Shown piece after piece: positions 1 to 64,000 of a stretch of 64,000 bases of DNA. The notes beneath the pieces were generated by a model that saw only the letters and a list, made by a program, of their open reading frames with translations, was not told where the DNA came from and did no database searches. Source of the stretch: Zetaproteobacteria bacterium (GTDB taxonomy: Bacteria > Pseudomonadota > Zetaproteobacteria > Mariprofundales > Mariprofundaceae); contig PEAA01000007.1 in NCBI GenBank assembly GCA_002753275.1, forward strand, positions 1 through 64,000, given 5' to 3'. Made by a program: the position numbers and the translations under genes. Position 1 is the stretch's first letter, and each line of letters begins with the position of its first letter.

Positions 1-1
1 C

Positions 2-190
2 CGCCGCCGTGAACGGGTGATTCGCATCTTCCCGAACGAGGCATCAGCCATCCGGTTGATCGGTGCCATGCTCGCTGAACAGCATGAGGTGTGGATCTCT
101 GGCAAAAAGTATTTTGATATGGAAGAGTTCTTCGAGTGGAAGAAAAGCCAGCCTCAGGCTGCTGAGGCAAAGGTGCGTAGCATCAAATGA
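2..190 (+). CDS. IS256-family (mutator type) transposase, C-terminal fragment cut by the window edge
   Basis: Only the last 62 residues are visible, reading into the window from the left edge and stopping at a TGA at 188-190. The visible segment has the layout of the C-terminus of IS256/mutator transposases: a basic run, then FPNEASAIRL, then a GAMLAEQHEVW-like stretch and a short tail rich in E and K. In this family the DDE catalytic residues lie upstream, so they cannot be checked here. The fragment could belong to an intact or a broken element. I found no convincing right-hand terminal inverted repeat in the 255 bases between this stop and the tRNA-Asp gene. Confidence 0.75.
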   Translation, partial: RRRERVIRIFPNEASAIRLIGAMLAEQHEVWISGKKYFDMEEFFEWKKSQPQAAEAKVRSIK

Positions 191-385
191 CGATGCCCGA
201 ACTGACGGTAAGCGAATTTACAGCAGGTTTGGGACTCAATCGTCTTGAGCCTGGAGTCCTATCGGACTACAAATTTTCTAAGTGTGATAGGTTTCTCGCT
301 GTTCCTCATGTATTTGTTGGGAATCGCTGGGCTCTTGCGCATTGGGTAAGAGAGAGTAGGAAGTATTTTTCACATCGTATCAAAC

Positions 386-418
386 AAAAAAAGCCCGCAA
401 ACACTAGGCTTACGGGCT
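386..418 (-). terminator. Intrinsic terminator downstream of the tRNA-Val/tRNA-Asp pair
   Basis: Read on the minus strand, an AGCCCG arm and a CGGGCT arm flank a loop of about 15 bases and are followed directly by a run of seven T. It lies 28 bases beyond the 3' end of tRNA-Asp, so it most likely ends the hupB-tRNA-Val-tRNA-Asp transcript. Confidence 0.8.
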
Positions 419-445
419 CTTAAAGGATGGTGTCAAACATCGATA

Positions 446-522
446 TGGCGGAGCGGACGGGACTCGAACCCGCGACCTCCGGCGTGACAGGCCGGCATTC
501 TAACCAACTGAACTACCACTCC
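446..522 (-). tRNA. tRNA-Asp (GTC)
   Basis: The minus strand folds as a full cloverleaf of 77 bases with acceptor GGAGTGG, the anticodon loop CTGTCAC giving GTC, a T-arm GGTTCGAGTCC and an encoded CCA end. The sequence closely follows the known bacterial tRNA-Asp pattern. Confidence 0.96.
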
Positions 523-523
523 G

Positions 524-599
524 TGGTGGGCGCTGCAGGGATCGAACCTGCGACCTACGGCTTGTAAGGCCGTTGCTCTCCCAGCTGAGCTAAGCGCCC
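524..599 (-). tRNA. tRNA-Val (TAC)
   Basis: The minus strand gives a 76-base cloverleaf with acceptor GGGCGCT, D-arm AGCTCAGCTGGGAGAGC, anticodon TAC, T-arm GGTTCGATCC and encoded CCA. Only one base separates it from tRNA-Asp, so the two are processed from one precursor. Confidence 0.96.
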
Positions 600-644
600 G
601 TTAAGTGATGATGCTTTGATTTTGCATCACCCCCAAAAACAGCG

Positions 645-917
645 TTATTTTAGCGAGTCTTTTAAAACTTTACCAGCTTTAAATTTAGGCGCTTTTGAAG
701 CTGCTACTTCAATGGTTTCACCAGTGCGTGGATTGCGTGCAGTACGTGCTGCACGATCTGCTACTGAAAATGTTCCAAATCCTACCAAGCTGACATTATC
801 GCCATTTTTTAAAGCGTCTGCAATACCTGATAACACTGCATCAACTGCTGATGTTGCAGCCACTTTACTCAAGTCTGCGGATGCAGCGACATGATTAACC
901 AAATCAGCTTTGTTCAT
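645..917 (-). CDS. hupB: DNA-binding protein HU
   Basis: This 90-residue protein is a nucleoid-associated HU subunit that bends and compacts DNA. It begins MNKADLVNHV and has the HU/IHF signature around GFGTFSV and the DNA-contacting arm RAARTARNPRTGE, where the NPRTGE turn carries the intercalating proline. The length is typical. An in-frame ATG exists 19 codons upstream, but 917 is preferred because a strong purine ribosome site (GGAGGGGGAG) sits just before it and HU proteins start there. It has its own sigma70-like promoter (946-974) downstream of lon and is followed by tRNA-Val. Whether it forms homodimers cannot be told, since no second HU gene is in view. Confidence 0.95.
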   Translation of the reverse strand: MNKADLVNHVAASADLSKVAATSAVDAVLSGIADALKNGDNVSLVGFGTFSVADRAARTARNPRTGETIEVAASKAPKFKAGKVLKDSLK

Positions 918-945
918 AATCTCCCCCTCCGTAAATCGAAGCCGA

Positions 946-974
946 ATTAGACAAAATCTATGGCTTGAAGTCAA
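946..974 (-). promoter_or_regulatory. Sigma70-like promoter for hupB
   Basis: On the minus strand a TTGACT -35 box (969-974) and a TCTAAT -10 box (946-951) are separated by exactly 17 bases, about 30 bases upstream of the hupB start. This allows HU to be expressed independently of the lon operon. Confidence 0.75.
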
Positions 975-993
975 TATATTATTTGTTTTTTCT

Positions 994-3408
994 TTAATGG
1001 GCTGTGCTGTTCATACTGGCCAAATAGATGTCTGAAATGGCTGTAGGAACAAAGTTGTCCACGAATGTAACGCTTTCTGGAATGTTTGCCAGAGAAAGTT
1101 TTAACACCTCATCCATGTGCGATACCACATGCACAGATAGACCGGCTAAAATATTTTCAGGAATCTCTTTGAGATCCTTGCGGTTATCTTCAGGGATGAT
1201 GACATGGGTTAACCCACCACGGTGCGCTGCCAACATTTTTTCCTTGAGCCCACCAATCGCTAAGGCATTGCCACGAAGGTTTATCTCGCCAGTCATACAT
1301 ACCTCTTTACGCACGGGAACACCGATCAGAATGGAGACAATTGCCGTCGCCATTGCCAGACCTGCTGAAGGGCCATCTTTAGGGATTGCCCCTTCAGGAA
1401 CATGCACATGGATATCGACTTTTTGGTAAAAGTCTGCTTGTAAACCAAGATTGATGGCACGCGAGCGTACATAGGTAAATGCGGCCTGAATGGACTCTTG
1501 CATCACCTTGCCAAGTTGCCCCGTGATGATGAGTTTTCCTTTTCCAGGCATTAGCGCTGCTTCAATTTGTAAGAGTTCTCCGCCTACCTCTGTCCACGCC
1601 AAGCCTGTAACCACACCGATTTGATCTTTCTCTTCAGCAATGCCATAACGGTAAATATGAACACCAAGGTAACTGTTAAGATCATTTTGGCTAACTTCAA
1701 TGGTCAGTAAATCTTTGGATTGAACATGTTTGCGTGCGACTTTGCGGCAAAGTTTGGCCAACATGCGCGATAGTTCACGCACTCCCGATTCGCGCGTATA
1801 GTAACGAATAATATCGCGAAGAGTTGCATCGCTTAGATTAAGACTGTTTTTAGGTAGCCCATGTTTGCTTCGTTGCTTGGGCAGTAGATATTGCTTGGCA
1901 ATGGCCAGTTTTTCATCCTCGGTGTAACCCGCAATGCGAATAATTTCCATACGATCGCGCAGCGGTCCAGGAATGTTTAATCCGTTGGCGGTGGTGACAA
2001 ACATCACTTCTGAAAGATCATAATCAACTTCAAGAAAGTGATCGTTGAAGTTGTGGTTTTGCTCGGGGTCAAGTACTTCCAGTAGCGCAGAAGCGGGATC
2101 TCCTCGACTGTCTGAGCCCATTTTATCAATCTCATCGAGCAGAATTAGTGGATTTTTGGCACCCACTTTTTTCATGGCTTGAATGATTTTCCCAGGCAGT
2201 GCACCAATGTATGTGCGGCGATGACCACGGATTTCTGCTTCATCACGCACGCCGCCCAAGCTGATACGGGCAAACTTTCGTCCCGTCGCTTTTGCAATGG
2301 AGTGGGCGAGGGAGGTTTTTCCTACACCTGGCGGCCCAACAAGACAGAGAATCGATCCCTTCATCTGTTTGACAAGATTCAAGACCGCTAAATACTCCAA
2401 AATATGCTCTTTAACCTTCTCAAGTCCGTGGTGATCATCATTAAGTGCAGATTCAGCGATGTTCAAATCTTTGTAAAGACGGCTTCTTTTTTTCCATGGA
2501 AGTTCAACAATCCAGTCAAGATAGTTGCGGATAACATTGGCTTCAGAGCTGCCAAAGGGCATCCCTTTGAGCCGTTTCAATTCGATAAGTGATTTTGTTT
2601 GAATCTCTTTAGGCATGCCAATGCTGTAAATTTTTTTCTCAAGCATTTGCATTTCGGTAGCATCATCTTCACCAAGCTCTTTTTGAATCGCTTTCATCTG
2701 TTCAGATAAATAGTATTCGCGTTGCCCTTTTTCCATTTGCCGTTTGACGCGTGAACGAATGCGTTTGTCTATCTCGAGCATATCCAACTCTTGTTCCATA
2801 AAGCCATAAAGTAATTCGAGTCGATCGATAGTATTGACGGTTTCAAGAAGAGCCTGCTTTTGTTCCAGTTGTAAATTGAGATGCGAGGCGATGGTATCAG
2901 CCAACTTATCAGGTGAGTCAACGGCTGCAACAGAGGTCAACACTTCAGGTGCAATTTTTTTATTTAGTTTGGCAAAGGTTTCAAATTCATTGAGCAGTGA
3001 CTTGGTGGTGGATTCTAACACGGTTTCGTCTACTTGTTCGCTCTCAATGATTGTGTAGGTCGCAGTTAGAAAGAGATTGGTATCTTCTTGAATATCTGAA
3101 ATGGTGACGCGTTCACACCCTTCAACCAAGATTTTCATGGTGCCATCAGGCAGCCTTAGAAGCTGTAAAATATTGCCAATCACGCCAATGTCGTACATTT
3201 CACTGGCAGTAGGGTCATCGATGTCCGCTTGCCGTTGTGCCAAAAGCAGGATGCGTTTGTCTGTGCGCATCACCGCGTCAAGGGCGTTGACAGACTTATC
3301 GCGCCCCACAAAAAGGGGGACAATCATATGTGGAAAAATGACAATATCGCGCAATGGGAGCAGCGGCATTGCATTGTTTGGAGTTATCGGTGTAACGCTT
3401 TCAACCAC
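994..3408 (-). CDS. lon: ATP-dependent protease La (Lon)
   Basis: This is a full-length Lon of 804 residues, the cytoplasmic AAA+ serine protease that degrades misfolded and regulatory proteins. The N-terminal substrate-binding domain (starting PLLPLRDIVIFPHMIVPLFVGR) covers roughly residues 12-200, a coiled-coil linker follows, Walker A GPPGVGKT lies near 358-365, and the protease domain has the catalytic serine of KDGPSAG near residue 681 and the downstream lysine in GGLKEK. The start codon is GTG at 3408 with GAGG seven to eight bases before it. It lies 48 bases downstream of clpX in a clpP-clpX-lon-hup order common in proteobacteria. Nothing is missing or degenerate. Confidence 0.98.
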   Translation of the reverse strand: MVESVTPITPNNAMPLLPLRDIVIFPHMIVPLFVGRDKSVNALDAVMRTDKRILLLAQRQADIDDPTASEMYDIGVIGNILQLLRLPDGTMKILVEGCERVTISDIQEDTNLFLTATYTIIESEQVDETVLESTTKSLLNEFETFAKLNKKIAPEVLTSVAAVDSPDKLADTIASHLNLQLEQKQALLETVNTIDRLELLYGFMEQELDMLEIDKRIRSRVKRQMEKGQREYYLSEQMKAIQKELGEDDATEMQMLEKKIYSIGMPKEIQTKSLIELKRLKGMPFGSSEANVIRNYLDWIVELPWKKRSRLYKDLNIAESALNDDHHGLEKVKEHILEYLAVLNLVKQMKGSILCLVGPPGVGKTSLAHSIAKATGRKFARISLGGVRDEAEIRGHRRTYIGALPGKIIQAMKKVGAKNPLILLDEIDKMGSDSRGDPASALLEVLDPEQNHNFNDHFLEVDYDLSEVMFVTTANGLNIPGPLRDRMEIIRIAGYTEDEKLAIAKQYLLPKQRSKHGLPKNSLNLSDATLRDIIRYYTRESGVRELSRMLAKLCRKVARKHVQSKDLLTIEVSQNDLNSYLGVHIYRYGIAEEKDQIGVVTGLAWTEVGGELLQIEAALMPGKGKLIITGQLGKVMQESIQAAFTYVRSRAINLGLQADFYQKVDIHVHVPEGAIPKDGPSAGLAMATAIVSILIGVPVRKEVCMTGEINLRGNALAIGGLKEKMLAAHRGGLTHVIIPEDNRKDLKEIPENILAGLSVHVVSHMDEVLKLSLANIPESVTFVDNFVPTAISDIYLASMNSTAH

Positions 3409-3456
3409 AATTCAACCTCATTGTAAAACTTGCATGCATCAATGAATCAACGGATG

Positions 3457-4716
3457 TTATGCAGCCTCATGTTCTCTATGCATCAGCACAGGCTTTTCAC
3501 TACCTTCAATCACTTGTTTGTTGATGATGCAGTGGTTGATATCTTTCATGATGGGGATTTCATACATGGTATCCATCATGGCTGTTTCCAAAATTGCACG
3601 CAAGCCACGTGCTCCTGTTTTACGGTTAATGGCTTTATCTGCAATTGCCTCAAGGGCATCATCAGAAAATTCCAAGTCAACATTATCATATTTAAAGAGT
3701 GCCTGATATTGTTTTACTAGGGCATTCTTAGGCTCTTGTAAAATTTTGATTAGCGCCGTTTTATCGAGTTCTTCGAGGGTTGCCACGGCAGGCAAACGCC
3801 CAACAAGTTCGGGTATTAGACCATGTTTCATCAAGTCTTCGGGTTGAACTTCGCGAAGAACCTTGCTGATCTCCATATCTTTTTCGCTGTCCACATTGGC
3901 ACCAAAACCGATTGATTTGCGTTTGCCGCGCGCTTCAATGGTTTTTTCGAGTCCCGCAAACGCGCCTCCGCAAATAAAAAGGATGTTGGTGGTGTTGACC
4001 TGCATGAACTCTTGCTGTGGATGTTTGCGTCCGCCTTGAGGGGGGACGGATGCAACCGTACCTTCAATCAATTTCAACAATGCTTGCTGAACACCTTCGC
4101 CAGAGACATCGCGAGTAATGGATGGGGAGTCTGCTTTGCGTGAAAGTTTATCAATTTCATCAATATAGACGATGCCGCGTTCTGCTTTGGAGATATCATA
4201 GTCAGAGGCTTGTAAAAGCTTTAAGATGATGTTTTCAACATCTTCACCTACATAACCTGCTTCGGTTAGGGTCGTTGCATCAGCCATCACAAAGGGGACT
4301 TCAAAAATGCGAGCTAGGGTCTGGGCAAGCAGTGTTTTTCCGCTCCCTGTCGGTCCTATAAGCAAAACATTACTTTTAGAAATTTCCACATCAGAAGATT
4401 GGTTGTGATTGATTCGCTTGTAGTGATTGTAGACCGCAACCGCCAGCTGTTTTTTGGCGGGCTCTTGCCCAATGACATACTCATCGAGATGGGCTTTGAT
4501 TTCAGAAGGACGAGGTAGCTCTCGTTGTGAATCGCCCTCTCTTGATTCATTCCGCTTATCACCCAGTTCTTCGATAATAATTTCATTGCACAACTCAATG
4601 CACTCATCACAAATAAAGGTGTTTCGACCCGCGATTAATTTTTTAACATCATGCTGGCTTTTTAGGCAGAAGGAGCAGTAAAGGGTTGTTTCGTTTCCCG
4701 AGTTATCATTTTTCAT
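3457..4716 (-). CDS. clpX: ClpX, ATPase and unfoldase subunit of ClpXP
   Basis: This 419-residue AAA+ unfoldase recognises substrates and feeds them to ClpP. The N-terminal zinc-binding domain has Cys14, Cys17, Cys36 and Cys39; Walker A GPTGSGKT is at 121-128 and the Walker B DEIDK follows. The IGF loop that docks on ClpP is present (KSIGFGAN). The ATG overlaps the clpP stop by four bases, which implies translational coupling and balanced production of the two subunits. Confidence 0.98.
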
Positions 4717-5324
4717 GCTTTTGGCTCTGTGTTGAGATCATTGCGAGAGGTTAAAACCTGGTCGATGATACCATAGGCTTTGGCCTCATCAGCGCTTAAG
4801 AAATAGTCGCGTTCCACATCTTTTTCAACCTTGCGTACGGTTTTACCCGTGTGCATGGCGAACTGTTTGGTGAGATGGTGCTTTAACTTAATGATTTCAC
4901 GGGCGTGAATTTCGATATCCGTCGCTTGCCCTTGGAAGCCGCCCAGAGGTTGGTGAATCATGACGCGCGCATTGGGGAGAGCATAACGCTTTCCAGGCGC
5001 GCCGGCGGCTAAAAGATGGGCCCCCATACTGGCAGCTTGGCCGACACATAGGGTTGAAACATCACAGCGGACATATTGCATGGTATCATAAATCGCCAGC
5101 CCTGCGGTAACGGAACCACCGGGGCTGTTAATGTAGATATAGATGTCCTTGTCTGAACCTTCAGATTCAAGAAACAGCAGTTGAGCGGTAATCAAGTTGG
5201 CCATGTGATCATTGACTTGACCGGTTAGAAAAATAATCCGCTCTTTAAGTAGCCGTGAGAAAATATCATAGGAGCGCTCCCCTCTTGATGTTTGTTCAAC
5301 AACCATGGGTATCAGGTTACTCAT
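4713..5324 (-). CDS. clpP: ClpP, ATP-dependent Clp protease proteolytic subunit
   Basis: The 203-residue serine peptidase forms the tetradecameric chamber of ClpXP. The catalytic triad is visible as Ser99 in GQAASMG, His124 in MIHQPLGG and Asp173 in ERDYFLS. The N-terminus ([20 protein letters not shown]) matches the processed form of the family, including the short propeptide. It lies 29 bases downstream of tig and overlaps clpX by four bases. Confidence 0.98.
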
Positions 5325-5353
5325 TATGAATTCTCCTCGTTGGTTTGTGAAAA

Positions 5354-6691
5354 TTATGCGTTACCTTCGTCCTGCGCCCCTTGCCATGCAGATAGAGAGA
5401 TCTCTTTGACAGTAGGGTTGGCAACGGAGTCAATATAATGAACACATTTTTGCTCAGTAATGCGATCTTGAATTGCTGATACTTGCTCTTTTTGACTGTG
5501 CATCCAATCTTTAAATTGGCTACGCTGGTCTTCAGCGTATTGCATCGATAAACGATCAATTTCAGCATCAACCTCTTCATTGCTGACTTCAATATCACCT
5601 ATGGTGTCACGAACGGCTTGCAAAAGGATGGAAAGTTTTAGGCCTCGCTCAGAACGCTTGCGTACTTCGGCAAGAAACTCAGGGTCTTGGCTCATGCCGT
5701 CAATATCTGTCAGGCCTTGTTGCTTCATGTTGTTCAAGACCCGTTTGGCAGTGCTTTGCATATCTTCTTCAAGAATAGCTTCTGGAAGGTCGATAGAGTT
5801 CGCTTCGATCATGGCTTCAAAACATGATTCACGCGTACTTTGGTAGCCTGCATCAATCGCTTCACGAGATAGGCGGTTTGTTGCATCTTCACGGAGAGCT
5901 GCAGCGCTTTCAAAGTTGAGCATTTTTGCCAATTGATCATCATCTTCTGCTTTTTCCGCAGCTGCAACACTTTGTACCACAACAGCAAACTTCGCAGTTT
6001 TACCCGCAAGATGTGTCGCTTGATAGTTTTCAGGGAATGTCACTTCCACGATACAATCATCACCTGCTTTCTTGCCAATCAATTGATCTTCAAAACCAGG
6101 AATGAAAGTGTTAGAACCCAACACTAAGGTTGATCCTTCAGCCTTACCACCTTCAAAAGGAATATCGTCGATTGAACCTTCGAAATCGATGATTAACTGA
6201 TCTCCATTTTCTGCAGCACGCTCAGCGACAATGTTGTACTTCACCTGTGATTGTAGTAGGCGGTCAACAACTTCTTGGACATCGCTCTCTTCAACCGTGA
6301 CATTGGTGCGCTCGAAACTGAGTGTTGAAAGATCGTTTAACGCAATCGTTGGCCAGCTAGTGATGCGTAGAGAAAAAGTGAAACGATCATCTTCTTGCTC
6401 TTGAGGAACATCAAAAGTGGGTTGAATTGCAGGCTTCAACCCCGAAGATTCAATGGCTGCAATGTAGTGTGTGCGTAAGATTTCACTAACAGTTTCTTCA
6501 AATAGTTGATTGCCAAATTGTTGTTGAATAACATTTTTTGGCATTTTTCCAGGGCGGAAGCCAGGCAACTTAACTTTACCTTTCATGGCATCCATGCGTG
6601 CATTGTAGATGCGATCAAATTCAGATTGTGGTAAGGAGGCCAGAACCATGTGCTCATTGTCAGCAATTTGTTCAACTTTGGTTTGAATCAT
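5354..6691 (-). CDS. tig: Trigger factor, ribosome-associated chaperone and prolyl isomerase
   Basis: At 445 residues this is a typical trigger factor. The N-terminal ribosome-binding domain has the GFRPGK signature at about 44-49, a FKBP-like PPIase domain covers roughly residues 155-240 ([15 protein letters not shown] and [16 protein letters not shown]), and the C-terminal helical arms follow. It is first in the tig-clpP-clpX-lon series, the standard order in many proteobacteria. The start ATG is preceded by AAGAGGTAAC. Confidence 0.97.
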
Positions 6692-6720
6692 TGATAGTTA
6701 CCTCTTGAAAATTATAGACA

Positions 6721-6747
6721 TATTACATGATTGTATTTCATGTAATA
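6721..6747. repeat. Perfect AT-rich inverted repeat between tRNA-Leu and tig
   Basis: Two 10-base arms (TATTACATGA and TCATGTAATA) flank a 7-base loop, 29 bases upstream of the tig start. No T run follows on either strand, so it is not a standard terminator. It could be an operator, a weak attenuator or a processing signal that separates the tRNA from the mRNA. Confidence 0.5.
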
Positions 6748-6753
6748 TTGAAG

Positions 6754-6837
<84 letters not shown>

Positions 6838-6877
6838 ATGTGTGATGTATGATCATGGATATACACCAAAGTTATAA

Positions 6878-6953
<76 letters not shown>

Positions 6954-6978
6954 GAAATTTCACCATCTTTTTTCAAAC

Positions 6979-7054
6979 TGGGGTGAACGAGGGGACTCGA
7001 ACCCCCAACAACCGGCATCACAAGCCGGGGCTCTACCATTGAACTACGTCCACC
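6979..7054 (-). tRNA. tRNA-His (GTG)
   Basis: The minus strand shows acceptor GTGGACG pairing with CGTTCAC, anticodon GTG, T-arm GGTTCGAGTCC and encoded CCA. A G at 7054 can pair with the C at the discriminator position, giving the extra G-1 that identifies histidine tRNAs. Confidence 0.95.
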
Positions 7055-7081
7055 ATATCGTAAAGCATTTCATGTCATAAC

Positions 7082-7158
<77 letters not shown>

Positions 7159-7343
7159 TAGACTTATGGAGCAATAAATCTTCGCAGGTAAAATTTTACA
7201 CTTGCCGAATCGTCACACCAGCGCGACGGGGCGAACCATAAACATGGCGTTGGCTATTGGCAACTATATTACGCATAGGTGTTTTTTTTCACAGTCTCAT
7301 AAAAGCCAATATGAAATTTTGATGGATGGCTTAAAATGCTTTA

Positions 7344-7372
7344 TTGTACGCGACGATATCTACAGATTATCT
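7344..7372 (+). promoter_or_regulatory. Possible sigma70 promoter for ftsY
   Basis: TTGTAC (7344-7349) and TTATCT (7367-7372) are 17 bases apart, 40 bases before the ftsY start. The rest of the 254-base gap between tRNA-Arg and ftsY must also hold the divergent promoter for the tRNA operon, but I could not place that one with confidence. Confidence 0.4.
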
Positions 7373-7412
7373 TGTAAGATTCGCTGAAAATTTTATGTAA
7401 AAAAGGATGTTT

Positions 7413-8315
7413 ATGTCGCTGTTTTCTCGCCTTAGTGCTGGATTGAAAAGAAGCCGTGAGAGTTTTTCCGCTATTTTGCCTAAGAGTAAAAAGGTGATGA
7501 CAGAGGCTGATTGGCAAGATATTGAGGATGCGTTGGTCATGGCGGATTGCGGTGCGCATTTGGCTGCAGAGATGGTCGAGCTGGCCAAAAGGGATTCGCG
7601 AGACCCACGCGGATCGTTGGCGCGGGCGATGCGATCGCGGCTGCGTTGTGATAAGCCGATGAATGTTCCGCAATCAGGTCCTTTTGTGTTGTTGGTTGTT
7701 GGCGTGAATGGCACGGGAAAGACCACAACGATTGGGAAGCTTGCGACAATGTATCGCCAGCAGGGTAAAAAAGTGTTGATAGGTGCGGGTGACACCTTTC
7801 GTGCAGCAGCGGTGGAGCAACTTGAAGTGTGGGTGAATCGTGCGGGTGCAGATATTGTCAAACAGCAGACTGGCGCCGATCCCGCTTCTGTGGCGTTTGA
7901 TACTGTACAGCGAGGAATCTCTCGAGGTTATGATGTGGTCATTGTTGATACCGCAGGGCGTGTGCAGACGGATAAAGGTTTGATGGATGAATTGGGCAAG
8001 GTTCGCCGCGTGATTGCTAAATCTCTTGAGGGTGCACCACATGAGGTGTGGCATGTGGTGGATGGTGGCACGGGGCAAAATGCCTTGGCACAAGTGGACA
8101 AGTTCCGTGATACGGCGGGAACGACCGGATTGATTGTGACCAAGCTTGATGGAACGGCAAAAGGTGGCATTTTGGTGCAGTTGGTGGAGCGTTTTATGCT
8201 GCCGATTCGTTATGTAGGGGTTGGGGAGACATTGGAAGATTTGATGGAGTTTGATGCGGAGAATTTTAGCAACAGCCTTCTTTCAATGCCCGAAGAGGAG
8301 AATGGGGCGCTTTAA
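7413..8315 (+). CDS. ftsY: FtsY, signal recognition particle receptor GTPase
   Basis: The SRP receptor accepts ribosome-nascent chain complexes from Ffh at the inner membrane. The N domain occupies roughly the first 90 residues, followed by the G domain with P-loop GVNGTGKTT, DTFRAAA, DTAGR, TKLDGTAKGG and a C-terminal GVGE. About 300 residues long, it has almost none of the acidic A domain that extends E. coli FtsY; a short amphipathic start (SLFSRLSAGLKRSRESF) may give membrane contact. ATG 7413 is preferred to 7407 because AAAAGGA lies at proper distance. Its 3' end overlaps hemW tail-to-tail by four bases. Confidence 0.96.
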   Translation: MSLFSRLSAGLKRSRESFSAILPKSKKVMTEADWQDIEDALVMADCGAHLAAEMVELAKRDSRDPRGSLARAMRSRLRCDKPMNVPQSGPFVLLVVGVNGTGKTTTIGKLATMYRQQGKKVLIGAGDTFRAAAVEQLEVWVNRAGADIVKQQTGADPASVAFDTVQRGISRGYDVVIVDTAGRVQTDKGLMDELGKVRRVIAKSLEGAPHEVWHVVDGGTGQNALAQVDKFRDTAGTTGLIVTKLDGTAKGGILVQLVERFMLPIRYVGVGETLEDLMEFDAENFSNSLLSMPEEENGAL

Positions 8316-9502
8316 TCCCCGAGGGTTAAGAAGTCTTCTGCCACTAAATCCGCCAGTGCTACGCCTTGTTGGGAGAGAAGTAGGTGGGTTGGGCTCTCGA
8401 TGAGTGTGCCGCGCTCACGCCACGATGTGATCGCTTGCTGAAACCATTGGTGAGGCGGTGCATCAAAACGCTGTTTGAACGCTGCAAGATCGACACCTTC
8501 GCTGCGACGAAGTCCGAGCCACATCGCTTCACCGGCAGCTTGAATGCGGTTTAAGTGCTCATCGCTGTTGATGGCATGGGGAAGATGATGTTCAAGGATG
8601 CTTTTGATGTAACCCTCTGGGCTGCGAATATTACTGTAACGATAAATTCCCCCTCCTTCAGATAGGGGGGCATCCCATTTTCCAGCAGCGCCAGCACCAA
8701 TGCCAATGTAATCATGGTAGCGCCAATAACCATCGTTGTGGCGGCAGTTGGCACCCTTTTTGGCGAAGTTAGAAACCTCGTATGCAAGATAGCCTTGCTG
8801 TTGTAGCTCTGCTCTCGTCTGTTGCATAAACTCCAGGGACAACGCTTCATTGGGCATGGGGTAGGGGGCTATGGCATGTTGTTTGGCCAGTTTGGTGTGA
8901 GGCTCGATGGTGAGTTGATAACAAGAGAGGTGACCAGGATCGATTTCGATGGCCTGCTTGAGGGTTGTGAGCCACGCTTTTATGGTTTGTTTGGGCAGCC
9001 CGTAAATGAGATCCAAGTTTAAGCGTGCGATACCATGCTGTTGCGCCGCATTGATCATCTCAAGGGTTTTGTTATGGGTGTGAACTCTCTCCATCCATTG
9101 GAGTTCGTGATCATTAAAGCTTTGTGCACCAATCGATAGGCGGTTAACGCCTGCTGCCGCATAATCAGCAATATGCGTATGATCAATGGCACCTGGATTG
9201 CTCTCCAGCGTGATTTCAATATCGGCTGTAAACCCAAAACATTGCTGAGCTTGATTAATGATGTTGGCTATGAGCGTAGGCGGTGCCAATGAGGGGGTGC
9301 CGCCACCAAAGAATATCGTGTGAATAGGGCGATGGGCATAGGCTTCATGTTGCGACCATGCGTGCAATTCCCGCGTCAGGGCGAGGGCGTATGCATCCCA
9401 CGGTGGTGCCTCGCGCACATGGGCGTTAAAATCGCAGTAGTGGCATCGATGCAAGCAAAAGGGGATGTGAATGTAGAGTTGCAGAGGTGCTTTCTCGTTC
9501 AC
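8312..9502 (-). CDS. hemW: HemW-like radical SAM protein (heme chaperone, coproporphyrinogen III oxidase-like)
   Basis: This protein has the radical SAM CxxxCxxC cluster motif in YIHIPFCLHRCHYCDF, the GGGTPS motif and the C-terminal HemN-like region. HemW proteins bind heme and are thought to insert it into respiratory enzymes; true HemN oxidase is larger and has a different N-terminus. GTG at 9502 gives nine residues before YIHIP, as in E. coli HemW, and has TAAGGAT before it, overlapping the end of rng; an in-frame ATG at 9526 inside rng is an alternative. It follows rng and maf in one operon. Confidence 0.88.
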   Translation of the reverse strand: MNEKAPLQLYIHIPFCLHRCHYCDFNAHVREAPPWDAYALALTRELHAWSQHEAYAHRPIHTIFFGGGTPSLAPPTLIANIINQAQQCFGFTADIEITLESNPGAIDHTHIADYAAAGVNRLSIGAQSFNDHELQWMERVHTHNKTLEMINAAQQHGIARLNLDLIYGLPKQTIKAWLTTLKQAIEIDPGHLSCYQLTIEPHTKLAKQHAIAPYPMPNEALSLEFMQQTRAELQQQGYLAYEVSNFAKKGANCRHNDGYWRYHDYIGIGAGAAGKWDAPLSEGGGIYRYSNIRSPEGYIKSILEHHLPHAINSDEHLNRIQAAGEAMWLGLRRSEGVDLAAFKQRFDAPPHQWFQQAITSWRERGTLIESPTHLLLSQQGVALADLVAEDFLTLGD

Positions 9503-9506
9503 ATCC

Positions 9507-11015
9507 TTACAAAAGCGCGATTTCATAATTTTCGGGCGCCAGTTGAGAATCACTCTTTAATACGATCTCTTTACTTAAAAAATGTTCAAGTTTGGTTACA
9601 TCTTCAGACTCCTCACCCAGCAGGAGATCGATGAGTAGGGGGTTGGCAATGACCATAAGTTTTTCGCATGGATAAGCGCGCGCTTCCGCCATCACATCAC
9701 GGAACATTTGGTAGCAGATGGTGGTGAGACTCTTTTCGCGACCTGAGCCATGACAGCTATGGCACTCTTGCAATAAAATTCGTTCCAGCGAATCGCGCGT
9801 CCGTTTGCGCGTCATTTCAATTAACCCTAAGGTTGAAAACTGGGCGATATGTGTTTTTGACTTGTCACGCTCCAATGCTTTTTCAAGCAACTGCATGAGC
9901 CGTTGCTTGTTTTCCTCCTCTTGCATATCAATGAAATCGAGAACAATGATGCCACCGAGATTGCGCAGGCGCAGGTGATGTACAATTTCATGGACTGCTT
10001 CAAGATTGGTTTTGAAACCGGTCTCCTCCATGTTGTGGGAACTTGTGAAGGAGCCCGAGTTGACATCGATGGCGATCAGCGCCTCGGTTTGATCGATGAC
10101 AAGGTACCCCCCCGATTTAAGAGGGACTTGACGCTTGAGTGCGGCGGCAATGGTTGATTCAACACCATAAAGATCAAATACGGGGCGATCTCCAGGGTAG
10201 TAGTAGAGTCGATCGGCAACTTCGGGCATGAATTGTGCCGCAAAGTGTTTCATTGCATGGTAAGCCTCTTTTGAGTCAATATGGATTTTTTCGACATCAT
10301 CATCGACATAATCGCGTAATACGCGTAGATAAAGATTGAGCTCGGTATGGACAACGGTTCCAGGAGATGCGGTTTTGCAGCGGTTTTCAATGTCATGCCA
10401 AAGTCTGAGTAAAAATGCGAGGTCTTGTTCGAGCTCTTCACGGCTATGGCCTTCAGCGACGGTGCGGATAATCAGCCCACCCTGTTCAGGCTTGATTTGA
10501 TGGGCTATTTCGAGGAGCCGTTCACGCTCAGGAATGCTCTCCATCCGTCGTGCAATACCAATGTGCTCTGTGCCGGGTAGGTAAACAAGGTGACGACCTG
10601 CAAGGCTGATGAGAGAGGTGAGGCGGGGACCTTTGGATGAAATGGGCTCTTTTGAAACTTGAACAAGCACCTCTTGCTGTTCGCGTAACAGCGAAGCAAT
10701 AGGGGCGATGGTTCGTTTGCCATGGTTTTCTACGGGCTCTTGTTCAGAGTTTTCATCAGTGGTGTTTTCAATATCTTCGGTGCGCGAATGGGTGGCAATA
10801 TCTCCCGCGTAAAGAAAGCCTGCCTTTTCTAGCCCGATGTCAATAAATGCAGCTTGAATTCCAGGTAAAACCCGTTGCACTTTGCCTTTGTAGATGTTGC
10901 CTTTAAGGCCGCGTTCGCGTTCGCGCTCGATGTAGAGTTCTTCGGCACGGCCATTTTCAATACGCACGATGCGCGTTTCAAAGGGGGAAGCATTGACCAG
11001 AAGTTCAACACTCAT
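9507..11015 (-). CDS. rng: Ribonuclease G
   Basis: This endoribonuclease of the RNase E/G family matures the 5' end of 16S rRNA and cleaves AU-rich single-stranded RNA. It has an N-terminal S1 domain (GNIYKGKVQRVLPGIQAAFIDIG), the catalytic DNase-I-like region with the magnesium-binding aspartates in AIDVNSGSF and IIVLDFIDM, and the CHSCHGSG zinc-link. At about 502 residues it lacks the long C-terminal scaffold of RNase E. ATG 11015 is chosen because GAGAG sits at a good distance; the start lies inside the last codons of maf. The operon is maf-rng-hemW. Confidence 0.95.
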   Translation of the reverse strand: MSVELLVNASPFETRIVRIENGRAEELYIERERERGLKGNIYKGKVQRVLPGIQAAFIDIGLEKAGFLYAGDIATHSRTEDIENTTDENSEQEPVENHGKRTIAPIASLLREQQEVLVQVSKEPISSKGPRLTSLISLAGRHLVYLPGTEHIGIARRMESIPERERLLEIAHQIKPEQGGLIIRTVAEGHSREELEQDLAFLLRLWHDIENRCKTASPGTVVHTELNLYLRVLRDYVDDDVEKIHIDSKEAYHAMKHFAAQFMPEVADRLYYYPGDRPVFDLYGVESTIAAALKRQVPLKSGGYLVIDQTEALIAIDVNSGSFTSSHNMEETGFKTNLEAVHEIVHHLRLRNLGGIIVLDFIDMQEEENKQRLMQLLEKALERDKSKTHIAQFSTLGLIEMTRKRTRDSLERILLQECHSCHGSGREKSLTTICYQMFRDVMAEARAYPCEKLMVIANPLLIDLLLGEESEDVTKLEHFLSKEIVLKSDSQLAPENYEIALL

Positions 11016-11577
11016 GGGATCTCTCAAGCTGTTGGATCAACGCAAGGGTCTGCTGCACAGGGAGCCCGATGACATTGTCCAGAGGGCCTTCAATATGGGT
11101 GATGAAGCTCGATGCACCACCTTGAATGGCATAGGAGCCCGCCTTGTCTAAAATTTGATTGTGGGCGAGATAGGTGTCAATTTCATCTTCGCTGATGGTG
11201 CGAAAAGTGACATAGGTTTGTACCACGGCTGTTTTTTGTTGCTCTCCATGTGCGACGCAAACCGCGGTGAGAACTTGATGCCTCTTTCCCGAAAGGGTTT
11301 GTAGCATGCTTTTTGCATCGGCAAAGTTTTTGGGTTGCCCCAAAATGGTGCCTCCCAGTGTGACGAGGGTGTCAGCTGCGATAATGATATTTTCATAGTT
11401 CTTGTCAGGGCATGCGGCGGCTTTTTCTTGGCAGAGGCGCAACACTAGATCTTGGACATTTTCACCATCGTGGGCAGATTCATTGATGTGCGCTGGGGAA
11501 ACCTTGACACTGATGCCCGCAGCTTGCAGCAATTCTAAACGACGAGGGGATTGAGAAGCTAAAATTAGATTGGTCAT
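11005..11577 (-). CDS. maf: Maf-like nucleoside triphosphate pyrophosphatase
   Basis: The 190-residue protein begins MTNLILASQSPRRLELL, the diagnostic Maf N-terminus with the SxSPRR substrate loop, and contains ADTLV and the SYAIQG motif. Maf enzymes hydrolyse modified or canonical nucleoside triphosphates to monophosphates; the IEGPLDNVIGLPV stretch resembles the dTTP/UTP-specific YhdE branch rather than the YceF branch, but that subgroup call is inference. It overlaps the following rng by 11 bases and diverges from lipB. Confidence 0.92.
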   Translation of the reverse strand: MTNLILASQSPRRLELLQAAGISVKVSPAHINESAHDGENVQDLVLRLCQEKAAACPDKNYENIIIAADTLVTLGGTILGQPKNFADAKSMLQTLSGKRHQVLTAVCVAHGEQQKTAVVQTYVTFRTISEDEIDTYLAHNQILDKAGSYAIQGGASSFITHIEGPLDNVIGLPVQQTLALIQQLERSHEC

Positions 11578-11685
11578 GAAGGCAACAATAGCGACTTTGA
11601 TATTCGTATCGCAAGTGAATGTTGAAGTGCATGTATTTTAATAGATGGGATGGTTGGGGATGAAAATTTTTAGAAGGTGGTGTTT

Positions 11686-12297
11686 GTGGTTGTAGGGTTG
11701 CGGTGGTTGGGAGCGTCTCGCGACTATGTGGAGACATGGCATACGATGCAAGATGCCGTGAAATTGATTGCGAATCATAAGGGGGCAGAAGAGATATGGA
11801 GTTGTTCACATGCCCCTGTTTATACCACGGGTTATCGAGCGGTGGACAATCGATTGGTTGCCCGTTTGCCAGCACCAACGGTGGTGTGTGACCGAGGGGG
11901 GGAGACAACCTTTCATGGCCCTGGGCAGTTGATGCTCTATCCTTTGTTGAATTTGAAAGAGCGTCAGATTGGCGTGCGCGATTATGTGCATGCGTTGGAG
12001 CAGTCATGCATCGTTTTTCTGCAAGAGCTATGGGGAATTGATGCTTTTCGTCACTGCGGGCTTCCAGGGGTTTGGAGTACGCAAGGGAAGTTGGTGGCTA
12101 TTGGCTTGAAGGTCACGCATGGTGTGGTTTATCATGGAATGGCATTAAATATAGATGTGAATTTAGATTATTTTGCTGCCATTAACCCTTGTGGTTCCGG
12201 TTTGAGTGCGGACAGGGTGGTCGATCACGCTGCTGTTGCACAAGATTATTGCTCCTTGGCCGAGGTGTGGAAACGCTGCTTGCTTGCTGAATTGTAA
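11686..12297 (+). CDS. lipB: Octanoyl-[acyl-carrier-protein]:protein N-octanoyltransferase
   Basis: LipB moves octanoyl groups from ACP to lipoyl domains, the first step of lipoate synthesis. The motifs RGGETTFHGPGQ, GVWS and KLVAIGLKV (with the acyl-activating lysine) and the catalytic cysteine in INPCGSG are all present at normal spacing. Several in-frame GTG codons crowd the start; 11686 stands eight bases after GAAGG, while 11677 and 11680 lie on top of it. No lipA is adjacent. A run of seven G lies at 11896-11902 inside the RGG motif. Confidence 0.94.
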   Translation: MVVGLRWLGASRDYVETWHTMQDAVKLIANHKGAEEIWSCSHAPVYTTGYRAVDNRLVARLPAPTVVCDRGGETTFHGPGQLMLYPLLNLKERQIGVRDYVHALEQSCIVFLQELWGIDAFRHCGLPGVWSTQGKLVAIGLKVTHGVVYHGMALNIDVNLDYFAAINPCGSGLSADRVVDHAAVAQDYCSLAEVWKRCLLAEL

Positions 12298-12368
12298 GAA
12301 TTTTTTGCAGTTTGGTGGCATGAAGTTATCATACCAGCGCTTTCAAACCACGGGTTTAGGAGAAAGGT

Positions 12369-12740
12369 ATGGCTTTATCGAAAGAAGAGTTGGATGCATT
12401 TGAGGTGCAGTTGAACGATTGGCGTAAAGAGTTGATGCTTGGTCAGAATGAAAGTTTGCAGGCGCTGCAAGGGCAAGAGCAGGCAACCTATCCTGATCCA
12501 ACAGATCAAGCGAGCGCAGAGGCCGATCGTAATTTTGATTTGCGTATTAAAGATCGTGAGCGCCATTTGGTGCGTAAAATTGATCAAGCCTTGAACCGTA
12601 TCAAAGCGGGAGAGTTTGGTGAGTGTGAAGATTGTGGTGGCGATATTGGTCAAAAGCGTCTGCAAGCACGCCCTGTAACCACGCTCTGCATCGATTGTAA
12701 AATGGAACAGGAGCAGGCCGAGAAGACGCTTCTCGATTGA
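12369..12740 (+). CDS. dksA: RNA polymerase-binding transcription factor DksA
   Basis: DksA enters the RNA polymerase secondary channel and, with ppGpp, controls the stringent response. The coiled-coil tip has the key DxxDxA residues Asp43, Asp46 and Ala48, and the zinc finger uses Cys86, Cys89, Cys107 and Cys110. At 123 residues it is shorter than the E. coli protein (151), because the N-terminal extension is reduced; the four-cysteine finger argues that it is a classical DksA and not a cysteine-free paralogue. A ribosome site TAGGAGAAAGG precedes the ATG. Confidence 0.93.
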   Translation: MALSKEELDAFEVQLNDWRKELMLGQNESLQALQGQEQATYPDPTDQASAEADRNFDLRIKDRERHLVRKIDQALNRIKAGEFGECEDCGGDIGQKRLQARPVTTLCIDCKMEQEQAEKTLLD

Positions 12741-12816
12741 TAGCCTGTTTTTGAATCTGTGGACGATGATCTGCAGCGTGTCATTCCTCCTTTAATTTAC
12801 GGTTTAACACTTGCCT

Positions 12817-12822
12817 TATAAT
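12817..12822 (+). promoter_or_regulatory. -10 box (TATAAT) upstream of the SulP transporter
   Basis: A perfect TATAAT lies 103 bases upstream of the transporter start in the 184-base gap after dksA. The -35 region is weak (AATTTA/TTTACG around 12794-12801), so the strength of this promoter is uncertain. Confidence 0.45.
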
Positions 12823-12924
12823 AGGGCGTAGCAAGATTGGAATAAGATTACAGTGTGTTGGCGCATCCATTTTCTACTGAGAGCGCATGAGAGTAAATTT
12901 GTGTTGGCTGCGGAGTGTCGCGCA

Positions 12925-14487
12925 ATGGCATTGAATATCAGAGGGGATATTTTGGGTGGTGCGACGGCGGCGGTGATCGCATTGCCGCTTGCGCTTGCCT
13001 TTGGTGTGGCCAGTGGTCTTGGTGCAACGGCGGGGCTGTACGGTGCGATTATTCTTGGATTTGTCGCATCTTGGCTTGGTGGTACCCCGAGTCAGGTTTC
13101 GGGTCCTACGGGACCTATGACAGTCATGGTTGCGGCCGCAGTTCTTTCACTGCACGGGGATCCGGCATTGATTGCAGCGACAATTTTGTTGTCCGGTCTG
13201 TTTCAGGTGTTGTTCGGCTTGATGAAAATTGGCCGTTTTGTGCGTTATATTCCTTATCCTGTTATCTCTGGTTTTATGAGTGGTATTGGGGTGATTATTA
13301 TTATGCTGCAGATCAATCCATTTCTTGGTGCCGCCAGTGATAGTTCGGTGCTGCATATTTTGTTACAACTGCCACATACATTGGCAGGAACAGATCTGGC
13401 ATCGCTTTTTTTGGCGGCATCGGCTCTGGCGATTGTGTTGTGGACACCCTCTGCGGTGAGTCGTCGGGTGCCTTCGCCATTGATTGCATTGATTGTTTTG
13501 ACACCGTTGAGTGCGTTGTTGGATTTGCCGGTGTCAATGATTGGCGAAATCCCCTCTGGCTTTCCTGATCTGGTGTGGCCCTCATTTTCACTTGATCAGA
13601 TCAATGTGATCGTGCCACTGGCGTTCACCATCGCTCTGCTCGGCACCATCGATACACTTCTTACCTCGATTGTGGCCGACTCCCTGACACAGACGCGGCA
13701 TCGCCCTGATCGAGAGTTGATGGGTCAAGGGGTCGGGAATGCGCTTTGTGCGTTTGCCGGTGCCATTCCTGGCGCAGGGGCGACCATGCGCACGGTGGTC
13801 AATATTAAAAGTGGCGGCACTTCCCATCTTTCGGGAATGAGCCATGCCGTGGTTCTGCTGTTGATCGTGCTGTTTTTTGCACCATTTGCTTCGGCGATTC
13901 CGTTGGCTGTATTGGCTGGGATCCTGATCAAGGTGGGGCTGGATATTCTCGATTATCGTTTTTTGGATGTCTGGAAGGAGAGTCCGCGTCACGATTTGGC
14001 AATCATGGGTACCGTCTTTTTTGTGACGGTATTTATTGATCTGATTAGCGCGGTGTTTGTGGGTGTGGTGTTGGCATCATTGTCGATTGTTTATCGCATT
14101 ACCCAGGCGACTCAGATTGAACTGGTGTATCGGGACGATGCTGAAATAGCCGTCAATCTTCCGGAACATGTGCGGATTATTCGTGTCGATGGCGCTTTCT
14201 TTTTCGGTTCAAGTAGCGCGTTTGAAAATCAGGTGAATCAAGCATTGAATATCAAGACGATGATTATTGATATCAAGCGTGTTCCATTTCTCGATATTAC
14301 GGCGATTTTTACCCTGAAAGATCTGCTTGCCACCCTTAGGCGTGGTGGGGTGGAGGTTTATATTGTGGCCAGTGAAGTGCATCAGCAGCAGTTGCTGAAG
14401 CTAAATGTGACGCAGTTTTTTGATCCTGATCATTTTTGTAACACACTGCAAATGGCCTTGAAACGGGTTGGAAACAGTCTAGATTGA
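12925..14487 (+). CDS. SulP-family anion transporter, BicA-like (candidate sodium/bicarbonate symporter)
   Basis: About 520 residues with 12 or so hydrophobic helices and a C-terminal STAS domain (roughly the last 100 residues, EHVRIIRVDGAFFFGSS to the end). The N-terminal NIRGDILGGATAAVIALPLALAFG, the GPTGPMTV loop, GFMSGIG, TSVVADSLT and GAGATM...VNIKSGG follow the cyanobacterial BicA bicarbonate transporter closely, as far as I can recall that sequence. The substrate (bicarbonate or sulfate) cannot be proved by reading. ATG 12925 is chosen because it aligns with the family N-terminus and GGAG lies upstream. It overlaps ispH tail-to-tail by nine bases. Confidence 0.85.
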   Translation: MALNIRGDILGGATAAVIALPLALAFGVASGLGATAGLYGAIILGFVASWLGGTPSQVSGPTGPMTVMVAAAVLSLHGDPALIAATILLSGLFQVLFGLMKIGRFVRYIPYPVISGFMSGIGVIIIMLQINPFLGAASDSSVLHILLQLPHTLAGTDLASLFLAASALAIVLWTPSAVSRRVPSPLIALIVLTPLSALLDLPVSMIGEIPSGFPDLVWPSFSLDQINVIVPLAFTIALLGTIDTLLTSIVADSLTQTRHRPDRELMGQGVGNALCAFAGAIPGAGATMRTVVNIKSGGTSHLSGMSHAVVLLLIVLFFAPFASAIPLAVLAGILIKVGLDILDYRFLDVWKESPRHDLAIMGTVFFVTVFIDLISAVFVGVVLASLSIVYRITQATQIELVYRDDAEIAVNLPEHVRIIRVDGAFFFGSSSAFENQVNQALNIKTMIIDIKRVPFLDITAIFTLKDLLATLRRGGVEVYIVASEVHQQQLLKLNVTQFFDPDHFCNTLQMALKRVGNSLD

Positions 14488-15426
14488 ACTTGTTTCACAA
14501 GGTTGTTGCTTAATCACAGGTAGATGAAAGGTGATGTTCTCTTCGGCAACTGCGATAGGTTGTGGTGCCGCGTAGCCTAACCCTCGCAGATGTACAATTA
14601 ACGCCTGGACTAAAATTTCAGGAGCCGAGGCTCCCGCTGTGATACCAATATTTTTTTTCCCCGGCAAAAGCGTCTTATCGATATCTTCGGCGCGATCGAT
14701 CAGTTGTGCAGCGATGCCTTTGCGCTTGGCCATTTCACACAACCGTTGGCTGTTGGATGAGTTTTTTGATCCCAATATGAAAATGAGGTCGCATACTTCG
14801 GAGAGCGCTTTGACCGCATTTTGACGGTTGGTTGTTGCATAGCATATATCCTCTCGTTTGGGCCCTTGAATGTTTGGGAAACGGGTCTTCAAAGCTTCGA
14901 TGACGGCTTGTGTATCATCAATGGAGAGGGTGGTTTGGGTCACATAGGCAAGATGTTCGGCATCGTTGACTTCCAGCGTGTCAACATCTGCTGTCGTTGA
15001 AATCAGTAATACAGCCCCTTTGGGAGCCTGTCCCATGGTCCCTTCAACTTCTGGATGCCCCGCATGGCCAATTAAAATGACTTGATGGCCATTTTTATAG
15101 TGACGAAGTAGCTCCAGGTGCACTTTGGTGACCAGAGGGCAGGTGGCATCCAGGATGTGCAGATTGCGTGCTTGCGCATGTTCGCGCACTTGTTGGCTGA
15201 CGCCATGGGCTGAAAAAACCAGTGTGGCACCATCAGGAGCATCATCAACTTCGTTGATGAATTGGGCGCCTTTTTGACGCAGATCTTCAACGACATGTTT
15301 GTTGTGGACAATTTCATGGCGGACAAAAACGGGCGCCCCACATATTGCCAATGCTTGTTCTACAATTTCAATGGCGCGATCCACGCCTGCACAAAAACCA
15401 CGGGGTTGCGCTAGCCATAACTTCAT
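14479..15426 (-). CDS. ispH: 4-hydroxy-3-methylbut-2-enyl diphosphate reductase
   Basis: IspH (LytB) makes the final step of the MEP isoprenoid pathway with a [4Fe-4S] cluster. The cluster cysteines are visible in GFCAGV (Cys12), LDATCPLV and DICYATTN; the EIVHNKHVV and TTLS motifs fit the active site. Start ATG 15426 has GAGGAG before it, and an earlier in-frame ATG at 15450 adds eight residues not found in the family. It diverges from bcp with a gap of only 66 bases. Confidence 0.97.
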   Translation of the reverse strand: MKLWLAQPRGFCAGVDRAIEIVEQALAICGAPVFVRHEIVHNKHVVEDLRQKGAQFINEVDDAPDGATLVFSAHGVSQQVREHAQARNLHILDATCPLVTKVHLELLRHYKNGHQVILIGHAGHPEVEGTMGQAPKGAVLLISTTADVDTLEVNDAEHLAYVTQTTLSIDDTQAVIEALKTRFPNIQGPKREDICYATTNRQNAVKALSEVCDLIFILGSKNSSNSQRLCEMAKRKGIAAQLIDRAEDIDKTLLPGKKNIGITAGASAPEILVQALIVHLRGLGYAAPQPIAVAEENITFHLPVIKQQPCETSSI

Positions 15427-15492
15427 AAAAACTCCTCGACCTTCGAGCATGAGAGATTACCATTGGCTACATGATTAGAAAAGGAGAATTCT

Positions 15493-15972
15493 ATGGCTGA
15501 ATACACGCTAAATGTAGGGGATATGGCGCCTGATGCTGCACTGAACTTGTGGCCTGCTGCGGAGACGACGGTTGCCGCTTATCGTGGGCAGTGGTTGATT
15601 ATTTATTTTTATCCCAAAGATAATACTTCGGGTTGTACTACGGAGTCGTGTGAGTTTCGTGATATGTATGCCGATTTCCAGGAGCTTGATGCGGCGATTG
15701 TGGGCATCAGTCGTGATTCGTTGAAGTCACATCAAAACTTTTCTGAAAAGTTTGCGTTTCCTTTTGCTTTGGCTTCTGATAAGGATGAAGTCGTTTGTCG
15801 TGCCTTTGATGTGATGCAGGTGAAGAAAATGTATGGCAAAGAGAGTGTTGGCGTTGAGCGCTCGACCTTTATTATCAACCCTGAGGGCGTTGTGGTTCAT
15901 GCGTGGCGTAAGGTAAAGGTGGCGGGCCATGTTGACGAGGTGTGCCAAGTGTTGCGTGATTTGCAAGCGTAA
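15493..15972 (+). CDS. bcp: Thioredoxin-dependent thiol peroxidase (BCP/PrxQ peroxiredoxin)
   Basis: The 159-residue peroxiredoxin reduces hydrogen and organic peroxides with electrons from thioredoxin. The peroxidatic Cys48 lies in NTSGCTTESCEF and Cys53, five residues on, is the resolving cysteine of the PrxQ subgroup; the FYPKDNT motif and a conserved arginine also fit. AAAAGGAG precedes the ATG. It begins a plus-strand run that continues into coaBC only 10 bases later. Confidence 0.95.
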   Translation: MAEYTLNVGDMAPDAALNLWPAAETTVAAYRGQWLIIYFYPKDNTSGCTTESCEFRDMYADFQELDAAIVGISRDSLKSHQNFSEKFAFPFALASDKDEVVCRAFDVMQVKKMYGKESVGVERSTFIINPEGVVVHAWRKVKVAGHVDEVCQVLRDLQA

Positions 15973-15982
15973 CGGTTTTTAG

Positions 15983-17212
15983 ATGAATTTGATTGCGTCG
16001 CCAATTTTGCGCGGGAAAAACATCCTGCTCTTGGTGAGTGGGGGAATCGCTGTATTTCGCGTGGCAGAGTTGGCGCGACTTTTGATCAAACAGGGTGCAA
16101 AGGTGCGCTGTGTGATGACAAAGTCTGCCGAGGCCTTTGTCACACCGCTCACTTTTGAGACGCTGACGGGTGAGGCCGTCCATACCGAATTGTTTGATCT
16201 TATCCAAGATTCTCATGGGATCGGCCACATTGCATTGGCACGATGGGCTGATGCCATTGTGGTTGCGCCGGCCACTGCCAATGTGATCGCTAGATATGCC
16301 CATGGGATTGCCGATGATCTTTGCACGACGCTTTTGCTTGCCAATGATGCGCCAGTGCTGCTTGCTCCCGCAATGAATGGTGTGATGTGGCAATCATCGG
16401 CGGTTGTACGCAATCTTGAAATATTGCGTGGGCAAGGTGTGTCGATGGTGGGCCCTGAAGTGGGTGATCTGGCTTGCGGTGAGCATGGTGCAGGGCGGTT
16501 GAGTGAACCCGCTACGATTGCTGTCGCCTTGGAACTTGTGGTGTCAGCCAAGCCTTTGCAGGGGCAGCGTTGGGTTGTCAATACGGGCGCGACGAAGGAG
16601 TCTTGGGATGCGACGAGGGTTTTAAGTAATCGGGCATCGGGCTTGTTGGGAATGTGGTTGGCACGCCTTGCGGCGGCGTTGGGGGCAACCGTTGACCTGA
16701 TCCATGCGTGTGAAATTTCACTGCCGCTGCCGGCAACGGTGCGAACCCATGCGGTTGAGTCGGCAGAGGATATGTTGCAAGTTTCTGTGAAGGTGGCAGC
16801 TGCAGCCGATATTTTTGTTGCGGCGGCTGCCGTGAGCGATTATGCCTTTGAGCAGCCCGTTTCCGGGAAGTTGAAGCGCGGAGCTTTGTCGAACATGCGT
16901 GTCGGCTTACGCGAGAATTGTGATATTGTGGCCACCGTTGCCTCGATGGTATTGCGTCCCAAATTTGTGGTCGCATTTGCGGCAGAGAGCGAAAAGCATT
17001 TGGAACATGGCTTGGGAAAATTGAAATCGAAAGGTGTCGATGCGCTGGTTGCCAACGATGTGAGCAATATGGCAAGTGCTGATGCGGCGGCATGGTGGTT
17101 GTGTGGTGAAGTGATAGAATCCTTGCCGCGTATGTCAAAAGCGGACTTGGCGCTTGTCTTGGTGCAATTGATGATGCAAGCGATGGCGAAGGAAAACCAC
17201 CATTGTCAATGA
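15983..17212 (+). CDS. coaBC: Bifunctional phosphopantothenoylcysteine decarboxylase / phosphopantothenate-cysteine ligase
   Basis: This 409-residue fusion performs two steps of coenzyme A synthesis. The N-terminal flavin-binding CoaC half has LLVSGGIAVFRVAELAR, the active-site His in HIALARWADAIVVAPATAN, the PAMNGVMW motif and the GDLACGEHG cysteine; the C-terminal CoaB half begins near residue 190 (VNTGATKE) with the NRASG motif and AAVSDY. The usual GITGGIAAYK start reads GGIAVFR here, a mild variation. It precedes dut by 15 bases, the classic coaBC-dut pairing. Confidence 0.95.
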   Translation: MNLIASPILRGKNILLLVSGGIAVFRVAELARLLIKQGAKVRCVMTKSAEAFVTPLTFETLTGEAVHTELFDLIQDSHGIGHIALARWADAIVVAPATANVIARYAHGIADDLCTTLLLANDAPVLLAPAMNGVMWQSSAVVRNLEILRGQGVSMVGPEVGDLACGEHGAGRLSEPATIAVALELVVSAKPLQGQRWVVNTGATKESWDATRVLSNRASGLLGMWLARLAAALGATVDLIHACEISLPLPATVRTHAVESAEDMLQVSVKVAAAADIFVAAAAVSDYAFEQPVSGKLKRGALSNMRVGLRENCDIVATVASMVLRPKFVVAFAAESEKHLEHGLGKLKSKGVDALVANDVSNMASADAAAWWLCGEVIESLPRMSKADLALVLVQLMMQAMAKENHHCQ

Positions 17213-17227
17213 TGTAAGGAGAGATAT

Positions 17228-17680
17228 ATGGAACAACCTAAAATTGAATTGATGAGACTGCCACATGGCGAGGGTTTAGCGCTTCCACACTATGCTTCTG
17301 CCATGGCCGCAGGTGCTGATTTGCGCGCTGCGATTGATGCGGATGTTGTTTTACCTGTAGGTGAGAAGATGTTGATTCCCACAGGATTTTGCATGGCTTT
17401 GCCTGATGGTTTTGAAGCGCAGATACGACCTCGCTCTGGATTGGCACTTAAACATGGTGTAACCGTGTTGAATAGCCCCGGTACAATTGATGCAGATTAT
17501 CGTGGTGAAATCGGGGTGATTTTGATCAATCATGGTCGAGTCCCTTTTGTGATTCAGCGTGGCGATCGAATTGCACAAATGGTCATTGCGCGATTTAGCC
17601 AAGCAGATTGGCAAGAGGTTGAGCGTCTTGCAGAAACAGTTCGTGGAGAAGACGGTTTTGGTAGCACGGGGAAGAAGTAA
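17228..17680 (+). CDS. dut: Deoxyuridine 5'-triphosphate nucleotidohydrolase (dUTPase)
   Basis: The 150-residue trimeric dUTPase removes dUTP and supplies dUMP for thymidylate. All five motifs are present: [18 protein letters not shown], the catalytic [21 protein letters not shown] and the flexible C-terminal [12 protein letters not shown] ribosome site AAGGAGAG precedes the ATG. Part of the coaBC-dut-rsmC group. Confidence 0.97.
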
Positions 17681-17689
17681 ATAGCGGCG

Positions 17690-18736
17690 ATGGTTGTTGC
17701 AGCGCGTCTTTATCATGCGGCTCTGGAGCAAGTTGCGCACTTGACGCAATCGATGGCGCAGCATGGCTTGTCAGTGCGAGTATTGATTCAATCGCCCTGT
17801 TATCATCCTGATCTGGTCGCGTTGACGCAAGTGGCTGTGTGTCAGTTTGAGCAAGGAATGCGTGGTGCGGCGCTCGAGTTGGAATTTCATGGCTTACAAG
17901 GTGTGCATGATGTAGAGCCGGTGCAGATGGCGTTGGTTTTTCCAAGCAAGCAGAAACAGCAGAGCAAGTATTGGATTGCCAAGGCATGGCAACGGCTTGA
18001 GGTGGGTGGGGTGCTGTTACTTTGTTGTGAAAATCAGTATGGTGCCAAATCCTATGACGATTTTTTGGCACTGCTTTCGGGGAATGCACGATCAAGTTCA
18101 AAATCGAAAACGCGTTTGGTGGTGGCGATGAGAACGGAAGAAAATCTTGCTGATGAAGCCTCGAACGCACTGCTGCAGCGTTCTCTGGATGAGGGCGAAA
18201 TGCAGCAAGTTACCGATGGCTTTTGCTCGCAGCCTGGGCTCTTTTCTTGGGATCGAATCGATGTGGGATCGGCGATGTTGATGGCATGCTTGCCCTCCTC
18301 ACTGGCAGGCGTTGGCTTGGATCTTTGTTGTGGTTATGGGGTGTTGTCCCGTTGGGTTGCCAGCCATTGCGCCGCCGTTGAGAAGTTATATCTGCTTGAT
18401 GTTGATCAGCGGGCATTGGCGTGTGCCGAAAAGAACATGGCAAAGTTTGAACTTCCGATAGCCTATCTTTGGTTGGATGCCGCCGTTGAAGCGTTGCCCA
18501 CGGGCGTTGATTTTGTGGTTTGTAATCCACCGTTTCATTCGGGACAGTCGCGTGATGTGCAATTGGGGCAAACGATTGTGGCGCGCGCCTGCCAACATTT
18601 GAAGAAGGGCGGTTTGCTCTACCTAGTCGCCAATCGACAGCTTCCTTACGAGCAGATTGTTAAACGGTATTGCCCATCGTTTGAAGTTGTCAAGCAAGCC
18701 TCAGGGTTTAAGGTGATCAAAGGGGTTGTAGAATGA
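17690..18736 (+). CDS. rsmC: Class I methyltransferase, probable 16S rRNA guanine-N2 methyltransferase RsmC
   Basis: The 348-residue protein has the two-domain plan of RsmC/RlmG: a degenerate N-terminal methyltransferase-like half and a C-terminal half with the SAM motif LDLCCGYGVLSRW and the catalytic VCNPPFHSGQ. The NPPFH motif points to N-methylation of guanine in rRNA; RsmC (G1207) is the nearest family in my view, RlmG an alternative. No strong ribosome site precedes the ATG, which lies nine bases after dut, so it is probably translationally coupled. It overlaps the next gene by four bases. Confidence 0.82.
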   Translation: MVVAARLYHAALEQVAHLTQSMAQHGLSVRVLIQSPCYHPDLVALTQVAVCQFEQGMRGAALELEFHGLQGVHDVEPVQMALVFPSKQKQQSKYWIAKAWQRLEVGGVLLLCCENQYGAKSYDDFLALLSGNARSSSKSKTRLVVAMRTEENLADEASNALLQRSLDEGEMQQVTDGFCSQPGLFSWDRIDVGSAMLMACLPSSLAGVGLDLCCGYGVLSRWVASHCAAVEKLYLLDVDQRALACAEKNMAKFELPIAYLWLDAAVEALPTGVDFVVCNPPFHSGQSRDVQLGQTIVARACQHLKKGGLLYLVANRQLPYEQIVKRYCPSFEVVKQASGFKVIKGVVE

Positions 18737-19470
18737 TACAGAAGCAAGTTACTTATGAACGGTTGGATAAATTGTTGTCACGCTTGGGCTATGGTTCGCG
18801 CAACGATGTGCGCTATTGGCTGAAAGAGGGTTGGGTCACGGTGCAGGGGAGTGTGCCCAAATCTCCTTCTGAAAGGGTTGATGTTGACACTGTTGAGATC
18901 GAAGGTGCTCCGCTTGATCATCCGCATGGATTGACGATCATTTATCATAAACCGCTTGGTAGTGTCTGCTCGCATAAAGAGAGTGGCCGATTGGTGTATG
19001 ATGATTTTCCTGCACGCTGGAAAGAGCGTAAGCCTGCCTTCTCCTGTGTGGGGCGTTTGGACAAAGAGACCTCGGGTTTGTTGTTTTTAACCGACGATGG
19101 TCAGCTGAATCATCAGATTACCAGTCCGAAATACCATGTTCCCAAACGGTATGATGTTTATCTTGCTGAAGCGTTGCGTGGCAATGAGGCCGAGCTTTTT
19201 GCCAAGGGAACATTGATGTTGGATGGGGATGATACTCCATGTTTGCCAGCAGAGTTGATCGTCCATGATGCACGCCATGTTGAGGTTGTTTTGCAAGAAG
19301 GGCGTTATCATCAGGTTCGGCGCATGTTTGCAGCTGTAGGCAATCATGTTGAAGGGTTGGCTAGAACCCATGTTGGCGCACTCTCCTTGGCCGATCTTGC
19401 ATTGCCTGCCGGTGGCTATTGCGTGATTGCACCGGAACAGTTGTTGAATGCCATTTTAGGGGTGAAGTAA
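18733..19470 (+). CDS. rsuA: RsuA-family pseudouridine synthase
   Basis: An S4 RNA-binding domain occupies the first 60 residues (YERLDKLLSRLGYGSRND) and is followed by the catalytic domain with the aspartate of GRLDKETSGLLFLT, the pseudouridine synthase signature, and the later YHQVRRMF motif. Size and motifs fit the RsuA enzyme that makes pseudouridine 516 in 16S rRNA, in keeping with its coupling (ATGA overlap) to another 16S rRNA modifier, rsmC. RluE or RluB-type specificity cannot be excluded from motifs alone. Confidence 0.88.
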   Translation: MIQKQVTYERLDKLLSRLGYGSRNDVRYWLKEGWVTVQGSVPKSPSERVDVDTVEIEGAPLDHPHGLTIIYHKPLGSVCSHKESGRLVYDDFPARWKERKPAFSCVGRLDKETSGLLFLTDDGQLNHQITSPKYHVPKRYDVYLAEALRGNEAELFAKGTLMLDGDDTPCLPAELIVHDARHVEVVLQEGRYHQVRRMFAAVGNHVEGLARTHVGALSLADLALPAGGYCVIAPEQLLNAILGVK

Positions 19471-21030
19471 GTGGTTAGAGATATCGATGTTGTTGAAGTT
19501 TTTCCGTGGAATAGAAATTTTGAAACGGGGGTGAAACTGATCGATGCGCAACACCAACAACTGGTTCATTTGTTGAATCAGTTGGGAGCCTATCTTGGGC
19601 AGCAATCGACGACTGCTGAGCTTGACGAGGTTCTGAATAGTTTGGCGGCGTATGCGGAATACCATTTCGAAGCGGAAGAGCAGATTTGGTCAAAAGCATT
19701 TCGTGATGATCCGTGGTTTCTGGCGCATAAACATACCCATGATTCATTTGTCGAAAAAGTTATGCAGTTGAAAGAGGAAGGAGAATCGAAGCCCGTTGCA
19801 TTGGTTTTTGAAGATATTTTGAAATTTCTGAGTCATTGGTTGGCCTTTCATATATTGGACAGTGACAAGCGGATGGCCAAGGTGTTGTACGGGGTTGAAT
19901 CGGGGCTCTTGCTTGAGCAGGCGAAGAAGCAAGCGGATATTGAGATGAGCGGGTCAACACAGGTGTTGGTTGAGACGGTACTTTCGATGTATGATAACCT
20001 CTCTTCGCGCACTTTGGATCTGCTGAGGGAGCGTTCCGAGCGTAAATGGATGGAGGCGCAGTTGCGTGCGCATGAAGCGTTGGAAAAGCGCTTTTCTGAT
20101 GCGGTGATCAACCATGTTCCTGGGTTGATCTATCTTTATGACCACGAGATGCGTTTGGTGCGTTGGAATCAAAAATTTATTGATCTTTCAGGTTTCTCAG
20201 CGCAAGAGCTTGAGCAGAAACCGTTATGGGATCTGTTGCCAGAGGCGTGTCATCACGCGTTGCAAGAGTTGCTCGATCAGCAGGATGAAGAGGGGTATGT
20301 GGAGTTTGAGGCATGCTTGCAGAGTAAGTCGAAGAACTGTTTGCCAGTGCTTTTTACATTCGTTCCATTGATGATTGATGGCCAATCCTACTTCGCAGGT
20401 GTGGGCATCGATATTTCTAAGCAAGCTGTTGCTGAAAAAGAGTCCCAAGAGGCATTGTTGGGTGTGGTCTCTGCGGTGGCAAAATCATTGGAGATTCGCG
20501 ATCCTTATACCGCGGGGCATCAGCAGCGTGTTGCCGAGATTTCCGTTGCTGTAGGTGAAAAAATAGGGCTTAGCGCACATCAATTGGAAGGGCTCCGTTT
20601 GGGCGCCAGTATTCATGATATTGGTAAGTTAGGGATTCCTGCTGAGATGTTGATGAAACCTGCTCGTTTGACGGATTCTGAATATGTGATTATTAAAATG
20701 CATGCACAGACAGGGCGTGAGATTTTAAAAGATATTAAATTTCCGTGGCCGATTGTTCAAATTGTGTCGCAACACCATGAGCGTATGGATGGCTCAGGTT
20801 ACCCCTTGGGATTGGTGGGTGAGGAGATTTTGCTTGAAGCAAGGATTGTGGCGGTATCGGATGTTTTTGAAGCCATCTCATCGCATCGACCCTACCGCGC
20901 GGCACTGGGGGTTGGTAAGGCTATTGAAGAGTTGCAAGAGAATCGCGGGGTGTTGTACGATGCTCAAATCGTTGATATTTTAATCGAATTGGTAGAAGAG
21001 AGCCAATATCCATTCAATGTGGCGGTGTAG
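19471..21030 (+). CDS. Hemerythrin-PAS-HD-GYP protein, candidate oxygen-responsive cyclic di-GMP phosphodiesterase
   Basis: Three modules are readable in 519 residues. Residues 1-135 are a bacteriohemerythrin with the di-iron ligand pattern H...HxxxE...HxxxH...HxxxxD (DAQHQQ, YHFEAEE, HKHTHD, HILDSD). Residues about 205-310 are a PAS domain (GLIYLYDHEMRLVRWNQKF). Residues about 325-515 are an HD-GYP domain with HD at about 382 in SIHDIGKLGIP and HHERMDGSGYP at about 435. Known HD-GYP proteins hydrolyse cyclic di-GMP. It starts with GTG directly after the rsuA stop. The O2-sensing role is inference from the hemerythrin domain. Confidence 0.9.
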   Translation: MVRDIDVVEVFPWNRNFETGVKLIDAQHQQLVHLLNQLGAYLGQQSTTAELDEVLNSLAAYAEYHFEAEEQIWSKAFRDDPWFLAHKHTHDSFVEKVMQLKEEGESKPVALVFEDILKFLSHWLAFHILDSDKRMAKVLYGVESGLLLEQAKKQADIEMSGSTQVLVETVLSMYDNLSSRTLDLLRERSERKWMEAQLRAHEALEKRFSDAVINHVPGLIYLYDHEMRLVRWNQKFIDLSGFSAQELEQKPLWDLLPEACHHALQELLDQQDEEGYVEFEACLQSKSKNCLPVLFTFVPLMIDGQSYFAGVGIDISKQAVAEKESQEALLGVVSAVAKSLEIRDPYTAGHQQRVAEISVAVGEKIGLSAHQLEGLRLGASIHDIGKLGIPAEMLMKPARLTDSEYVIIKMHAQTGREILKDIKFPWPIVQIVSQHHERMDGSGYPLGLVGEEILLEARIVAVSDVFEAISSHRPYRAALGVGKAIEELQENRGVLYDAQIVDILIELVEESQYPFNVAV

Positions 21031-21072
21031 GCTGTCGATTGCCCTTGCGTGGCGATTGTGGAAGATAGGGCG

Positions 21073-22008
21073 ATGATCTGGACTTTTCTTTCGCGTAATT
21101 TGGCCCTGCTTACCGTGGTATGTGCGGTGGCTGCTTATCTCTATCCACCCGCTTTTTTGATTTTTAAAGATCTGTTTTTATGGCTCTTTGCCTTGACGAT
21201 GTTTGCGTTGGGCGTGGTGCTCGATCCTGATGAGGCGAAGATGGCGTTGGGCAAGCCGAAAATGATTGTATTGGGATTATGTACCCAATACACGGTGATG
21301 CCAATATTGGGCTTTATGGCGGCATCCATGATGTTGTTATTAAACCAGCCTCCCGCATTGGCGCTCGGTTTTATTATTGTGGCGTGCGCCCCAGGGGCAA
21401 TGGCGAGCAATGTTGTCACCTATTTGGCAGGTGGCGCTGTTGCCTTTTCGATCGCCATGACCTTGGTTGCCACGATGTTGTCACCGCTTATTACGCCGTT
21501 GCTGGTCGAACTTCTTGGTGGGGCGATTCTTGAGATCCCCTTTGGGGCGATGATGTGGACGATTGTTTGGTCGGTTGTATTGCCGTTGCTTTTGGGGATG
21601 TTTTTGCGCCGTTACTTGGGTGGATGGCAGGAGCGGGCGGAGGATGTTGCTCCAGGGATTGCAGCCCTTTCGATTGTGATTATTTGTGGTTATGCGGTTG
21701 CTGCCAACCATGATCGGATTGCCGATGTTTCCATTTGGCTCTTTTTGTTGGTGGTGGTGCTTAATGGGCTAGGCTATCTGCTGGGTTGGGCAGCAGCAAC
21801 CATGTTTCGTTTTGATCAAGCCCATCGCTTAACGCTGTCGATTGAGGTGGGTATGCAAAATGCGGGCTTGGGAGTGGCATTGGCATTGCAACATTTTGCA
21901 CCAGAAACAGCACTCCCCGGCGCACTGTTTGCGGTGTGGTGTATTTTGACGGCAGCGGCAATGACGCGGGTTTTGTCGCGTAAAAGCACCATGGTTTCGG
22001 CGATTTAA
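21073..22008 (+). CDS. Bile acid:sodium symporter (BASS) family transporter
   Basis: This 311-residue membrane protein has nine or ten hydrophobic helices and the BASS-family motifs: an early FALTMFALGVVLDPDE, a GFIIVACAPGAMASNVVTYLAGG crossing helix and a late IEVGMQNAGLGVALA. Family members co-transport sodium with bile acids, pantoate, pyruvate or other organic anions; the substrate here is unknown. ATG 21073 is preferred over an in-frame codon eight residues upstream because it begins the first helix cleanly. It sits between the HD-GYP protein and a VanZ-like gene on the same strand. Confidence 0.88.
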   Translation: MIWTFLSRNLALLTVVCAVAAYLYPPAFLIFKDLFLWLFALTMFALGVVLDPDEAKMALGKPKMIVLGLCTQYTVMPILGFMAASMMLLLNQPPALALGFIIVACAPGAMASNVVTYLAGGAVAFSIAMTLVATMLSPLITPLLVELLGGAILEIPFGAMMWTIVWSVVLPLLLGMFLRRYLGGWQERAEDVAPGIAALSIVIICGYAVAANHDRIADVSIWLFLLVVVLNGLGYLLGWAAATMFRFDQAHRLTLSIEVGMQNAGLGVALALQHFAPETALPGALFAVWCILTAAAMTRVLSRKSTMVSAI

Positions 22009-22009
22009 G

Positions 22010-22387
22010 TTGTTTGTATCGCGAATCTACGCGTTGGGATTATTGCTCTACTGTGGCTTGATTTTTACGCTCTCAGCACAATCGACGGTGCCAATGCCTC
22101 ATGTGTTTTCAGGTGAAGATAAGGTTGTGCATGCCTCTGCTTATGCGGCGATGGCATGGTTGGCATGGCATGCGTTGCGTGCGCATATTGTTACGCGAAC
22201 CATGTTGCTGGGAGTGGCTTGGTTGTTTTGTCTGCTCTATGGATTGAGTGATGAGTGGCACCAATCGTTTGTGCCGGGGCGCGATGCCGATATTTGGGAT
22301 TGGGTTGCAGATAGTACGGGAGCGTTGATGATGGTGTGCCTGCTATTTTTGTATCAACGCCGCCGTGACGGTGGTTCCTTCATTTAA
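22010..22387 (+). CDS. VanZ-like small membrane protein
   Basis: The 125-residue protein has four predicted helices and the VanZ signature: a DKVVHASAYA helix and the later GLSDEWHQSFVPGRDADIWDWVADSTGA block. The family's biochemical role is unknown outside glycopeptide resistance clusters, and there is no van cluster here, so no resistance function is implied. The start appears to be TTG at 22010, one base after the previous stop; no ATG or GTG fits, so translation is probably coupled. Confidence 0.8.
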   Translation: MFVSRIYALGLLLYCGLIFTLSAQSTVPMPHVFSGEDKVVHASAYAAMAWLAWHALRAHIVTRTMLLGVAWLFCLLYGLSDEWHQSFVPGRDADIWDWVADSTGALMMVCLLFLYQRRRDGGSFI

Positions 22388-22403
22388 ATTTCGATGCTGA
22401 CGG

Positions 22404-23555
22404 TTAACGCTGATCGATTGGGATGTAGGCTTGTTTACTTTTCCCTGTATAGATCTGTGTAGGTCGATAGATTCGGTTGTTGCTCAACTGCTCTTTCCAG
22501 TGTGCCAACCAACCTGAGACGCGTGCAATGGCGAAAATGGGTGTGAATAGATCACTGGGAATCCCCAGTTTTCGATAAACAATGCCTGAGTAGAAGTCGA
22601 CATTGGGGCAAACACCTTTGGCACCAAGCGAAAGTTGAGAGAGGGTTTCAATCTCTTTGGCAATCTCATAAGTGGGGTCTGCACCAAACTTTTCTGTTAA
22701 ATCCGTATAGAGTTTTTGTAGTAGGGTGGCACGGGGATCTTTGGTTTTATAAACACGGTGCCCAAGGCCTGCAATCTTGGCTTTGCGTTGAAGTTTGTCG
22801 TTGAGGTAAGACTCAACACGATCAACCGATCCGATCTCATCAAGCATCTTGAGCACATCTTCATTGGCACCGCCATGCAAGGGGCCTGAGAGGGCTCCGA
22901 TGGCGGCGCTGATGGCGGTATAGGCATCAGCTTGCGTTGAGGCGGTGACCAGTGTGGAGAAAGTGCTGGCATTGATGGTGTGCTCGGCATGCACAATAAA
23001 GGCAACATCCATAATGCGTTCAGCAAGCGGATCGGGCACATCACCGGTCAGCATGTAAAGAAAATTGGCCGCATGCGAGAGATCATCGCGGGGCTGAATG
23101 GGGTCATCACCATTGCGCATGCGCGCGTGGGCTGCCACGAGCGTAGGCAATTTGGCGATCAGTTGACGGCCTACATCACGAATCTGCTCTTCGCTCAGTT
23201 TTCCATCGGTTGGAAGGGGGTAAAACATGCCAAGGACGGCGACGCATGCCTGCAGTGCATCCATGGGATGCGCAGATTCAGGGAAGCATTTCATGATGTC
23301 ACGAATACGAAATTTGATACGACGATGTTTACGCAGATCGCCATCGAAAATATCCATCTCGGCTTGCGAGGGTAAATAGCCATTGAGCAGTAAAAAAGAG
23401 GTCTCTTCAAAGGAGGAGTGGATCGCCAACTGTTCAATGTCAATGCCGCGATATTCAAGATATCCAATGGTGCCATCGACCGATGAAATTGAGGATTCAG
23501 TCACGGGAATGCCCGCTAAACCTGGTGAGTAGCAATGGATGTTTGTGTTAGCCAT
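22404..23555 (-). CDS. gltA: Citrate synthase (short type)
   Basis: The 383-residue enzyme joins oxaloacetate and acetyl-CoA at entry to the TCA cycle. The catalytic residues lie in SGPLHGGANE, GLGHRVYKTKDPRA and the C-terminal CPNVDFYSG with its aspartate. The length and the N-terminal GLAGIPVTESSIS(S)VDG...YRGIDI are typical of the short dimeric citrate/2-methylcitrate synthase type found in many bacteria. Absence of a prpB/prpD neighbour favours the citrate synthase role. Start ATG 23555 is supported by AGGAG six bases upstream; an in-frame ATG at 23627 is too far out. Confidence 0.93.
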   Translation of the reverse strand: MANTNIHCYSPGLAGIPVTESSISSVDGTIGYLEYRGIDIEQLAIHSSFEETSFLLLNGYLPSQAEMDIFDGDLRKHRRIKFRIRDIMKCFPESAHPMDALQACVAVLGMFYPLPTDGKLSEEQIRDVGRQLIAKLPTLVAAHARMRNGDDPIQPRDDLSHAANFLYMLTGDVPDPLAERIMDVAFIVHAEHTINASTFSTLVTASTQADAYTAISAAIGALSGPLHGGANEDVLKMLDEIGSVDRVESYLNDKLQRKAKIAGLGHRVYKTKDPRATLLQKLYTDLTEKFGADPTYEIAKEIETLSQLSLGAKGVCPNVDFYSGIVYRKLGIPSDLFTPIFAIARVSGWLAHWKEQLSNNRIYRPTQIYTGKSKQAYIPIDQR

Positions 23556-23664
23556 GATTGCTCCTTTGTGTAGGATTGCCAGCATTATAGCATGCATACT
23601 GTTCGATGAAAGGATTTGTGCGGGCAATGTGTAGATCTGTATGTCGTTTTTGGGGAGTCGTGCG

Positions 23665-24663
23665 ATGTTGGGGCAAATGAAAAAAATGGTTCATTGGATG
23701 ATGATGGTTGCGGTTTCGCTTGTTTTGGCGGCATGTCAAAATCAAGATGAAAAGCCCTCCGTGGTGGTATCGACACAAAAGTCGGAGGTGAATATTGGCC
23801 GTTTGATTTGTGGTGGTCACTTGCCGTTGGCTGTGGTTGAGTCAATGTATCAAGACGATCTACCCTTTCATCTTCGTACTGTGCAAAATCATAGCTGGGA
23901 TGATGTGGTGCAAGATATGAAATCGGGCAAGTTGGCGGGTACTTTCATCCTTTCCCCACTGGCAATGAATTTGATCAAAGAGGGGTTGCCGGCCAAGATT
24001 GTTTTGATGGGCGATCGTAATGGCAATGGCTTTGTGTTGAGTAAAAAGTATCATGCCATTGCCAATTTGGCGGAGCAACCTGTCATTATCGCCGTGCCAC
24101 ATCTCTATTCGCAGCATCATGTGTTGGCTGTGATGGCGCTTAAACAGGCGGGTGTTCCTTTAAGTAAGGTGACGATTCTACCTATGCCTCCACGCGATAT
24201 GGTCAACTCGCTAAGCCGAGGGGAGATCGATGGTTTTGTGGTAGGCGAGCCTGAGGGAAACCGTTCGATTTCAGTTGATGTTGGGTGGATGGCGACAATT
24301 TCTCCGATGATTTGGTCCAACCACATGGACCATGTTTTTATTGCATCGGATGCCTTTATTGAAGAACACCCGGAACAGTTGCAGGCGTTGGTTCAAGCAC
24401 TTCTGAAAGCAGGTGCTTTTATTGAAGAACATCCGCATGAAGCAGCCAAAATGGGCGAGGATTATACCGGGGCAAAAGCCGATGTTTTTGAACAAGTATT
24501 AAGTGATCCGCCAGATTGGATTCGTTATGATGACATGGTTCCAACCGCTACAGACTTGCGCGATATGGCTGAAAAGTTGGTTGAAATGGGGCTTTGGGAT
24601 GAGGTGCCCGCTGATTTGGCGCGTTACGCGGATCTACGCTTCGTGCAAGCGGTCGGGAAATAG
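23665..24663 (+). CDS. NMT1/NrtA-like periplasmic binding lipoprotein without a transporter
   Basis: The protein (about 332 residues) begins with a lipoprotein signal whose lipobox LAAC puts the lipidated cysteine near residue 24. The mature part resembles the nitrate/sulfonate/taurine-binding family: a GHLPLAVVESMYQDD start, DMKSGKLAGTFILSPLAMNLIKEG, and VGEPEGN, in the place of the usual VGEPW-like motif. No ABC permease or ATPase gene is near; the next two genes are a histidine kinase and a kinase/response regulator. A role as the ligand-sensing partner of that kinase is inference. Start 23665 has GGGGAG eight bases upstream. Confidence 0.82.
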   Translation: MLGQMKKMVHWMMMVAVSLVLAACQNQDEKPSVVVSTQKSEVNIGRLICGGHLPLAVVESMYQDDLPFHLRTVQNHSWDDVVQDMKSGKLAGTFILSPLAMNLIKEGLPAKIVLMGDRNGNGFVLSKKYHAIANLAEQPVIIAVPHLYSQHHVLAVMALKQAGVPLSKVTILPMPPRDMVNSLSRGEIDGFVVGEPEGNRSISVDVGWMATISPMIWSNHMDHVFIASDAFIEEHPEQLQALVQALLKAGAFIEEHPHEAAKMGEDYTGAKADVFEQVLSDPPDWIRYDDMVPTATDLRDMAEKLVEMGLWDEVPADLARYADLRFVQAVGK

Positions 24664-24703
24664 GCGATCGATTCAATGATGTTTGATCTGTAGGGGATGT
24701 TTT

Positions 24704-27523
24704 ATGCATGCAGGTTGGTTTGATCAGCGAACCTACTCTTTAAAAACGATATGGTTAATGTTCCTCGGTATCGTTTTTTTGCTACCCTCATCGCTGGGGG
24801 CGATTTGGGTCTATCAACACTTTTCTGACAAGGTGCTTGATGAGGTGTTGATGCGTGAAAAGATTTTTCACCATCGTATTGTCGATGTACTTAATGAGGA
24901 GTCTCGGCGTATGGTGTCGCAATTGCAGTCACATGCCGAGCGGCTGAGTTTTGGCCTTGATTCAGGCTCCTCTTTTGAAGCGTTGCGTTGGAAAATCCGT
25001 GACTGGACTGGTAGTGAGCCTTCCATGATCAAACTTTATATCTATCGCACGGATACCCAGACGATGGAAATATTGGCAGAGCATGGCTTTAGCCAAGTTG
25101 TTAAGGGTAGCAGCCCCGCGGTGATTGTGCCGCAACATGGCCGGCTCTTTGTCGGCACGCCGTATGTGGAAGAGGATGGACATTACCATTTTGTTTTGAG
25201 TGTTCCATTGACGCCTGCAAAAGTGGGTGAACAACGGGATGTGTTGATCGCGGTGTATGATATCGCACGCTTGCAAAAGTATGTGCTACATCAATTGGAA
25301 CGAAGCCGTCGCGAAGAACATAACGCTACAGATTTCTTTTGGGTCGATAACCGCGGAACCCTATTGTTTGATGCCGGTGATTATTCCCATGGGGCAATGA
25401 TGACCCATCTTCCTATTGTGCGCCGATTGCTTGCTGAAGAGCAGTGGTATACCAAGGAACAATATCAAGGGGTTGAACGGGGTGCTGTGTATGGTGTCGC
25501 GAGCCATGCAGAGCCTTTGCAGTGGGGCATAATCTCTGAAGTGTCTGTGCAAAAGATTGAGGATTTGGTTGATCAGGAGCTCTATCCTGTTGTTGCCATT
25601 CTAGCATTGGTGATGTTGATGATGACGCTTGTGGGGATCTGGGCGTTACGAAAAATGTTGCAACCAGTCTACCACTTGATGCAAGCAAGCAATAAAATGG
25701 CCAGTGGTGAATTTCAAGTGGAGATGTATGGTTCCCATATTGCTGAATTGCATCAGCTTGAGATCGATTTTGTTCGTATGTCTGCAATGGTGGCGATGCG
25801 CGATCAGCAGTTGGAGAAGGAGCGGGATCAACTGATCCTTGCTAATGAATATATGGATACGGTCTTTGATGCGATGTCCGATGCGGTGTTTGTGGTTGAT
25901 AAAAAAATGGCCATTAATGGCTTGAATCGTTATGCCAGTCGGCGGTTTGGTTATGCTGAAGATCAGTTGCAGGGCAAGTCGATTATCTCACTGCTCGAAG
26001 GGGAGACGAGTACAGAAGTTCTCTTTCGTAGCTCATCCTTTGTCGATCTTTCGCGCCATCTTCAAACGGTGATTGATTCAAAAGAACACGATTTTTGGCG
26101 CTTGCTTGATCATGCCCACCTTGCTTGCATGGTCGTGAATGAACAGGGTGATATCATCTATTCCAATGCAATGTTGGGTGAGCGGCTTGGTTATCGCTCC
26201 AGAGAACTTTTGGGTAAAGGTGTGGAGGTGCTATTGCCTGCATCCATGCGCAAGAGTCATGTGTGTTTTCGAGAACAGTTTATGTTGGAAAGCAAGGGCC
26301 GGGTTATGGGCAGAATGGACAGCCCTTTAAGTGCTTGTCATAAAACGGGTCTGTCGTTGGATGTTTGTGTCGGCTTATCCAAACTGGTGATGGGGAGACG
26401 CGAATTTGTTTTAAGTACGCTCTATTTCCCCGAGATTGATCCCGATTGGTTTTTGATTCAGTTGACAGAGTTTGGCGCACTGTTTTTTGAGGAGAAACCG
26501 GTGGTTGATTTGATGATGGTTACGGAGGATCAGAGTCGTGTTCCTGTGTTGATTTCGCCCTCGTTGATTTATAAAAATGGTGAAATTGATGGGGCTGTGT
26601 TGATTGCCAAAGATGTGACGGATCAAAAAAAAGCGATTGATCGGGCTCGAATGTTAGCAGCTGATGCGGCCTATAAATCGGGTGTGGCAGAAATTTCGAC
26701 AACGGTATTACATAATATTGGCAATGCGGTGAACAATCTGTCGCACCGTATTCAGTCTCTGGAGGAGGTCTCTCCTGAGTTGGAAAATTTATCGGTGATT
26801 CTTGATGGCCTTGCGCTACGCATGCAGGCGTTGCAAGAGGCATCGATGCCGTTATCGCAGCAACTTTGGGGGCAACAATGGCAGCAGGATTTGATGGTGT
26901 TGACACGCCTGCCTCAGGTGCTGCGTGATATGGCAGATAGCGATGTTAGAGTCAATTTGAGTGATATTGCACATCATGTCGATCACATTAAGGAGATTAT
27001 TCAGGCGCAACAATCGATGATGGCCGGTGAAAAAGTGTATATGGAAGCACTTGATATGGCCGCAGTTGTTGAAGAGTGCTTGCAGTTTAATGCATTGTCG
27101 TTGCGTAAACGAAATATCACGGTATTGCTACGCAACGAGCTGGCACACCCCATTGTGTTGGAATTGCCAAAAGTCGCGTTGTTGCAAGCCTTTGGTAATC
27201 TGGTGAAAAATGGTTGGGAAGCCATTGAGACGCGTTCAGATTGGGGAAGTGAGGAGTGTACTGGGAAGATGCGTGTGCATTTACGCTTGTTGGCCAATCC
27301 ACGCCGGCTTGAGGTTGAATTTGTTGATAATGGCGTGGGCATAGAGGCGGAGCGTTTAACGAAGATTTTCTCTTTCGGTGAATCAGATAAGTTGCGTGGC
27401 TCAGGTTTTGGATTACATTCGGTTGCGCTGTTTTGTCAGTCTATCCATGCGCATGTTGAAGCGCGTAGCGAAGGTTTGGGATTTGGGACATCGATGGTGA
27501 TCCAGTTTCCTTTGGAGGGGTAA
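24704..27523 (+). CDS. Membrane sensor histidine kinase with periplasmic domain, HAMP and tandem PAS
   Basis: A 939-residue kinase. One helix near 16-40 and a second near 295-315 enclose a periplasmic sensor domain (Cache-like). HAMP follows, then PAS domains near 380-450 and 460-560 plus a further PAS-like segment, a dimerisation helix with the candidate phospho-histidine near 669 in VLHNIGNAVNN, and a HATPase domain with NLVKNGWEA (N box), DNGVGI and GSGFGLHS at the end. There is no receiver. Its stop overlaps the ATG of the next gene by one base, so the pair is probably co-translated. ATG 24704 is preceded by TAGGGGAT. Confidence 0.9.
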   Translation: MHAGWFDQRTYSLKTIWLMFLGIVFLLPSSLGAIWVYQHFSDKVLDEVLMREKIFHHRIVDVLNEESRRMVSQLQSHAERLSFGLDSGSSFEALRWKIRDWTGSEPSMIKLYIYRTDTQTMEILAEHGFSQVVKGSSPAVIVPQHGRLFVGTPYVEEDGHYHFVLSVPLTPAKVGEQRDVLIAVYDIARLQKYVLHQLERSRREEHNATDFFWVDNRGTLLFDAGDYSHGAMMTHLPIVRRLLAEEQWYTKEQYQGVERGAVYGVASHAEPLQWGIISEVSVQKIEDLVDQELYPVVAILALVMLMMTLVGIWALRKMLQPVYHLMQASNKMASGEFQVEMYGSHIAELHQLEIDFVRMSAMVAMRDQQLEKERDQLILANEYMDTVFDAMSDAVFVVDKKMAINGLNRYASRRFGYAEDQLQGKSIISLLEGETSTEVLFRSSSFVDLSRHLQTVIDSKEHDFWRLLDHAHLACMVVNEQGDIIYSNAMLGERLGYRSRELLGKGVEVLLPASMRKSHVCFREQFMLESKGRVMGRMDSPLSACHKTGLSLDVCVGLSKLVMGRREFVLSTLYFPEIDPDWFLIQLTEFGALFFEEKPVVDLMMVTEDQSRVPVLISPSLIYKNGEIDGAVLIAKDVTDQKKAIDRARMLAADAAYKSGVAEISTTVLHNIGNAVNNLSHRIQSLEEVSPELENLSVILDGLALRMQALQEASMPLSQQLWGQQWQQDLMVLTRLPQVLRDMADSDVRVNLSDIAHHVDHIKEIIQAQQSMMAGEKVYMEALDMAAVVEECLQFNALSLRKRNITVLLRNELAHPIVLELPKVALLQAFGNLVKNGWEAIETRSDWGSEECTGKMRVHLRLLANPRRLEVEFVDNGVGIEAERLTKIFSFGESDKLRGSGFGLHSVALFCQSIHAHVEARSEGLGFGTSMVIQFPLEG

Positions 27524-29598
27524 TGGTATTGAATAATCGAATTTTGGTGATCGAAGATGATTTGGAGACGCAGAAAAGTTATGCGGCTATTTTTGCGCCG
27601 AAAATGAGTCGGACACAGCAACTGTTGGGTTATCAGTCCTCAACCGATCATACATCCAAGTATCAAGTGGCGATGGCTTCTCAAGGGGAAGAGGGTGTGA
27701 CAAAGGTGCAGAAGGCCGTACAAAATGGCGAGCCTTATGTGTTGGCGTTTATCGATATGTTAATGCCGCCTGGAATTGATGGGCTTGAGGCCGCGAGGCA
27801 GATTCGTGCCATTGATCCTAAAATCTATATTGTCATTGTGACGGCCTATTCGGATCGAAGTACGCAAGAGATAGATGATGCTTTGCAGCAAAATATTCTC
27901 TTTTTGCGTAAGCCTTTTGAACGGGATGAGATTTTGCAGTTGGCGCGCAACTTTTCTCGGGCATGGGATCGAGATCACCAACTTACTCAAAGTTTGCAGG
28001 CGTTACAAGCGTCTGAAAAGAAGTACCATGATCTTTTTGAGGGCTCAACCGATGCGTTGCTGATTGTCCATCCACTTGATGGTCATATCCTGGATTGTAA
28101 TGCTGCAGCCTTAAGTAAGTTTGATGTTTTTAGTGTTCAGTCACTTGGAGAACAACGCCTTGGGCAGTTGTCTCCAATACATCAAGCCGATGGCGCGGTT
28201 TCAAACACATGCTTTCAAACCCATTTGAAAGAGGCTTTGTTTAATCATCATACCTCGTTTGAGTGGCAGTTTTCTGGTGTTTCGGGGAGGCGTTTTCTCG
28301 CCTCCGTGGTGATCGTGTCGATGGAACTTGGTGATGAAACGGTCTTGCGTGTTGCGATTCGTGATATTTCTGCATTGAAAGCGTTGGAGTTAGAAAACAA
28401 ACGCTATGAGCAGCGTATGCAAGAGCAGAGCCGCCTTGCTTCCAGTCAAAATATTTTAGGTGCGATGGCTCATGAGTTAAATAATGCGCTGACTCCAGCC
28501 TTTGTGAATATTGATATGCTGAAAGTGACTTTAGGACCCTATCATGCGGCTCGTTCGATGGTGGATGCTTTGGCCGAAGCAACCAGGACCATTTCGCAAC
28601 TGTGTAAAAAGATGCGTCTCTATTCTGGCGATGTACAAATTCATCATCCACAAGATATGGATGTGATGGCGTTATGGCAAAACTCTGCAGGATTGCAACA
28701 TATGCAGTCGTTTCCGTTGGTTCAAGTGAACTTGATTTGTGAAGAGTCTCTTCCTCATGTGCGAATGGATGAAGCTTTGGTTGTGCAAGCGTTGCAACAG
28801 CTGTTGCATAATGGTGCTGAATCGATGGAGGGGCATGGAGAGATTACGGTCGCTATGCGTAAGGTCAATATCAAACAACCGATGATTGATCGATCGGTCT
28901 TCCCTTGCGATGAGGCAACGCCTGGGGATTATTTGAAAATTGAGGTGACCGATTCAGGTTGTGGGATTGCAGCCAATTTACAGGGTAAAATTTTTGAGCC
29001 GTTTTATACAACCCATTTTCATGGGCGTGGTTTAGGGCTGGGTCTAGTTTTGAGTATTGTCCATGCGCACCATGGATTGTTGATGTTTGAATCGACAGAA
29101 GGGCTTGGAACAACCATGAGCATATTTCTCCCGCTATTTTCTAACCAAGGGGGAACGGTTTATGCTCCGAGAGCTGTTGAGGGGGATGCTGTAAGCCATC
29201 AGGCAAAAAACCATCGTATTTTGGTTGTTGATGATGATGAAATGGTGCGTGATGTCTTGAAGCTGGTACTGGGTGATTTGGGCTATGAAGTGGTGATGGC
29301 TACCAATGGTCAGGAGGGGCTTGAACTTTATGCGGCAACTCCTGATCTCGATGGGGTTATTTTGGACATGATGATGCCGGTGATGACGGGTGACCAGTGC
29401 TTTAAAGGGCTTAAGGAGATCAATCCCCATGTAAAAGTGGTGTTGTCATCAGGTTATTGTGATGCGAATTTATTACGGGAGAGTGATTGGAGCGGTTTGG
29501 CCGGAATGCTTGAAAAGCCTTACCATATGAAAAGTTTGAAGCAGACCGTTGAAAATGTTTTTGGGGTTGTGGATCATTCTAAGCTGAACCGTTCATAA
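27523..29598 (+). CDS. Soluble hybrid: receiver-PAS-histidine kinase-receiver
   Basis: The 691-residue cytoplasmic protein starts with a receiver (IEDD at about 10-13, phospho-Asp near 77 in FIDMLMPPGIDG, LRKPF), followed by a PAS domain near 170-290, a dimerisation helix with His near 317 in MAHELNNALTP, a HATPase domain (LHNGAESM, DSGCGI, GRGLGLGL) and a C-terminal receiver (VVDDDE, phospho-Asp near 615 in ILDMMMPVMTG, EKPY). The first receiver can accept phosphate from the upstream kinase and the kinase core may be a phosphatase or second kinase. No output DNA-binding or enzymatic domain is present, so the final target is elsewhere. Confidence 0.92.
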   Translation: MVLNNRILVIEDDLETQKSYAAIFAPKMSRTQQLLGYQSSTDHTSKYQVAMASQGEEGVTKVQKAVQNGEPYVLAFIDMLMPPGIDGLEAARQIRAIDPKIYIVIVTAYSDRSTQEIDDALQQNILFLRKPFERDEILQLARNFSRAWDRDHQLTQSLQALQASEKKYHDLFEGSTDALLIVHPLDGHILDCNAAALSKFDVFSVQSLGEQRLGQLSPIHQADGAVSNTCFQTHLKEALFNHHTSFEWQFSGVSGRRFLASVVIVSMELGDETVLRVAIRDISALKALELENKRYEQRMQEQSRLASSQNILGAMAHELNNALTPAFVNIDMLKVTLGPYHAARSMVDALAEATRTISQLCKKMRLYSGDVQIHHPQDMDVMALWQNSAGLQHMQSFPLVQVNLICEESLPHVRMDEALVVQALQQLLHNGAESMEGHGEITVAMRKVNIKQPMIDRSVFPCDEATPGDYLKIEVTDSGCGIAANLQGKIFEPFYTTHFHGRGLGLGLVLSIVHAHHGLLMFESTEGLGTTMSIFLPLFSNQGGTVYAPRAVEGDAVSHQAKNHRILVVDDDEMVRDVLKLVLGDLGYEVVMATNGQEGLELYAATPDLDGVILDMMMPVMTGDQCFKGLKEINPHVKVVLSSGYCDANLLRESDWSGLAGMLEKPYHMKSLKQTVENVFGVVDHSKLNRS

Positions 29599-29620
29599 AG
29601 ACATGGGTGATTTCAGGCCC

Positions 29621-29698
29621 TGTCATTGCGGGCTTGATCCGCAATCCAGAAAGGCTGTTCAATTTGGCTTCTGGATGCCGAATCAAGTTCGGCATGAC
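29621..29698. repeat. Double-hairpin palindromic element
   Basis: Two small perfect hairpins, ATTGCGG/CCGCAAT with a 7-base loop and ATGCCGA/TCGGCAT with a 7-base loop, are themselves inverted relative to each other (about 28-base imperfect arms starting TCAT and ending ATGA). This pattern (CATTGCGGGCTTGATCCGCAATCC) is familiar as a dispersed palindromic repeat in many proteobacterial genomes. It lies between two convergent genes, so it may also end transcription from both sides. Confidence 0.75.
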
Positions 29699-29753
29699 GA
29701 ACTTGCGGTTAGGGGAGATGGTAATTTTTTGAGTAGCCTTTAACCCAAGGTGT

Positions 29754-30683
29754 TTATGAATCGCCATTTCCCAAGGGGTGATGTTGATTGACCAATTGAT
29801 GTAACCGTTCACGGGTGATGTGGGTATAGATTTCCGTCGTGGAGATGTTGGCATGCCCCAGCAGGGTTTGTACCACCCGTAAGTCAGCACCATGATTAAG
29901 TAGATGGGTTGCAAAGGCATGTCGTAGTGTGTGTGGCGAGGGGAGTGGTTGTATGCCTACTTGTGTAGCATACAATTTGATGCGCAGCCAAAAGTTTTGT
30001 CGTGTCATCGCTTGATGGTTTCGCCCAGGAAAGAGATGGCGAAGTTGTTCAGCCTTACCTTGGCTCTTGGGTCTGGATAACCAGCGCGCGAGATATTTTT
30101 TTGCAGGTTCACCAAAAGGAACGACGCGCTCCTTGTTGCCTTTGCCAACAATGCGCAATGTTTTGCTGCTTAGATCGATGTTGGCAGGGGTGAGGGATAC
30201 CAGCTCGGTGATGCGCAATCCCGTAGCGTAGAGAAGTTCGAGCATGCATCGGTCGCGCAGCCCTGTTTGTGTGCGTAAATCGGGTGCTTCGATTAGTGCC
30301 AATACCTCTTTTTCTGAAATGTTTTTGGGTAGAGCCCGCCCACGACGCATGCTGGGTAGAAGGCGTACGGGATGATCACTGCGCACGCCATCTTCTATCA
30401 GTGTTGTGAACCAACGGTTGAGCGCGCTCCGTTTACGCGCAATGGAACTCTCTTTGAGTCGCGCTTTGCGTAGCGTGCCAAGGTAGTGGGCAATTTGTTG
30501 TTCTGAAGCCTCAAAAAGGGTCACTTGCCATGCTTTGTAAAGGGCTATTTGCGCATGATGCAGGTCAGAAATGTAAGCGGAGAGGGTCTGTTTTGACCAG
30601 CCGCGCAGCATGGCTTGTCGTTGTAAAATGCCTTCAATGCGTGTTAATGATTCGGTTAAGGTGGCATCTCTCTCTTGATTCAT
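29754..30683 (-). CDS. xerD: Tyrosine recombinase XerD
   Basis: XerD acts with XerC at dif to resolve chromosome dimers. The N-terminal SAM-like core-binding domain (residues about 10-105) is followed by the catalytic domain with the six conserved residues: Arg in GLRITELV, Lys in GKGNKE, His and Arg in HTLRHAFATH, the second His in LLGHANISTT and the nucleophile Tyr in EIYTHI. At 309 residues it is full length. XerC is the alternative; the GLRITELVSL and HANISTTEIYTH motifs suit XerD better. No att site, phage or integron neighbours are seen, which argues against a mobile-element integrase. ATG 30683 has GGAG upstream. Confidence 0.88.
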   Translation of the reverse strand: MNQERDATLTESLTRIEGILQRQAMLRGWSKQTLSAYISDLHHAQIALYKAWQVTLFEASEQQIAHYLGTLRKARLKESSIARKRSALNRWFTTLIEDGVRSDHPVRLLPSMRRGRALPKNISEKEVLALIEAPDLRTQTGLRDRCMLELLYATGLRITELVSLTPANIDLSSKTLRIVGKGNKERVVPFGEPAKKYLARWLSRPKSQGKAEQLRHLFPGRNHQAMTRQNFWLRIKLYATQVGIQPLPSPHTLRHAFATHLLNHGADLRVVQTLLGHANISTTEIYTHITRERLHQLVNQHHPLGNGDS

Positions 30684-30782
30684 GTGCGGATTCTCCAATC
30701 TTTTGTTGCAAGTGGCAAATCGCTTTGGCGGGCGAAGGGTGTTGGGTTGCCAAGTTCGATGAGGATCTTGAAATGGTTGCCA

Positions 30783-30809
30783 ATAGCACTCGCTTTGCTA
30801 GAGTGCCAA
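30783..30809 (+). promoter_or_regulatory. CIRCE operator (HrcA-binding inverted repeat)
   Basis: ATAGCACTC, a 9-base spacer, and GAGTGCCAA match the CIRCE consensus TTAGCACTC-N9-GAGTGCTAA with two mismatches and exact spacing. It lies 62 bases upstream of the hrcA start, so hrcA and probably grpE are repressed by HrcA until heat shock. A TTGAAA box at 30768-30773 directly before it may be part of the promoter. Confidence 0.9.
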
Positions 30810-30870
30810 TCGATTTCAACATGAGGGATTTAATCAGATCTTTGAAAAATGGGATGGTTCAATAGCAGCT

Positions 30871-31884
30871 GTGAAAGAACGCCATGAATATATTTTGGGG
30901 GAAGTGGTTAAGGCCTATTTAGATACAGGGTTGGCGATTGGTTCGCGCACTCTCTCTGAAATGACGCACTTAAAATTGAGCCCCGCATCGATTCGTAACA
31001 CCTTGGCTGATCTTGAGAAAATGGGACTGCTCTTTGCGCCTCATACCTCGGCAGGGCGTAAGCCGACCGATTTAGGCTTGCGTTATTTTGTTGACTCGTT
31101 GATGGTGATGGATGAAGCGATTGAAACGCAAGTGTTGTCTGCGATGCAATATCATGATGATGTTGATGCGGACAGGTTGTTGAAACGGGCGAGTGAAGAC
31201 CTTTCTCAATTGACAAAGTTTGCAGGAATGGTGCTGGTGCCCGAGACAAGCTTCTCCCGCGTGGCGAAGTTGGAAATGGTATCAATCTCGGATGAGCAAA
31301 TCTTGGTGGTGATTGTTTCAGAGTCGGGCGAGGTGCAAAATCGACTGGTGCGCCGCCCCTCGGGATTGAGTGATGCAGGTTTGCGTGAAATGAGCCGGAG
31401 AATGAATGATCTTTTGCAGCATTGCTCCCTCGAGGAGATCTGTTTGCAGCTTGAGAAAGAGGTGCGTGAAGATCGCTTACAGATCAGTCAAATGCTGGGT
31501 GATTTGCAAAAATGGGCGCAGCCACAGGGTGCAAAGCGGGTGCCGCAGTTACTGTTGAGTGGTCAAAGCAAGTTGTTTAATGCCCCTGAAATTGGCGTTA
31601 TTGAGACCATTCGTTCGCTTTTTTCAGCATTTGAGGAGAAGGAAGACCTTCTCCATCTTCTTGAGCAGGTTGAGAAGTCGGAAGGGGTTAAGGTGTTTAT
31701 CGGTTCTGAACATGCTATGGTGGATATGCAGGAAGTCTCGATGGTTTTTTCACGCTATACTGGCCCGGGTAAACGGGTGGGTGCGCTGGGTGTCATTGGT
31801 CCTCGTTCTATGCATTATGAGCGGGTATTGCCAGTGGTGGATTGTACGGCGCGCTGGTTGAGTCAAATGTTTCAACATAAGTAA
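30871..31884 (+). CDS. hrcA: Heat-inducible transcription repressor HrcA
   Basis: HrcA represses chaperone genes by binding CIRCE and is kept active by GroEL. The 337-residue protein has an N-terminal winged helix (YILGEVVKAYLDTGLAIGSRTLSE, then SPASIRNTLADLEKMGLL, the recognition region, and HTSAGRKPTDLGLRYFVD) and the C-terminal HrcA domain ending near VLGVIGPRSMHYERVLPVVD. Start is GTG at 30871. A CIRCE element stands upstream, giving autoregulation. It heads the hrcA-grpE-dnaK-dnaJ series. Confidence 0.97.
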   Translation: MKERHEYILGEVVKAYLDTGLAIGSRTLSEMTHLKLSPASIRNTLADLEKMGLLFAPHTSAGRKPTDLGLRYFVDSLMVMDEAIETQVLSAMQYHDDVDADRLLKRASEDLSQLTKFAGMVLVPETSFSRVAKLEMVSISDEQILVVIVSESGEVQNRLVRRPSGLSDAGLREMSRRMNDLLQHCSLEEICLQLEKEVREDRLQISQMLGDLQKWAQPQGAKRVPQLLLSGQSKLFNAPEIGVIETIRSLFSAFEEKEDLLHLLEQVEKSEGVKVFIGSEHAMVDMQEVSMVFSRYTGPGKRVGALGVIGPRSMHYERVLPVVDCTARWLSQMFQHK

Positions 31885-31906
31885 TCACAAATGCAGGAGT
31901 GTTTAA

Positions 31907-32476
31907 ATGAGTGACAATAAGCAAGAGTTGCAACAAGAAGAGTTGGATGTTTTAAGCGGAGAGATCACTGCGCCAGAGGATCTTGAGCTGGAGTCTGAAG
32001 TCGTCGAGGTGGATGATTTGGCCACAGCGCATGCTGAGATTGAAGCGTTGAATGAGGCGTTAGCACAGAGTAAAGATCAGCTTCTTCGTATGCATGCTGA
32101 AACAGAAAATATGCGCAAACGGATGGAAAAACAGATTGATGACGCGCGTAAGTTCGGCGTGGAAAAATTTGCAGCCGCACTGCTGGATGTCGTGGATAAT
32201 CTTGAGCGCGCGCTGGCTGTTGAAGGGGGCAATGAAGCGGGGTTGCGAGAGGGTGTTCAGCTCACTTTGGACAACTGGCTTTCGACGATGGCCAAGTTTG
32301 AGCTTAAGCGTATCGATGCTGAGGGTGAAAAGTTTGATCCGCACTTTCATGAAGCCTTAGCGCAGATGCCGAGCGATCAACCCGAAGGAACCGTCATTGC
32401 GCAGCATATCGCGGGTTATACCTTGCATGGTCGTTTGGTCCGTTCAGCAAAAGTGTTGGTTTCGAGCGGTTCGTAA
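31907..32476 (+). CDS. grpE: GrpE, nucleotide exchange factor of DnaK
   Basis: The 189-residue protein has a long N-terminal coiled coil (residues about 40-110, rich in E, A, L, with LLRMHAETENMRKRMEKQ) and the C-terminal beta domain with the family signature GEKFDPHFHEALAQMPS and ending in SAKVLVSSG. It releases ADP from DnaK. It follows hrcA by 22 bases with a GCAGGAG ribosome site, probably on one transcript. Confidence 0.97.
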   Translation: MSDNKQELQQEELDVLSGEITAPEDLELESEVVEVDDLATAHAEIEALNEALAQSKDQLLRMHAETENMRKRMEKQIDDARKFGVEKFAAALLDVVDNLERALAVEGGNEAGLREGVQLTLDNWLSTMAKFELKRIDAEGEKFDPHFHEALAQMPSDQPEGTVIAQHIAGYTLHGRLVRSAKVLVSSGS

Positions 32477-32507
32477 ACAGACTTACCAAATAAAAATTGT
32501 GGCAGGG

Positions 32508-32535
32508 GTTGAAATCACAATGACCGACCCTATAA
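32508..32535 (+). promoter_or_regulatory. RpoH (sigma32)-type heat-shock promoter for dnaK
   Basis: GTTGAAA (32508-32514), a 13-base spacer and CCCTATAA (32528-32535) fit the sigma32 consensus CTTGAAA-N11-16-CCCCATNT well. It is placed in the grpE-dnaK gap, 49 bases before the dnaK ATG. No CIRCE copy is seen in this gap. Confidence 0.75.
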
Positions 32536-32584
32536 AAAGAATAAGATGATCAATTTTAGATAAATCTAAGGAGCGAAAAAGACA

Positions 32585-34516
32585 ATGGCAAAAGTAATTG
32601 GTATTGATTTAGGAACCACCAACTCATGTGTGTCCGTAATGGAAGGGGACAAAGCGAAAGTGATCGCCAACAGTGAAGGGGACAACACAACACCTTCAGT
32701 AGTTGCGTTTACTGCGGATGAGCGTTTGGTCGGTATGCCTGCAAAGCGTCAGATGGTGACCAACCCGAATAAAACTTTTTATGCGGTAAAACGGTTGATT
32801 GGTCGTAAGTTTGAGTCTGCTGAGACCAAACACCACCATGAACTGGTCTCTTATCCAATTGTGAAAGCGGATAATGGTGATGCGTGGGTTGAAGTGGATG
32901 GAAAAAAGATGTCTCCACAAGAGATTTCGGCGATCACTCTGCAGAAAATGAAAAAAACTGCGGAAGAGTATCTCGGCGAAACCGTTACCGATGCGGTGAT
33001 TACGGTTCCTGCCTATTTCAATGACTCACAACGCCAGGCGACCAAAGATGCGGGGGCAATTGCTGGCTTGAATGTGTTGCGTATTGTCAATGAGCCCACA
33101 GCTGCAGCGTTGGCGTATGGTTTGGATAAAGGTAACGATAATAAATTGATCGCCGTTTATGACTTGGGCGGTGGTACTTTCGATGTCTCCATCCTTGAAA
33201 TTGGCGATGGTGTTTTTGAAGTGAAATCAACCAATGGCGACACCTTTTTGGGCGGTGAAGATTTTGACCAGGTTTTGATTAATTATTTGGCTGATGAGTT
33301 CCAAAAAGAGCATGGTGTCAATTTGCGTAGTGATAAGCTTGCGTTGCAACGCCTTAAAGAGGCTGCAGAAAAAGCGAAGATTGAACTCTCTTCAAGCCAG
33401 CAGACAGAAGTGAATCTACCTTTCATTACCGCAGATGCTTCGGGCCCTAAACATTTGTTGGTTAAAGTGACCCGTGCGAAGTTTGAATCGTTGGTGGGTG
33501 ACCTTGTGCAAAAATCACTTGAACCTTGTAAAAATGCCTTGCGTGATGCGGGTGTTTCCGCTTCTGAAATTGAAGAAGTGGTTTTGGTCGGTGGTCAAAC
33601 CCGTATGCCCTTGGTGCAACAAAAGGTGAAAGAGTTCTTTGGTAAAGAGCCCCATAAAGGTGTTAATCCTGATGAGGTTGTGGCGATTGGTGCGGCAATT
33701 CAGGGCGCAATTTTGAAGGGTGATGTGACCGATGTTCTGCTTCTTGATGTGACGCCATTGTCGCTCGGTATTGAAGTGGAAGGAGGGCTTTTCAATAAGA
33801 TTATTGAGAAAAATACCACCATCCCAACCAAGAAGAGTCAGACCTATACCACGGCGGCAGACAATCAGTCGGCAGTGACCATTCGTGTCGCGCAAGGTGA
33901 GCGAGATATCTTTTCAGCGAACAAGCTACTGGGGCAATTTAACCTTGAAGGGATTGCACCTGCAGCCCGTGGCATGCCACAGATTGAAGTGTCGTTTGAT
34001 ATTGATGCCAATGGTATTATGCATGTGCATGCCAAAGACAAAGGTACGGGCAAAGAGACTTCGGTGCGTATTGAATCAGGCTCAGGTTTAAGTGAAGATG
34101 AGATCGAGCGCATGAAACAAGATGCGGAGGCCAATGCCGATGCCGATAAGGCTCAAAAAGAGAAAATTGAAACCCGCAACCATGCTGATACGCTGGTCTA
34201 TTCAACGGAAAAATCATTGAAAGAGTATGGTGACCAAGTCGATGATGAGACCCGTGCAAACATTGAAGCGGCGCTTGAGGTGTTGAGAAAATCACTGGAA
34301 GGTGATGATCTTGCGGCGATTAAGGTGGCGGAAGAGGATCTTGCTGAAAAAGCGCAAAAGCTGGGTGAAGCGATGTATCAAAAGATGCAGTCTGAAGGGG
34401 CGCAAGAGGGCGGTGCCGATTTTGGAGCGGGTGCAGATGCGGCGCAGCCAGGTTCTTCCGATAAGCACAGCGATGTTGTTGATGCTGAAGTTGTGGATGA
34501 TTCGCAGAAAAAATAG
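32585..34516 (+). CDS. dnaK: Chaperone DnaK (Hsp70)
   Basis: A full-length Hsp70 of 643 residues. The ATPase domain opens with [12 protein letters not shown] and contains the [12 protein letters not shown] phosphate-binding loop and GGQTRMP; the substrate-binding domain follows from about residue 390 ([17 protein letters not shown]) and the lid ends in a G/A-rich tail and EVVDDSQKK, resembling the EEV-type end of proteobacterial DnaK. AAGGAG precedes the ATG. It is driven by its own RpoH-type promoter in addition to any read-through from hrcA-grpE. Confidence 0.98.
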
Positions 34517-34561
34517 AGTGAATGTTTCATTCGTTCGTACAAAATGTTGAAAAAACAAAAT

Positions 34562-34594
34562 CAACCCTCAGTGCCATTGGTGCTGAGGGTTCTT
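34562..34594 (+). terminator. Hairpin between dnaK and dnaJ (terminator or attenuator)
   Basis: AACCCTCAG and CTGAGGGTT form a perfect 9-base stem with an 11-base loop that can close further, followed by TCTTTTA. It is 45 bases after the dnaK stop and 22 bases before dnaJ. Because dnaJ has no obvious promoter of its own, partial termination would set the higher DnaK to DnaJ ratio. Confidence 0.7.
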
Positions 34595-34615
34595 TTATGA
34601 TGTTGAGAGGTGAGT

Positions 34616-35743
34616 GTGACGACCAAGCGTGATTATTACGAGATTTTAGAAGTGGAGCGCAATGCCGATGAGAAGACGATCAAACGCTCTTATCGCAAAT
34701 TGGCGATGCAATTCCATCCCGATCGAAATCCCAATGATGAGAAAGCGGCTGAGAAATTTCGTGAAGTGACCGAAGCGTATGAGGTTTTGACCGATAAAGA
34801 GAAACGCCAACGCTATGACCAATATGGTCATGCAGGGGTTGATGCGCAGATGCAGGATCTCTTTGGGCGCGGTGGTCGTGATTCACACGCCTACCGTGAT
34901 TTCGGTGATATGTTTGGTGATGTCTTTGGCGATATGTTTGGTGGCGGTGGTGGCCGGCAAGCGCGGGGTTCTGATCTGCGTTATAATCTAAGCCTGTCGC
35001 TTGAGGAGGCTGCTTTAGGTAAAGAGGTGGAGCTTAATATTCCCAAACATGTGGGTTGTAAAACCTGTTCAGGTTCGGGAGCCCGCCCAGGCACCCATCC
35101 TGTTCCATGTTCAAAGTGTGGCGGGCATGGTCAGGTTCAGATCAACCAAGGTTTCTTTGCTGTGCGTCAAACATGCCCTGTGTGTCAGGGGCGTGGTAAG
35201 CGGATTGAGTCGCCTTGTGGTGACTGCGGTGGCTCGGGATTGGTCAAAGAGCAGAAAAAACTGAAGGTGAAGATTCCTGCGGGAGTCTACCATGGTGCGC
35301 AGGTACGCGTCGGCGGAGAGGGTGAAGCGGGCCCGCAAGATGCGATGGCGGGTGATCTTTATATCGTCATTTCATTGAAACAGCATAAGATCTTTGAACG
35401 GGATGGCGCGGATCTTCATTGCACCATGCCGATCACTTTTCCTCAAGCGGCAATGGGTGCGGAGCTTGAAGCACCTACGCTAACCGGGCGGATTAAGATT
35501 CGAATTCCTGCGGGAACGGAGGGTGGAAAAGTTTTTCGTTTGCGTGGTCACGGCGTGCCCGATGTGCGCAGTGGCAGCACCGGTGATCTCTATGTGCGTG
35601 TGCAGATTGCGGTGCCTAAGAAGTTGTCAGCACATCAGCAAAACTTGTTGGTGAAGTTTGCCGAAGAGACGGGCGATGAGGTTTATCCCGAGCGCTCCTC
35701 GTTTTTGGGTAAAGTGAAACAGTTTTGGGATGAGTTGACATGA
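34616..35743 (+). CDS. dnaJ: Chaperone DnaJ (Hsp40)
   Basis: DnaJ delivers substrates to DnaK and stimulates its ATPase. The J domain (KRDYYEILEV...HPDRNP) fills the first 70 residues, a G/F-rich linker with DMFGDVFGDMFGGGGG follows, and four zinc-binding CxxCxGxG repeats are seen (CKTCSGSG, CSKCGGHG, CPVCQGRG, CGDCGGSG). The C-terminal domains complete a type I DnaJ of 375 residues. GTG 34616 is preferred to GTG 34610 because the ribosome site GAGAGG covers 34605-34610. It overlaps dapB by four bases. Confidence 0.97.
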   Translation: MTTKRDYYEILEVERNADEKTIKRSYRKLAMQFHPDRNPNDEKAAEKFREVTEAYEVLTDKEKRQRYDQYGHAGVDAQMQDLFGRGGRDSHAYRDFGDMFGDVFGDMFGGGGGRQARGSDLRYNLSLSLEEAALGKEVELNIPKHVGCKTCSGSGARPGTHPVPCSKCGGHGQVQINQGFFAVRQTCPVCQGRGKRIESPCGDCGGSGLVKEQKKLKVKIPAGVYHGAQVRVGGEGEAGPQDAMAGDLYIVISLKQHKIFERDGADLHCTMPITFPQAAMGAELEAPTLTGRIKIRIPAGTEGGKVFRLRGHGVPDVRSGSTGDLYVRVQIAVPKKLSAHQQNLLVKFAEETGDEVYPERSSFLGKVKQFWDELT

Positions 35744-36564
35744 GCGGCGTTGCAAAAAACGATGCTACGCGTGTGATCATCACAGGCGCATCGGGCCGTA
35801 TGGGGCGGATGTTGATGCGTGCGGTGACAGAATCTTCTGCAGCGATACTGGTGGGAGCGACTGAGCGTGCAGGTTCGGATGCGATGGGGGTCGATGTAGG
35901 TTTGTTGATGGGCATAGCCCCGCAAAACTTGTGCGTTGTTGATGCGCTTGACCATTGTGCAGAGGCGGATGTGATCATTGATTTTACCGCGCCTACAGCC
36001 TGTCTGGAGCATGCGCAGTTTGCCGCCGATCACCAGATGGGCTTTGTCATTGGCACTACGGGGTTTGATGATGCGCAAATGCAATCCTTGCGGACGATTT
36101 TGTCTGAGCAAGCGGTGGTGATGGCCGCCAACTATTCGGTGGGTGTCAATTTGGCATTGCGTTTGATTGAGCAGGCTGCGCAAGTTCTTGCCGCTGATTA
36201 TGATGCGGAAATTATCGAGGCACATCATAAGCATAAGGTGGATGCACCCTCAGGTACTGCCTTGGCGATGGGGCGCGCGTTAGCCAAAGGGCGTGATGTT
36301 TCATTGACCGATGTTGCTGTTTATGCCCGTGAAGGGATCACGGGGCCGCGTGAGTCGGGATCGATCGGTTTCTCTGTGATCCGTGCAGGCAATATTGTCG
36401 GTGAACATACCGCAATGTTTGCCGCAGATGAGGAGCGCTTGGAAATTACCCATATTGCGTCAGACCGTATGGTGTTTGCCAAAGGGGCCTTGCGCGCTGC
36501 ACTTTGGCTTGGTGATGCCAAGGCCGGTTGGTATGACATGCAAGATGTGCTGTCGTTGCATTGA
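35740..36564 (+). CDS. dapB: 4-hydroxy-tetrahydrodipicolinate reductase
   Basis: DapB catalyses the NAD(P)H-dependent second committed step to lysine and diaminopimelate. The N-terminal nucleotide fold has GASGRMGRML, then DFTAPTACLEHAQ and GTTGFDDAQ; the C-terminal catalytic motif is EAHHKHKVDAPSGTA with the conserved His and Lys. The 274-residue length is typical. Its ATGA overlap with dnaJ implies coupling, an arrangement known in several proteobacteria, and it overlaps a few bases of the following reading frame. Confidence 0.96.
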   Translation: MSGVAKNDATRVIITGASGRMGRMLMRAVTESSAAILVGATERAGSDAMGVDVGLLMGIAPQNLCVVDALDHCAEADVIIDFTAPTACLEHAQFAADHQMGFVIGTTGFDDAQMQSLRTILSEQAVVMAANYSVGVNLALRLIEQAAQVLAADYDAEIIEAHHKHKVDAPSGTALAMGRALAKGRDVSLTDVAVYAREGITGPRESGSIGFSVIRAGNIVGEHTAMFAADEERLEITHIASDRMVFAKGALRAALWLGDAKAGWYDMQDVLSLH

Positions 36565-36587
36565 TCTGGGGCTGTAGGGCATTGTCA

Positions 36588-37271
36588 ATGAACGCATTGG
36601 CGAAGTTTGTCGTATGTCTATGCATTGCTGCTTTTATGCCATTTTCAATCGATGCGCTTGAAAATGGCATCGAGGTTTCTGGCTCCTCCGATGTGCGTGT
36701 GCCCCCTGATATTGCCAACTTCTCCTTTGCCATTAGTGATCGCGGCAATGATTTGGTTGCGATGAAAAAGAGCATGGACCAAAAAAGTTCAACGATTGTT
36801 GCTTTATGTAAAAAATTGGGTGTTGATCGAAGTGATATTTCATCCACTGAAATCTCTATACATCCGCAATACAATTACCAAACACGGGACTTTTTAGGCT
36901 ATGATCTCTCCCGTGTTATTCAAGTGACGCTGCATGGATTAGAAAAATATTCAGATCTCGTCAATGGTGCGATTGAAGCGGGTGTGACCAATATCAATCG
37001 TATTACACTGGATACGAGTACGCGGGATGCCGTGGAGCGCGAGGCATTGACAGAAGCCTCGGAGTCGGCGAAGAAAAAAGCGCAACTGCTTGCTCAAAGT
37101 CATGGTGTTGAACTGGGTAGGCTCCTCAGTATTGAGGAGCGTGGCCAATTCAGTGAAGATCGAAAGTTTCTTTATCAGGAGCGGGCTGTAGCAGCGCAAA
37201 ATAGCGGCGCCTTTGAGCCAGGTGAAATATCAATTCGTGCAACCATTGTGGTGAAATATGCCATTCAATGA
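36588..37271 (+). CDS. SIMPL-domain (DUF541) secreted protein
   Basis: After a signal peptide (MNALAKFVVCLCIAAFMPFSIDA, cut after about residue 22), the 227-residue protein has the SIMPL/DUF541 layout: an IEVSGSSDVRVPPDIANFSF opening, DISSTEISIHPQYNY, a central VTNINRITLDTS and the late A..KA..LA helix. Family members are periplasmic or surface proteins of unclear biochemistry, some linked to oxidative stress. ATG 36588 places the signal peptide at the N-terminus and has AGGG upstream. It converges on a FAD-dependent oxidoreductase gene nine bases away. Confidence 0.85.
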   Translation: MNALAKFVVCLCIAAFMPFSIDALENGIEVSGSSDVRVPPDIANFSFAISDRGNDLVAMKKSMDQKSSTIVALCKKLGVDRSDISSTEISIHPQYNYQTRDFLGYDLSRVIQVTLHGLEKYSDLVNGAIEAGVTNINRITLDTSTRDAVEREALTEASESAKKKAQLLAQSHGVELGRLLSIEERGQFSEDRKFLYQERAVAAQNSGAFEPGEISIRATIVVKYAIQ

Positions 37272-37280
37272 TGGTTGTGA

Positions 37281-38897
37281 TTAGCACTGTTTTAGAATTT
37301 CCTCAGCGGCTTTTAAGCCATCAACGGCCGCACTCACAATCCCTCCTGCATAACCGGCCCCTTCACCAACAGGGTAGAGCCGTTCTAATGAGACCGATTG
37401 CATGTTGTTATGACGCGTCATGCGAATGGGAGAACTGGTGCGTGACTCGATACCAAGAATATTTGCCTCATCGGAGACATAGCCGCGCATTTTTCGATCA
37501 AAGGCGCGCAACCCCTCTTTGAGTGGCTGACTGAGCCATGTGGGGAAGAGTTCATGGAGATCATGCGCTTCAATGCCGGGTTTGTAACTGCTGCTTGCCA
37601 GCGTTCCGGAAGCACGGTTGTTAATGAAATCCGTGATGCGCATCGCGGGTGCTTGGTAGGGCGCGCGGGTCATGTTGTAGGCTTTATGTTCAAGTTGCCG
37701 CTGTAAGCGGATGCCAACAAGGGCATCTTTGCCAAGGTTTGCCTGTGCCATGTCCGCTTGGGTGATCTGCACGACGATGCCGGAGTTGGCGAATTTCCCA
37801 GAGCGTTTGGCGTTGCTCATGCCATTGATTGCCAGTCGTCCATGTTCTGTCGGGGAAGGAACGATCAATCCACCTGGGCACATGCAAAAACTGTACACCC
37901 CTCGATCGCTGCCATCGGCTGTTTTGACTTGGTGAGCCAAACGGTATTCTGCGGCAGAGAGTGCAGGGTGATTGGCAAATGAATTGCCGTATTGACATTG
38001 GTTGACCCATGCTTGTGCATGCTCTGCGCGCACACCTACAGCAAAATCTTTGGCTTCCATCTGAATGCCGCTGCGTTGTAACTGCTCAAAGGTATCTCGG
38101 GCGGAGTGGCCAATCGCCAAAATGATATGATCCGCATGGAGCTGATCACCCTTAGCAAGGGTGACGCCAATGGCTTGGTTGTTGTGTGTGAGAATGTCAT
38201 CGACCCGTGCATCAAAGCGGTAATCGACGCCATGATCGAGCAGATAGTTGCGGATGTTGCGCACCAGTCGAAGCAATTTGTCGGTGCCAAGATGGGGATG
38301 GGCTTCCACTAAAATATCGGGATTGGCGCCAAAACGAACCATTTCATGCAACACCCAGCGGACAAAAGGGTGCTTGATGCGGGTGTAAAGTTTGCCATCG
38401 GTGTAGGTGCCGGCTCCCCCTTCACCAAAGCAGATGTTGCTCTCTGTGTTGAGTGAACCACGGCTACGCAACGCGCCAATATCGCGCATGCGTGTTTCAA
38501 CGGGTTTGCCCCGCTCAAGCAGGGTGACGGTGATACCCGCATCGGCAAGAGCCAGTGCGGCAAAAAGTCCCGCTGGACCGGCTCCGACAATAATGGCAGA
38601 AGTTTTGTTGTGCGTGGCTCTTTTTTTGAGCCCTTGCGGAGGGATAGAGGTGGAGGAGAAGTGGTCAATACGCAGCACACCTGTGGACATGTCGGGCTTG
38701 GCATGGGGGTGCAGTTGGCACTCAATGCTGAGGACGAAATGGAGGGCTGCTTTTTTGCGGGCATCGATGGTGCGCCGTGAGATGCGCCACGCAATCAGTT
38801 GATCGGCGGTGATGTTGAGCAACGCGAGAATCGTTGCGGCAATGTCGGCGTTGTCAGCGTCAAGCGTTTGTTGGAGTTGATCAATGCGAATAAACAT
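37281..38897 (-). CDS. FAD-dependent oxidoreductase (COG2509 family)
   Basis: The 538-residue protein has an N-terminal 100-residue domain of unknown role, a dinucleotide-binding motif AIIVGAGPAGLFAALALADAG near residues 104-125, ERGKPVETR, and the family-specific GSLNTESNICFGEGGAGTYTDGKLYTR and YSFCMCPGG stretches, ending with the flavin-closing YPVGEGAGYAGGIVSAAVDG. COG2509 proteins are widespread flavoenzymes without an assigned reaction. The CMCPGG segment is a striking conserved cysteine pair. The ATG is at 38897; divergent from the chemoreceptor gene across a 193-base gap. Confidence 0.88.
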   Translation of the reverse strand: MFIRIDQLQQTLDADNADIAATILALLNITADQLIAWRISRRTIDARKKAALHFVLSIECQLHPHAKPDMSTGVLRIDHFSSTSIPPQGLKKRATHNKTSAIIVGAGPAGLFAALALADAGITVTLLERGKPVETRMRDIGALRSRGSLNTESNICFGEGGAGTYTDGKLYTRIKHPFVRWVLHEMVRFGANPDILVEAHPHLGTDKLLRLVRNIRNYLLDHGVDYRFDARVDDILTHNNQAIGVTLAKGDQLHADHIILAIGHSARDTFEQLQRSGIQMEAKDFAVGVRAEHAQAWVNQCQYGNSFANHPALSAAEYRLAHQVKTADGSDRGVYSFCMCPGGLIVPSPTEHGRLAINGMSNAKRSGKFANSGIVVQITQADMAQANLGKDALVGIRLQRQLEHKAYNMTRAPYQAPAMRITDFINNRASGTLASSSYKPGIEAHDLHELFPTWLSQPLKEGLRAFDRKMRGYVSDEANILGIESRTSSPIRMTRHNNMQSVSLERLYPVGEGAGYAGGIVSAAVDGLKAAEEILKQC

Positions 38898-38981
38898 GAG
38901 CCAATGGTAGCACTAAAGATTAATTGTTGAACGCTTATCCATCATAGGGTTATGGACTCCCTTCATAAAGGTGTATTTTGT

Positions 38982-39011
38982 TGACAATTTTTCCAAGGAA
39001 TCCATATTTGC
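38982..39011 (+). promoter_or_regulatory. Sigma70-like promoter for the chemoreceptor gene
   Basis: A perfect TTGACA (38982-38987) is followed after 17-18 bases by ATATTT/TATTTG (39005-39011), 80 bases before the chemoreceptor start. It probably drives the whole chemosensory cluster. Confidence 0.55.
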
Positions 39012-39090
39012 CTTATCATGCAGGGCAAGAGGATTGTCGTATTTCAATAGGCAATGGAAGTCGATGATTCGAAGGAATGGGGAGGGGTAG

Positions 39091-40764
39091 ATGGCAGTGA
39101 ATCAAGAGAAGATGTTTTCTGATGATCAAATTTTGGTTTCGCGTACCGATACGCGCGGTATTATTACTTATGCCAATGAGGCTTTTTGCGAAGTCGCTGG
39201 ATACAATGAAGAGGATTTGATTGGTAAGCCACACAATATTATTCGTCATCCCGATATGCCTTCCGCAGCATTTAAAGATCTTTGGGACACGGTGCGCGCA
39301 GGGCGATGCTGGACAGGGATTGTGAAAAACTACACTAAAGATGGTGGCTACTATTGGGTGCGCGCCAATGTTTCGCCTGAAATGAATGATCAAGGTGTCA
39401 GTGGGTTTATTTCGGTGCGTACCAAGCCGACGCGGCAAGAGGTTCAGTCTGCTGAGAGTTTATACCGTCAACTTAAGGCCAATCAAGCCAAGCTACCCTC
39501 AACACTTGGCTTTAATTTGATTAATCGTATTAGCCTTTATCAAGCCTTGGCATGGATTGGATTGATGATTGCGGTGCCGTTAGGAATGAATGTGGCGATG
39601 GTGTTGGGTCTTTTTCAAGACATTCCGATTGTGAAAGTGTTGGCAATCTTGATGGAAGCGATTCCGTTGATCTTCCTTTTTTCCATGGCAACACGCTCGC
39701 GTCACGCATTGGAACGATTGCAGCATGGCATGAAACGGATGATGCAAGGCCATTACGATGCGGATCTACATTTGTTGCGTTTGGATGAGTTTGCCGATGT
39801 GTTTACACTGGCCAATGCAATGCAGTACCAAACTTACTTTAAAGTCGATGAGATGCGCTTGATGCATAAAAAGGCCAATGATGCGATGGCAGCCAAGCTT
39901 GCCGAACAAGAGGCTGAGTCGAAGTTGGTGCGCGAGTTTGAGCTGAAAGCACAAGAGGTCTCTTCGGTGCTGGCCTCCTCTTCTGAAGAGGTGAGCGTTG
40001 CGGCATCAAGCCTTGCGGCAACAGCGGAAGAGTTGACGGCACAAGTGGGCATCGTTGAAGAGGGGTCAACGGAGGGTATTTCCCATGTGGAGATGACAGC
40101 CGCAGCAACCGAAGAGGTGAGTGCCACCATTCAAGATATCACCGATCGGGTGCAGAAGGCTTCAGAAATCGCTGATCAGGGCATGGTCGAAGCGAAAAAT
40201 ACCAATGCGATCGTTTCGCGTCTGTCGCAAGTCTCTGAAGAGATTGGTTCGGTGGTCAATACGATCAATGAGATCGCCGAGCAGACCAATCTACTTGCAC
40301 TGAATGCTTCTATTGAGGCTGCGCGTGCTGGCGATGCCGGGCGAGGATTTGCGGTGGTTGCCAATGAAGTGAAAGATTTGGCGCAGCAGACAGCCAAAGC
40401 CACCGGCGATATTGGCAAACAGATTGCGGGGATGCAGGCAGAGAGTGGGGCAGTGGTCAAAGCACTTGAAAAAATTTCGGGGATTATTGCGCAAATTAAT
40501 GAGCATACAGGTTCAGTTTCTGAGGCGATGAACCAGCAGGCGCAAGCTGTCGCAGAAATTTCTGATGGGGCGCAGCGTGCCAGCTATGGAATGAATAATG
40601 TGAAATCTTCTATCGGAGATTTGGGTATCGCTGCCAACGATACAGGGCGGATGTCTTCTGAAATGGTGGTGGCTTCTGAAGATTTGGCACGAATTGCTTC
40701 CGAGCAGCAAACCATGATTCATACATTCCTGAATGGTTTAAGTCGTGTTCGGGGTAATGTGTAA
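39091..40764 (+). CDS. Aer-like methyl-accepting chemotaxis protein with N-terminal PAS
   Basis: The N-terminal 120 residues form a PAS domain very close to Aer: YANEAFCEVAGYNEEDL, KPHNIIRHPDMPSAAFKDLW and GIVKNYTKDGGYYWVRAN, the last being the FAD-binding stretch of Aer aerotaxis receptors. Two adjacent hydrophobic segments (about 150-205) anchor it without a periplasmic domain; the rest is a signalling coiled coil with the tip INEIAEQTNLLALNASIEAARAGDAGRGFAVVA-type sequence. The C-terminus lacks a CheR-tethering pentapeptide. FAD binding and redox sensing are known for Aer; for this protein they are inferred. GGAGGGG precedes the ATG. Confidence 0.92.
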   Translation: MAVNQEKMFSDDQILVSRTDTRGIITYANEAFCEVAGYNEEDLIGKPHNIIRHPDMPSAAFKDLWDTVRAGRCWTGIVKNYTKDGGYYWVRANVSPEMNDQGVSGFISVRTKPTRQEVQSAESLYRQLKANQAKLPSTLGFNLINRISLYQALAWIGLMIAVPLGMNVAMVLGLFQDIPIVKVLAILMEAIPLIFLFSMATRSRHALERLQHGMKRMMQGHYDADLHLLRLDEFADVFTLANAMQYQTYFKVDEMRLMHKKANDAMAAKLAEQEAESKLVREFELKAQEVSSVLASSSEEVSVAASSLAATAEELTAQVGIVEEGSTEGISHVEMTAAATEEVSATIQDITDRVQKASEIADQGMVEAKNTNAIVSRLSQVSEEIGSVVNTINEIAEQTNLLALNASIEAARAGDAGRGFAVVANEVKDLAQQTAKATGDIGKQIAGMQAESGAVVKALEKISGIIAQINEHTGSVSEAMNQQAQAVAEISDGAQRASYGMNNVKSSIGDLGIAANDTGRMSSEMVVASEDLARIASEQQTMIHTFLNGLSRVRGNV

Positions 40765-40812
40765 TTTGGCATAACTTCCTCCTATATGATTGAAGAAAGT
40801 AGAGGTTAACGG

Positions 40813-43800
40813 ATGCGTCCAATCTCGATGTCTGTGCAGTTTGCTATCGTTACCACCGTTTTGGCGTTGGTTTCTGCCGCGATCACGAGCTACTTTTTTT
40901 ATCAACAAACTGAACAACAGCGAATGCAAACCCATGTGGAGCGCTTGCAAGAGGCGCTTCATGAGGATCACTATTTGATAGAGAGTCGAGTTGCCCGTTT
41001 GCGTGATGGTGTGAATGGTTTGGTGAATGCTTCTGCTGTTGTTCGCTATGGTGATGGGATGATCGCGGGTGAACGGGCTCTTGCAGAACTCACCGATCTT
41101 TTTAAACAGTCTCTGCAGCAATATATTGATTATACCCATTTGCGGATGATTGATGCGGTATCAATGCCTGGGCGTGAGTTGTTAAGGCTTGAGCGGACGG
41201 GGGATGATATTGTGCGGGTTGCTGAAGGAGCTTTAGGAGATGCATCTCAGCAGTTGGTGTTTACTGAAACAGCAAAGCTTTCGCCAGGGCAAATTTATCT
41301 CTCTGCAATTCATTTCAATCGCGAGGATGGCGTTATTGCCCAGCCTTATACCCCAGTGTTTTGTTTGGCAACACCCATTTTTGATTTGCAGCATCATTTG
41401 AAAGCAGTGCTTGTTGTCGATGTTAATGCTGGCGTGTTGATGCCACCGACGGGTATTCACCCTTGGGTCAGTGATTTTTTTATTGCCGATGCTTTTGGAC
41501 GCTACCTCGTTCATTCGCAAGCGGAAAAGCAGCTTGCTTTTGAGACGGGGCAGCAAGCGTCTGTAATGCACGATTACGAGATTGATATTGCAGATTTTCT
41601 AAAACGGCATGCCGACCCTGTTGTTCGTGATCAAGGGTGGATGGGTGAGCCTTTTCTTGGTGTGGGTGCATCCAATGAATTGTTACAGATGCGCAAGTTT
41701 TATATCGACAAACTCCATCCTGAACAGTTTTTGTTGATGGGGGTGGTTGCATCGGGCACCGTCATGGCGTATTGGGTCGATGGCGTTGTTCATGATGTGT
41801 TGCTTTGGGCTGGGTTTTTGTGTTTGGCTATTCTTCTGATGGGTGGGTTGATTGGATATTGGTTGTGTCGCCCATTGCATCAGCTTGAAGTGGTGGTTGA
41901 GACCATTGGGGATGGAATGTTGGTTGAAATCCCGCATCTCTCGGGGGCCAAAGAGGTTGTATCCCTTTCTCGTGCCATTACCAAGATGGTTGATGCGGTG
42001 ACTCAATCAAGAAAAGAGCTTTATAAAAGTTCAGCGCTTCTTGATAGTCAAGTGCGCGAGCGCACTTTGGATTTAAAGAGTGTAAAACATCAATTAGAAG
42101 ATAAAAATGAGGTGTTGCGACAAGCGTTAATGATTGCCGAGCAGGCGACGGCGATGCGAGGGCAATTTTTAGCGGCAATGAGCCATGAAATTCGCACCCC
42201 TTTGAATGGCGTGTTGGGGTTGACAGAACTTTTACTCGATACCCCATTGAATGAAATGCAGCGTAATCAGCTGGAAACCATTCGGGCATCAGGGAAAACA
42301 CTTTTAACAATTCTGAATGATGTGCTTGATTTTAGTAAAATTGAATCGGGCAAGTTTGAGTTGAATTTAGGCGAATTTGATGTGCATGCATTGATTCATC
42401 GTGTGGTGAATTTGCAGTCTGCTGTGGCAGAGAGCAAAGGACTGCTTTTGATGGTAGAGGAGGCAAATCTGCAAACGATGGTGGTTGGAGATAGTAACCG
42501 TTTGGAACAGATTCTTGCCAACTTATTAAGTAATGCCATTAAATTTACAGAATCGGGTGAAGTGGTGTTGGTGTTAGAGCGGGTTGCTGATGATGCATCG
42601 TATTTAACGCTACAGTTTACGGTTCGAGATACTGGGATTGGTATGGATGAATTGGAGCAGCAGCGATTGTTTCAAGAGTTTGTGCAAGGAAATTCGGCAA
42701 TCAGTAGTCGATTTGGTGGTACAGGTCTTGGTTTGACGATTTCTCAGCGCCTGGTTCAGATGATGGGGGGGAATATTGAGGTGCAGAGTTGTAAAGGAGC
42801 CGGCTCCTCCTTTCAGTTTTATCTCACCTTTCCCAAAGGCTCCCTGTTTGATCCATCGATGATGGTGACATTGGAGCACTGTACTGTTTTGCTCGCAGGT
42901 GATGATGTGGACGGCTTGCAGTTTTGCGCAGATGCGTTGCAATCGTTACAGATGGATGTCGATTTGATCGCTAGAAATTGTAGCGATGAGGAGATTCTGG
43001 AGAGGCTTCAGCGTGGAAATGAGCGGGCTTCATTGTACCATTTTGTCGTGCTGGATGAGGATGCGAAAGGGATGCGTTTGGCATCATTGATTCGTGCGTG
43101 TCCGCAGCTTGTAGACTTATGTCTGTTGGTTTATCGGTCAACCTATGATCGAGAAAAAGACCCGATAGTTGCCGAATATTTTGACTTGCAGTTGCACCGC
43201 GGAGCTTCTCAAGAGGCGTTGCGCAAGGGGTTGTTATCGATATTGCACGGCGGAGATGCGCCATTTTCTGTAAGTTCCTTGCATCATGATGGTGATGTTT
43301 ATCATCTGCGCAGTGAGCGTATTTTGTTGGTTGAAGATAATTTAGTGAATCAACAAGTGGCGAAAGGTATGTTACGCAAGTGTGGAATCGAACATGTTGA
43401 TGTGGCGAACCATGGCAAAGAAGGGGTCGCGATGTTTGAGCAATCGCACTATGACCTTGTTTTGATGGATGTGCAGATGCCAGAGATGGATGGATATGCT
43501 GCCACGCGGGCTATCCGTGCATTGGAAATGCAGCGTGGGCAGCGTGCGATCCCCATTATTGCATTGACAGCACACGCGTTTGATGAAGAACGAATGAAAG
43601 GGCAATCTGCAGGGATGGATGATCATCTTTCCAAACCTTTTACAGTGAATGCACTGAATAATATTTTTAACACATGGCTTGGAGGCTCGCCTATGAATGA
43701 AACATCATCCACTGAAGAAGCATTGGGCAATCATGATCAAAAGCTTGCGGGGGGGGGGCGTTCGCCTTCGATTGATATTCCAACCTTAGCCGATATGCGA

Positions 43801-44109
43801 GAGGCTTTAGGTTGTGGGGTTGGTCCTATTCTCGATATTTTTGCAGCGCAGCTTCCTGAAAAAAAAGGGTCTATCCAAGAGGCGATGGCTACGGAAAACT
43901 GGTTTGAGGTTGCCGAAAATGCGCATGCTTTGAAAGGAAGTGGTCGTAGTATGGGGGCGTTAATCTTGGGAGACTTGGCTGCAACGGTTGAACGCATGGC
44001 TCGGGAGCAGGAGTTGGAAGAACTTGGCGGTGCGATTGAAGCACTCTATGTTGAAATTGATCGCTGTGAGATTGCATTGCAAGACGCGGGGCTCGATCAA
44101 TACCGTTAA
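40813..44109 (+). CDS. Hybrid sensor histidine kinase: periplasmic sensor, HAMP, kinase, two receivers (one degenerate), Hpt
   Basis: A 1098-residue membrane kinase. Helices near 9-29 and 310-350 enclose a periplasmic sensor of about 280 residues; HAMP and a coiled coil follow. The kinase has His about 458 in MSHEIRTPLNG, LLSNAIKFTESG, DTGIGM and GTGLGLTIS. Residues about 680-800 resemble a receiver that has lost its acidic pocket. A true receiver (ILLVEDN at about 836, phospho-Asp in LMDVQMPEMDG near 884, LSKPF) and a terminal Hpt with His about 1038 in AHALKGSG complete a self-contained phosphorelay. A run of ten G at 43749-43758 lies in the linker before Hpt. It stands where CheA would be expected. 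Confidence 0.93.
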   Translation: MRPISMSVQFAIVTTVLALVSAAITSYFFYQQTEQQRMQTHVERLQEALHEDHYLIESRVARLRDGVNGLVNASAVVRYGDGMIAGERALAELTDLFKQSLQQYIDYTHLRMIDAVSMPGRELLRLERTGDDIVRVAEGALGDASQQLVFTETAKLSPGQIYLSAIHFNREDGVIAQPYTPVFCLATPIFDLQHHLKAVLVVDVNAGVLMPPTGIHPWVSDFFIADAFGRYLVHSQAEKQLAFETGQQASVMHDYEIDIADFLKRHADPVVRDQGWMGEPFLGVGASNELLQMRKFYIDKLHPEQFLLMGVVASGTVMAYWVDGVVHDVLLWAGFLCLAILLMGGLIGYWLCRPLHQLEVVVETIGDGMLVEIPHLSGAKEVVSLSRAITKMVDAVTQSRKELYKSSALLDSQVRERTLDLKSVKHQLEDKNEVLRQALMIAEQATAMRGQFLAAMSHEIRTPLNGVLGLTELLLDTPLNEMQRNQLETIRASGKTLLTILNDVLDFSKIESGKFELNLGEFDVHALIHRVVNLQSAVAESKGLLLMVEEANLQTMVVGDSNRLEQILANLLSNAIKFTESGEVVLVLERVADDASYLTLQFTVRDTGIGMDELEQQRLFQEFVQGNSAISSRFGGTGLGLTISQRLVQMMGGNIEVQSCKGAGSSFQFYLTFPKGSLFDPSMMVTLEHCTVLLAGDDVDGLQFCADALQSLQMDVDLIARNCSDEEILERLQRGNERASLYHFVVLDEDAKGMRLASLIRACPQLVDLCLLVYRSTYDREKDPIVAEYFDLQLHRGASQEALRKGLLSILHGGDAPFSVSSLHHDGDVYHLRSERILLVEDNLVNQQVAKGMLRKCGIEHVDVANHGKEGVAMFEQSHYDLVLMDVQMPEMDGYAATRAIRALEMQRGQRAIPIIALTAHAFDEERMKGQSAGMDDHLSKPFTVNALNNIFNTWLGGSPMNETSSTEEALGNHDQKLAGGGRSPSIDIPTLADMREALGCGVGPILDIFAAQLPEKKGSIQEAMATENWFEVAENAHALKGSGRSMGALILGDLAATVERMAREQELEELGGAIEALYVEIDRCEIALQDAGLDQYR

Positions 44110-44140
44110 TGTGCTATTGCGATAAAAAAGGGGGGGAGGA

Positions 44141-45610
44141 GTGCCGCTATATCAGTGGGGAAAGTCGAGTTTATCATTGGGGTCGACCCATAGTTGTACT
44201 GGAAACCGATGCGATGATTTGATAAAAGATGCAGAAAGTGCGGATCCTGCACGCAGACGGCAGGCGGCTCTTGATCTTGCTTATTGTAGAAATGGTAAGC
44301 GTGTCTTGCCTGAAATTGTTTTGAAAGAACGGCATGTTGCGGTGCGTGAAACGATGTTTGACTCGTTGTTGCATTTGGTGGATGCAGCCATGGTTGAACG
44401 ATTGTTACCGATGTTGCGTTCAAATGATGCAATGTTGAGAAATGGTGCGATTGAACTTTTTCAACAGATTCCAGAACTTTTTGCTCCACATGTATCAGGT
44501 TTGTTGGCGGATGACGATTCGGATGTTCGTATTTTTACGATCAATGTGATTCAGCACTTGCACCATACGATGGTGCCAAGCTGGTTGCTTGAAGTGATTC
44601 GCCATGACCGCCATGTGAATGTGGTCGCGGCGGCATTGAATGCTCTGGCTGATTTTGCGCGTCCCAACATGGTAGGAGATCTGTTGGCGGTTAAAAAACG
44701 CTTTGAAGATCAGCCTTATCTTCATTTTGCGGTCGATACGGTGATGTCTCGCACAAAGCGTGGGGTTGCGATTGATGCGACGGGGATTACCGATAGTGAA
44801 TTTGAGAGTTTTCGAGATCTTTTTTATGCACGAACAGGAATTTTGTTTAAGGAGAACAAGCGTTACTTTGTTGATAAGCGCTTGATTGATCGTATTCATA
44901 AAACAGGGCATCAATCTTTTGCCGATTATTTTCGCTATGTTCGTTTGGCTGAATCAGCGCATGAGTTTCAAATTTTAACCAATGTGATGACCGTCAATGA
45001 AACCTATTTTTTTCGTGATGATGGACATTTTAAAGCGATGGTTCATTCGATGCTTGATCAAATTGTTGCCAACAAGCGCAAGGGTGAGATGATTCGGATT
45101 TGGTCAGTACCATCCTCAACAGGTGAAGAACCCTATTCAATTGCGCTTTATTTGCTTGAGTATTGGCCAAAGTTGTCCGATTGGAATGTGCAAATTATTG
45201 CTTCGGATATTAATACCGAGGTGCTTGAGCGTTGTAATAAAGGGATCTATTCAAAGCATGCCTTACGCTTTGTGCCGCAACCGTTGGTGCGTAAATATTT
45301 TGCGGAGTTGGCGAATGGTGAATATCAAATCAACTTGGCACTGCGTAAAAGTGTGAATTTCTTTTTGGGGTCAATTTTAGATGCAAAATATCAGGCAGAT
45401 GTTCAGCATGTGGATATCATTTTTTGTAGAAACTTGTTGATCTATTTTGATGATGTGTCCCGGAAACAGGCTGTTGAGACCCTTTATGGTCTCTTAAATC
45501 CCGGAGGTTTTGTGTTATTAGGAAGCATGGAGTCGATGTCCCGAATATCTTCTCGATTTCAAATTCAAAAGATAGATTCCAGTTTGGTTTATCAGAAGGG
45601 GCTGGTATGA
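44141..45610 (+). CDS. CheR-type methyltransferase with an N-terminal HEAT-like repeat domain
   Basis: The 489-residue protein joins two parts. Residues about 20-195 are alpha-helical HEAT-like repeats (DPARRRQAALDLAY, VAVRETMFDSLLHLVDA, NDAMLRNGAIELFQQIPEL, DSDVRIFTINVIQHL, VNVVAAALNALADF). Residues about 215-489 are a CheR methyltransferase with FRDLFYARTGILFKENKRYFVDKRL, MTVNETYFFRD, SAM motif IWSVPSSTGEEPYSIA and IIFCRNLLIYFD. CheR usually reads WSAxCSTGEEPY; here the cysteine is serine. The start is GTG at 44141, touching a GGGGGGGAGGA ribosome site. It overlaps cheY by four bases. Confidence 0.9.
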   Translation: MPLYQWGKSSLSLGSTHSCTGNRCDDLIKDAESADPARRRQAALDLAYCRNGKRVLPEIVLKERHVAVRETMFDSLLHLVDAAMVERLLPMLRSNDAMLRNGAIELFQQIPELFAPHVSGLLADDDSDVRIFTINVIQHLHHTMVPSWLLEVIRHDRHVNVVAAALNALADFARPNMVGDLLAVKKRFEDQPYLHFAVDTVMSRTKRGVAIDATGITDSEFESFRDLFYARTGILFKENKRYFVDKRLIDRIHKTGHQSFADYFRYVRLAESAHEFQILTNVMTVNETYFFRDDGHFKAMVHSMLDQIVANKRKGEMIRIWSVPSSTGEEPYSIALYLLEYWPKLSDWNVQIIASDINTEVLERCNKGIYSKHALRFVPQPLVRKYFAELANGEYQINLALRKSVNFFLGSILDAKYQADVQHVDIIFCRNLLIYFDDVSRKQAVETLYGLLNPGGFVLLGSMESMSRISSRFQIQKIDSSLVYQKGLV

Positions 45611-45975
45611 CTGCCAAGATTATGATTGTTGATGATGAGATGATGATTCGTAAGTATTATGTGATGTTGCTAGAGTCGAAGGGTTATACTACGCTTGAGG
45701 CGGCTAATGGCTACGAGGCCTTGGAAAAAATATTGATTGATCCATGTGATGTGTTGATGGTGGATATCAATATGCCTAAGATGGATGGTTTGACGATGGT
45801 CAAAGAGATTCGTAGTCGTGATGGCTTTCATCATTTGCCGGTCATTATGATTAGTGCGGAAGAGGGTGATGCTGATAAAGATTCAGCATTTGAGCATGGG
45901 GTGAGTATTTATTTGCAAAAACCGGTCAAAGCGGACTTGTTGTTGCAGAGTGTTGCACAGTTATTAATAAAGTAG
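45607..45975 (+). CDS. Single-domain response regulator (CheY-like)
   Basis: The 122-residue receiver has the acidic pair in VDDEMM, phospho-Asp about 52-53 in LMVDINMPKMDG, Ser in MISAEEG and the lysine in LQKPVKAD. No output domain follows, as in CheY. It starts within the cheR stop (ATGA) and lies 11 bases before the Hpt-REC gene, all in one operon. Whether it acts on the flagellar motor or only in the phosphorelay is open. Confidence 0.92.
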   Translation: MTAKIMIVDDEMMIRKYYVMLLESKGYTTLEAANGYEALEKILIDPCDVLMVDINMPKMDGLTMVKEIRSRDGFHHLPVIMISAEEGDADKDSAFEHGVSIYLQKPVKADLLLQSVAQLLIK

Positions 45976-45986
45976 AGAGGCGTTTT

Positions 45987-46679
45987 ATGCCGGGTGAGAT
46001 GTTGAAAAATATAGATCCAGAGGTTCTTCCTTTAATTCCTAAGTATTTGACGCATCGATTGAATGATCTTGATGGTATTCGTTGTGCACTGGCCGATGAT
46101 GATTTTGCAACGGTGACACGCTTCGGTCATAGCATGAAAGGTTCTGGCTCCAGTTATGGGCTGGATCCAATCAGTGAGATGGGGGCTTTGATTGAAAAAG
46201 CGGGCTTGGCTAAAGATGTTGATCGTGTTTTGGATGTTTTGACGGAACTGGAAGACTTTCTTAAAAAAGTTCTTGACTCTGAAGATTTAAATTTGAACGC
46301 TGATCGTAATGTTCGTCGTGTGTTGTGTGTTGATGACAATGAAGATGTGACAGACTTGCTTGAAATGATTTTGATCAAAGGTGGTTTGGATGTTGAAGTG
46401 ATTCATGATGCCGAGCTGGGTCTGGAGCGTATGAGTCGTGGTGGCATCGATCTTTTGTTGCTCGATGTCAGTATGCCGAAAATGAATGGCTTTGAGTTTA
46501 TGGAAAAAATGAATGCCTGTGGCAGCAAGGTCCCTGTTGTTTTTTTAACGGCGAGTCAATCGGAAGAGGATGAGTTGCGCGGCTTAACACTTGGTGCAAG
46601 GGATTATATTATTAAACCATTCTCTTCCGCGTTGATCCATAGCCGTGTGGTAGGTTTAATGCACCGTCTCTATGCATAG
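45987..46679 (+). CDS. Hpt-receiver fusion protein
   Basis: Residues about 10-100 form an Hpt domain with the phospho-accepting His in FGHSMKGSGSSYG (near 48); residues about 108-230 form a receiver with VDDNED, phospho-Asp in LLLDVSMPKMNG (near 158), FLTAS and IIKPFSS. The Hpt-first order is unusual for a short stand-alone protein. Its stop overlaps the following cheB by eight bases in a different frame, so it may supply the receiver that CheB lacks. GAGAGGCG precedes the ATG. Confidence 0.9.
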   Translation: MPGEMLKNIDPEVLPLIPKYLTHRLNDLDGIRCALADDDFATVTRFGHSMKGSGSSYGLDPISEMGALIEKAGLAKDVDRVLDVLTELEDFLKKVLDSEDLNLNADRNVRRVLCVDDNEDVTDLLEMILIKGGLDVEVIHDAELGLERMSRGGIDLLLLDVSMPKMNGFEFMEKMNACGSKVPVVFLTASQSEEDELRGLTLGARDYIIKPFSSALIHSRVVGLMHRLYA

Positions 46680-47310
46680 CGGTGTGATTGCCCCAGATAG
46701 ATTGGCCCCGTTTCCTAAGGTTTTTAAGTCACCAGCATGTGTGGTGATCGGCAGTAGTACGGGAGGGCCGTATGCGCTGATGGCGCTTTTTGAGGGTTTT
46801 AAACAACCCTTGCCTATTCCGTTGGTTGTTGTTCAGCATATTCGTCCCCATGGCGTTCCTCCGTTGGTAAAGGCATTGGCGAGCCGTTGTTGTATGCCGA
46901 TTGAAATTGTTCAAGAGGGCGATTGCTTGCGGGCAGGTGTTATTTATATTGCCAGCTCCAATAATCAGCATTTAAGTATTTTGCATCATGCACAGCGGGG
47001 CTTGGTCGCAAATTATACGGATGAAGAGAAAAGCGAGCATTGCCGGCCAGCGGTGAATGTTTTGTTTGCATCGATGGCGCGTTTGGCGCCGCAGTTTAAA
47101 GCGATTGCTGTTGTTTTGACAGGAATGGGCAAGGATGGTGCCCAAGGTGCGGAGCAGCTTGTCAAGTCGGGCAGCGTTGTGATTGTACAGGATGAATCCT
47201 CGGCAGTGGTTTGGGGAATGCCAAGGGCCGTTGTTGAGGTTGGTGCTGCGCATAAAGTTTTATCCATTGAGCAGATTGCGATTGAAATAGAGCGGTTGGC
47301 TGCGGTGTAA
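46672..47310 (+). CDS. CheB-type protein-glutamate methylesterase without a receiver domain
   Basis: The 212-residue protein is the catalytic half of CheB. The Ser-His-Asp triad is visible in IGSSTGGPYAL, VVQHIRPHG and LTGMGKDG. Standard CheB has an N-terminal receiver that controls the esterase; here it starts with only about 20 residues before the catalytic fold, and a receiver is instead fused to Hpt in the overlapping upstream gene. It would remove methyl groups from the nearby chemoreceptor. It ends the cluster; rpsO has its own promoter downstream. Confidence 0.9.
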   Translation: MHSGVIAPDRLAPFPKVFKSPACVVIGSSTGGPYALMALFEGFKQPLPIPLVVVQHIRPHGVPPLVKALASRCCMPIEIVQEGDCLRAGVIYIASSNNQHLSILHHAQRGLVANYTDEEKSEHCRPAVNVLFASMARLAPQFKAIAVVLTGMGKDGAQGAEQLVKSGSVVIVQDESSAVVWGMPRAVVEVGAAHKVLSIEQIAIEIERLAAV

Positions 47311-47353
47311 TGTTGTTTTTACAGCATCGAGATTCAGGTGCTGAAGGTTGTTG

Positions 47354-47381
47354 TTGCAAGATGAAAAGGTTTCGGTATAGT
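47354..47381 (+). promoter_or_regulatory. Probable promoter of rpsO-pnp
   Basis: TTGCAA (47354-47359) and TATAGT (47376-47381) are 16 bases apart, 41 bases upstream of the rpsO start. Confidence 0.55.
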
Positions 47382-47421
47382 CCGCCTCCTTGAAAATAAT
47401 GAAACGAGATTGAGAGGATTC

Positions 47422-47691
47422 ATGTCTCTGACTGCTGAAAAAAAGAATGAAGTTATGACCGCATTTGCGACCCACGAAGGAGATACAGGTTCTCCAGAGG
47501 TTCAGGTTGCTCTGCTGACGACGCGTATCAATGAGTTGAGTGATCACTTTAAGGCGCACCATAAAGATCACCATTCACGCCGTGGCCTTTTAAAGATGGT
47601 TGGTCAGCGTAGAAATCTTTTGAAATATATTAAAGCGAAGGACTTTGGTCGTTATCGCAGCCTGATTGAACGCTTGGGCTTGCGTCGCTAA
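47422..47691 (+). CDS. rpsO: 30S ribosomal protein S15
   Basis: The 89-residue S15 binds the central domain of 16S rRNA. It reads [12 protein letters not shown], then the family signature [39 protein letters not shown] and ends in [12 protein letters not shown] 47422 is preceded by GAGAGG; an in-frame ATG four codons upstream lies before this site. It precedes pnp, as in most proteobacteria, with a strong hairpin in between. Confidence 0.98.
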
Positions 47692-47703
47692 GAATGCTTG
47701 CAT

Positions 47704-47740
47704 AAAGGGCGGCTCAATATTGAGCCGCCCTTTTCTTTTT
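47704..47740 (+). terminator. Strong hairpin and T-tract between rpsO and pnp
   Basis: GGGCGGCTCAAT and ATTGAGCCGCCC form a continuous 12-base palindrome extended by AAA/TTT and followed by TTTTCTTTTTT. Some read-through is likely, because pnp shows no clear promoter of its own in the 50 bases left; in other bacteria this region is also an RNase III site. Confidence 0.88.
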
Positions 47741-47781
47741 TGTTTTACAACTTAGATGGATCTCTCGAATAAGGATATGGA

Positions 47782-49887
47782 ATGTTTGATATTAAGAAAG
47801 TAAATACGGTCGTTGGCGATCGTGAATTTGGTTTAGAAACGGGTCGAATTGCGCGTCAAGCGGGCGGCTCAGTGTTGGCACAGTATGGCGATGTGATTGT
47901 TCATGTGGCAGCCACGACCGCAAAAACAGCGATGCAAGGGGTTGATTTCCTGCCGTTGACCGTGCATTACCAAGAGCGTACATACGCTGCTGGCCGCTTT
48001 TTAGGCGGCTTTTTAAAGCGAGAAGGTCGTCCTTCTGAAAAGGAAACTTTGACTTCGCGCTTGATTGATCGTCCGATTCGTCCCCTTTTTCCTAAAGGTT
48101 ACTTCCATGAAACCCAAGTGATTGCCACGGTGATCTCGGCCGATGAAGACAATAATCCTGATATTATTGCTATCAATGGTGTTTCAGCTGCGTTGATGAT
48201 CTCAGATGTGCCTTTTGCAGAAGCGATTGCTGCTTCACGCGTGGGGATGATTGATGGTGCGTTTGTCTTGAATCCAACCTATGAGCAGATGAAATCGTCG
48301 GTGCTTGATTTGGTGGTTGCGGGAACGCGTGATGCTGTTTTGATGGTTGAGTCTGAAGCGAAAGAGTTGAGTGAACAGCAGATGCTGGATGCGGTGATCT
48401 TTGGCCAAGAGGGTTATCTACCTGTGATTGAAGCAATTGAAGCCTTGGCCGCGCAAGCTGGTAAAGAGAAAATTGAAGTCACATTGGCAGGGAATGATGA
48501 TGTGCAAGCTGCTGTCAATGAGGCGTTTGAAGCCGATGTGCGTGCAGCTTATGATATTGTTGATAAACAAGCACGCTCGACCAAACTTGATGCGATTCGT
48601 TTGACTGCGGCAGCGCAGTTGGCAGGTAGTGAAGAGGCCTCAGGTCAGTTTGCTTCTAATGATGTCACCTCTGCGATGAAATCATTAGAAAAACGGGTGG
48701 TTCGCCGCGCAATTATCGATGGTCATCCGCGTATTGATGGCCGTTCCACGACCGATGTGCGTGCAATTGATTGTCAAGTTGGTGTTTTGCCTCGTACCCA
48801 TGGTTCAGCGCTTTTCACCCGTGGTGAGACACAGGCACTTGTCACGATTACCTTAGGTACAGAGCAAGATATGCAGATGACTGAAAGCTTGGAAGGTGTT
48901 GATAAACAACGCTTCATGCTGCACTATAATTTCCCGCCGTACTCTGTCGGTGAGGCGCGCCGTATGGGTGCTCCAGGTCGTCGTGAAATTGGTCACGGTC
49001 GCCTGGCGCGTCGTGGTGTTGAGGCAGTTATCCCCTCTGCGGATACTTTTGCCTATGCCATTCGCGCGGTGAGTGAAATTACTGAATCCAATGGTTCATC
49101 CTCAATGGCATCTGTATGTGGCACTTCGTTGGCCCTGATGGATGCAGGTGTGCCGATCAAGGCGCCGGTTGCAGGTATTGCGATGGGCTTGATTCTTGAA
49201 AAAGATGGTTATGCGGTATTGTCAGATATTTTGGGTGATGAAGATCATTTGGGCGATATGGACTTTAAGGTTGCCGGTACATCTGCGGGTGTCACAACCT
49301 TGCAACTTGATATTAAGATTGGTGGTTTAACCCGTGATATTATGCAACAGGCCTTGGCGCAAGCCAAAGAGGGTCGTATGCATATCTTGGCTGAAATGGC
49401 CAAGTGTATGACGGAGTCGCGTGATGATGTGGCCGATTATGCACCGCGTATGATTATGATGAAGATCAAAGCGGACAAAATTCGTGAAGTAATCGGTACG
49501 GGTGGTAAGGTGATTCGTGGTATCGTTGAAGAGACTGGCGCGAAGATTGACCTTGAAGATGATGGTACGATTAAGATCTTTGCCGTAACTGCCGAAGCGG
49601 GCAATGCGGCGAAAAAGATGATCGACGATATTGTTGCAGAGGTTGAAGTCGGTGCAACCTATGAAGGTAAAGTGGTCAAGTTGATGGATTTTGGTGCCTT
49701 TGTTCGTGTTCTTGGCAATACGGATGGTTTGGTTCATATTTCTCAAATTTCACACAAGCGCGTTGAAAATGTTGCGGATGAGTTGAAAGAGGGGGATGTG
49801 GTTAAGGTGAAGGTGCTTGAAATCGACCGTGGTGGTAAGATTCGTTTGTCGATGAAAGCGTTGCTGGATGCGCCAACAGAGGATTGA
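47782..49887 (+). CDS. pnp: Polyribonucleotide nucleotidyltransferase (PNPase)
   Basis: PNPase degrades RNA 3' to 5' by phosphorolysis and is part of the degradosome. Two RNase PH domains (residues about 1-235 and 290-540) are followed by a KH domain (IGTGGKVIRGIVEETGAKIDLEDDG) and an S1 domain (YEGKVVKLMDFGAFVRVLGNTDGLVHISQ). The FFRR-like LGGFLKREGRPSEKE and the catalytic GDEDHLGDMDFKVAGT motif are intact. At 701 residues it is full length. A terminator follows at 49917-49951. Confidence 0.98.
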   Translation: MFDIKKVNTVVGDREFGLETGRIARQAGGSVLAQYGDVIVHVAATTAKTAMQGVDFLPLTVHYQERTYAAGRFLGGFLKREGRPSEKETLTSRLIDRPIRPLFPKGYFHETQVIATVISADEDNNPDIIAINGVSAALMISDVPFAEAIAASRVGMIDGAFVLNPTYEQMKSSVLDLVVAGTRDAVLMVESEAKELSEQQMLDAVIFGQEGYLPVIEAIEALAAQAGKEKIEVTLAGNDDVQAAVNEAFEADVRAAYDIVDKQARSTKLDAIRLTAAAQLAGSEEASGQFASNDVTSAMKSLEKRVVRRAIIDGHPRIDGRSTTDVRAIDCQVGVLPRTHGSALFTRGETQALVTITLGTEQDMQMTESLEGVDKQRFMLHYNFPPYSVGEARRMGAPGRREIGHGRLARRGVEAVIPSADTFAYAIRAVSEITESNGSSSMASVCGTSLALMDAGVPIKAPVAGIAMGLILEKDGYAVLSDILGDEDHLGDMDFKVAGTSAGVTTLQLDIKIGGLTRDIMQQALAQAKEGRMHILAEMAKCMTESRDDVADYAPRMIMMKIKADKIREVIGTGGKVIRGIVEETGAKIDLEDDGTIKIFAVTAEAGNAAKKMIDDIVAEVEVGATYEGKVVKLMDFGAFVRVLGNTDGLVHISQISHKRVENVADELKEGDVVKVKVLEIDRGGKIRLSMKALLDAPTED

Positions 49888-49916
49888 TGGTTTAACAGTC
49901 CTGCTTGAAAGATAGC

Positions 49917-49951
49917 TAAAAAAGGAGATGACGCTGTCATCTCCTTTTTTG
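49917..49951 (+). terminator. Intrinsic terminator after pnp
   Basis: AAAAAGGAGATGAC and GTCATCTCCTTTTT form a 14-base stem with a 3-base loop, ending in TTTTTTG. It begins about 30 bases after the pnp stop and separates it from the peptidase gene. Confidence 0.88.
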
Positions 49952-49986
49952 TTTAGGGATGTGATTTTTTTAAGGATGGTCAGCGT

Positions 49987-51234
49987 ATGGGGTTCGACAA
50001 TTTTCAAGAATCAAAGCTTGATTCGGGTGTGTTGGTGTTGTCACATGGGATGCCAGCGGCGCAAACGGTCGCATTGGGGATTTTTATCGATGTTGGTAGT
50101 CGTGATGAGTTATCGCATGTAGCAGGGATTGCCCATGCGCTTGAGCATATGATGTTTAAGGGTACTACCCATCTGGATGTGCATAAACTCTCTCAACGGT
50201 TGGATAACTTGGGAGGTAATGCTAATGCATACACCTCGCGTGAACGGACCTGTTTTCATCTTCAGGTTCTGCATGAAGATTGGCAAGAGGCGCTTAAATT
50301 GCTATTGGATATGGTGCAGAATCCTGCGATTCCTGATGAGGAGTGGCAGCGAGAGCGAGAGGTTATTCTCTCTGAAATGGCGATGGTGGAAGATACCCCT
50401 GATGAGTGGATGTTTGATCAACATATGCAGGCGATGTTTCCAGATTCTGCATTTGGTGCTTCAACCTTGGGGACACGCGAGAGTATTCTTTCGATGCATG
50501 TGGATGATTTGCGGGATTATTTGCATCAACATTATCAACCTCCCCGTTTGCTGGTCAGTGCAGCTGGACGAATCGAGCATGCCGAATTGGTTGATTTGTT
50601 ACAGGCGTATCCCTGGAAGGGGAAGAGTGTTGCTTTGGTGAGGGAATGTCCCATTGCCGCGACTGGAGTACAGTATTTGGAGCGATCAACGGAGCAGGTT
50701 CAGATTGCACTTTCATGGCCAGGTATCTCAGCTGCATCCGCTGAGCGTCCTTTGGCATGGGTCGCTAATCAGTTGCTTGGCGTGGGTATGAGCTCAAGTC
50801 TTTTTCGTGAAGTTCGTGAGAAGCGCGGCTTGGTTTATGGCATTGGCTCCCATCTTTCGACATATACGGATTTGGGGATTTGGTCAGTCTCATGTGCGAC
50901 TGATCCGAAGTTGCTGGCACCCTGTTTGCAAGTGTTGCAAGAGACCTTGACGGGGTATGTGGATGAGTTAAGTGATGAGCTGTTAATGCGTGCCAAACGA
51001 CAGCTTGAGGTGCAACTTCGTATGGGGATGGACTCAGTCGAGGGATATATGCTCTATTTGAGTGGTCGGTTTGACGAGCCCGTTTTACATTCACAAGCCT
51101 ATTGGGTGGCGTTGATTCAAGAAGTTACCGTCATTGATTTGCGCGTATGGGTTGCAAAACATCTTGCTGCCGAACCGATGTGGACACTGCTTGGACCTAA
51201 AAAAGCACTACAATCTGCTAGAAATATTCTGTAG
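49987..51234 (+). CDS. M16-family zinc peptidase (processing-protease-like)
   Basis: The 415-residue protein has the inverted zinc motif HxxEH as His50, Glu53 and His54 in GIAHALEHMMFKGT, the distal glutamate in the EREVILSEMAMVEDTPDEW region, and the second-domain signature REVREKRGLVYGIGSHLS. It corresponds to the single-chain, 45-kDa M16B type related to mitochondrial processing peptidase. No signal peptide is visible, so it is likely cytoplasmic. Pairing with pnp is common in several proteobacterial groups. Substrates are unknown. Confidence 0.93.
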   Translation: MGFDNFQESKLDSGVLVLSHGMPAAQTVALGIFIDVGSRDELSHVAGIAHALEHMMFKGTTHLDVHKLSQRLDNLGGNANAYTSRERTCFHLQVLHEDWQEALKLLLDMVQNPAIPDEEWQREREVILSEMAMVEDTPDEWMFDQHMQAMFPDSAFGASTLGTRESILSMHVDDLRDYLHQHYQPPRLLVSAAGRIEHAELVDLLQAYPWKGKSVALVRECPIAATGVQYLERSTEQVQIALSWPGISAASAERPLAWVANQLLGVGMSSSLFREVREKRGLVYGIGSHLSTYTDLGIWSVSCATDPKLLAPCLQVLQETLTGYVDELSDELLMRAKRQLEVQLRMGMDSVEGYMLYLSGRFDEPVLHSQAYWVALIQEVTVIDLRVWVAKHLAAEPMWTLLGPKKALQSARNIL

Positions 51235-51243
51235 ATTTCTTCC

Positions 51244-51981
51244 ATGATTCGTAGAGTTCGAGAAGATATTCGTACGGTTTTTGAGCGCGATCCTGCCGCA
51301 AAGTCGGTGTGGGAGGTGATGACATGCTATCCCGGTTTGCAAGCAATATGGATGTATCGCCTTGCACACAGGTTTTGGTGTTGGCGCCTTTTTTGGCTGG
51401 GGCGATTTACCATGCACCTTGCTCGTTGGTTTACAGGGATTGAAATTCATCCTGGTGCCTCCATCGGTCGGCGCTTTTTTATTGATCATGGTATGGGCGT
51501 TGTGATTGGTGAGACGACGGAGATAGGGGATGATGTGACCCTTTACCATGGTGTAACATTGGGTGGAACGACCTGGAAAAAACACAAGCGTCACCCAACC
51601 TTGGAAGATGGGGTGATTGTGGGAGCTGGAGCCAAAATATTGGGGCCAATCGTGGTGGGGGCACATTCACGCATTGGCGCTAATTCGGTGTTGTTGAGGG
51701 AGGTTCCTGCACACTCTACCGTGGTGGGGATTCCTGGGAATATTGTTACCAAAAGCAGCTCGGAGGGTGAGAAAGGGAAGATTAATCTTGATCACCATTT
51801 GATGCCGGATCCTGTTGCGGATGCGATTCGCCATATGTTAACGATGATTGATGATGTGAACGCGCGGATTGATGCGCATCATCGCAATGATACGATGGAC
51901 GCGGAAGAGGCTGTTTTGCATCAAGAGATGGAAAAGGAGCATCAAAAGGTTGAGAAATTTCTCGGTGGCGGTGGTATTTAA
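51244..51981 (+). CDS. cysE: Serine O-acetyltransferase
   Basis: CysE acetylates serine with acetyl-CoA, giving O-acetylserine for cysteine synthesis. The N-terminal helical part ([22 protein letters not shown]) and the C-terminal left-handed beta helix are clear, with [31 protein letters not shown] and GVTLGGT carrying the catalytic His and Asp. At 245 residues the C-terminus carries an acidic, coiled-coil-like tail ([19 protein letters not shown]) that is longer than in the minimal plant/bacterial type. Position directly before iscR suits cysteine supply to Fe-S assembly, as in other cysE-iscR arrangements. Confidence 0.96.
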
Positions 51982-52002
51982 TCCTTTGCGCGGGGATGTT
52001 TA

Positions 52003-52027
52003 ATAGTTGACCTTTATGCTAGGTTAT
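52003..52027 (+). promoter_or_regulatory. Possible type 1 IscR-binding site overlapping the iscR promoter
   Basis: The left arm ATAGTTGAC equals the type 1 IscR half-site, and the 25-base site ends in TAT as expected, but the right arm is weak. TTGACC (52007-52012) within it can serve as the -35 box, which would give autorepression by holo-IscR. The evidence is one good half-site only. Confidence 0.4.
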
Positions 52028-52065
52028 GGAATGATTGGTTATCTTTTTGGATAAGGTGGTGCGAT

Positions 52066-52542
52066 ATGCGATTAACAAGTAAAGGTCGTTATGCGGTATC
52101 TGCAATGGTTGATTTGGCGAAGCAGGGGGAGGATAAGCCTGTCACTTTGGCTTCGATTTCAGAGCGGCAATGTATTTCACTTTCATATTTGGAGCAGCTA
52201 TTTCGTAAGTTGCGAGAGCATGGTTTGGTCACTTCCGTGCGAGGGCCTGGTGGTGGCTATCATTTGGCGGCATTGCCAAGTGAGATCACTGTGTCGGCCA
52301 TTATTTTAGCTGTCGATGAGCCGATTCAGATGACAATGTGTGCCAATGCAAGTCGGGGATGTCACCGAGGTCATCGTTGCGATACGCATCAGCTTTGGAA
52401 TACATTGGGGTTGCATATTCAGCGTTTTTTAGATGTGGTGACCGTCGAAAATATTATCAATCAAGATATTATTCTTGATTCGATTGAGATGTTGCCAGCA
52501 TCACATTATGTCGGTAATGAGCAGCCGATTAAGGTAGGTTGA
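52066..52542 (+). CDS. iscR: Rrf2-family transcription regulator IscR
   Basis: IscR senses Fe-S cluster status and controls Fe-S assembly genes. The winged helix-turn-helix starts MRLTSKGRYAVSAMVDLA and includes ISLSYLEQLFRKLREHGLV. The cluster ligands Cys92, Cys99, Cys105 and His108 follow the E. coli pattern (92, 98, 104, 107) with one extra residue in the first gap. It leads directly into a cysteine desulfurase with three bases between the stop and the proposed CTG start. Confidence 0.94.
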   Translation: MRLTSKGRYAVSAMVDLAKQGEDKPVTLASISERQCISLSYLEQLFRKLREHGLVTSVRGPGGGYHLAALPSEITVSAIILAVDEPIQMTMCANASRGCHRGHRCDTHQLWNTLGLHIQRFLDVVTVENIINQDIILDSIEMLPASHYVGNEQPIKVG

Positions 52543-52545
52543 CCT

Positions 52546-53682
52546 CTGAACACCCAATACTATTTTGATTACAATGCCACCGCCCCTATGCTTGAAGAAA
52601 GTATAGAGGCGGTGGTTTGTGCTTGCCGTGTTGCATCGGGAAACCCTTCGAGCCTGCATTGGGCGGGGCGTAAGTCGCGCAAGATTGTTGATGATGCACG
52701 CGATCTCATCGCGCGTTACTTGAAGGTCGAGCCCGGAAGTGTGGTTTTTACATCAGGTGGTACGGAAGCCAATAATATGGCGATTTATGGTGTGTTATCA
52801 TCCTGTGAACCTGGCACGATTGTTACCTCTGCGATTGAGCATCCTGCAGTGTTGCAGCCGATGGAGCGCTGGGGGCAAGAGCCTGGATGCGCGTTGGTTG
52901 TTGTGCGCCCCAGTCTTCAGGGCGAAATCGATGCGATTGATTTTTGTGCACAGATCTCGCGAGAGACGCGAATGGTGGCAATCATGTTGGCCAACAATGA
53001 GACTGGGGTGATTCAGCCTGTGCAGGCTATTGTCGATCATTGTCGTGGGCTTGGGGTTCCAGTGTTGGTCGATGCGGTGCAGGCGCTGGGAAAGATATCT
53101 TTGGATTTGAAAAAACTCGATGCTGATTTTGTTTCGCTCTCCGCGCACAAGATTGGTGGCCCCAAAGGTGTGGGCGCGTTAATTGTGCGTAAAGGCGCAG
53201 TATTTCAGCCGTTAATGCTTGGTGGTGGGCAAGAGCGAAAGCGGCGCTCAGGGACCGAAAATGTCGCGGCGATTGCTGGTTTTTCGGCTGCCTTACAATC
53301 GATGGATTTTACGCATGTTGATGTTGTGCGTAACCATTTTGAACAAATGTTGCTTGCTGCATTCGATGATGTGACAATTTTTGGGCGTGATGCGCTTCGA
53401 CTTGGTAATACATCGATGTTTTCTGTGCCGGGGATTGATGGTGAGACGCTGTTGATGCAGCTTGATTTGGCAGGATTTGCTGTGGCTTCGGGTTCGGCTT
53501 GCTCTTCAGGAAAACGCCAACCTTCGCATGTGTTGTGTGCGATGGGGGTTGCTCAGAGCGATGCTCGCAGCAGTTTGCGCATTAGCTTTGGCGGCGATTC
53601 AACCCTACGGGGGGCGGAAGCCCTTGTGCAAGCCTTGCAACAGGTGAGAGAACGCATGAAAAAACTTTCAGGATGGAAATGA
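52546..53682 (+). CDS. iscS: Cysteine desulfurase (IscS/NifS-type) with an apparent CTG start
   Basis: This pyridoxal-phosphate enzyme takes sulfur from cysteine for Fe-S clusters. The PLP lysine is in SAHKIGGPKG (about residue 202) and the catalytic cysteine in GSACSSGKRQPSHVL (about 319). The first ATG in frame (52588) would remove the conserved N-terminal YFDYNATAPM motif, which is encoded intact upstream. The frame is open only back to the iscR stop at 52540-52542 and holds no ATG, GTG or TTG there; CTG at 52546 lies seven bases after AAGGTAGG and gives a normal start (LNTQYYFDYNATAP). At about 379 residues it is a little shorter than E. coli IscS (404). Confidence 0.9.
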   Translation: MNTQYYFDYNATAPMLEESIEAVVCACRVASGNPSSLHWAGRKSRKIVDDARDLIARYLKVEPGSVVFTSGGTEANNMAIYGVLSSCEPGTIVTSAIEHPAVLQPMERWGQEPGCALVVVRPSLQGEIDAIDFCAQISRETRMVAIMLANNETGVIQPVQAIVDHCRGLGVPVLVDAVQALGKISLDLKKLDADFVSLSAHKIGGPKGVGALIVRKGAVFQPLMLGGGQERKRRSGTENVAAIAGFSAALQSMDFTHVDVVRNHFEQMLLAAFDDVTIFGRDALRLGNTSMFSVPGIDGETLLMQLDLAGFAVASGSACSSGKRQPSHVLCAMGVAQSDARSSLRISFGGDSTLRGAEALVQALQQVRERMKKLSGWK

Positions 53683-54011
53683 TGAATGCAGATATTACAG
53701 TGACTGCAGCAGCGGAACACTATTTTACCAATTTTTTGAAAGAGTATCCCTCGCAAGGGTTGCGTTTAAGTACCAAAATTTCGGGGTGTTCAGGCCATGC
53801 TTATGTGCTTGATGTTGTTGATCTCCCTCACGAGAGCGATTTAACGATTCCCATGTTACCTTTTTCCTTTTATGTGGATGCCATTGCTTATGAAAAAGCC
53901 TTGAAGGGGCTTGTGATCGATTATCAACAAGATGCGCTCTCTTCGGCGATTGTTTACCGTAACCCCAATGAGAAAGGGGCTTGCGGTTGTGGAGAGTCAT
54001 TTACCCTGTAA
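53679..54011 (+). CDS. iscA: A-type iron-sulfur carrier (IscA/ErpA/HesB family)
   Basis: The roughly 110-residue protein has the three cysteines of A-type carriers: one in SGCSG near residue 34 and two in GACGCGESF near the C-terminus. The start overlaps the desulfurase stop; ATG 53679 or 53682 both lie after AGGAT. The sequence between is divergent from textbook IscA (for example LPHESDLTIPMLPFSFYVDAIAYEKALKG), so the choice among IscA, ErpA and SufA is uncertain. No iscU, hscA, hscB or fdx follows. Confidence 0.85.
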   Translation: MMNADITVTAAAEHYFTNFLKEYPSQGLRLSTKISGCSGHAYVLDVVDLPHESDLTIPMLPFSFYVDAIAYEKALKGLVIDYQQDALSSAIVYRNPNEKGACGCGESFTL

Positions 54012-54071
54012 CGATTGAAAATAGAGGGTCGTCTTGAGAGTGTTAGATTAGATCGTGAAGGAGTTTTTCTT

Positions 54072-54608
54072 ATGCCTTATGTGTTGTTGACCGTTTCGGG
54101 ACGAGACCGAGCAGGGATTGTGTGTGATGTTGCCGATGCGTTGTTGCATGTGGATGCCAATATTGAGGACTCTTCAATGACTGCGTTGCGTGGGCGATTT
54201 ACCATGATGATGGTTGTTCATTTGCCCGAACAAAAAGAGCTGACGCTTTTCAAAGCAGTGATGACGGAACTTGAGCAGCGTACTGCTTTAACGGTTCGTT
54301 CTGAAATGATTGAAGATGCGGATATGGTGTTGCTTCCTGAAGAGCCCGATTGTGTCATTACGGTTTCAGGTGCAGATCAAGCGGGTATCGTTTTTTCTGT
54401 GACGGAATTGTTGGTCAAACACAATATTTCGGTGGTGGATGTTTCAACGCGTGCGCGTAGCTCAAACCACGGCGATCTCTATATGATGGCGCTTGAAGCG
54501 GTCGGCTTAGATGATCAGGAAGATGCTCTGCGTGGTGAATTGCGTTTGCTGGCGCAACAGTTGTCTGTTGATATTGAGCTGCATAGCTTGGATAAGAGTA
54601 TTTTTTAG
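54072..54608 (+). CDS. Protein with two ACT domains (GcvR-like)
   Basis: The 178-residue protein consists of two ACT domains: VLLTVSGRDRAGIVCDVADALLHVDANIEDSS (about 4-75) and CVITVSGADQAGIVFSVTELLVKHNISVVDVSTRA (about 90-165). This plan matches the glycine cleavage repressor-like GcvR group, amino-acid-binding regulators without a DNA-binding domain. The ligand is unknown and no gcv genes are near. ATG 54072 is preferred over an in-frame codon at 54015, because AAGGAG stands nine bases before it and the first ACT domain starts right there. Confidence 0.87.
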   Translation: MPYVLLTVSGRDRAGIVCDVADALLHVDANIEDSSMTALRGRFTMMMVVHLPEQKELTLFKAVMTELEQRTALTVRSEMIEDADMVLLPEEPDCVITVSGADQAGIVFSVTELLVKHNISVVDVSTRARSSNHGDLYMMALEAVGLDDQEDALRGELRLLAQQLSVDIELHSLDKSIF

Positions 54609-54611
54609 CCT

Positions 54612-55151
54612 ATGACGGTTGTCGATACGGCAGAAAATCAACAAGAAGCAGCGGTAATATTGCAACAGCCTGACTTGAGGTTGCGTCAACGGTCGGTGCA
54701 ACGCCGTTGTTTTGATGCAGAACTTATTGTGCAGGTCAATAATTTAAGAGTGGTTATGCTGCAAGGTGTGGGGGGCGTTGGAATTGCTGCGCCGCAAATT
54801 GGCTGGTTTGAACGGGTGATTGTTGTCGATTGCAGCTTGGCAAACCGTCCATGCCGTCATCATGGATTGTTGATGATGGTCAATCCTCGCATTGTTGACG
54901 CATCAGAAAAGATGAAGCTTGGCCGTGAAGGTTGTCTTTCAGTTCCCGATTGGGTTGGAATGGTAGAGAGGCACCAGATGGTGAGGGTTGCTTATGAAGA
55001 TCTTATGGGTGTATCGCAAGTGATTGAGAGTCACCACTATGAAGCTCGCGTTATTCAACATGAAATCGATCACTTGGATGGTGTGCTTTTTACCGATCGT
55101 GTCGTTTCTACGCGTGATTTGGTTCGTCGGATGGTGCTTGACCAAGTGTGA
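54612..55151 (+). CDS. def: Peptide deformylase
   Basis: The metal enzyme removes the formyl group from nascent proteins. All three motifs are seen: GVGIAAPQIGW (motif 1), EGCLSVPDW (motif 2, with the metal-binding cysteine) and IQHEIDHLDG (motif 3, HExxH). At 179 residues with a N-terminal extension before LQQPDLRLRQRS, it is of the type I proteobacterial class, although the C-terminal helix is short. It starts three bases after the ACT protein. Confidence 0.95.
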   Translation: MTVVDTAENQQEAAVILQQPDLRLRQRSVQRRCFDAELIVQVNNLRVVMLQGVGGVGIAAPQIGWFERVIVVDCSLANRPCRHHGLLMMVNPRIVDASEKMKLGREGCLSVPDWVGMVERHQMVRVAYEDLMGVSQVIESHHYEARVIQHEIDHLDGVLFTDRVVSTRDLVRRMVLDQV

Positions 55152-55201
55152 TGTTGAACATAGGTTGTGATAATCAACTGGGTTGAGGTGCGCGCGTTAC
55201 A

Positions 55202-56491
55202 ATGATTGGATGGTTTAAGATAGTTATTAGCACGCTTTCGTTGTTCTGTTTGATGGTGTTTTCGATGCCATCTGCGATAGCCCGTGATGCTGCTATTTTA
55301 GATGTCCGGCTCTGGACTGCCCCCGATCATACTCGGGTCGTTTTTGATTTGAATAAATCGGTGCAGTACCGTGTTTTTCCATTAAGCAATCCTGACAGGA
55401 TTGTTGTAGACCTCTTTAAAAGCGATCTGAAAGTGGATCGTTTAAAACTTCCCTTGCCTGATCCTGCGATTACTAAGGTGCGTTACGGCAAGCATGAACC
55501 CTCAACCTCACGCTTTGTCTTTGTGACCAAAGAGGCTCTCACTTCGGAATCATTTTTGTTAAATCCAAGTAAAGACAAGCCTTACCGTCTTGTTGTTGAC
55601 TTTAAACGAAAATTGAAACAACAGCCCAAAGAGAAAGATGTCACTGTAACGAAAGATGTTCGTGGGAAAAAAACGATTATTATTGCTATTGATGCTGGGC
55701 ATGGCGGCGAAGATCCTGGCGCTATTGGTCGCAATGGACTGAAAGAGAAGACTGTTACTTTGGCTGTGGCAAAAGCATTGGAGAACGCTGTTAATGGTCG
55801 TGCGGGGATGCGGGCTGTATTGACGCGAAAAGGTGATTATTATGTCTCTCTTAAAGGGCGTGTAAAAAGAGCCCGCGATGCCCATGCCGATATGATGATT
55901 AGTATCCATGCCGATGCTGTTAAACAGCGCTATGTTGAGGGGGCAAGTGTTTATACGCTTTCTGATCGCGGAGCGACGCCCGATAAAGTTGCAGCTGCCC
56001 TTGCTGCAAAAGAGAATGCTGCCGATGAAGTGGGGGGGGCGGGCCCATTCGCCATGGACGATCCATTGCTGAATATGATTTTAGGTGACATGGCAAAAAA
56101 AGATAGTTTGATCAGTGCTGAGATTTTGGCGAAGCAGGTGTTAAAAGATTTGGCAACGGTTGGGCCGATTAAGTATGAGCATCCTAAAAAAGCGCGATTT
56201 GTTGTGTTAGGAGCGCTTGAGGTGCCCAGTGTGTTGGTTGAGGTTGATTTTATTTCAAATCCAAACAGAGAGAAGGTCTTGAATAATAAAAGACACCAGG
56301 AAAAATTAGCAGCGGCGCTTTTGTCTGCCAGCGAAAACTATCTTCGTCGCCAAGGGTTGCTTGATTCAGAGAATCGTCGTGCGGATGTTGAAGTCGATTT
56401 GGGCCATGAGACCGTGAAGATGGAGTTTCCCTGTGCGAATGATTGCCAACGCGTGTCATTGCTTGGTAAACCTGTATCATTGTTGCCATGA
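55202..56491 (+). CDS. amiC: N-acetylmuramoyl-L-alanine amidase (AmiC type, AMIN plus amidase_3)
   Basis: The periplasmic enzyme cuts the stem peptide from septal peptidoglycan to separate daughter cells. A signal peptide (residues 1-27, ending in SAIA) precedes an AMIN domain (about 30-140, ILDVRLWTAPDHTRVVFDL) and the amidase_3 domain (about 160-400) with zinc ligands in AIDAGHGGEDPGA, a later Glu near DEVGG..., SIHADA and EVDFISN. At 429 residues it is full length. A run of eight G lies at 56032-56039. The stop overlaps msbA by four bases. Confidence 0.94.
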   Translation: MIGWFKIVISTLSLFCLMVFSMPSAIARDAAILDVRLWTAPDHTRVVFDLNKSVQYRVFPLSNPDRIVVDLFKSDLKVDRLKLPLPDPAITKVRYGKHEPSTSRFVFVTKEALTSESFLLNPSKDKPYRLVVDFKRKLKQQPKEKDVTVTKDVRGKKTIIIAIDAGHGGEDPGAIGRNGLKEKTVTLAVAKALENAVNGRAGMRAVLTRKGDYYVSLKGRVKRARDAHADMMISIHADAVKQRYVEGASVYTLSDRGATPDKVAAALAAKENAADEVGGAGPFAMDDPLLNMILGDMAKKDSLISAEILAKQVLKDLATVGPIKYEHPKKARFVVLGALEVPSVLVEVDFISNPNREKVLNNKRHQEKLAAALLSASENYLRRQGLLDSENRRADVEVDLGHETVKMEFPCANDCQRVSLLGKPVSLLP

Positions 56492-58242
56492 ATCATCTCT
56501 ATCGTCGCCTCTTACAGTTTTTAAAGCCCTATAAAGGGCGTCTTTTTGTGGCGATGTTCTGTATGGTGGTGCTTGCAGCCTGTACAGCTGCATTGGCATG
56601 GATGTTAAAGCCAGCGCTCGATCAAGCATTGGCGGGTGGAAATCAACGCTATATCTACTTGATTCCACTTGGGATTATCGGGCTCTATTTCATTAAAGGC
56701 ATTGCTTATTATGGTCAGAGTTACTTTATGGCTTATATCGGGCAACGGGTCATTACCGACCTTCGTAACTATATGTATGACCGGCTTACTTCACAGTCTT
56801 TGTCGTTCTTTGCCCATCGTAAAACGGGCGAAATTCTGGCCAGGATTGGTTATGATGTCACCTTGGTTCAGGGGGCGGTGAGTACTGCGATTACCGCATT
56901 AATGCGTGATGTGGCGACGATTATTTTTTTAACCGCTGTGATTCTTTATCAGGATTGGAAATTGGCATTGATGTCGATGATGTTATTTCCATTGGTGATC
57001 TATCCTATTGCGAGGTTTGGTAAAAAAATTCGACATGCAACCTCGGAGGGACAAGTCTCGATGGGCGAAATGACCAGTTTGGTTGAAGAGACCATCGGTG
57101 GGGTACGCGTTGTTAAAGCCTTTGGTATGGAGGCGTATGAGCAACGCCGTTTTAGAGCCTTGACGCAGCGTTTCTTTAGTCACCAAATGCGCGCGATGCG
57201 CGTGCAAGCGCTCTCTTTTCCGATTATGGAATTGTTGGCCGGTTTTTGTGTTGCGGGTGTTTTGTACTATGGCGGTTCTCAGGTGGCTGCGGGGTTTTCG
57301 ACGCCTGGCGCATTGATGTCTTTCTTGGCTGCGATGATTATGCTCTATGAACCTGTAAAACGCTTATCAGCTGCGAATAACCAGATTCAACAAGGTCTCT
57401 CTGCTGCAGAGAGGATTTTTGATTTGGCCGATGAAGAGATTGCGGTCGTTGATTGTGACGACGCGGTCGATTTAAGTGGTAACTTTGTGGCTTCGGTCGC
57501 TTTTGAGTCGGTGCAGTTGAAGTATCCCAATGCAGAAAAGGCGGTGCTTGATCATATTCACTTTTCAGTAGCTCCTGGAGAAGTGGTGGCTCTTGTCGGG
57601 AAAAGTGGTGCAGGAAAAACATCGTTGGCGAGTTTGGTTCCACGCTTCCTGGATGTCTCTGCTGGGGTGGTTCGGGTTAGTGGTGAAGATGTTCGTCATG
57701 TGACGCAAGACTCTTTGCGGCAGCATATTGCTTTGGTTACCCAAGAGGTGATTCTATTTAACGATACGGTGCTGAATAATGTTGCTTATGGGCACGATGA
57801 GATTGATCGTGAAAAGGTGATTGCGGTAGCCAAGGCTGCCAATGCCCATGAATTTATTATGAAAATGCCACAAGGGTATGATACTCTGGTGGGAGAGCGC
57901 GGGGTGATTTTGTCTGGCGGGCAGCGCCAACGCATCTCTCTGGCGCGTGCATTGCTAAAAGATGCTCCCATTTTAATTTTGGATGAGGCGACCAGCAGTC
58001 TGGATACGGAGTCGGAACGCTTGGTACAAGAAGCCATTGATCGTTTGATGCAGGGTCGTACGGTGATCGTGATTGCGCACAGGCTCTCTACTATTCGTCA
58101 TGCGGATAAGATCGTCGTGCTTGATCATGGCCAGGTGGCACAGATGGGGCAACATGAACTGCTTTTACAAGAGGGTGGGCTCTATTCTGAGCTTTACCAT
58201 ATGCAGTTTGAACAACAGGGTGATGTTGATTCTGTCATATGA
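56488..58242 (+). CDS. msbA: Lipid A export ATP-binding/permease protein MsbA
   Basis: This 584-residue half-transporter flips lipid A-core across the inner membrane as a homodimer. Six membrane helices occupy residues about 15-310, then the nucleotide-binding domain with Walker A GKSGAGKTS, signature LSGGQRQRISLARALL, Walker B PILILDEATSSLD and the H-loop in IAHRLST. The overlap with amiC and with the DUF374 gene makes this an envelope operon. Its place beside an acyltransferase supports MsbA over a generic multidrug exporter. Confidence 0.93.
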   Translation: MNHLYRRLLQFLKPYKGRLFVAMFCMVVLAACTAALAWMLKPALDQALAGGNQRYIYLIPLGIIGLYFIKGIAYYGQSYFMAYIGQRVITDLRNYMYDRLTSQSLSFFAHRKTGEILARIGYDVTLVQGAVSTAITALMRDVATIIFLTAVILYQDWKLALMSMMLFPLVIYPIARFGKKIRHATSEGQVSMGEMTSLVEETIGGVRVVKAFGMEAYEQRRFRALTQRFFSHQMRAMRVQALSFPIMELLAGFCVAGVLYYGGSQVAAGFSTPGALMSFLAAMIMLYEPVKRLSAANNQIQQGLSAAERIFDLADEEIAVVDCDDAVDLSGNFVASVAFESVQLKYPNAEKAVLDHIHFSVAPGEVVALVGKSGAGKTSLASLVPRFLDVSAGVVRVSGEDVRHVTQDSLRQHIALVTQEVILFNDTVLNNVAYGHDEIDREKVIAVAKAANAHEFIMKMPQGYDTLVGERGVILSGGQRQRISLARALLKDAPILILDEATSSLDTESERLVQEAIDRLMQGRTVIVIAHRLSTIRHADKIVVLDHGQVAQMGQHELLLQEGGLYSELYHMQFEQQGDVDSVI

Positions 58243-58928
58243 AGGGTGGAGATGGCGTCTATTCGATCGCATGGAAGCAGCGTGTGATTATCTGGTTGGT
58301 TCCGCAGTTGATTCGTGTGATCTATTTTTTCTTAAGTCGATCGATTTGTTGGCAGTTTGTTGGCAATGTTTACCATGCAGGTCAACCTGAGCGGTTTCTG
58401 CTCGCATTCTGGCATGCGCGTTTATTGATGATGCCTTATGCGTTTCGTCAATGGCAAGGCTATATGTTGATTTCAGACCATCGTGATGGTGGTTTTATTG
58501 CCGATACCATGCGTTTGATTGGTATTCGAACCATTCGTGGCTCAACCACGCGGGGGGGGGCCAGAGCCATGCTGCAAATGTTACGCAAAGTGAAGCAAGA
58601 AGCATGTGATTTGGGTATTACTCCGGATGGCCCCAAAGGTCCGCGTGAAGTGGTTCAGCAAGGGACTGTGCAGATGGCCATTAAATCGGGATTGCCAATT
58701 TTACCTGTATGTTATGCAAGTGATCGCTGTTGGCGTGCAAACTCATGGGACCATTTTTATATCCCTAAACCCTTTTCTCGTGGTGTGATGGTTTATGGTG
58801 AATATGTTTATTTGACGGCTGAAGAGCCATTCGAATCGGCATTGGCCAGAGTGCAGCAGGCGATGGATGAGACGCAGGCACGGGCAGATGCTTTTTTCAT
58901 TTCCGAACACCTTAACACGAAGGGTTAA
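58239..58928 (+). CDS. DUF374-family lysophospholipid acyltransferase-like protein
   Basis: The 229-residue protein has the DUF374 layout: an N-terminal membrane segment (about 10-30), FLLAFWHARLLMMPYA, the HxxxxD-like SDHRDGGFIA, RGSTTRGGARAMLQMLR, TPDGPKGPREVVQQG and PILPVCYASDRCWRANSWDHFYIPKPFSR. The family is related to PlsC acyltransferases and has been linked to lipid A or lipoprotein-linked lipid metabolism, but no specific reaction is known to me. It overlaps msbA by four bases. A run of nine G at 58552-58560 sits in the RGGA part of its coding sequence. Confidence 0.85.
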   Translation: MKGGDGVYSIAWKQRVIIWLVPQLIRVIYFFLSRSICWQFVGNVYHAGQPERFLLAFWHARLLMMPYAFRQWQGYMLISDHRDGGFIADTMRLIGIRTIRGSTTRGGARAMLQMLRKVKQEACDLGITPDGPKGPREVVQQGTVQMAIKSGLPILPVCYASDRCWRANSWDHFYIPKPFSRGVMVYGEYVYLTAEEPFESALARVQQAMDETQARADAFFISEHLNTKG

Positions 58929-58934
58929 ATTGTC

Positions 58935-59399
58935 ATGATTGTCATTTCTGTGGCGAGACAAATACTCATTCATCGTCGTAAGTTTGGTGTGCGGCGCATC
59001 TACCCGATTTCAACAGCAAAAAAAGGTGTGGGTAATTGTCAAGGGAGCTTTCAAACTCCGATTGGGCGGCATCAGGTGATCGATAAAATTGGTGAAGGTC
59101 AGCCCCGAATGACTGTGTTTAAAGCACGAAATCCGGAGGGGATTTATCGGCCTGGGATTGATCAGGCAGACGGTGATTGGATTTTAAGTCGCATTTTACG
59201 CTTGGGCGGCTGTCAAACAGGTTATAATCATCGTGGTCAAGTGGATAGTTACCATCGCTATATCTATATTCATGGAACACAAGACGAGGCGCACTTGGGC
59301 ACTCCTGCATCCCATGGGTGTATTCGCATGAACAACGATGATGTTATCGATCTTTTTTCCTATGTTGATGTTGGTGAGCGGGTCTATATTCGGGTTTAA
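58935..59399 (+). CDS. L,D-transpeptidase catalytic domain protein (YkuD family)
   Basis: The 154-residue protein is nearly all YkuD domain, with the catalytic signature IHGTQDEAHLGTPASHGCIRMNNDDV (catalytic Cys in SHGCIR). Such enzymes crosslink peptidoglycan or attach lipoproteins. No signal peptide is visible at this start (MIVISVARQILIHRRKFG), so either the true start lies elsewhere, export uses another route, or it acts on precursors. It comes six bases after the DUF374 gene, at the end of the amiC-msbA operon. Confidence 0.88.
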   Translation: MIVISVARQILIHRRKFGVRRIYPISTAKKGVGNCQGSFQTPIGRHQVIDKIGEGQPRMTVFKARNPEGIYRPGIDQADGDWILSRILRLGGCQTGYNHRGQVDSYHRYIYIHGTQDEAHLGTPASHGCIRMNNDDVIDLFSYVDVGERVYIRV

Positions 59400-59418
59400 T
59401 TGTTAAATTGCTTGAGCC

Positions 59419-60381
59419 TTAAATATGTTGCAAGGATTGATGGTGGCTCCATTCGATCCAATTGCCTTCGAGTAGTCCTGCATCGACACTGATAAGATGA
59501 TCAAATTGCCAAAATGTAAGAACCGCTTCAGTGATTGCCAGTCCTGCCACAATGAGATCTTCCCGTCCTTTTTCAATGGTTGGCATCACAAGACGCTCAG
59601 CATTGCTTTTTTGTAATAGACGATCTCTTAAGTTATAAAAGTCAGTGAGAGCAATATAACAGTTGTTGATTTGATTGACATCGTAGGTGTTCAGGTTGAG
59701 GTAGGTTGCTGCCAGTGTGGTGATTGTTCCTGCGGTACCAACCAAATGGTTCGCAGGTTTTTCTAGCCAACTTGTGCCAAGACTGTGCAAATAGTGCAAT
59801 GCATCATCCACCATCGCCTGATAGTCTGGCGGTGATATTGGGTCACTTTGTGCATGGCGGTAGGTGTGAACGACACCTAAAGGTTGGCTGATTGCTTGCA
59901 CCAATTGTTGCGCCTTGACCTGAATAAATTCAGTGCTTCCTCCACCAATGTCAAAGAGCAACATCGCTTGGGCGATCGCAGGGTCGAGTGCCGATGTCGC
60001 ACCAAGAAGTGATAAACGGGCTTCAGTATCACCATCAATAATGTGAATGGTTATTCCCGTTTCATCCTCGACTTGTTGGCACAATTCACTGGCATTGTCA
60101 GAGAGCCGCAATGCTGCGGTTGCTACCGCACGAAGGTGGCTGAGAGGCGTTTGATGTTCATCAAGGTGTTGCCGAAAGTCGCGAAGGCATTGCCGTGCAC
60201 GGATGATGGCAGCTTCCGATAATCGGCCATTTTGACGCACCCCTTCCCCCAGTCGAGTTACTTGATGGGTGTAAAAAATCTGTTGGCCGATGGGGTGATC
60301 GGGGTGTTGGTCGGCGATGCGTAAACGCATGGTGTTGGAACCGATGTCGATACTGGCGAAGCGTTGGTCGTGATCCATCAT
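59419..60381 (-). CDS. ppx: Exopolyphosphatase / pppGpp phosphohydrolase family protein
   Basis: The roughly 320-residue protein has the ASKHA-type fold of the Ppx/GppA family: FASIDIGSNTMRLRIAD near the start, LLFDIGGGSTEFIQ, LGVVHTY and GTAGTITTLAATYL. It contains only the two N-terminal actin-like domains; the HD-like C-terminal domains of E. coli Ppx are absent, so it belongs to the short form. Function as exopolyphosphatase or guanosine pentaphosphatase cannot be separated here. ATG 60381 follows AGGAGGAG and overlaps the stop of the upstream gene (ATGA). Confidence 0.88.
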   Translation of the reverse strand: MMDHDQRFASIDIGSNTMRLRIADQHPDHPIGQQIFYTHQVTRLGEGVRQNGRLSEAAIIRARQCLRDFRQHLDEHQTPLSHLRAVATAALRLSDNASELCQQVEDETGITIHIIDGDTEARLSLLGATSALDPAIAQAMLLFDIGGGSTEFIQVKAQQLVQAISQPLGVVHTYRHAQSDPISPPDYQAMVDDALHYLHSLGTSWLEKPANHLVGTAGTITTLAATYLNLNTYDVNQINNCYIALTDFYNLRDRLLQKSNAERLVMPTIEKGREDLIVAGLAITEAVLTFWQFDHLISVDAGLLEGNWIEWSHHQSLQHI

Positions 60382-60893
60382 GACTCCTCCTGATGATATT
60401 TTTGTGCAAGTTCCATATAGCGTTTGGCAGAGATCAATAAGAATTCTCTCTCTTTTGCTTTGAGAGGTCGAATCTCTTTGGCAGGAGAGCCTGCATAGAG
60501 GAATCCACTTTTGAGGATTTTTCCTTCGGTTACTAGAGAGCCTGCTGCCAAAAGGGATCCGCACTCCATGACGGCTTGATCCATGATGATGGATCCCATG
60601 CCGACAAGACAATTCGATTGAATTTCACAACCATGTAAAATGACTCGGTGGCCAACGGTGACATCATCGCCGATCACGCAAGGGGTGCGTTGGTAACTCG
60701 TATGCAGCGTGCAGTGCTCTTGAATGTTGGTGCGTGCGCCAATGTGGATGGCCTCAACATCACCGCGTAAGACGCTCTGATGCCAAATGCTGGAGTATTC
60801 ACCGATTGTGACTTGCCCGATAACTTCTGCCGAGGAGGCGATAAAGACGCCCATTTCAATTTGAGGACGCCACTGTTCAAAAGGACTAATCAT
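60378..60893 (-). CDS. Gamma-carbonic anhydrase-like hexapeptide-repeat protein
   Basis: The 171-residue left-handed beta helix is built of hexapeptide repeats (IGQVTIGEYSSIW, IGARTNIQEHCTLH, IGDDVTVGHRVILHGCEI). Three histidines stand where gamma-carbonic anhydrases bind metal: one in NIQEHCTLH and two in VGHRVILHGC. Family members (YrdA, PaaY, CaiE) often lack proven anhydrase activity, so the enzymatic call is inference. A C-terminal helix completes it. It is coupled to ppx by a four-base overlap. Confidence 0.87.
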   Translation of the reverse strand: MISPFEQWRPQIEMGVFIASSAEVIGQVTIGEYSSIWHQSVLRGDVEAIHIGARTNIQEHCTLHTSYQRTPCVIGDDVTVGHRVILHGCEIQSNCLVGMGSIIMDQAVMECGSLLAAGSLVTEGKILKSGFLYAGSPAKEIRPLKAKEREFLLISAKRYMELAQKYHQEES

Positions 60894-60906
60894 ATAAGCT
60901 CCATGG

Positions 60907-61791
60907 TTAGATTTTTTTTAAGAGAACCTTTTTTCTCAATAGTTCATGGTTTCTGTTGTCAAAAATGATAATTTCAGCCTGTTTAATATCATCTTCCTGG
61001 ATGGCATTCAGAGGGATCGATCCGCGTAAAAAGATGTGTGAAGTTGTGGTGAATGGGAGGTTGCTATCGCCATCAAAGAGGAGTGTTTTTCGTTCATGAT
61101 GATGATCTAGAATGTCAATTTGAATCGATCCTGTGAATATGCGGGATTTGTCAGCCCCCTTGGCTAGAGCAAATTCATAATTCAATATCCCCTTCTCTTG
61201 CGAGATCAAACTCGCCTGAACAAGTGAAACCCCTTTTTCTTTTCGAGCACTAAGTAAGTTTTCAAATGTATTGATGCGTTCAGTAAGGAGAATGTTGTTC
61301 ATTTTTTCCCGTTTGAGAGCATCTTCAAGCGCCTGAATCTTTTCACTTTTCATTAAATCAACCGCATGAATGGTCGCCTTATCTTTCAAAAGTTGGTCCC
61401 GTTCATTTTGTAAATAACTTATTTTGGCAATGAAATGGTCATTTTTCTCAGGGAATAGTCGATGTCCCAATGCAAACGATAGTGTGATGAGCATGAGGAG
61501 AAATATCAGTGTGATCAGGGGATGGAAAATAAATGGGCGATTTGCACGGCCATGTTCACCAATAATAAGCAAGCGTTTGGGTTGCAACAGTAGCTGTTTG
61601 ATTCGGCGTGCAGGCTTGCTCTTTTGTGGGCTTACCGTAGGCTGAAAGTGAATCTTATTTTGTTCAGAATCGTGTTGAAATTGCCGTTGACGCAATATTT
61701 TTTGGCGCATTCGGCGTTTGTGATGCAAGGACCACCGACGCCGAATATTATGCGTTAATGCAGCGTGTGATGAAGTGATTTTTTTATACAT
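60907..61791 (-). CDS. Single-pass membrane protein with coiled coil, DUF6776-like
   Basis: A very basic N-terminus of about 90 residues, rich in R, K, H and Q, precedes one membrane helix (about 91-112, PLITLIFLLMLITLSFALGH), a coiled coil (about 125-185, ISYLQNERDQLLKDKATI and on) and a C-terminal beta-rich domain (about 190-294, LNYEFALAKG, FTGSIQIDILDHH, FFLRGSIP-like). This matches the plan of DUF6776 proteins that sit near argC in several proteobacteria, as far as I recall. Function unknown; a cell-envelope or division role would suit the topology, but this is speculation. It lies 12 bases downstream of argC. Confidence 0.6.
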   Translation of the reverse strand: MYKKITSSHAALTHNIRRRWSLHHKRRMRQKILRQRQFQHDSEQNKIHFQPTVSPQKSKPARRIKQLLLQPKRLLIIGEHGRANRPFIFHPLITLIFLLMLITLSFALGHRLFPEKNDHFIAKISYLQNERDQLLKDKATIHAVDLMKSEKIQALEDALKREKMNNILLTERINTFENLLSARKEKGVSLVQASLISQEKGILNYEFALAKGADKSRIFTGSIQIDILDHHHERKTLLFDGDSNLPFTTTSHIFLRGSIPLNAIQEDDIKQAEIIIFDNRNHELLRKKVLLKKI

Positions 61792-61803
61792 TCCTGTGTG
61801 TGA

Positions 61804-62841
61804 TTATGGCCAGGTTGCATAGCTGCTTAACCCTGTGGTCTCCTCGAATCCAAACATGATGTTGGCATTTTGAATGGCTTGCCCCGAGGCACCTTTGAGC
61901 AAGTTATCAATACAGCTTACAATAACACCACAATTTTCACCGGTGGCGATCATGCCAATGGAGCAGCGGTTGCTACCCCGAACATGGTGGGTGCTGGGCA
62001 GTTCGCCGTAAGGAAGAATTTGGATGAATGGCTCGTTTTGATAGGTTGCACATAAGGTTTCATGCCATGCTTGCGCGTGTCCACCTTGAAGGTGAATGGT
62101 ACTCATCATGCCTCTTGTCATGGGGATAATATGTGGGACAAAGTGAATGTTGGCTGTTAAACCTCCTAAACATTGTGCCCACTCTTCCATCTCCCAGTTG
62201 TGGCGATGTCTGGGTAGTCCATAGGCGGACATTCCTTCGTTAATTTCACAATAAAGTAGATTTGTTTTTGCAGATCGTCCTGCTCCAGATGTTCCTGATT
62301 TTGAATCAACGATAATATAATTGGGGTCAATGAGGCGCTTTTGTAGTAATGGAATAAGGGGAAGCAGTAGCGAGGTTGGGTAGCATCCCGGATTGGCAAG
62401 CAGTTGACAGTTTTTAATACGATCGCGTTGTAGTTCACTGAGCCCATAGATCGCAAGCGGGAAGAGTTCCGGACAGGGGTGTTCTGCTTGGTATGCCTCC
62501 AAATAGGTTTGCGAGGATTGATGACGAAAATCGGCGCTGAGATCGATGACACGCTTTCCGTTGTTGATCAATGACGCAATGATATTTGCTGAAGCGCCAT
62601 GAGGAAGAGCGGTAAAAATCAAAGGGATTGAGTCAGGAATAGGGGTGTCAGAGGCTTGTAGTATCATGTTGGCAATGGCTGGGTTGCCAATGGATGTGAT
62701 AACCTCACCAGCCCGTTTGCCTTGCTGGGAATGGGCTCCCAAGTAGGCGATTTCAAAGTGGGGGTGTTGATCCAGTAGGCGGATAAGCTCTGCTCCGGTA
62801 TAACCGGTAGCTCCAAGGATGGCGACGGGGGTACGATTCAT
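61804..62841 (-). CDS. argC: N-acetyl-gamma-glutamyl-phosphate reductase
   Basis: ArgC makes N-acetylglutamate semialdehyde in arginine synthesis, with NADPH. The N-terminal Rossmann motif ILGATGYTGAELIRLL, the catalytic cysteine in NPGCYPTS and the conserved His in the HxxEM-like RHRHNWEMEEW stretch are all present. The length, 345 residues, is the common type. It follows rplM-rpsI after a 131-base gap that holds a bidirectional terminator. Confidence 0.95.
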   Translation of the reverse strand: MNRTPVAILGATGYTGAELIRLLDQHPHFEIAYLGAHSQQGKRAGEVITSIGNPAIANMILQASDTPIPDSIPLIFTALPHGASANIIASLINNGKRVIDLSADFRHQSSQTYLEAYQAEHPCPELFPLAIYGLSELQRDRIKNCQLLANPGCYPTSLLLPLIPLLQKRLIDPNYIIVDSKSGTSGAGRSAKTNLLYCEINEGMSAYGLPRHRHNWEMEEWAQCLGGLTANIHFVPHIIPMTRGMMSTIHLQGGHAQAWHETLCATYQNEPFIQILPYGELPSTHHVRGSNRCSIGMIATGENCGVIVSCIDNLLKGASGQAIQNANIMFGFEETTGLSSYATWP

Positions 62842-62912
62842 GGGCTGATGTTAGCGCTTTGCCCGTGCGGGTAAAGAGAAATGGCAAGAGAAAGATAAAA
62901 GAATGAAAATAA

Positions 62913-62938
62913 AAAAGGAGAGCCAAAGCTCTCCTTTT
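62913..62938 (-). terminator. Intrinsic terminator after rpsI
   Basis: AAAAGGAGAGC and GCTCTCCTTTT form an 11-base stem with a 4-base loop; read on the minus strand it is followed by further T. It lies about 35 bases after the rpsI stop, so it ends the rplM-rpsI transcript. Confidence 0.85.
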
Positions 62939-62972
62939 GCAACCAGGAAAAAAATCCTGAATGATCGTCTGT

Positions 62973-63374
62973 TTAACGCTTTGAGAATTGTGGTGCGCGA
63001 CGGGCTTTTTTCAAGCCATACTTCTTACGCTCTACAATGCGCGAGTCACGGGTGAGGTAGCCAGCCTTTTTCAATTCAGCACGAAGTCCTGAATCATACT
63101 CAAGCAATGCGCGAGCAATACCTAAACGAATGGCTCCCGCTTGGCCTGAAACGCCGCCACCTTTAACATTAACACGAACATCAATGCGGCCTGATAGTTT
63201 TGTTAACGCAAGAGGTGCCAATGCTTGTTGACGAATAATCTCAATTGGAAAGTAATCTTCAAGAGCTCTACCGTTAACAACGACTGTGCCATTGCCTGAT
63301 TGGATGAGAACGCGAGCAATGCCAGCCTTACGGCGACCTGTTGCTTGATATTGTGTGTTTTCTGCAGTTGCCAT
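62973..63374 (-). CDS. rpsI: 30S ribosomal protein S9
   Basis: The 133-residue S9 reads [57 protein letters not shown] and ends in [12 protein letters not shown], whose final KR reaches the tRNA in the P site. It lies 16 bases downstream of rplM in the standard rplM-rpsI pair. Confidence 0.98.
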
Positions 63375-63390
63375 GTTTTAAAACCTCGGC

Positions 63391-63822
63391 TTAATTCAAT
63401 TTCAGTTCTTGCGGTTGTTGTGCCGCATGTGGATGCTCTGAACCAGCATACACTTTTAACTTTTTAAACATTGCGCGTCCCAAGGGATTCTTTGGCATCA
63501 TGCCTTTGATGGCAAGTTCCAGAATACGCTCAGGGAAACGCTCACGCTGTTTCTCAAGCGTGATGCTTTTAATACCACCAGGGAATTGACTATGGCGGTA
63601 GTATGTTTTTTGCATCTCTTTGGCGCCTGTAACAGCAATTTTCTCAGCATTGATAATGATGACATGGTCACCGCAATCTGCATGTGGGGTGAATTCAGGA
63701 CGATGTTTGCCACGAAGTATTTTTGCAACTTCACTGGCCAGACGACCAAGAATTACACCTTCTGCATCAATAATATGCCACTTACGCTCAATGTCACCGG
63801 GACGAACAGTCCATGTACGCAT
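63391..63822 (-). CDS. rplM: 50S ribosomal protein L13
   Basis: The 143-residue L13 starts [22 protein letters not shown], has [20 protein letters not shown], and [31 protein letters not shown] near the end, a complete match to the family plan. GGAG lies seven bases before the ATG. A strong promoter stands about 90 bases upstream. Confidence 0.98.
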
Positions 63823-63907
63823 GGTTTACTCCATTACTTCTTAAAGTTAATCAATCATTCACTACTCACCAAGCATCGCATGGGACAATCATCTGAATGG
63901 GCTGCGC

Positions 63908-63935
63908 AGTATATGATAGGATAGATCTATGTCAA
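63908..63935 (-). promoter_or_regulatory. Sigma70 promoter of rplM-rpsI
   Basis: On the minus strand a perfect TTGACA (63930-63935) and TATACT (63908-63913) are 16 bases apart, leaving a leader of about 80 bases before the rplM ATG. Strength fits a ribosomal protein operon. Confidence 0.85.
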
Positions 63936-63942
63936 CCTTGTT

Positions 63943-63966
63943 GCATGCTATGTGCTGTTAGCATGC
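63943..63966. repeat. Perfect inverted repeat upstream of the rplM promoter
   Basis: GCATGCTA and TAGCATGC flank an 8-base spacer, seven bases upstream of the -35 box. It could be a regulator-binding site or the end of a structure from a transcript beyond the window. Nothing else is visible in the last 34 bases. Confidence 0.4.
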
Positions 63967-64000
63967 TGCGTGGGTCAAGTAGTTTTGCCAGTTGTTCTGG

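Follow-up and report, generated by a model that had tools for sequence, protein, structure and literature searches.

In textbook chemotaxis, CheA switches on CheB, which closes the adaptation feedback loop. Several described systems are close to the operon reported here. The F9 chemosensory class (V. cholerae cluster I) has as its signature DosM, a receptor with two tandem signalling domains, and CheW3, a CheW protein with three CheW domains (PMC9321776). Rare partial F9 sets without CheA have been reported, i.e. those of Nitratiruptor and Nautilia, which retain DosM and CheW3, have no CheY and have another CheA in the genome (PMC9321776). In Bacillus cereus, experiments showed that the methyltransferase RsbM modifies the hybrid kinase RsbK of the sigma-B pathway by methylating its signalling helix (PMC4574943). 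CheR-TPR proteins such as WspC of the ACF pathways join CheR to a helical-repeat domain, and the ACF clusters include a multidomain receiver protein (PMC3447774). We found nothing closer in the literature on CheB-kinase operons.

The operon lies in the window, i.e. the whole 64,000-nucleotide stretch of a Zetaproteobacteria bacterium contig that was analysed, and it resembles each of these systems in part. It has HEAT, CheR and CheY in the identical order as the F9 class, with a CheR of the F9 clade, but has no DosM, triple CheW, CheA or F9-type CheB; its HEAT repeats are fused to CheR, and a hybrid kinase and an Hpt-REC protein are added. Like the partial F9 sets it is CheA-less and F9-derived, as judged from sequence, in a genome with another CheA, but it retains HEAT-CheR and CheY without DosM and CheW3. 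Its hybrid kinase gene adjoins a protein methyltransferase gene as in RsbK-RsbM, whereas the described pair comes without receptor, CheB or Hpt-REC and its methyltransferase acts on the kinase. The fused CheR and the multidomain receiver protein (here Hpt-REC) recall the ACF pathways, but the repeats are HEAT rather than TPR and there is no CheA in the cluster. The receptor shares with Aer of E. coli a PAS close to the solved Aer PAS, the RHPDMP motif and an MCP domain, and differs in that its gene shares an operon with those of CheR, CheB and a hybrid kinase.

Composition of the operon

The following six genes make up the operon.

39091..40764, + strand: Aer-type receptor with a predicted FAD-type PAS, a membrane segment and an MCP signalling domain (Pfam PAS_3 + MCPsignal)
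40813..44109, + strand: hybrid histidine kinase with a dCache-like sensor, HisKA, HATPase, a degenerate receiver, a receiver and Hpt (Pfam, residues, kinase-core tree)
44141..45610, + strand: HEAT repeats fused to a CheR methyltransferase, of F9-class origin (Pfam, identity, tree)
45607..45975, + strand: CheY-like single receiver (Pfam), closest to the CheY encoded after CheR in F9 clusters
45987..46679, + strand: Hpt-REC protein (Pfam, residues)
46672..47310, + strand: CheB methylesterase without a receiver domain, of flagellar-type origin (Pfam, residues, tree)

An ORF check of the window placed all six ORFs on one strand at the coordinates first given, with intergenic gaps of 48, 31, -4, 11 and -8 bases in this order. 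The Pfam architectures are PAS + MCPsignal, HisKA + HATPase + REC + Hpt, HEAT_2 + CheR_N + CheR, REC, Hpt + REC and CheB, respectively. The hybrid kinase has H458 (HisKA), D886 (receiver) and the Hpt H1038 all in place; it also has a degenerate first receiver at about residues 690-830, and the match of its dCache-like sensor is weak. D53 of the CheY-like receiver, H48 (Hpt) and D160 (receiver) of Hpt-REC, the SAM motif of HEAT-CheR and the catalytic S29, H56 and D155 of CheB are present as well. The roles of these residues are presumably those generally known for the families. According to Pfam, the receiver domain is entirely absent from the 212-aa CheB. The matches listed for Hpt-REC among 78 genomes of the class are mostly to the receiver, with no close full-length relative among them. 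By consensus match only, a TTGACA-type promoter lies 83-110 bases upstream of the receptor gene, and in the stretch scanned a single strong terminator is present, after rpsO, downstream of the operon.

The first-pass annotation had described six same-strand genes with these domains, and the ORF check and Pfam agree with it. It had also reported an operon without CheA or CheW: a domain scan of all six proteins found neither, though the genome encodes both at other sites. Its gene assignments stand, but it had overlooked that CheB has no receiver and that HEAT-CheR and CheY are of F9-class origin, as argued below. The composition of the operon is thus well supported.

We searched the genome of this organism (1.86 Mb in 55 contigs, 93.9% complete) family by family and found six CheW-domain places, four CheR, four CheB and 15 MCP matches, together with three CheA genes on contigs C17, C49 and C25. 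The CheW-domain places are single CheW proteins or CheA proteins carrying one or two CheW domains. On contig C17, the genes for CheA-CheY-CheB-CheR precede those for a kinase, an HDOD protein, REC-HD, MotA, two MotB-like proteins, FliL and FliM, and so this is a flagellar cluster. The end of contig C1 encodes CheW-MCP-CheR-CheB-REC. The search for cheA, cheW and flagellar genes proposed in the first-pass annotation therefore found all of them, with one che cluster beside the flagellar genes. The same annotation had allowed that the operon could be the adaptation half of a split ordinary system, should a cheA-cheW-cheY cluster elsewhere be missing cheR and cheB. We rejected this reading, since cheR and cheB are present in both the C17 and the C1 cluster. 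The operon comes in addition to the ordinary chemotaxis clusters.

A second CheA-less set is found on contig C14 (L034:1008-8186), with a GAF hybrid kinase carrying three receivers, a divergent CheR and a REC-PAS-kinase-REC protein, in a layout resembling RsbK-RsbM.

Origins of the adaptation enzymes and the receptor

A contig search with a three-row alignment yielded at least 80 loci, while a search with a single protein as the query found no relatives. In most of the closest loci listed, the order is fixed as a DosM-like double MCP, triple CheW, REC-CheB, HEAT, CheR, REC and CheA, and CheA is followed by REC, MCP and often ParA. The gene order HEAT-CheR-CheY of the operon matches these loci. 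HEAT and CheR are separate genes in the loci listed, among which the fusion is seen in the window alone. The window CheR has 50% identity to F9 CheR and falls inside the F9 CheR clade (98/94; subclade 97/80), and the window CheY has 41-42% identity to F9 CheY versus 28% to the CheY of the flagellar cluster. Identity, tree and gene order indicate that HEAT-CheR and CheY derive from the F9 class. Among 78 genomes of the class, a HEAT-CheR pair scored above the threshold used only in the window genome and in G039, which has a full F9 cluster including CheA. In the G039 cluster, two ORFs, L072:1867-2340 (157 aa) and L068:10928-11392 (154 aa), have no Pfam match.

A complete F9 system was considered and rejected, with DosM, CheW3 and CheA all missing from the operon. 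A single MCP domain is present in the operon receptor, against the two of DosM; across the genome, each of the 15 MCP matches has a place of its own, with no two sharing a reading frame, and none of the six CheW-domain places encodes a protein with three CheW domains.

CheB has another source. In a tree of 51 CheB catalytic domains, the F9 CheBs form one group (100/100) and the CheBs encoded next to hybrid kinases, described below, form another (100/100). The window CheB pairs (92/89) with the CheB that the same genome encodes in its flagellar cluster, within a flagellar-type set (100/95), and the tree rejects it as a member of either of the other two groups. Because the window CheB sits on a long branch, its precise position is less certain. 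On this tree it is of the flagellar lineage and has lost its receiver.

The best PDB matches of the receptor are the E. coli Aer structures 31cj and 8dik (E 1.6e-56 and 7.6e-39, respectively), and from this match we predict an FAD-type PAS joined to an MCP signalling domain. The receptor tip is a canonical hairpin, and there is one canonical methylation motif, at residue 337. This motif, at -74 from the tip, is common to the window receptor and seven other MCPs of the genome, in which the length from tip to end is 139-143 residues, compared with 143 in the window receptor. An F9-type (44H) receptor was rejected because the C-terminal arm has 143 residues versus roughly 154 needed by our own arithmetic. 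As its arm length is shared with other MCPs and its tip is canonical, the receptor likely signals via a CheA encoded elsewhere in the genome.

Hybrid kinases encoded beside CheB

With the kinase sensor as the query, full-length relatives turned up within the class in G039, G094, G084, G080, G090, G086, G093 and others. In G094, G084, G080, G086 and G093, a single receiver and then a CheB of about 360 aa are encoded after the kinase (HK-REC-CheB); in G090, CheB follows the kinase at a contig end. The same CheB type adjoins hybrid kinases with NMT1 or SBP_bac_3 sensors in G023 and G092, and hence the kinase-CheB pairing persists across sensor swaps (dCache, NMT1, SBP_bac_3). In a kinase-core tree, the window, G039 and G023 kinases group with the dCache members (98/92), and the G092 core lies just outside. 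The kinase nearest to that of the window is in G039, where it has no CheB neighbour. The modules in genomes of the same family come without CheR, and among the six dCache-type modules only that of G080 has an adjacent MCP (the G090 module ends with its contig). Several of the modules represent one genus, and many of the relatives are draft genomes in which some modules are cut off by the edge of a contig. Among 399 sampled genomes of the phylum, no CheB of this type passed the threshold used outside the family. The MCP beside the G080 module (L248:10168-12681) is an Aer-type receptor of 837 aa, encoded divergently on the opposite strand.

For the four kinase-linked CheBs scanned, Pfam gave no receiver match in the N-terminal part. 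In an alignment of 47 CheBs (8 kinase-linked, 39 from che clusters), the phospho-acceptor Asp is replaced by G, A or S in all eight kinase-linked proteins, which are mutually related and do not represent eight independent events, and their acid pair is also gone. By comparison, the Asp is kept in 38 of the 39 che-cluster CheBs; the exception is L277 (G007, C10), with Ser instead. The window kinase thus belongs to the same core clade as the module kinases, while the window CheB is of another clade and is likewise without a phosphorylatable receiver. Because the window and kinase-linked CheBs differ in origin, CheB appears to have become independent of CheA at least twice, in each case near this hybrid-kinase family.

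Possible control of receptor methylation

Our best model is that the kinase phosphorelay, rather than CheA, would control methylation of the receptor. The dCache kinase would sense a periplasmic cue and autophosphorylate at H458, and the phosphate would pass via D886 and the Hpt H1038 to the CheY-like receiver and Hpt-REC. These two could act on HEAT-CheR and on the CheB without a receiver and thereby determine how far the Aer-type receptor is methylated; the receptor in turn may report redox or oxygen state through the CheA/CheW encoded elsewhere in the genome. The hybrid kinase would then be a second input tuning receptor gain. The sequences show the gene content, the intact residues, where CheR and CheB come from, the further CheA, CheW, CheR and CheB sets of the genome and the recurrence of this kinase family with a CheB that has no working receiver; we infer every phosphotransfer step, how the receivers would act on the two adaptation enzymes, that the receptor is their substrate, and its docking to another CheA. 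A mosaic operon with adaptation enzymes coupled to a hybrid-kinase phosphorelay in place of CheA is in our view plausible, if still short of probable.

We favour the phosphorelay model because the relay and catalytic residues are intact while the window CheB has lost its receiver and the kinase-linked CheBs have dead ones, because the kinase-CheB pairing survives sensor swaps and the Aer-type receptor of G080 adjoins such a kinase, and because the receptor arm and tip are standard and the other clusters retain their own CheR and CheB. The first-pass annotation had tied receptor adaptation to a phosphorelay, and this gains support from the related kinases encoded with a receiver and a dead-receiver CheB. 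The conservation of the six-gene order that it had proposed to look for in relatives was not seen: among the sampled and listed relatives, all of other genera, the exact set is found in this one genome alone, and the operon is absent upstream of rpsO in the nine relatives examined. The model is weakened by this, by modules elsewhere that have no CheR and mostly no adjacent MCP, by the missing CheB neighbour of the nearest kinase (G039) and by the single genus to which several of the modules belong.

The strongest mechanistic rival is that CheR and CheB may reversibly methylate the hybrid kinase itself, with the receptor as a bystander or a second substrate. RsbK-RsbM is a real precedent (PMC4574943), receptor-less HK-REC-CheB modules occur in genomes of the same family, and the C14 set is a second CheA-less kinase-CheR-kinase operon in the same genome. 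However, no MCP-type methylation motif is evident by eye in the kinase linker while the receptor has one, and the kinase-CheB modules are without CheR. We consider this RsbK-like reading unlikely. Simple co-location seems somewhat unlikely to us: an accessory Aer receptor and leftover F9- and flagellar-type adaptation genes could serve other CheA arrays, with the phosphorelay unrelated to them. The CheA, CheW and 14 further MCP matches encoded elsewhere, the arm length equal to that of many other MCPs of the genome and the known partial CheA-less F9 clusters (PMC9321776) would be consistent with it, but the genes overlap, their active-site residues are in place, and the kinase family recurs independently beside CheBs with dead or absent receivers.

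The first-pass annotation had also suggested that the hybrid kinase, the sole kinase in the operon, may substitute for CheA, i.e. be controlled directly by the receptor tip. We find this unsupported and very improbable, since CheA and CheW are encoded elsewhere and the receptor has a usual arm and a canonical tip. The kinase moreover has its own dCache-like sensor and HisKA dimer domain and no CheW-like docking domain, the CheA and CheW of the genome are genuine, and related kinases in most genomes have no adjoining receptor.

The phosphorelay model may extend beyond this operon. It is possible, though doubtful, that there is a family of CheA-independent modules in which sensor-swapping hybrid kinases control CheBs with dead or lost receivers, so that a separate phosphorelay sets receptor (or kinase) methylation. 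Two switchless CheB lineages near one hybrid-kinase family suggest that adaptation can pass to another signalling chain. If so, an independent sensory input would set receptor sensitivity as a second control line for chemosensory adaptation, and orphan CheR/CheB genes of other genomes would deserve the same reading.

Another kinase row in the window, at 23641-29598, encodes an NMT1-like binding protein, a PAS sensor kinase (946 aa) and a REC-PAS-kinase-REC protein (691 aa), and these three genes are placed between citrate synthase and HrcA.
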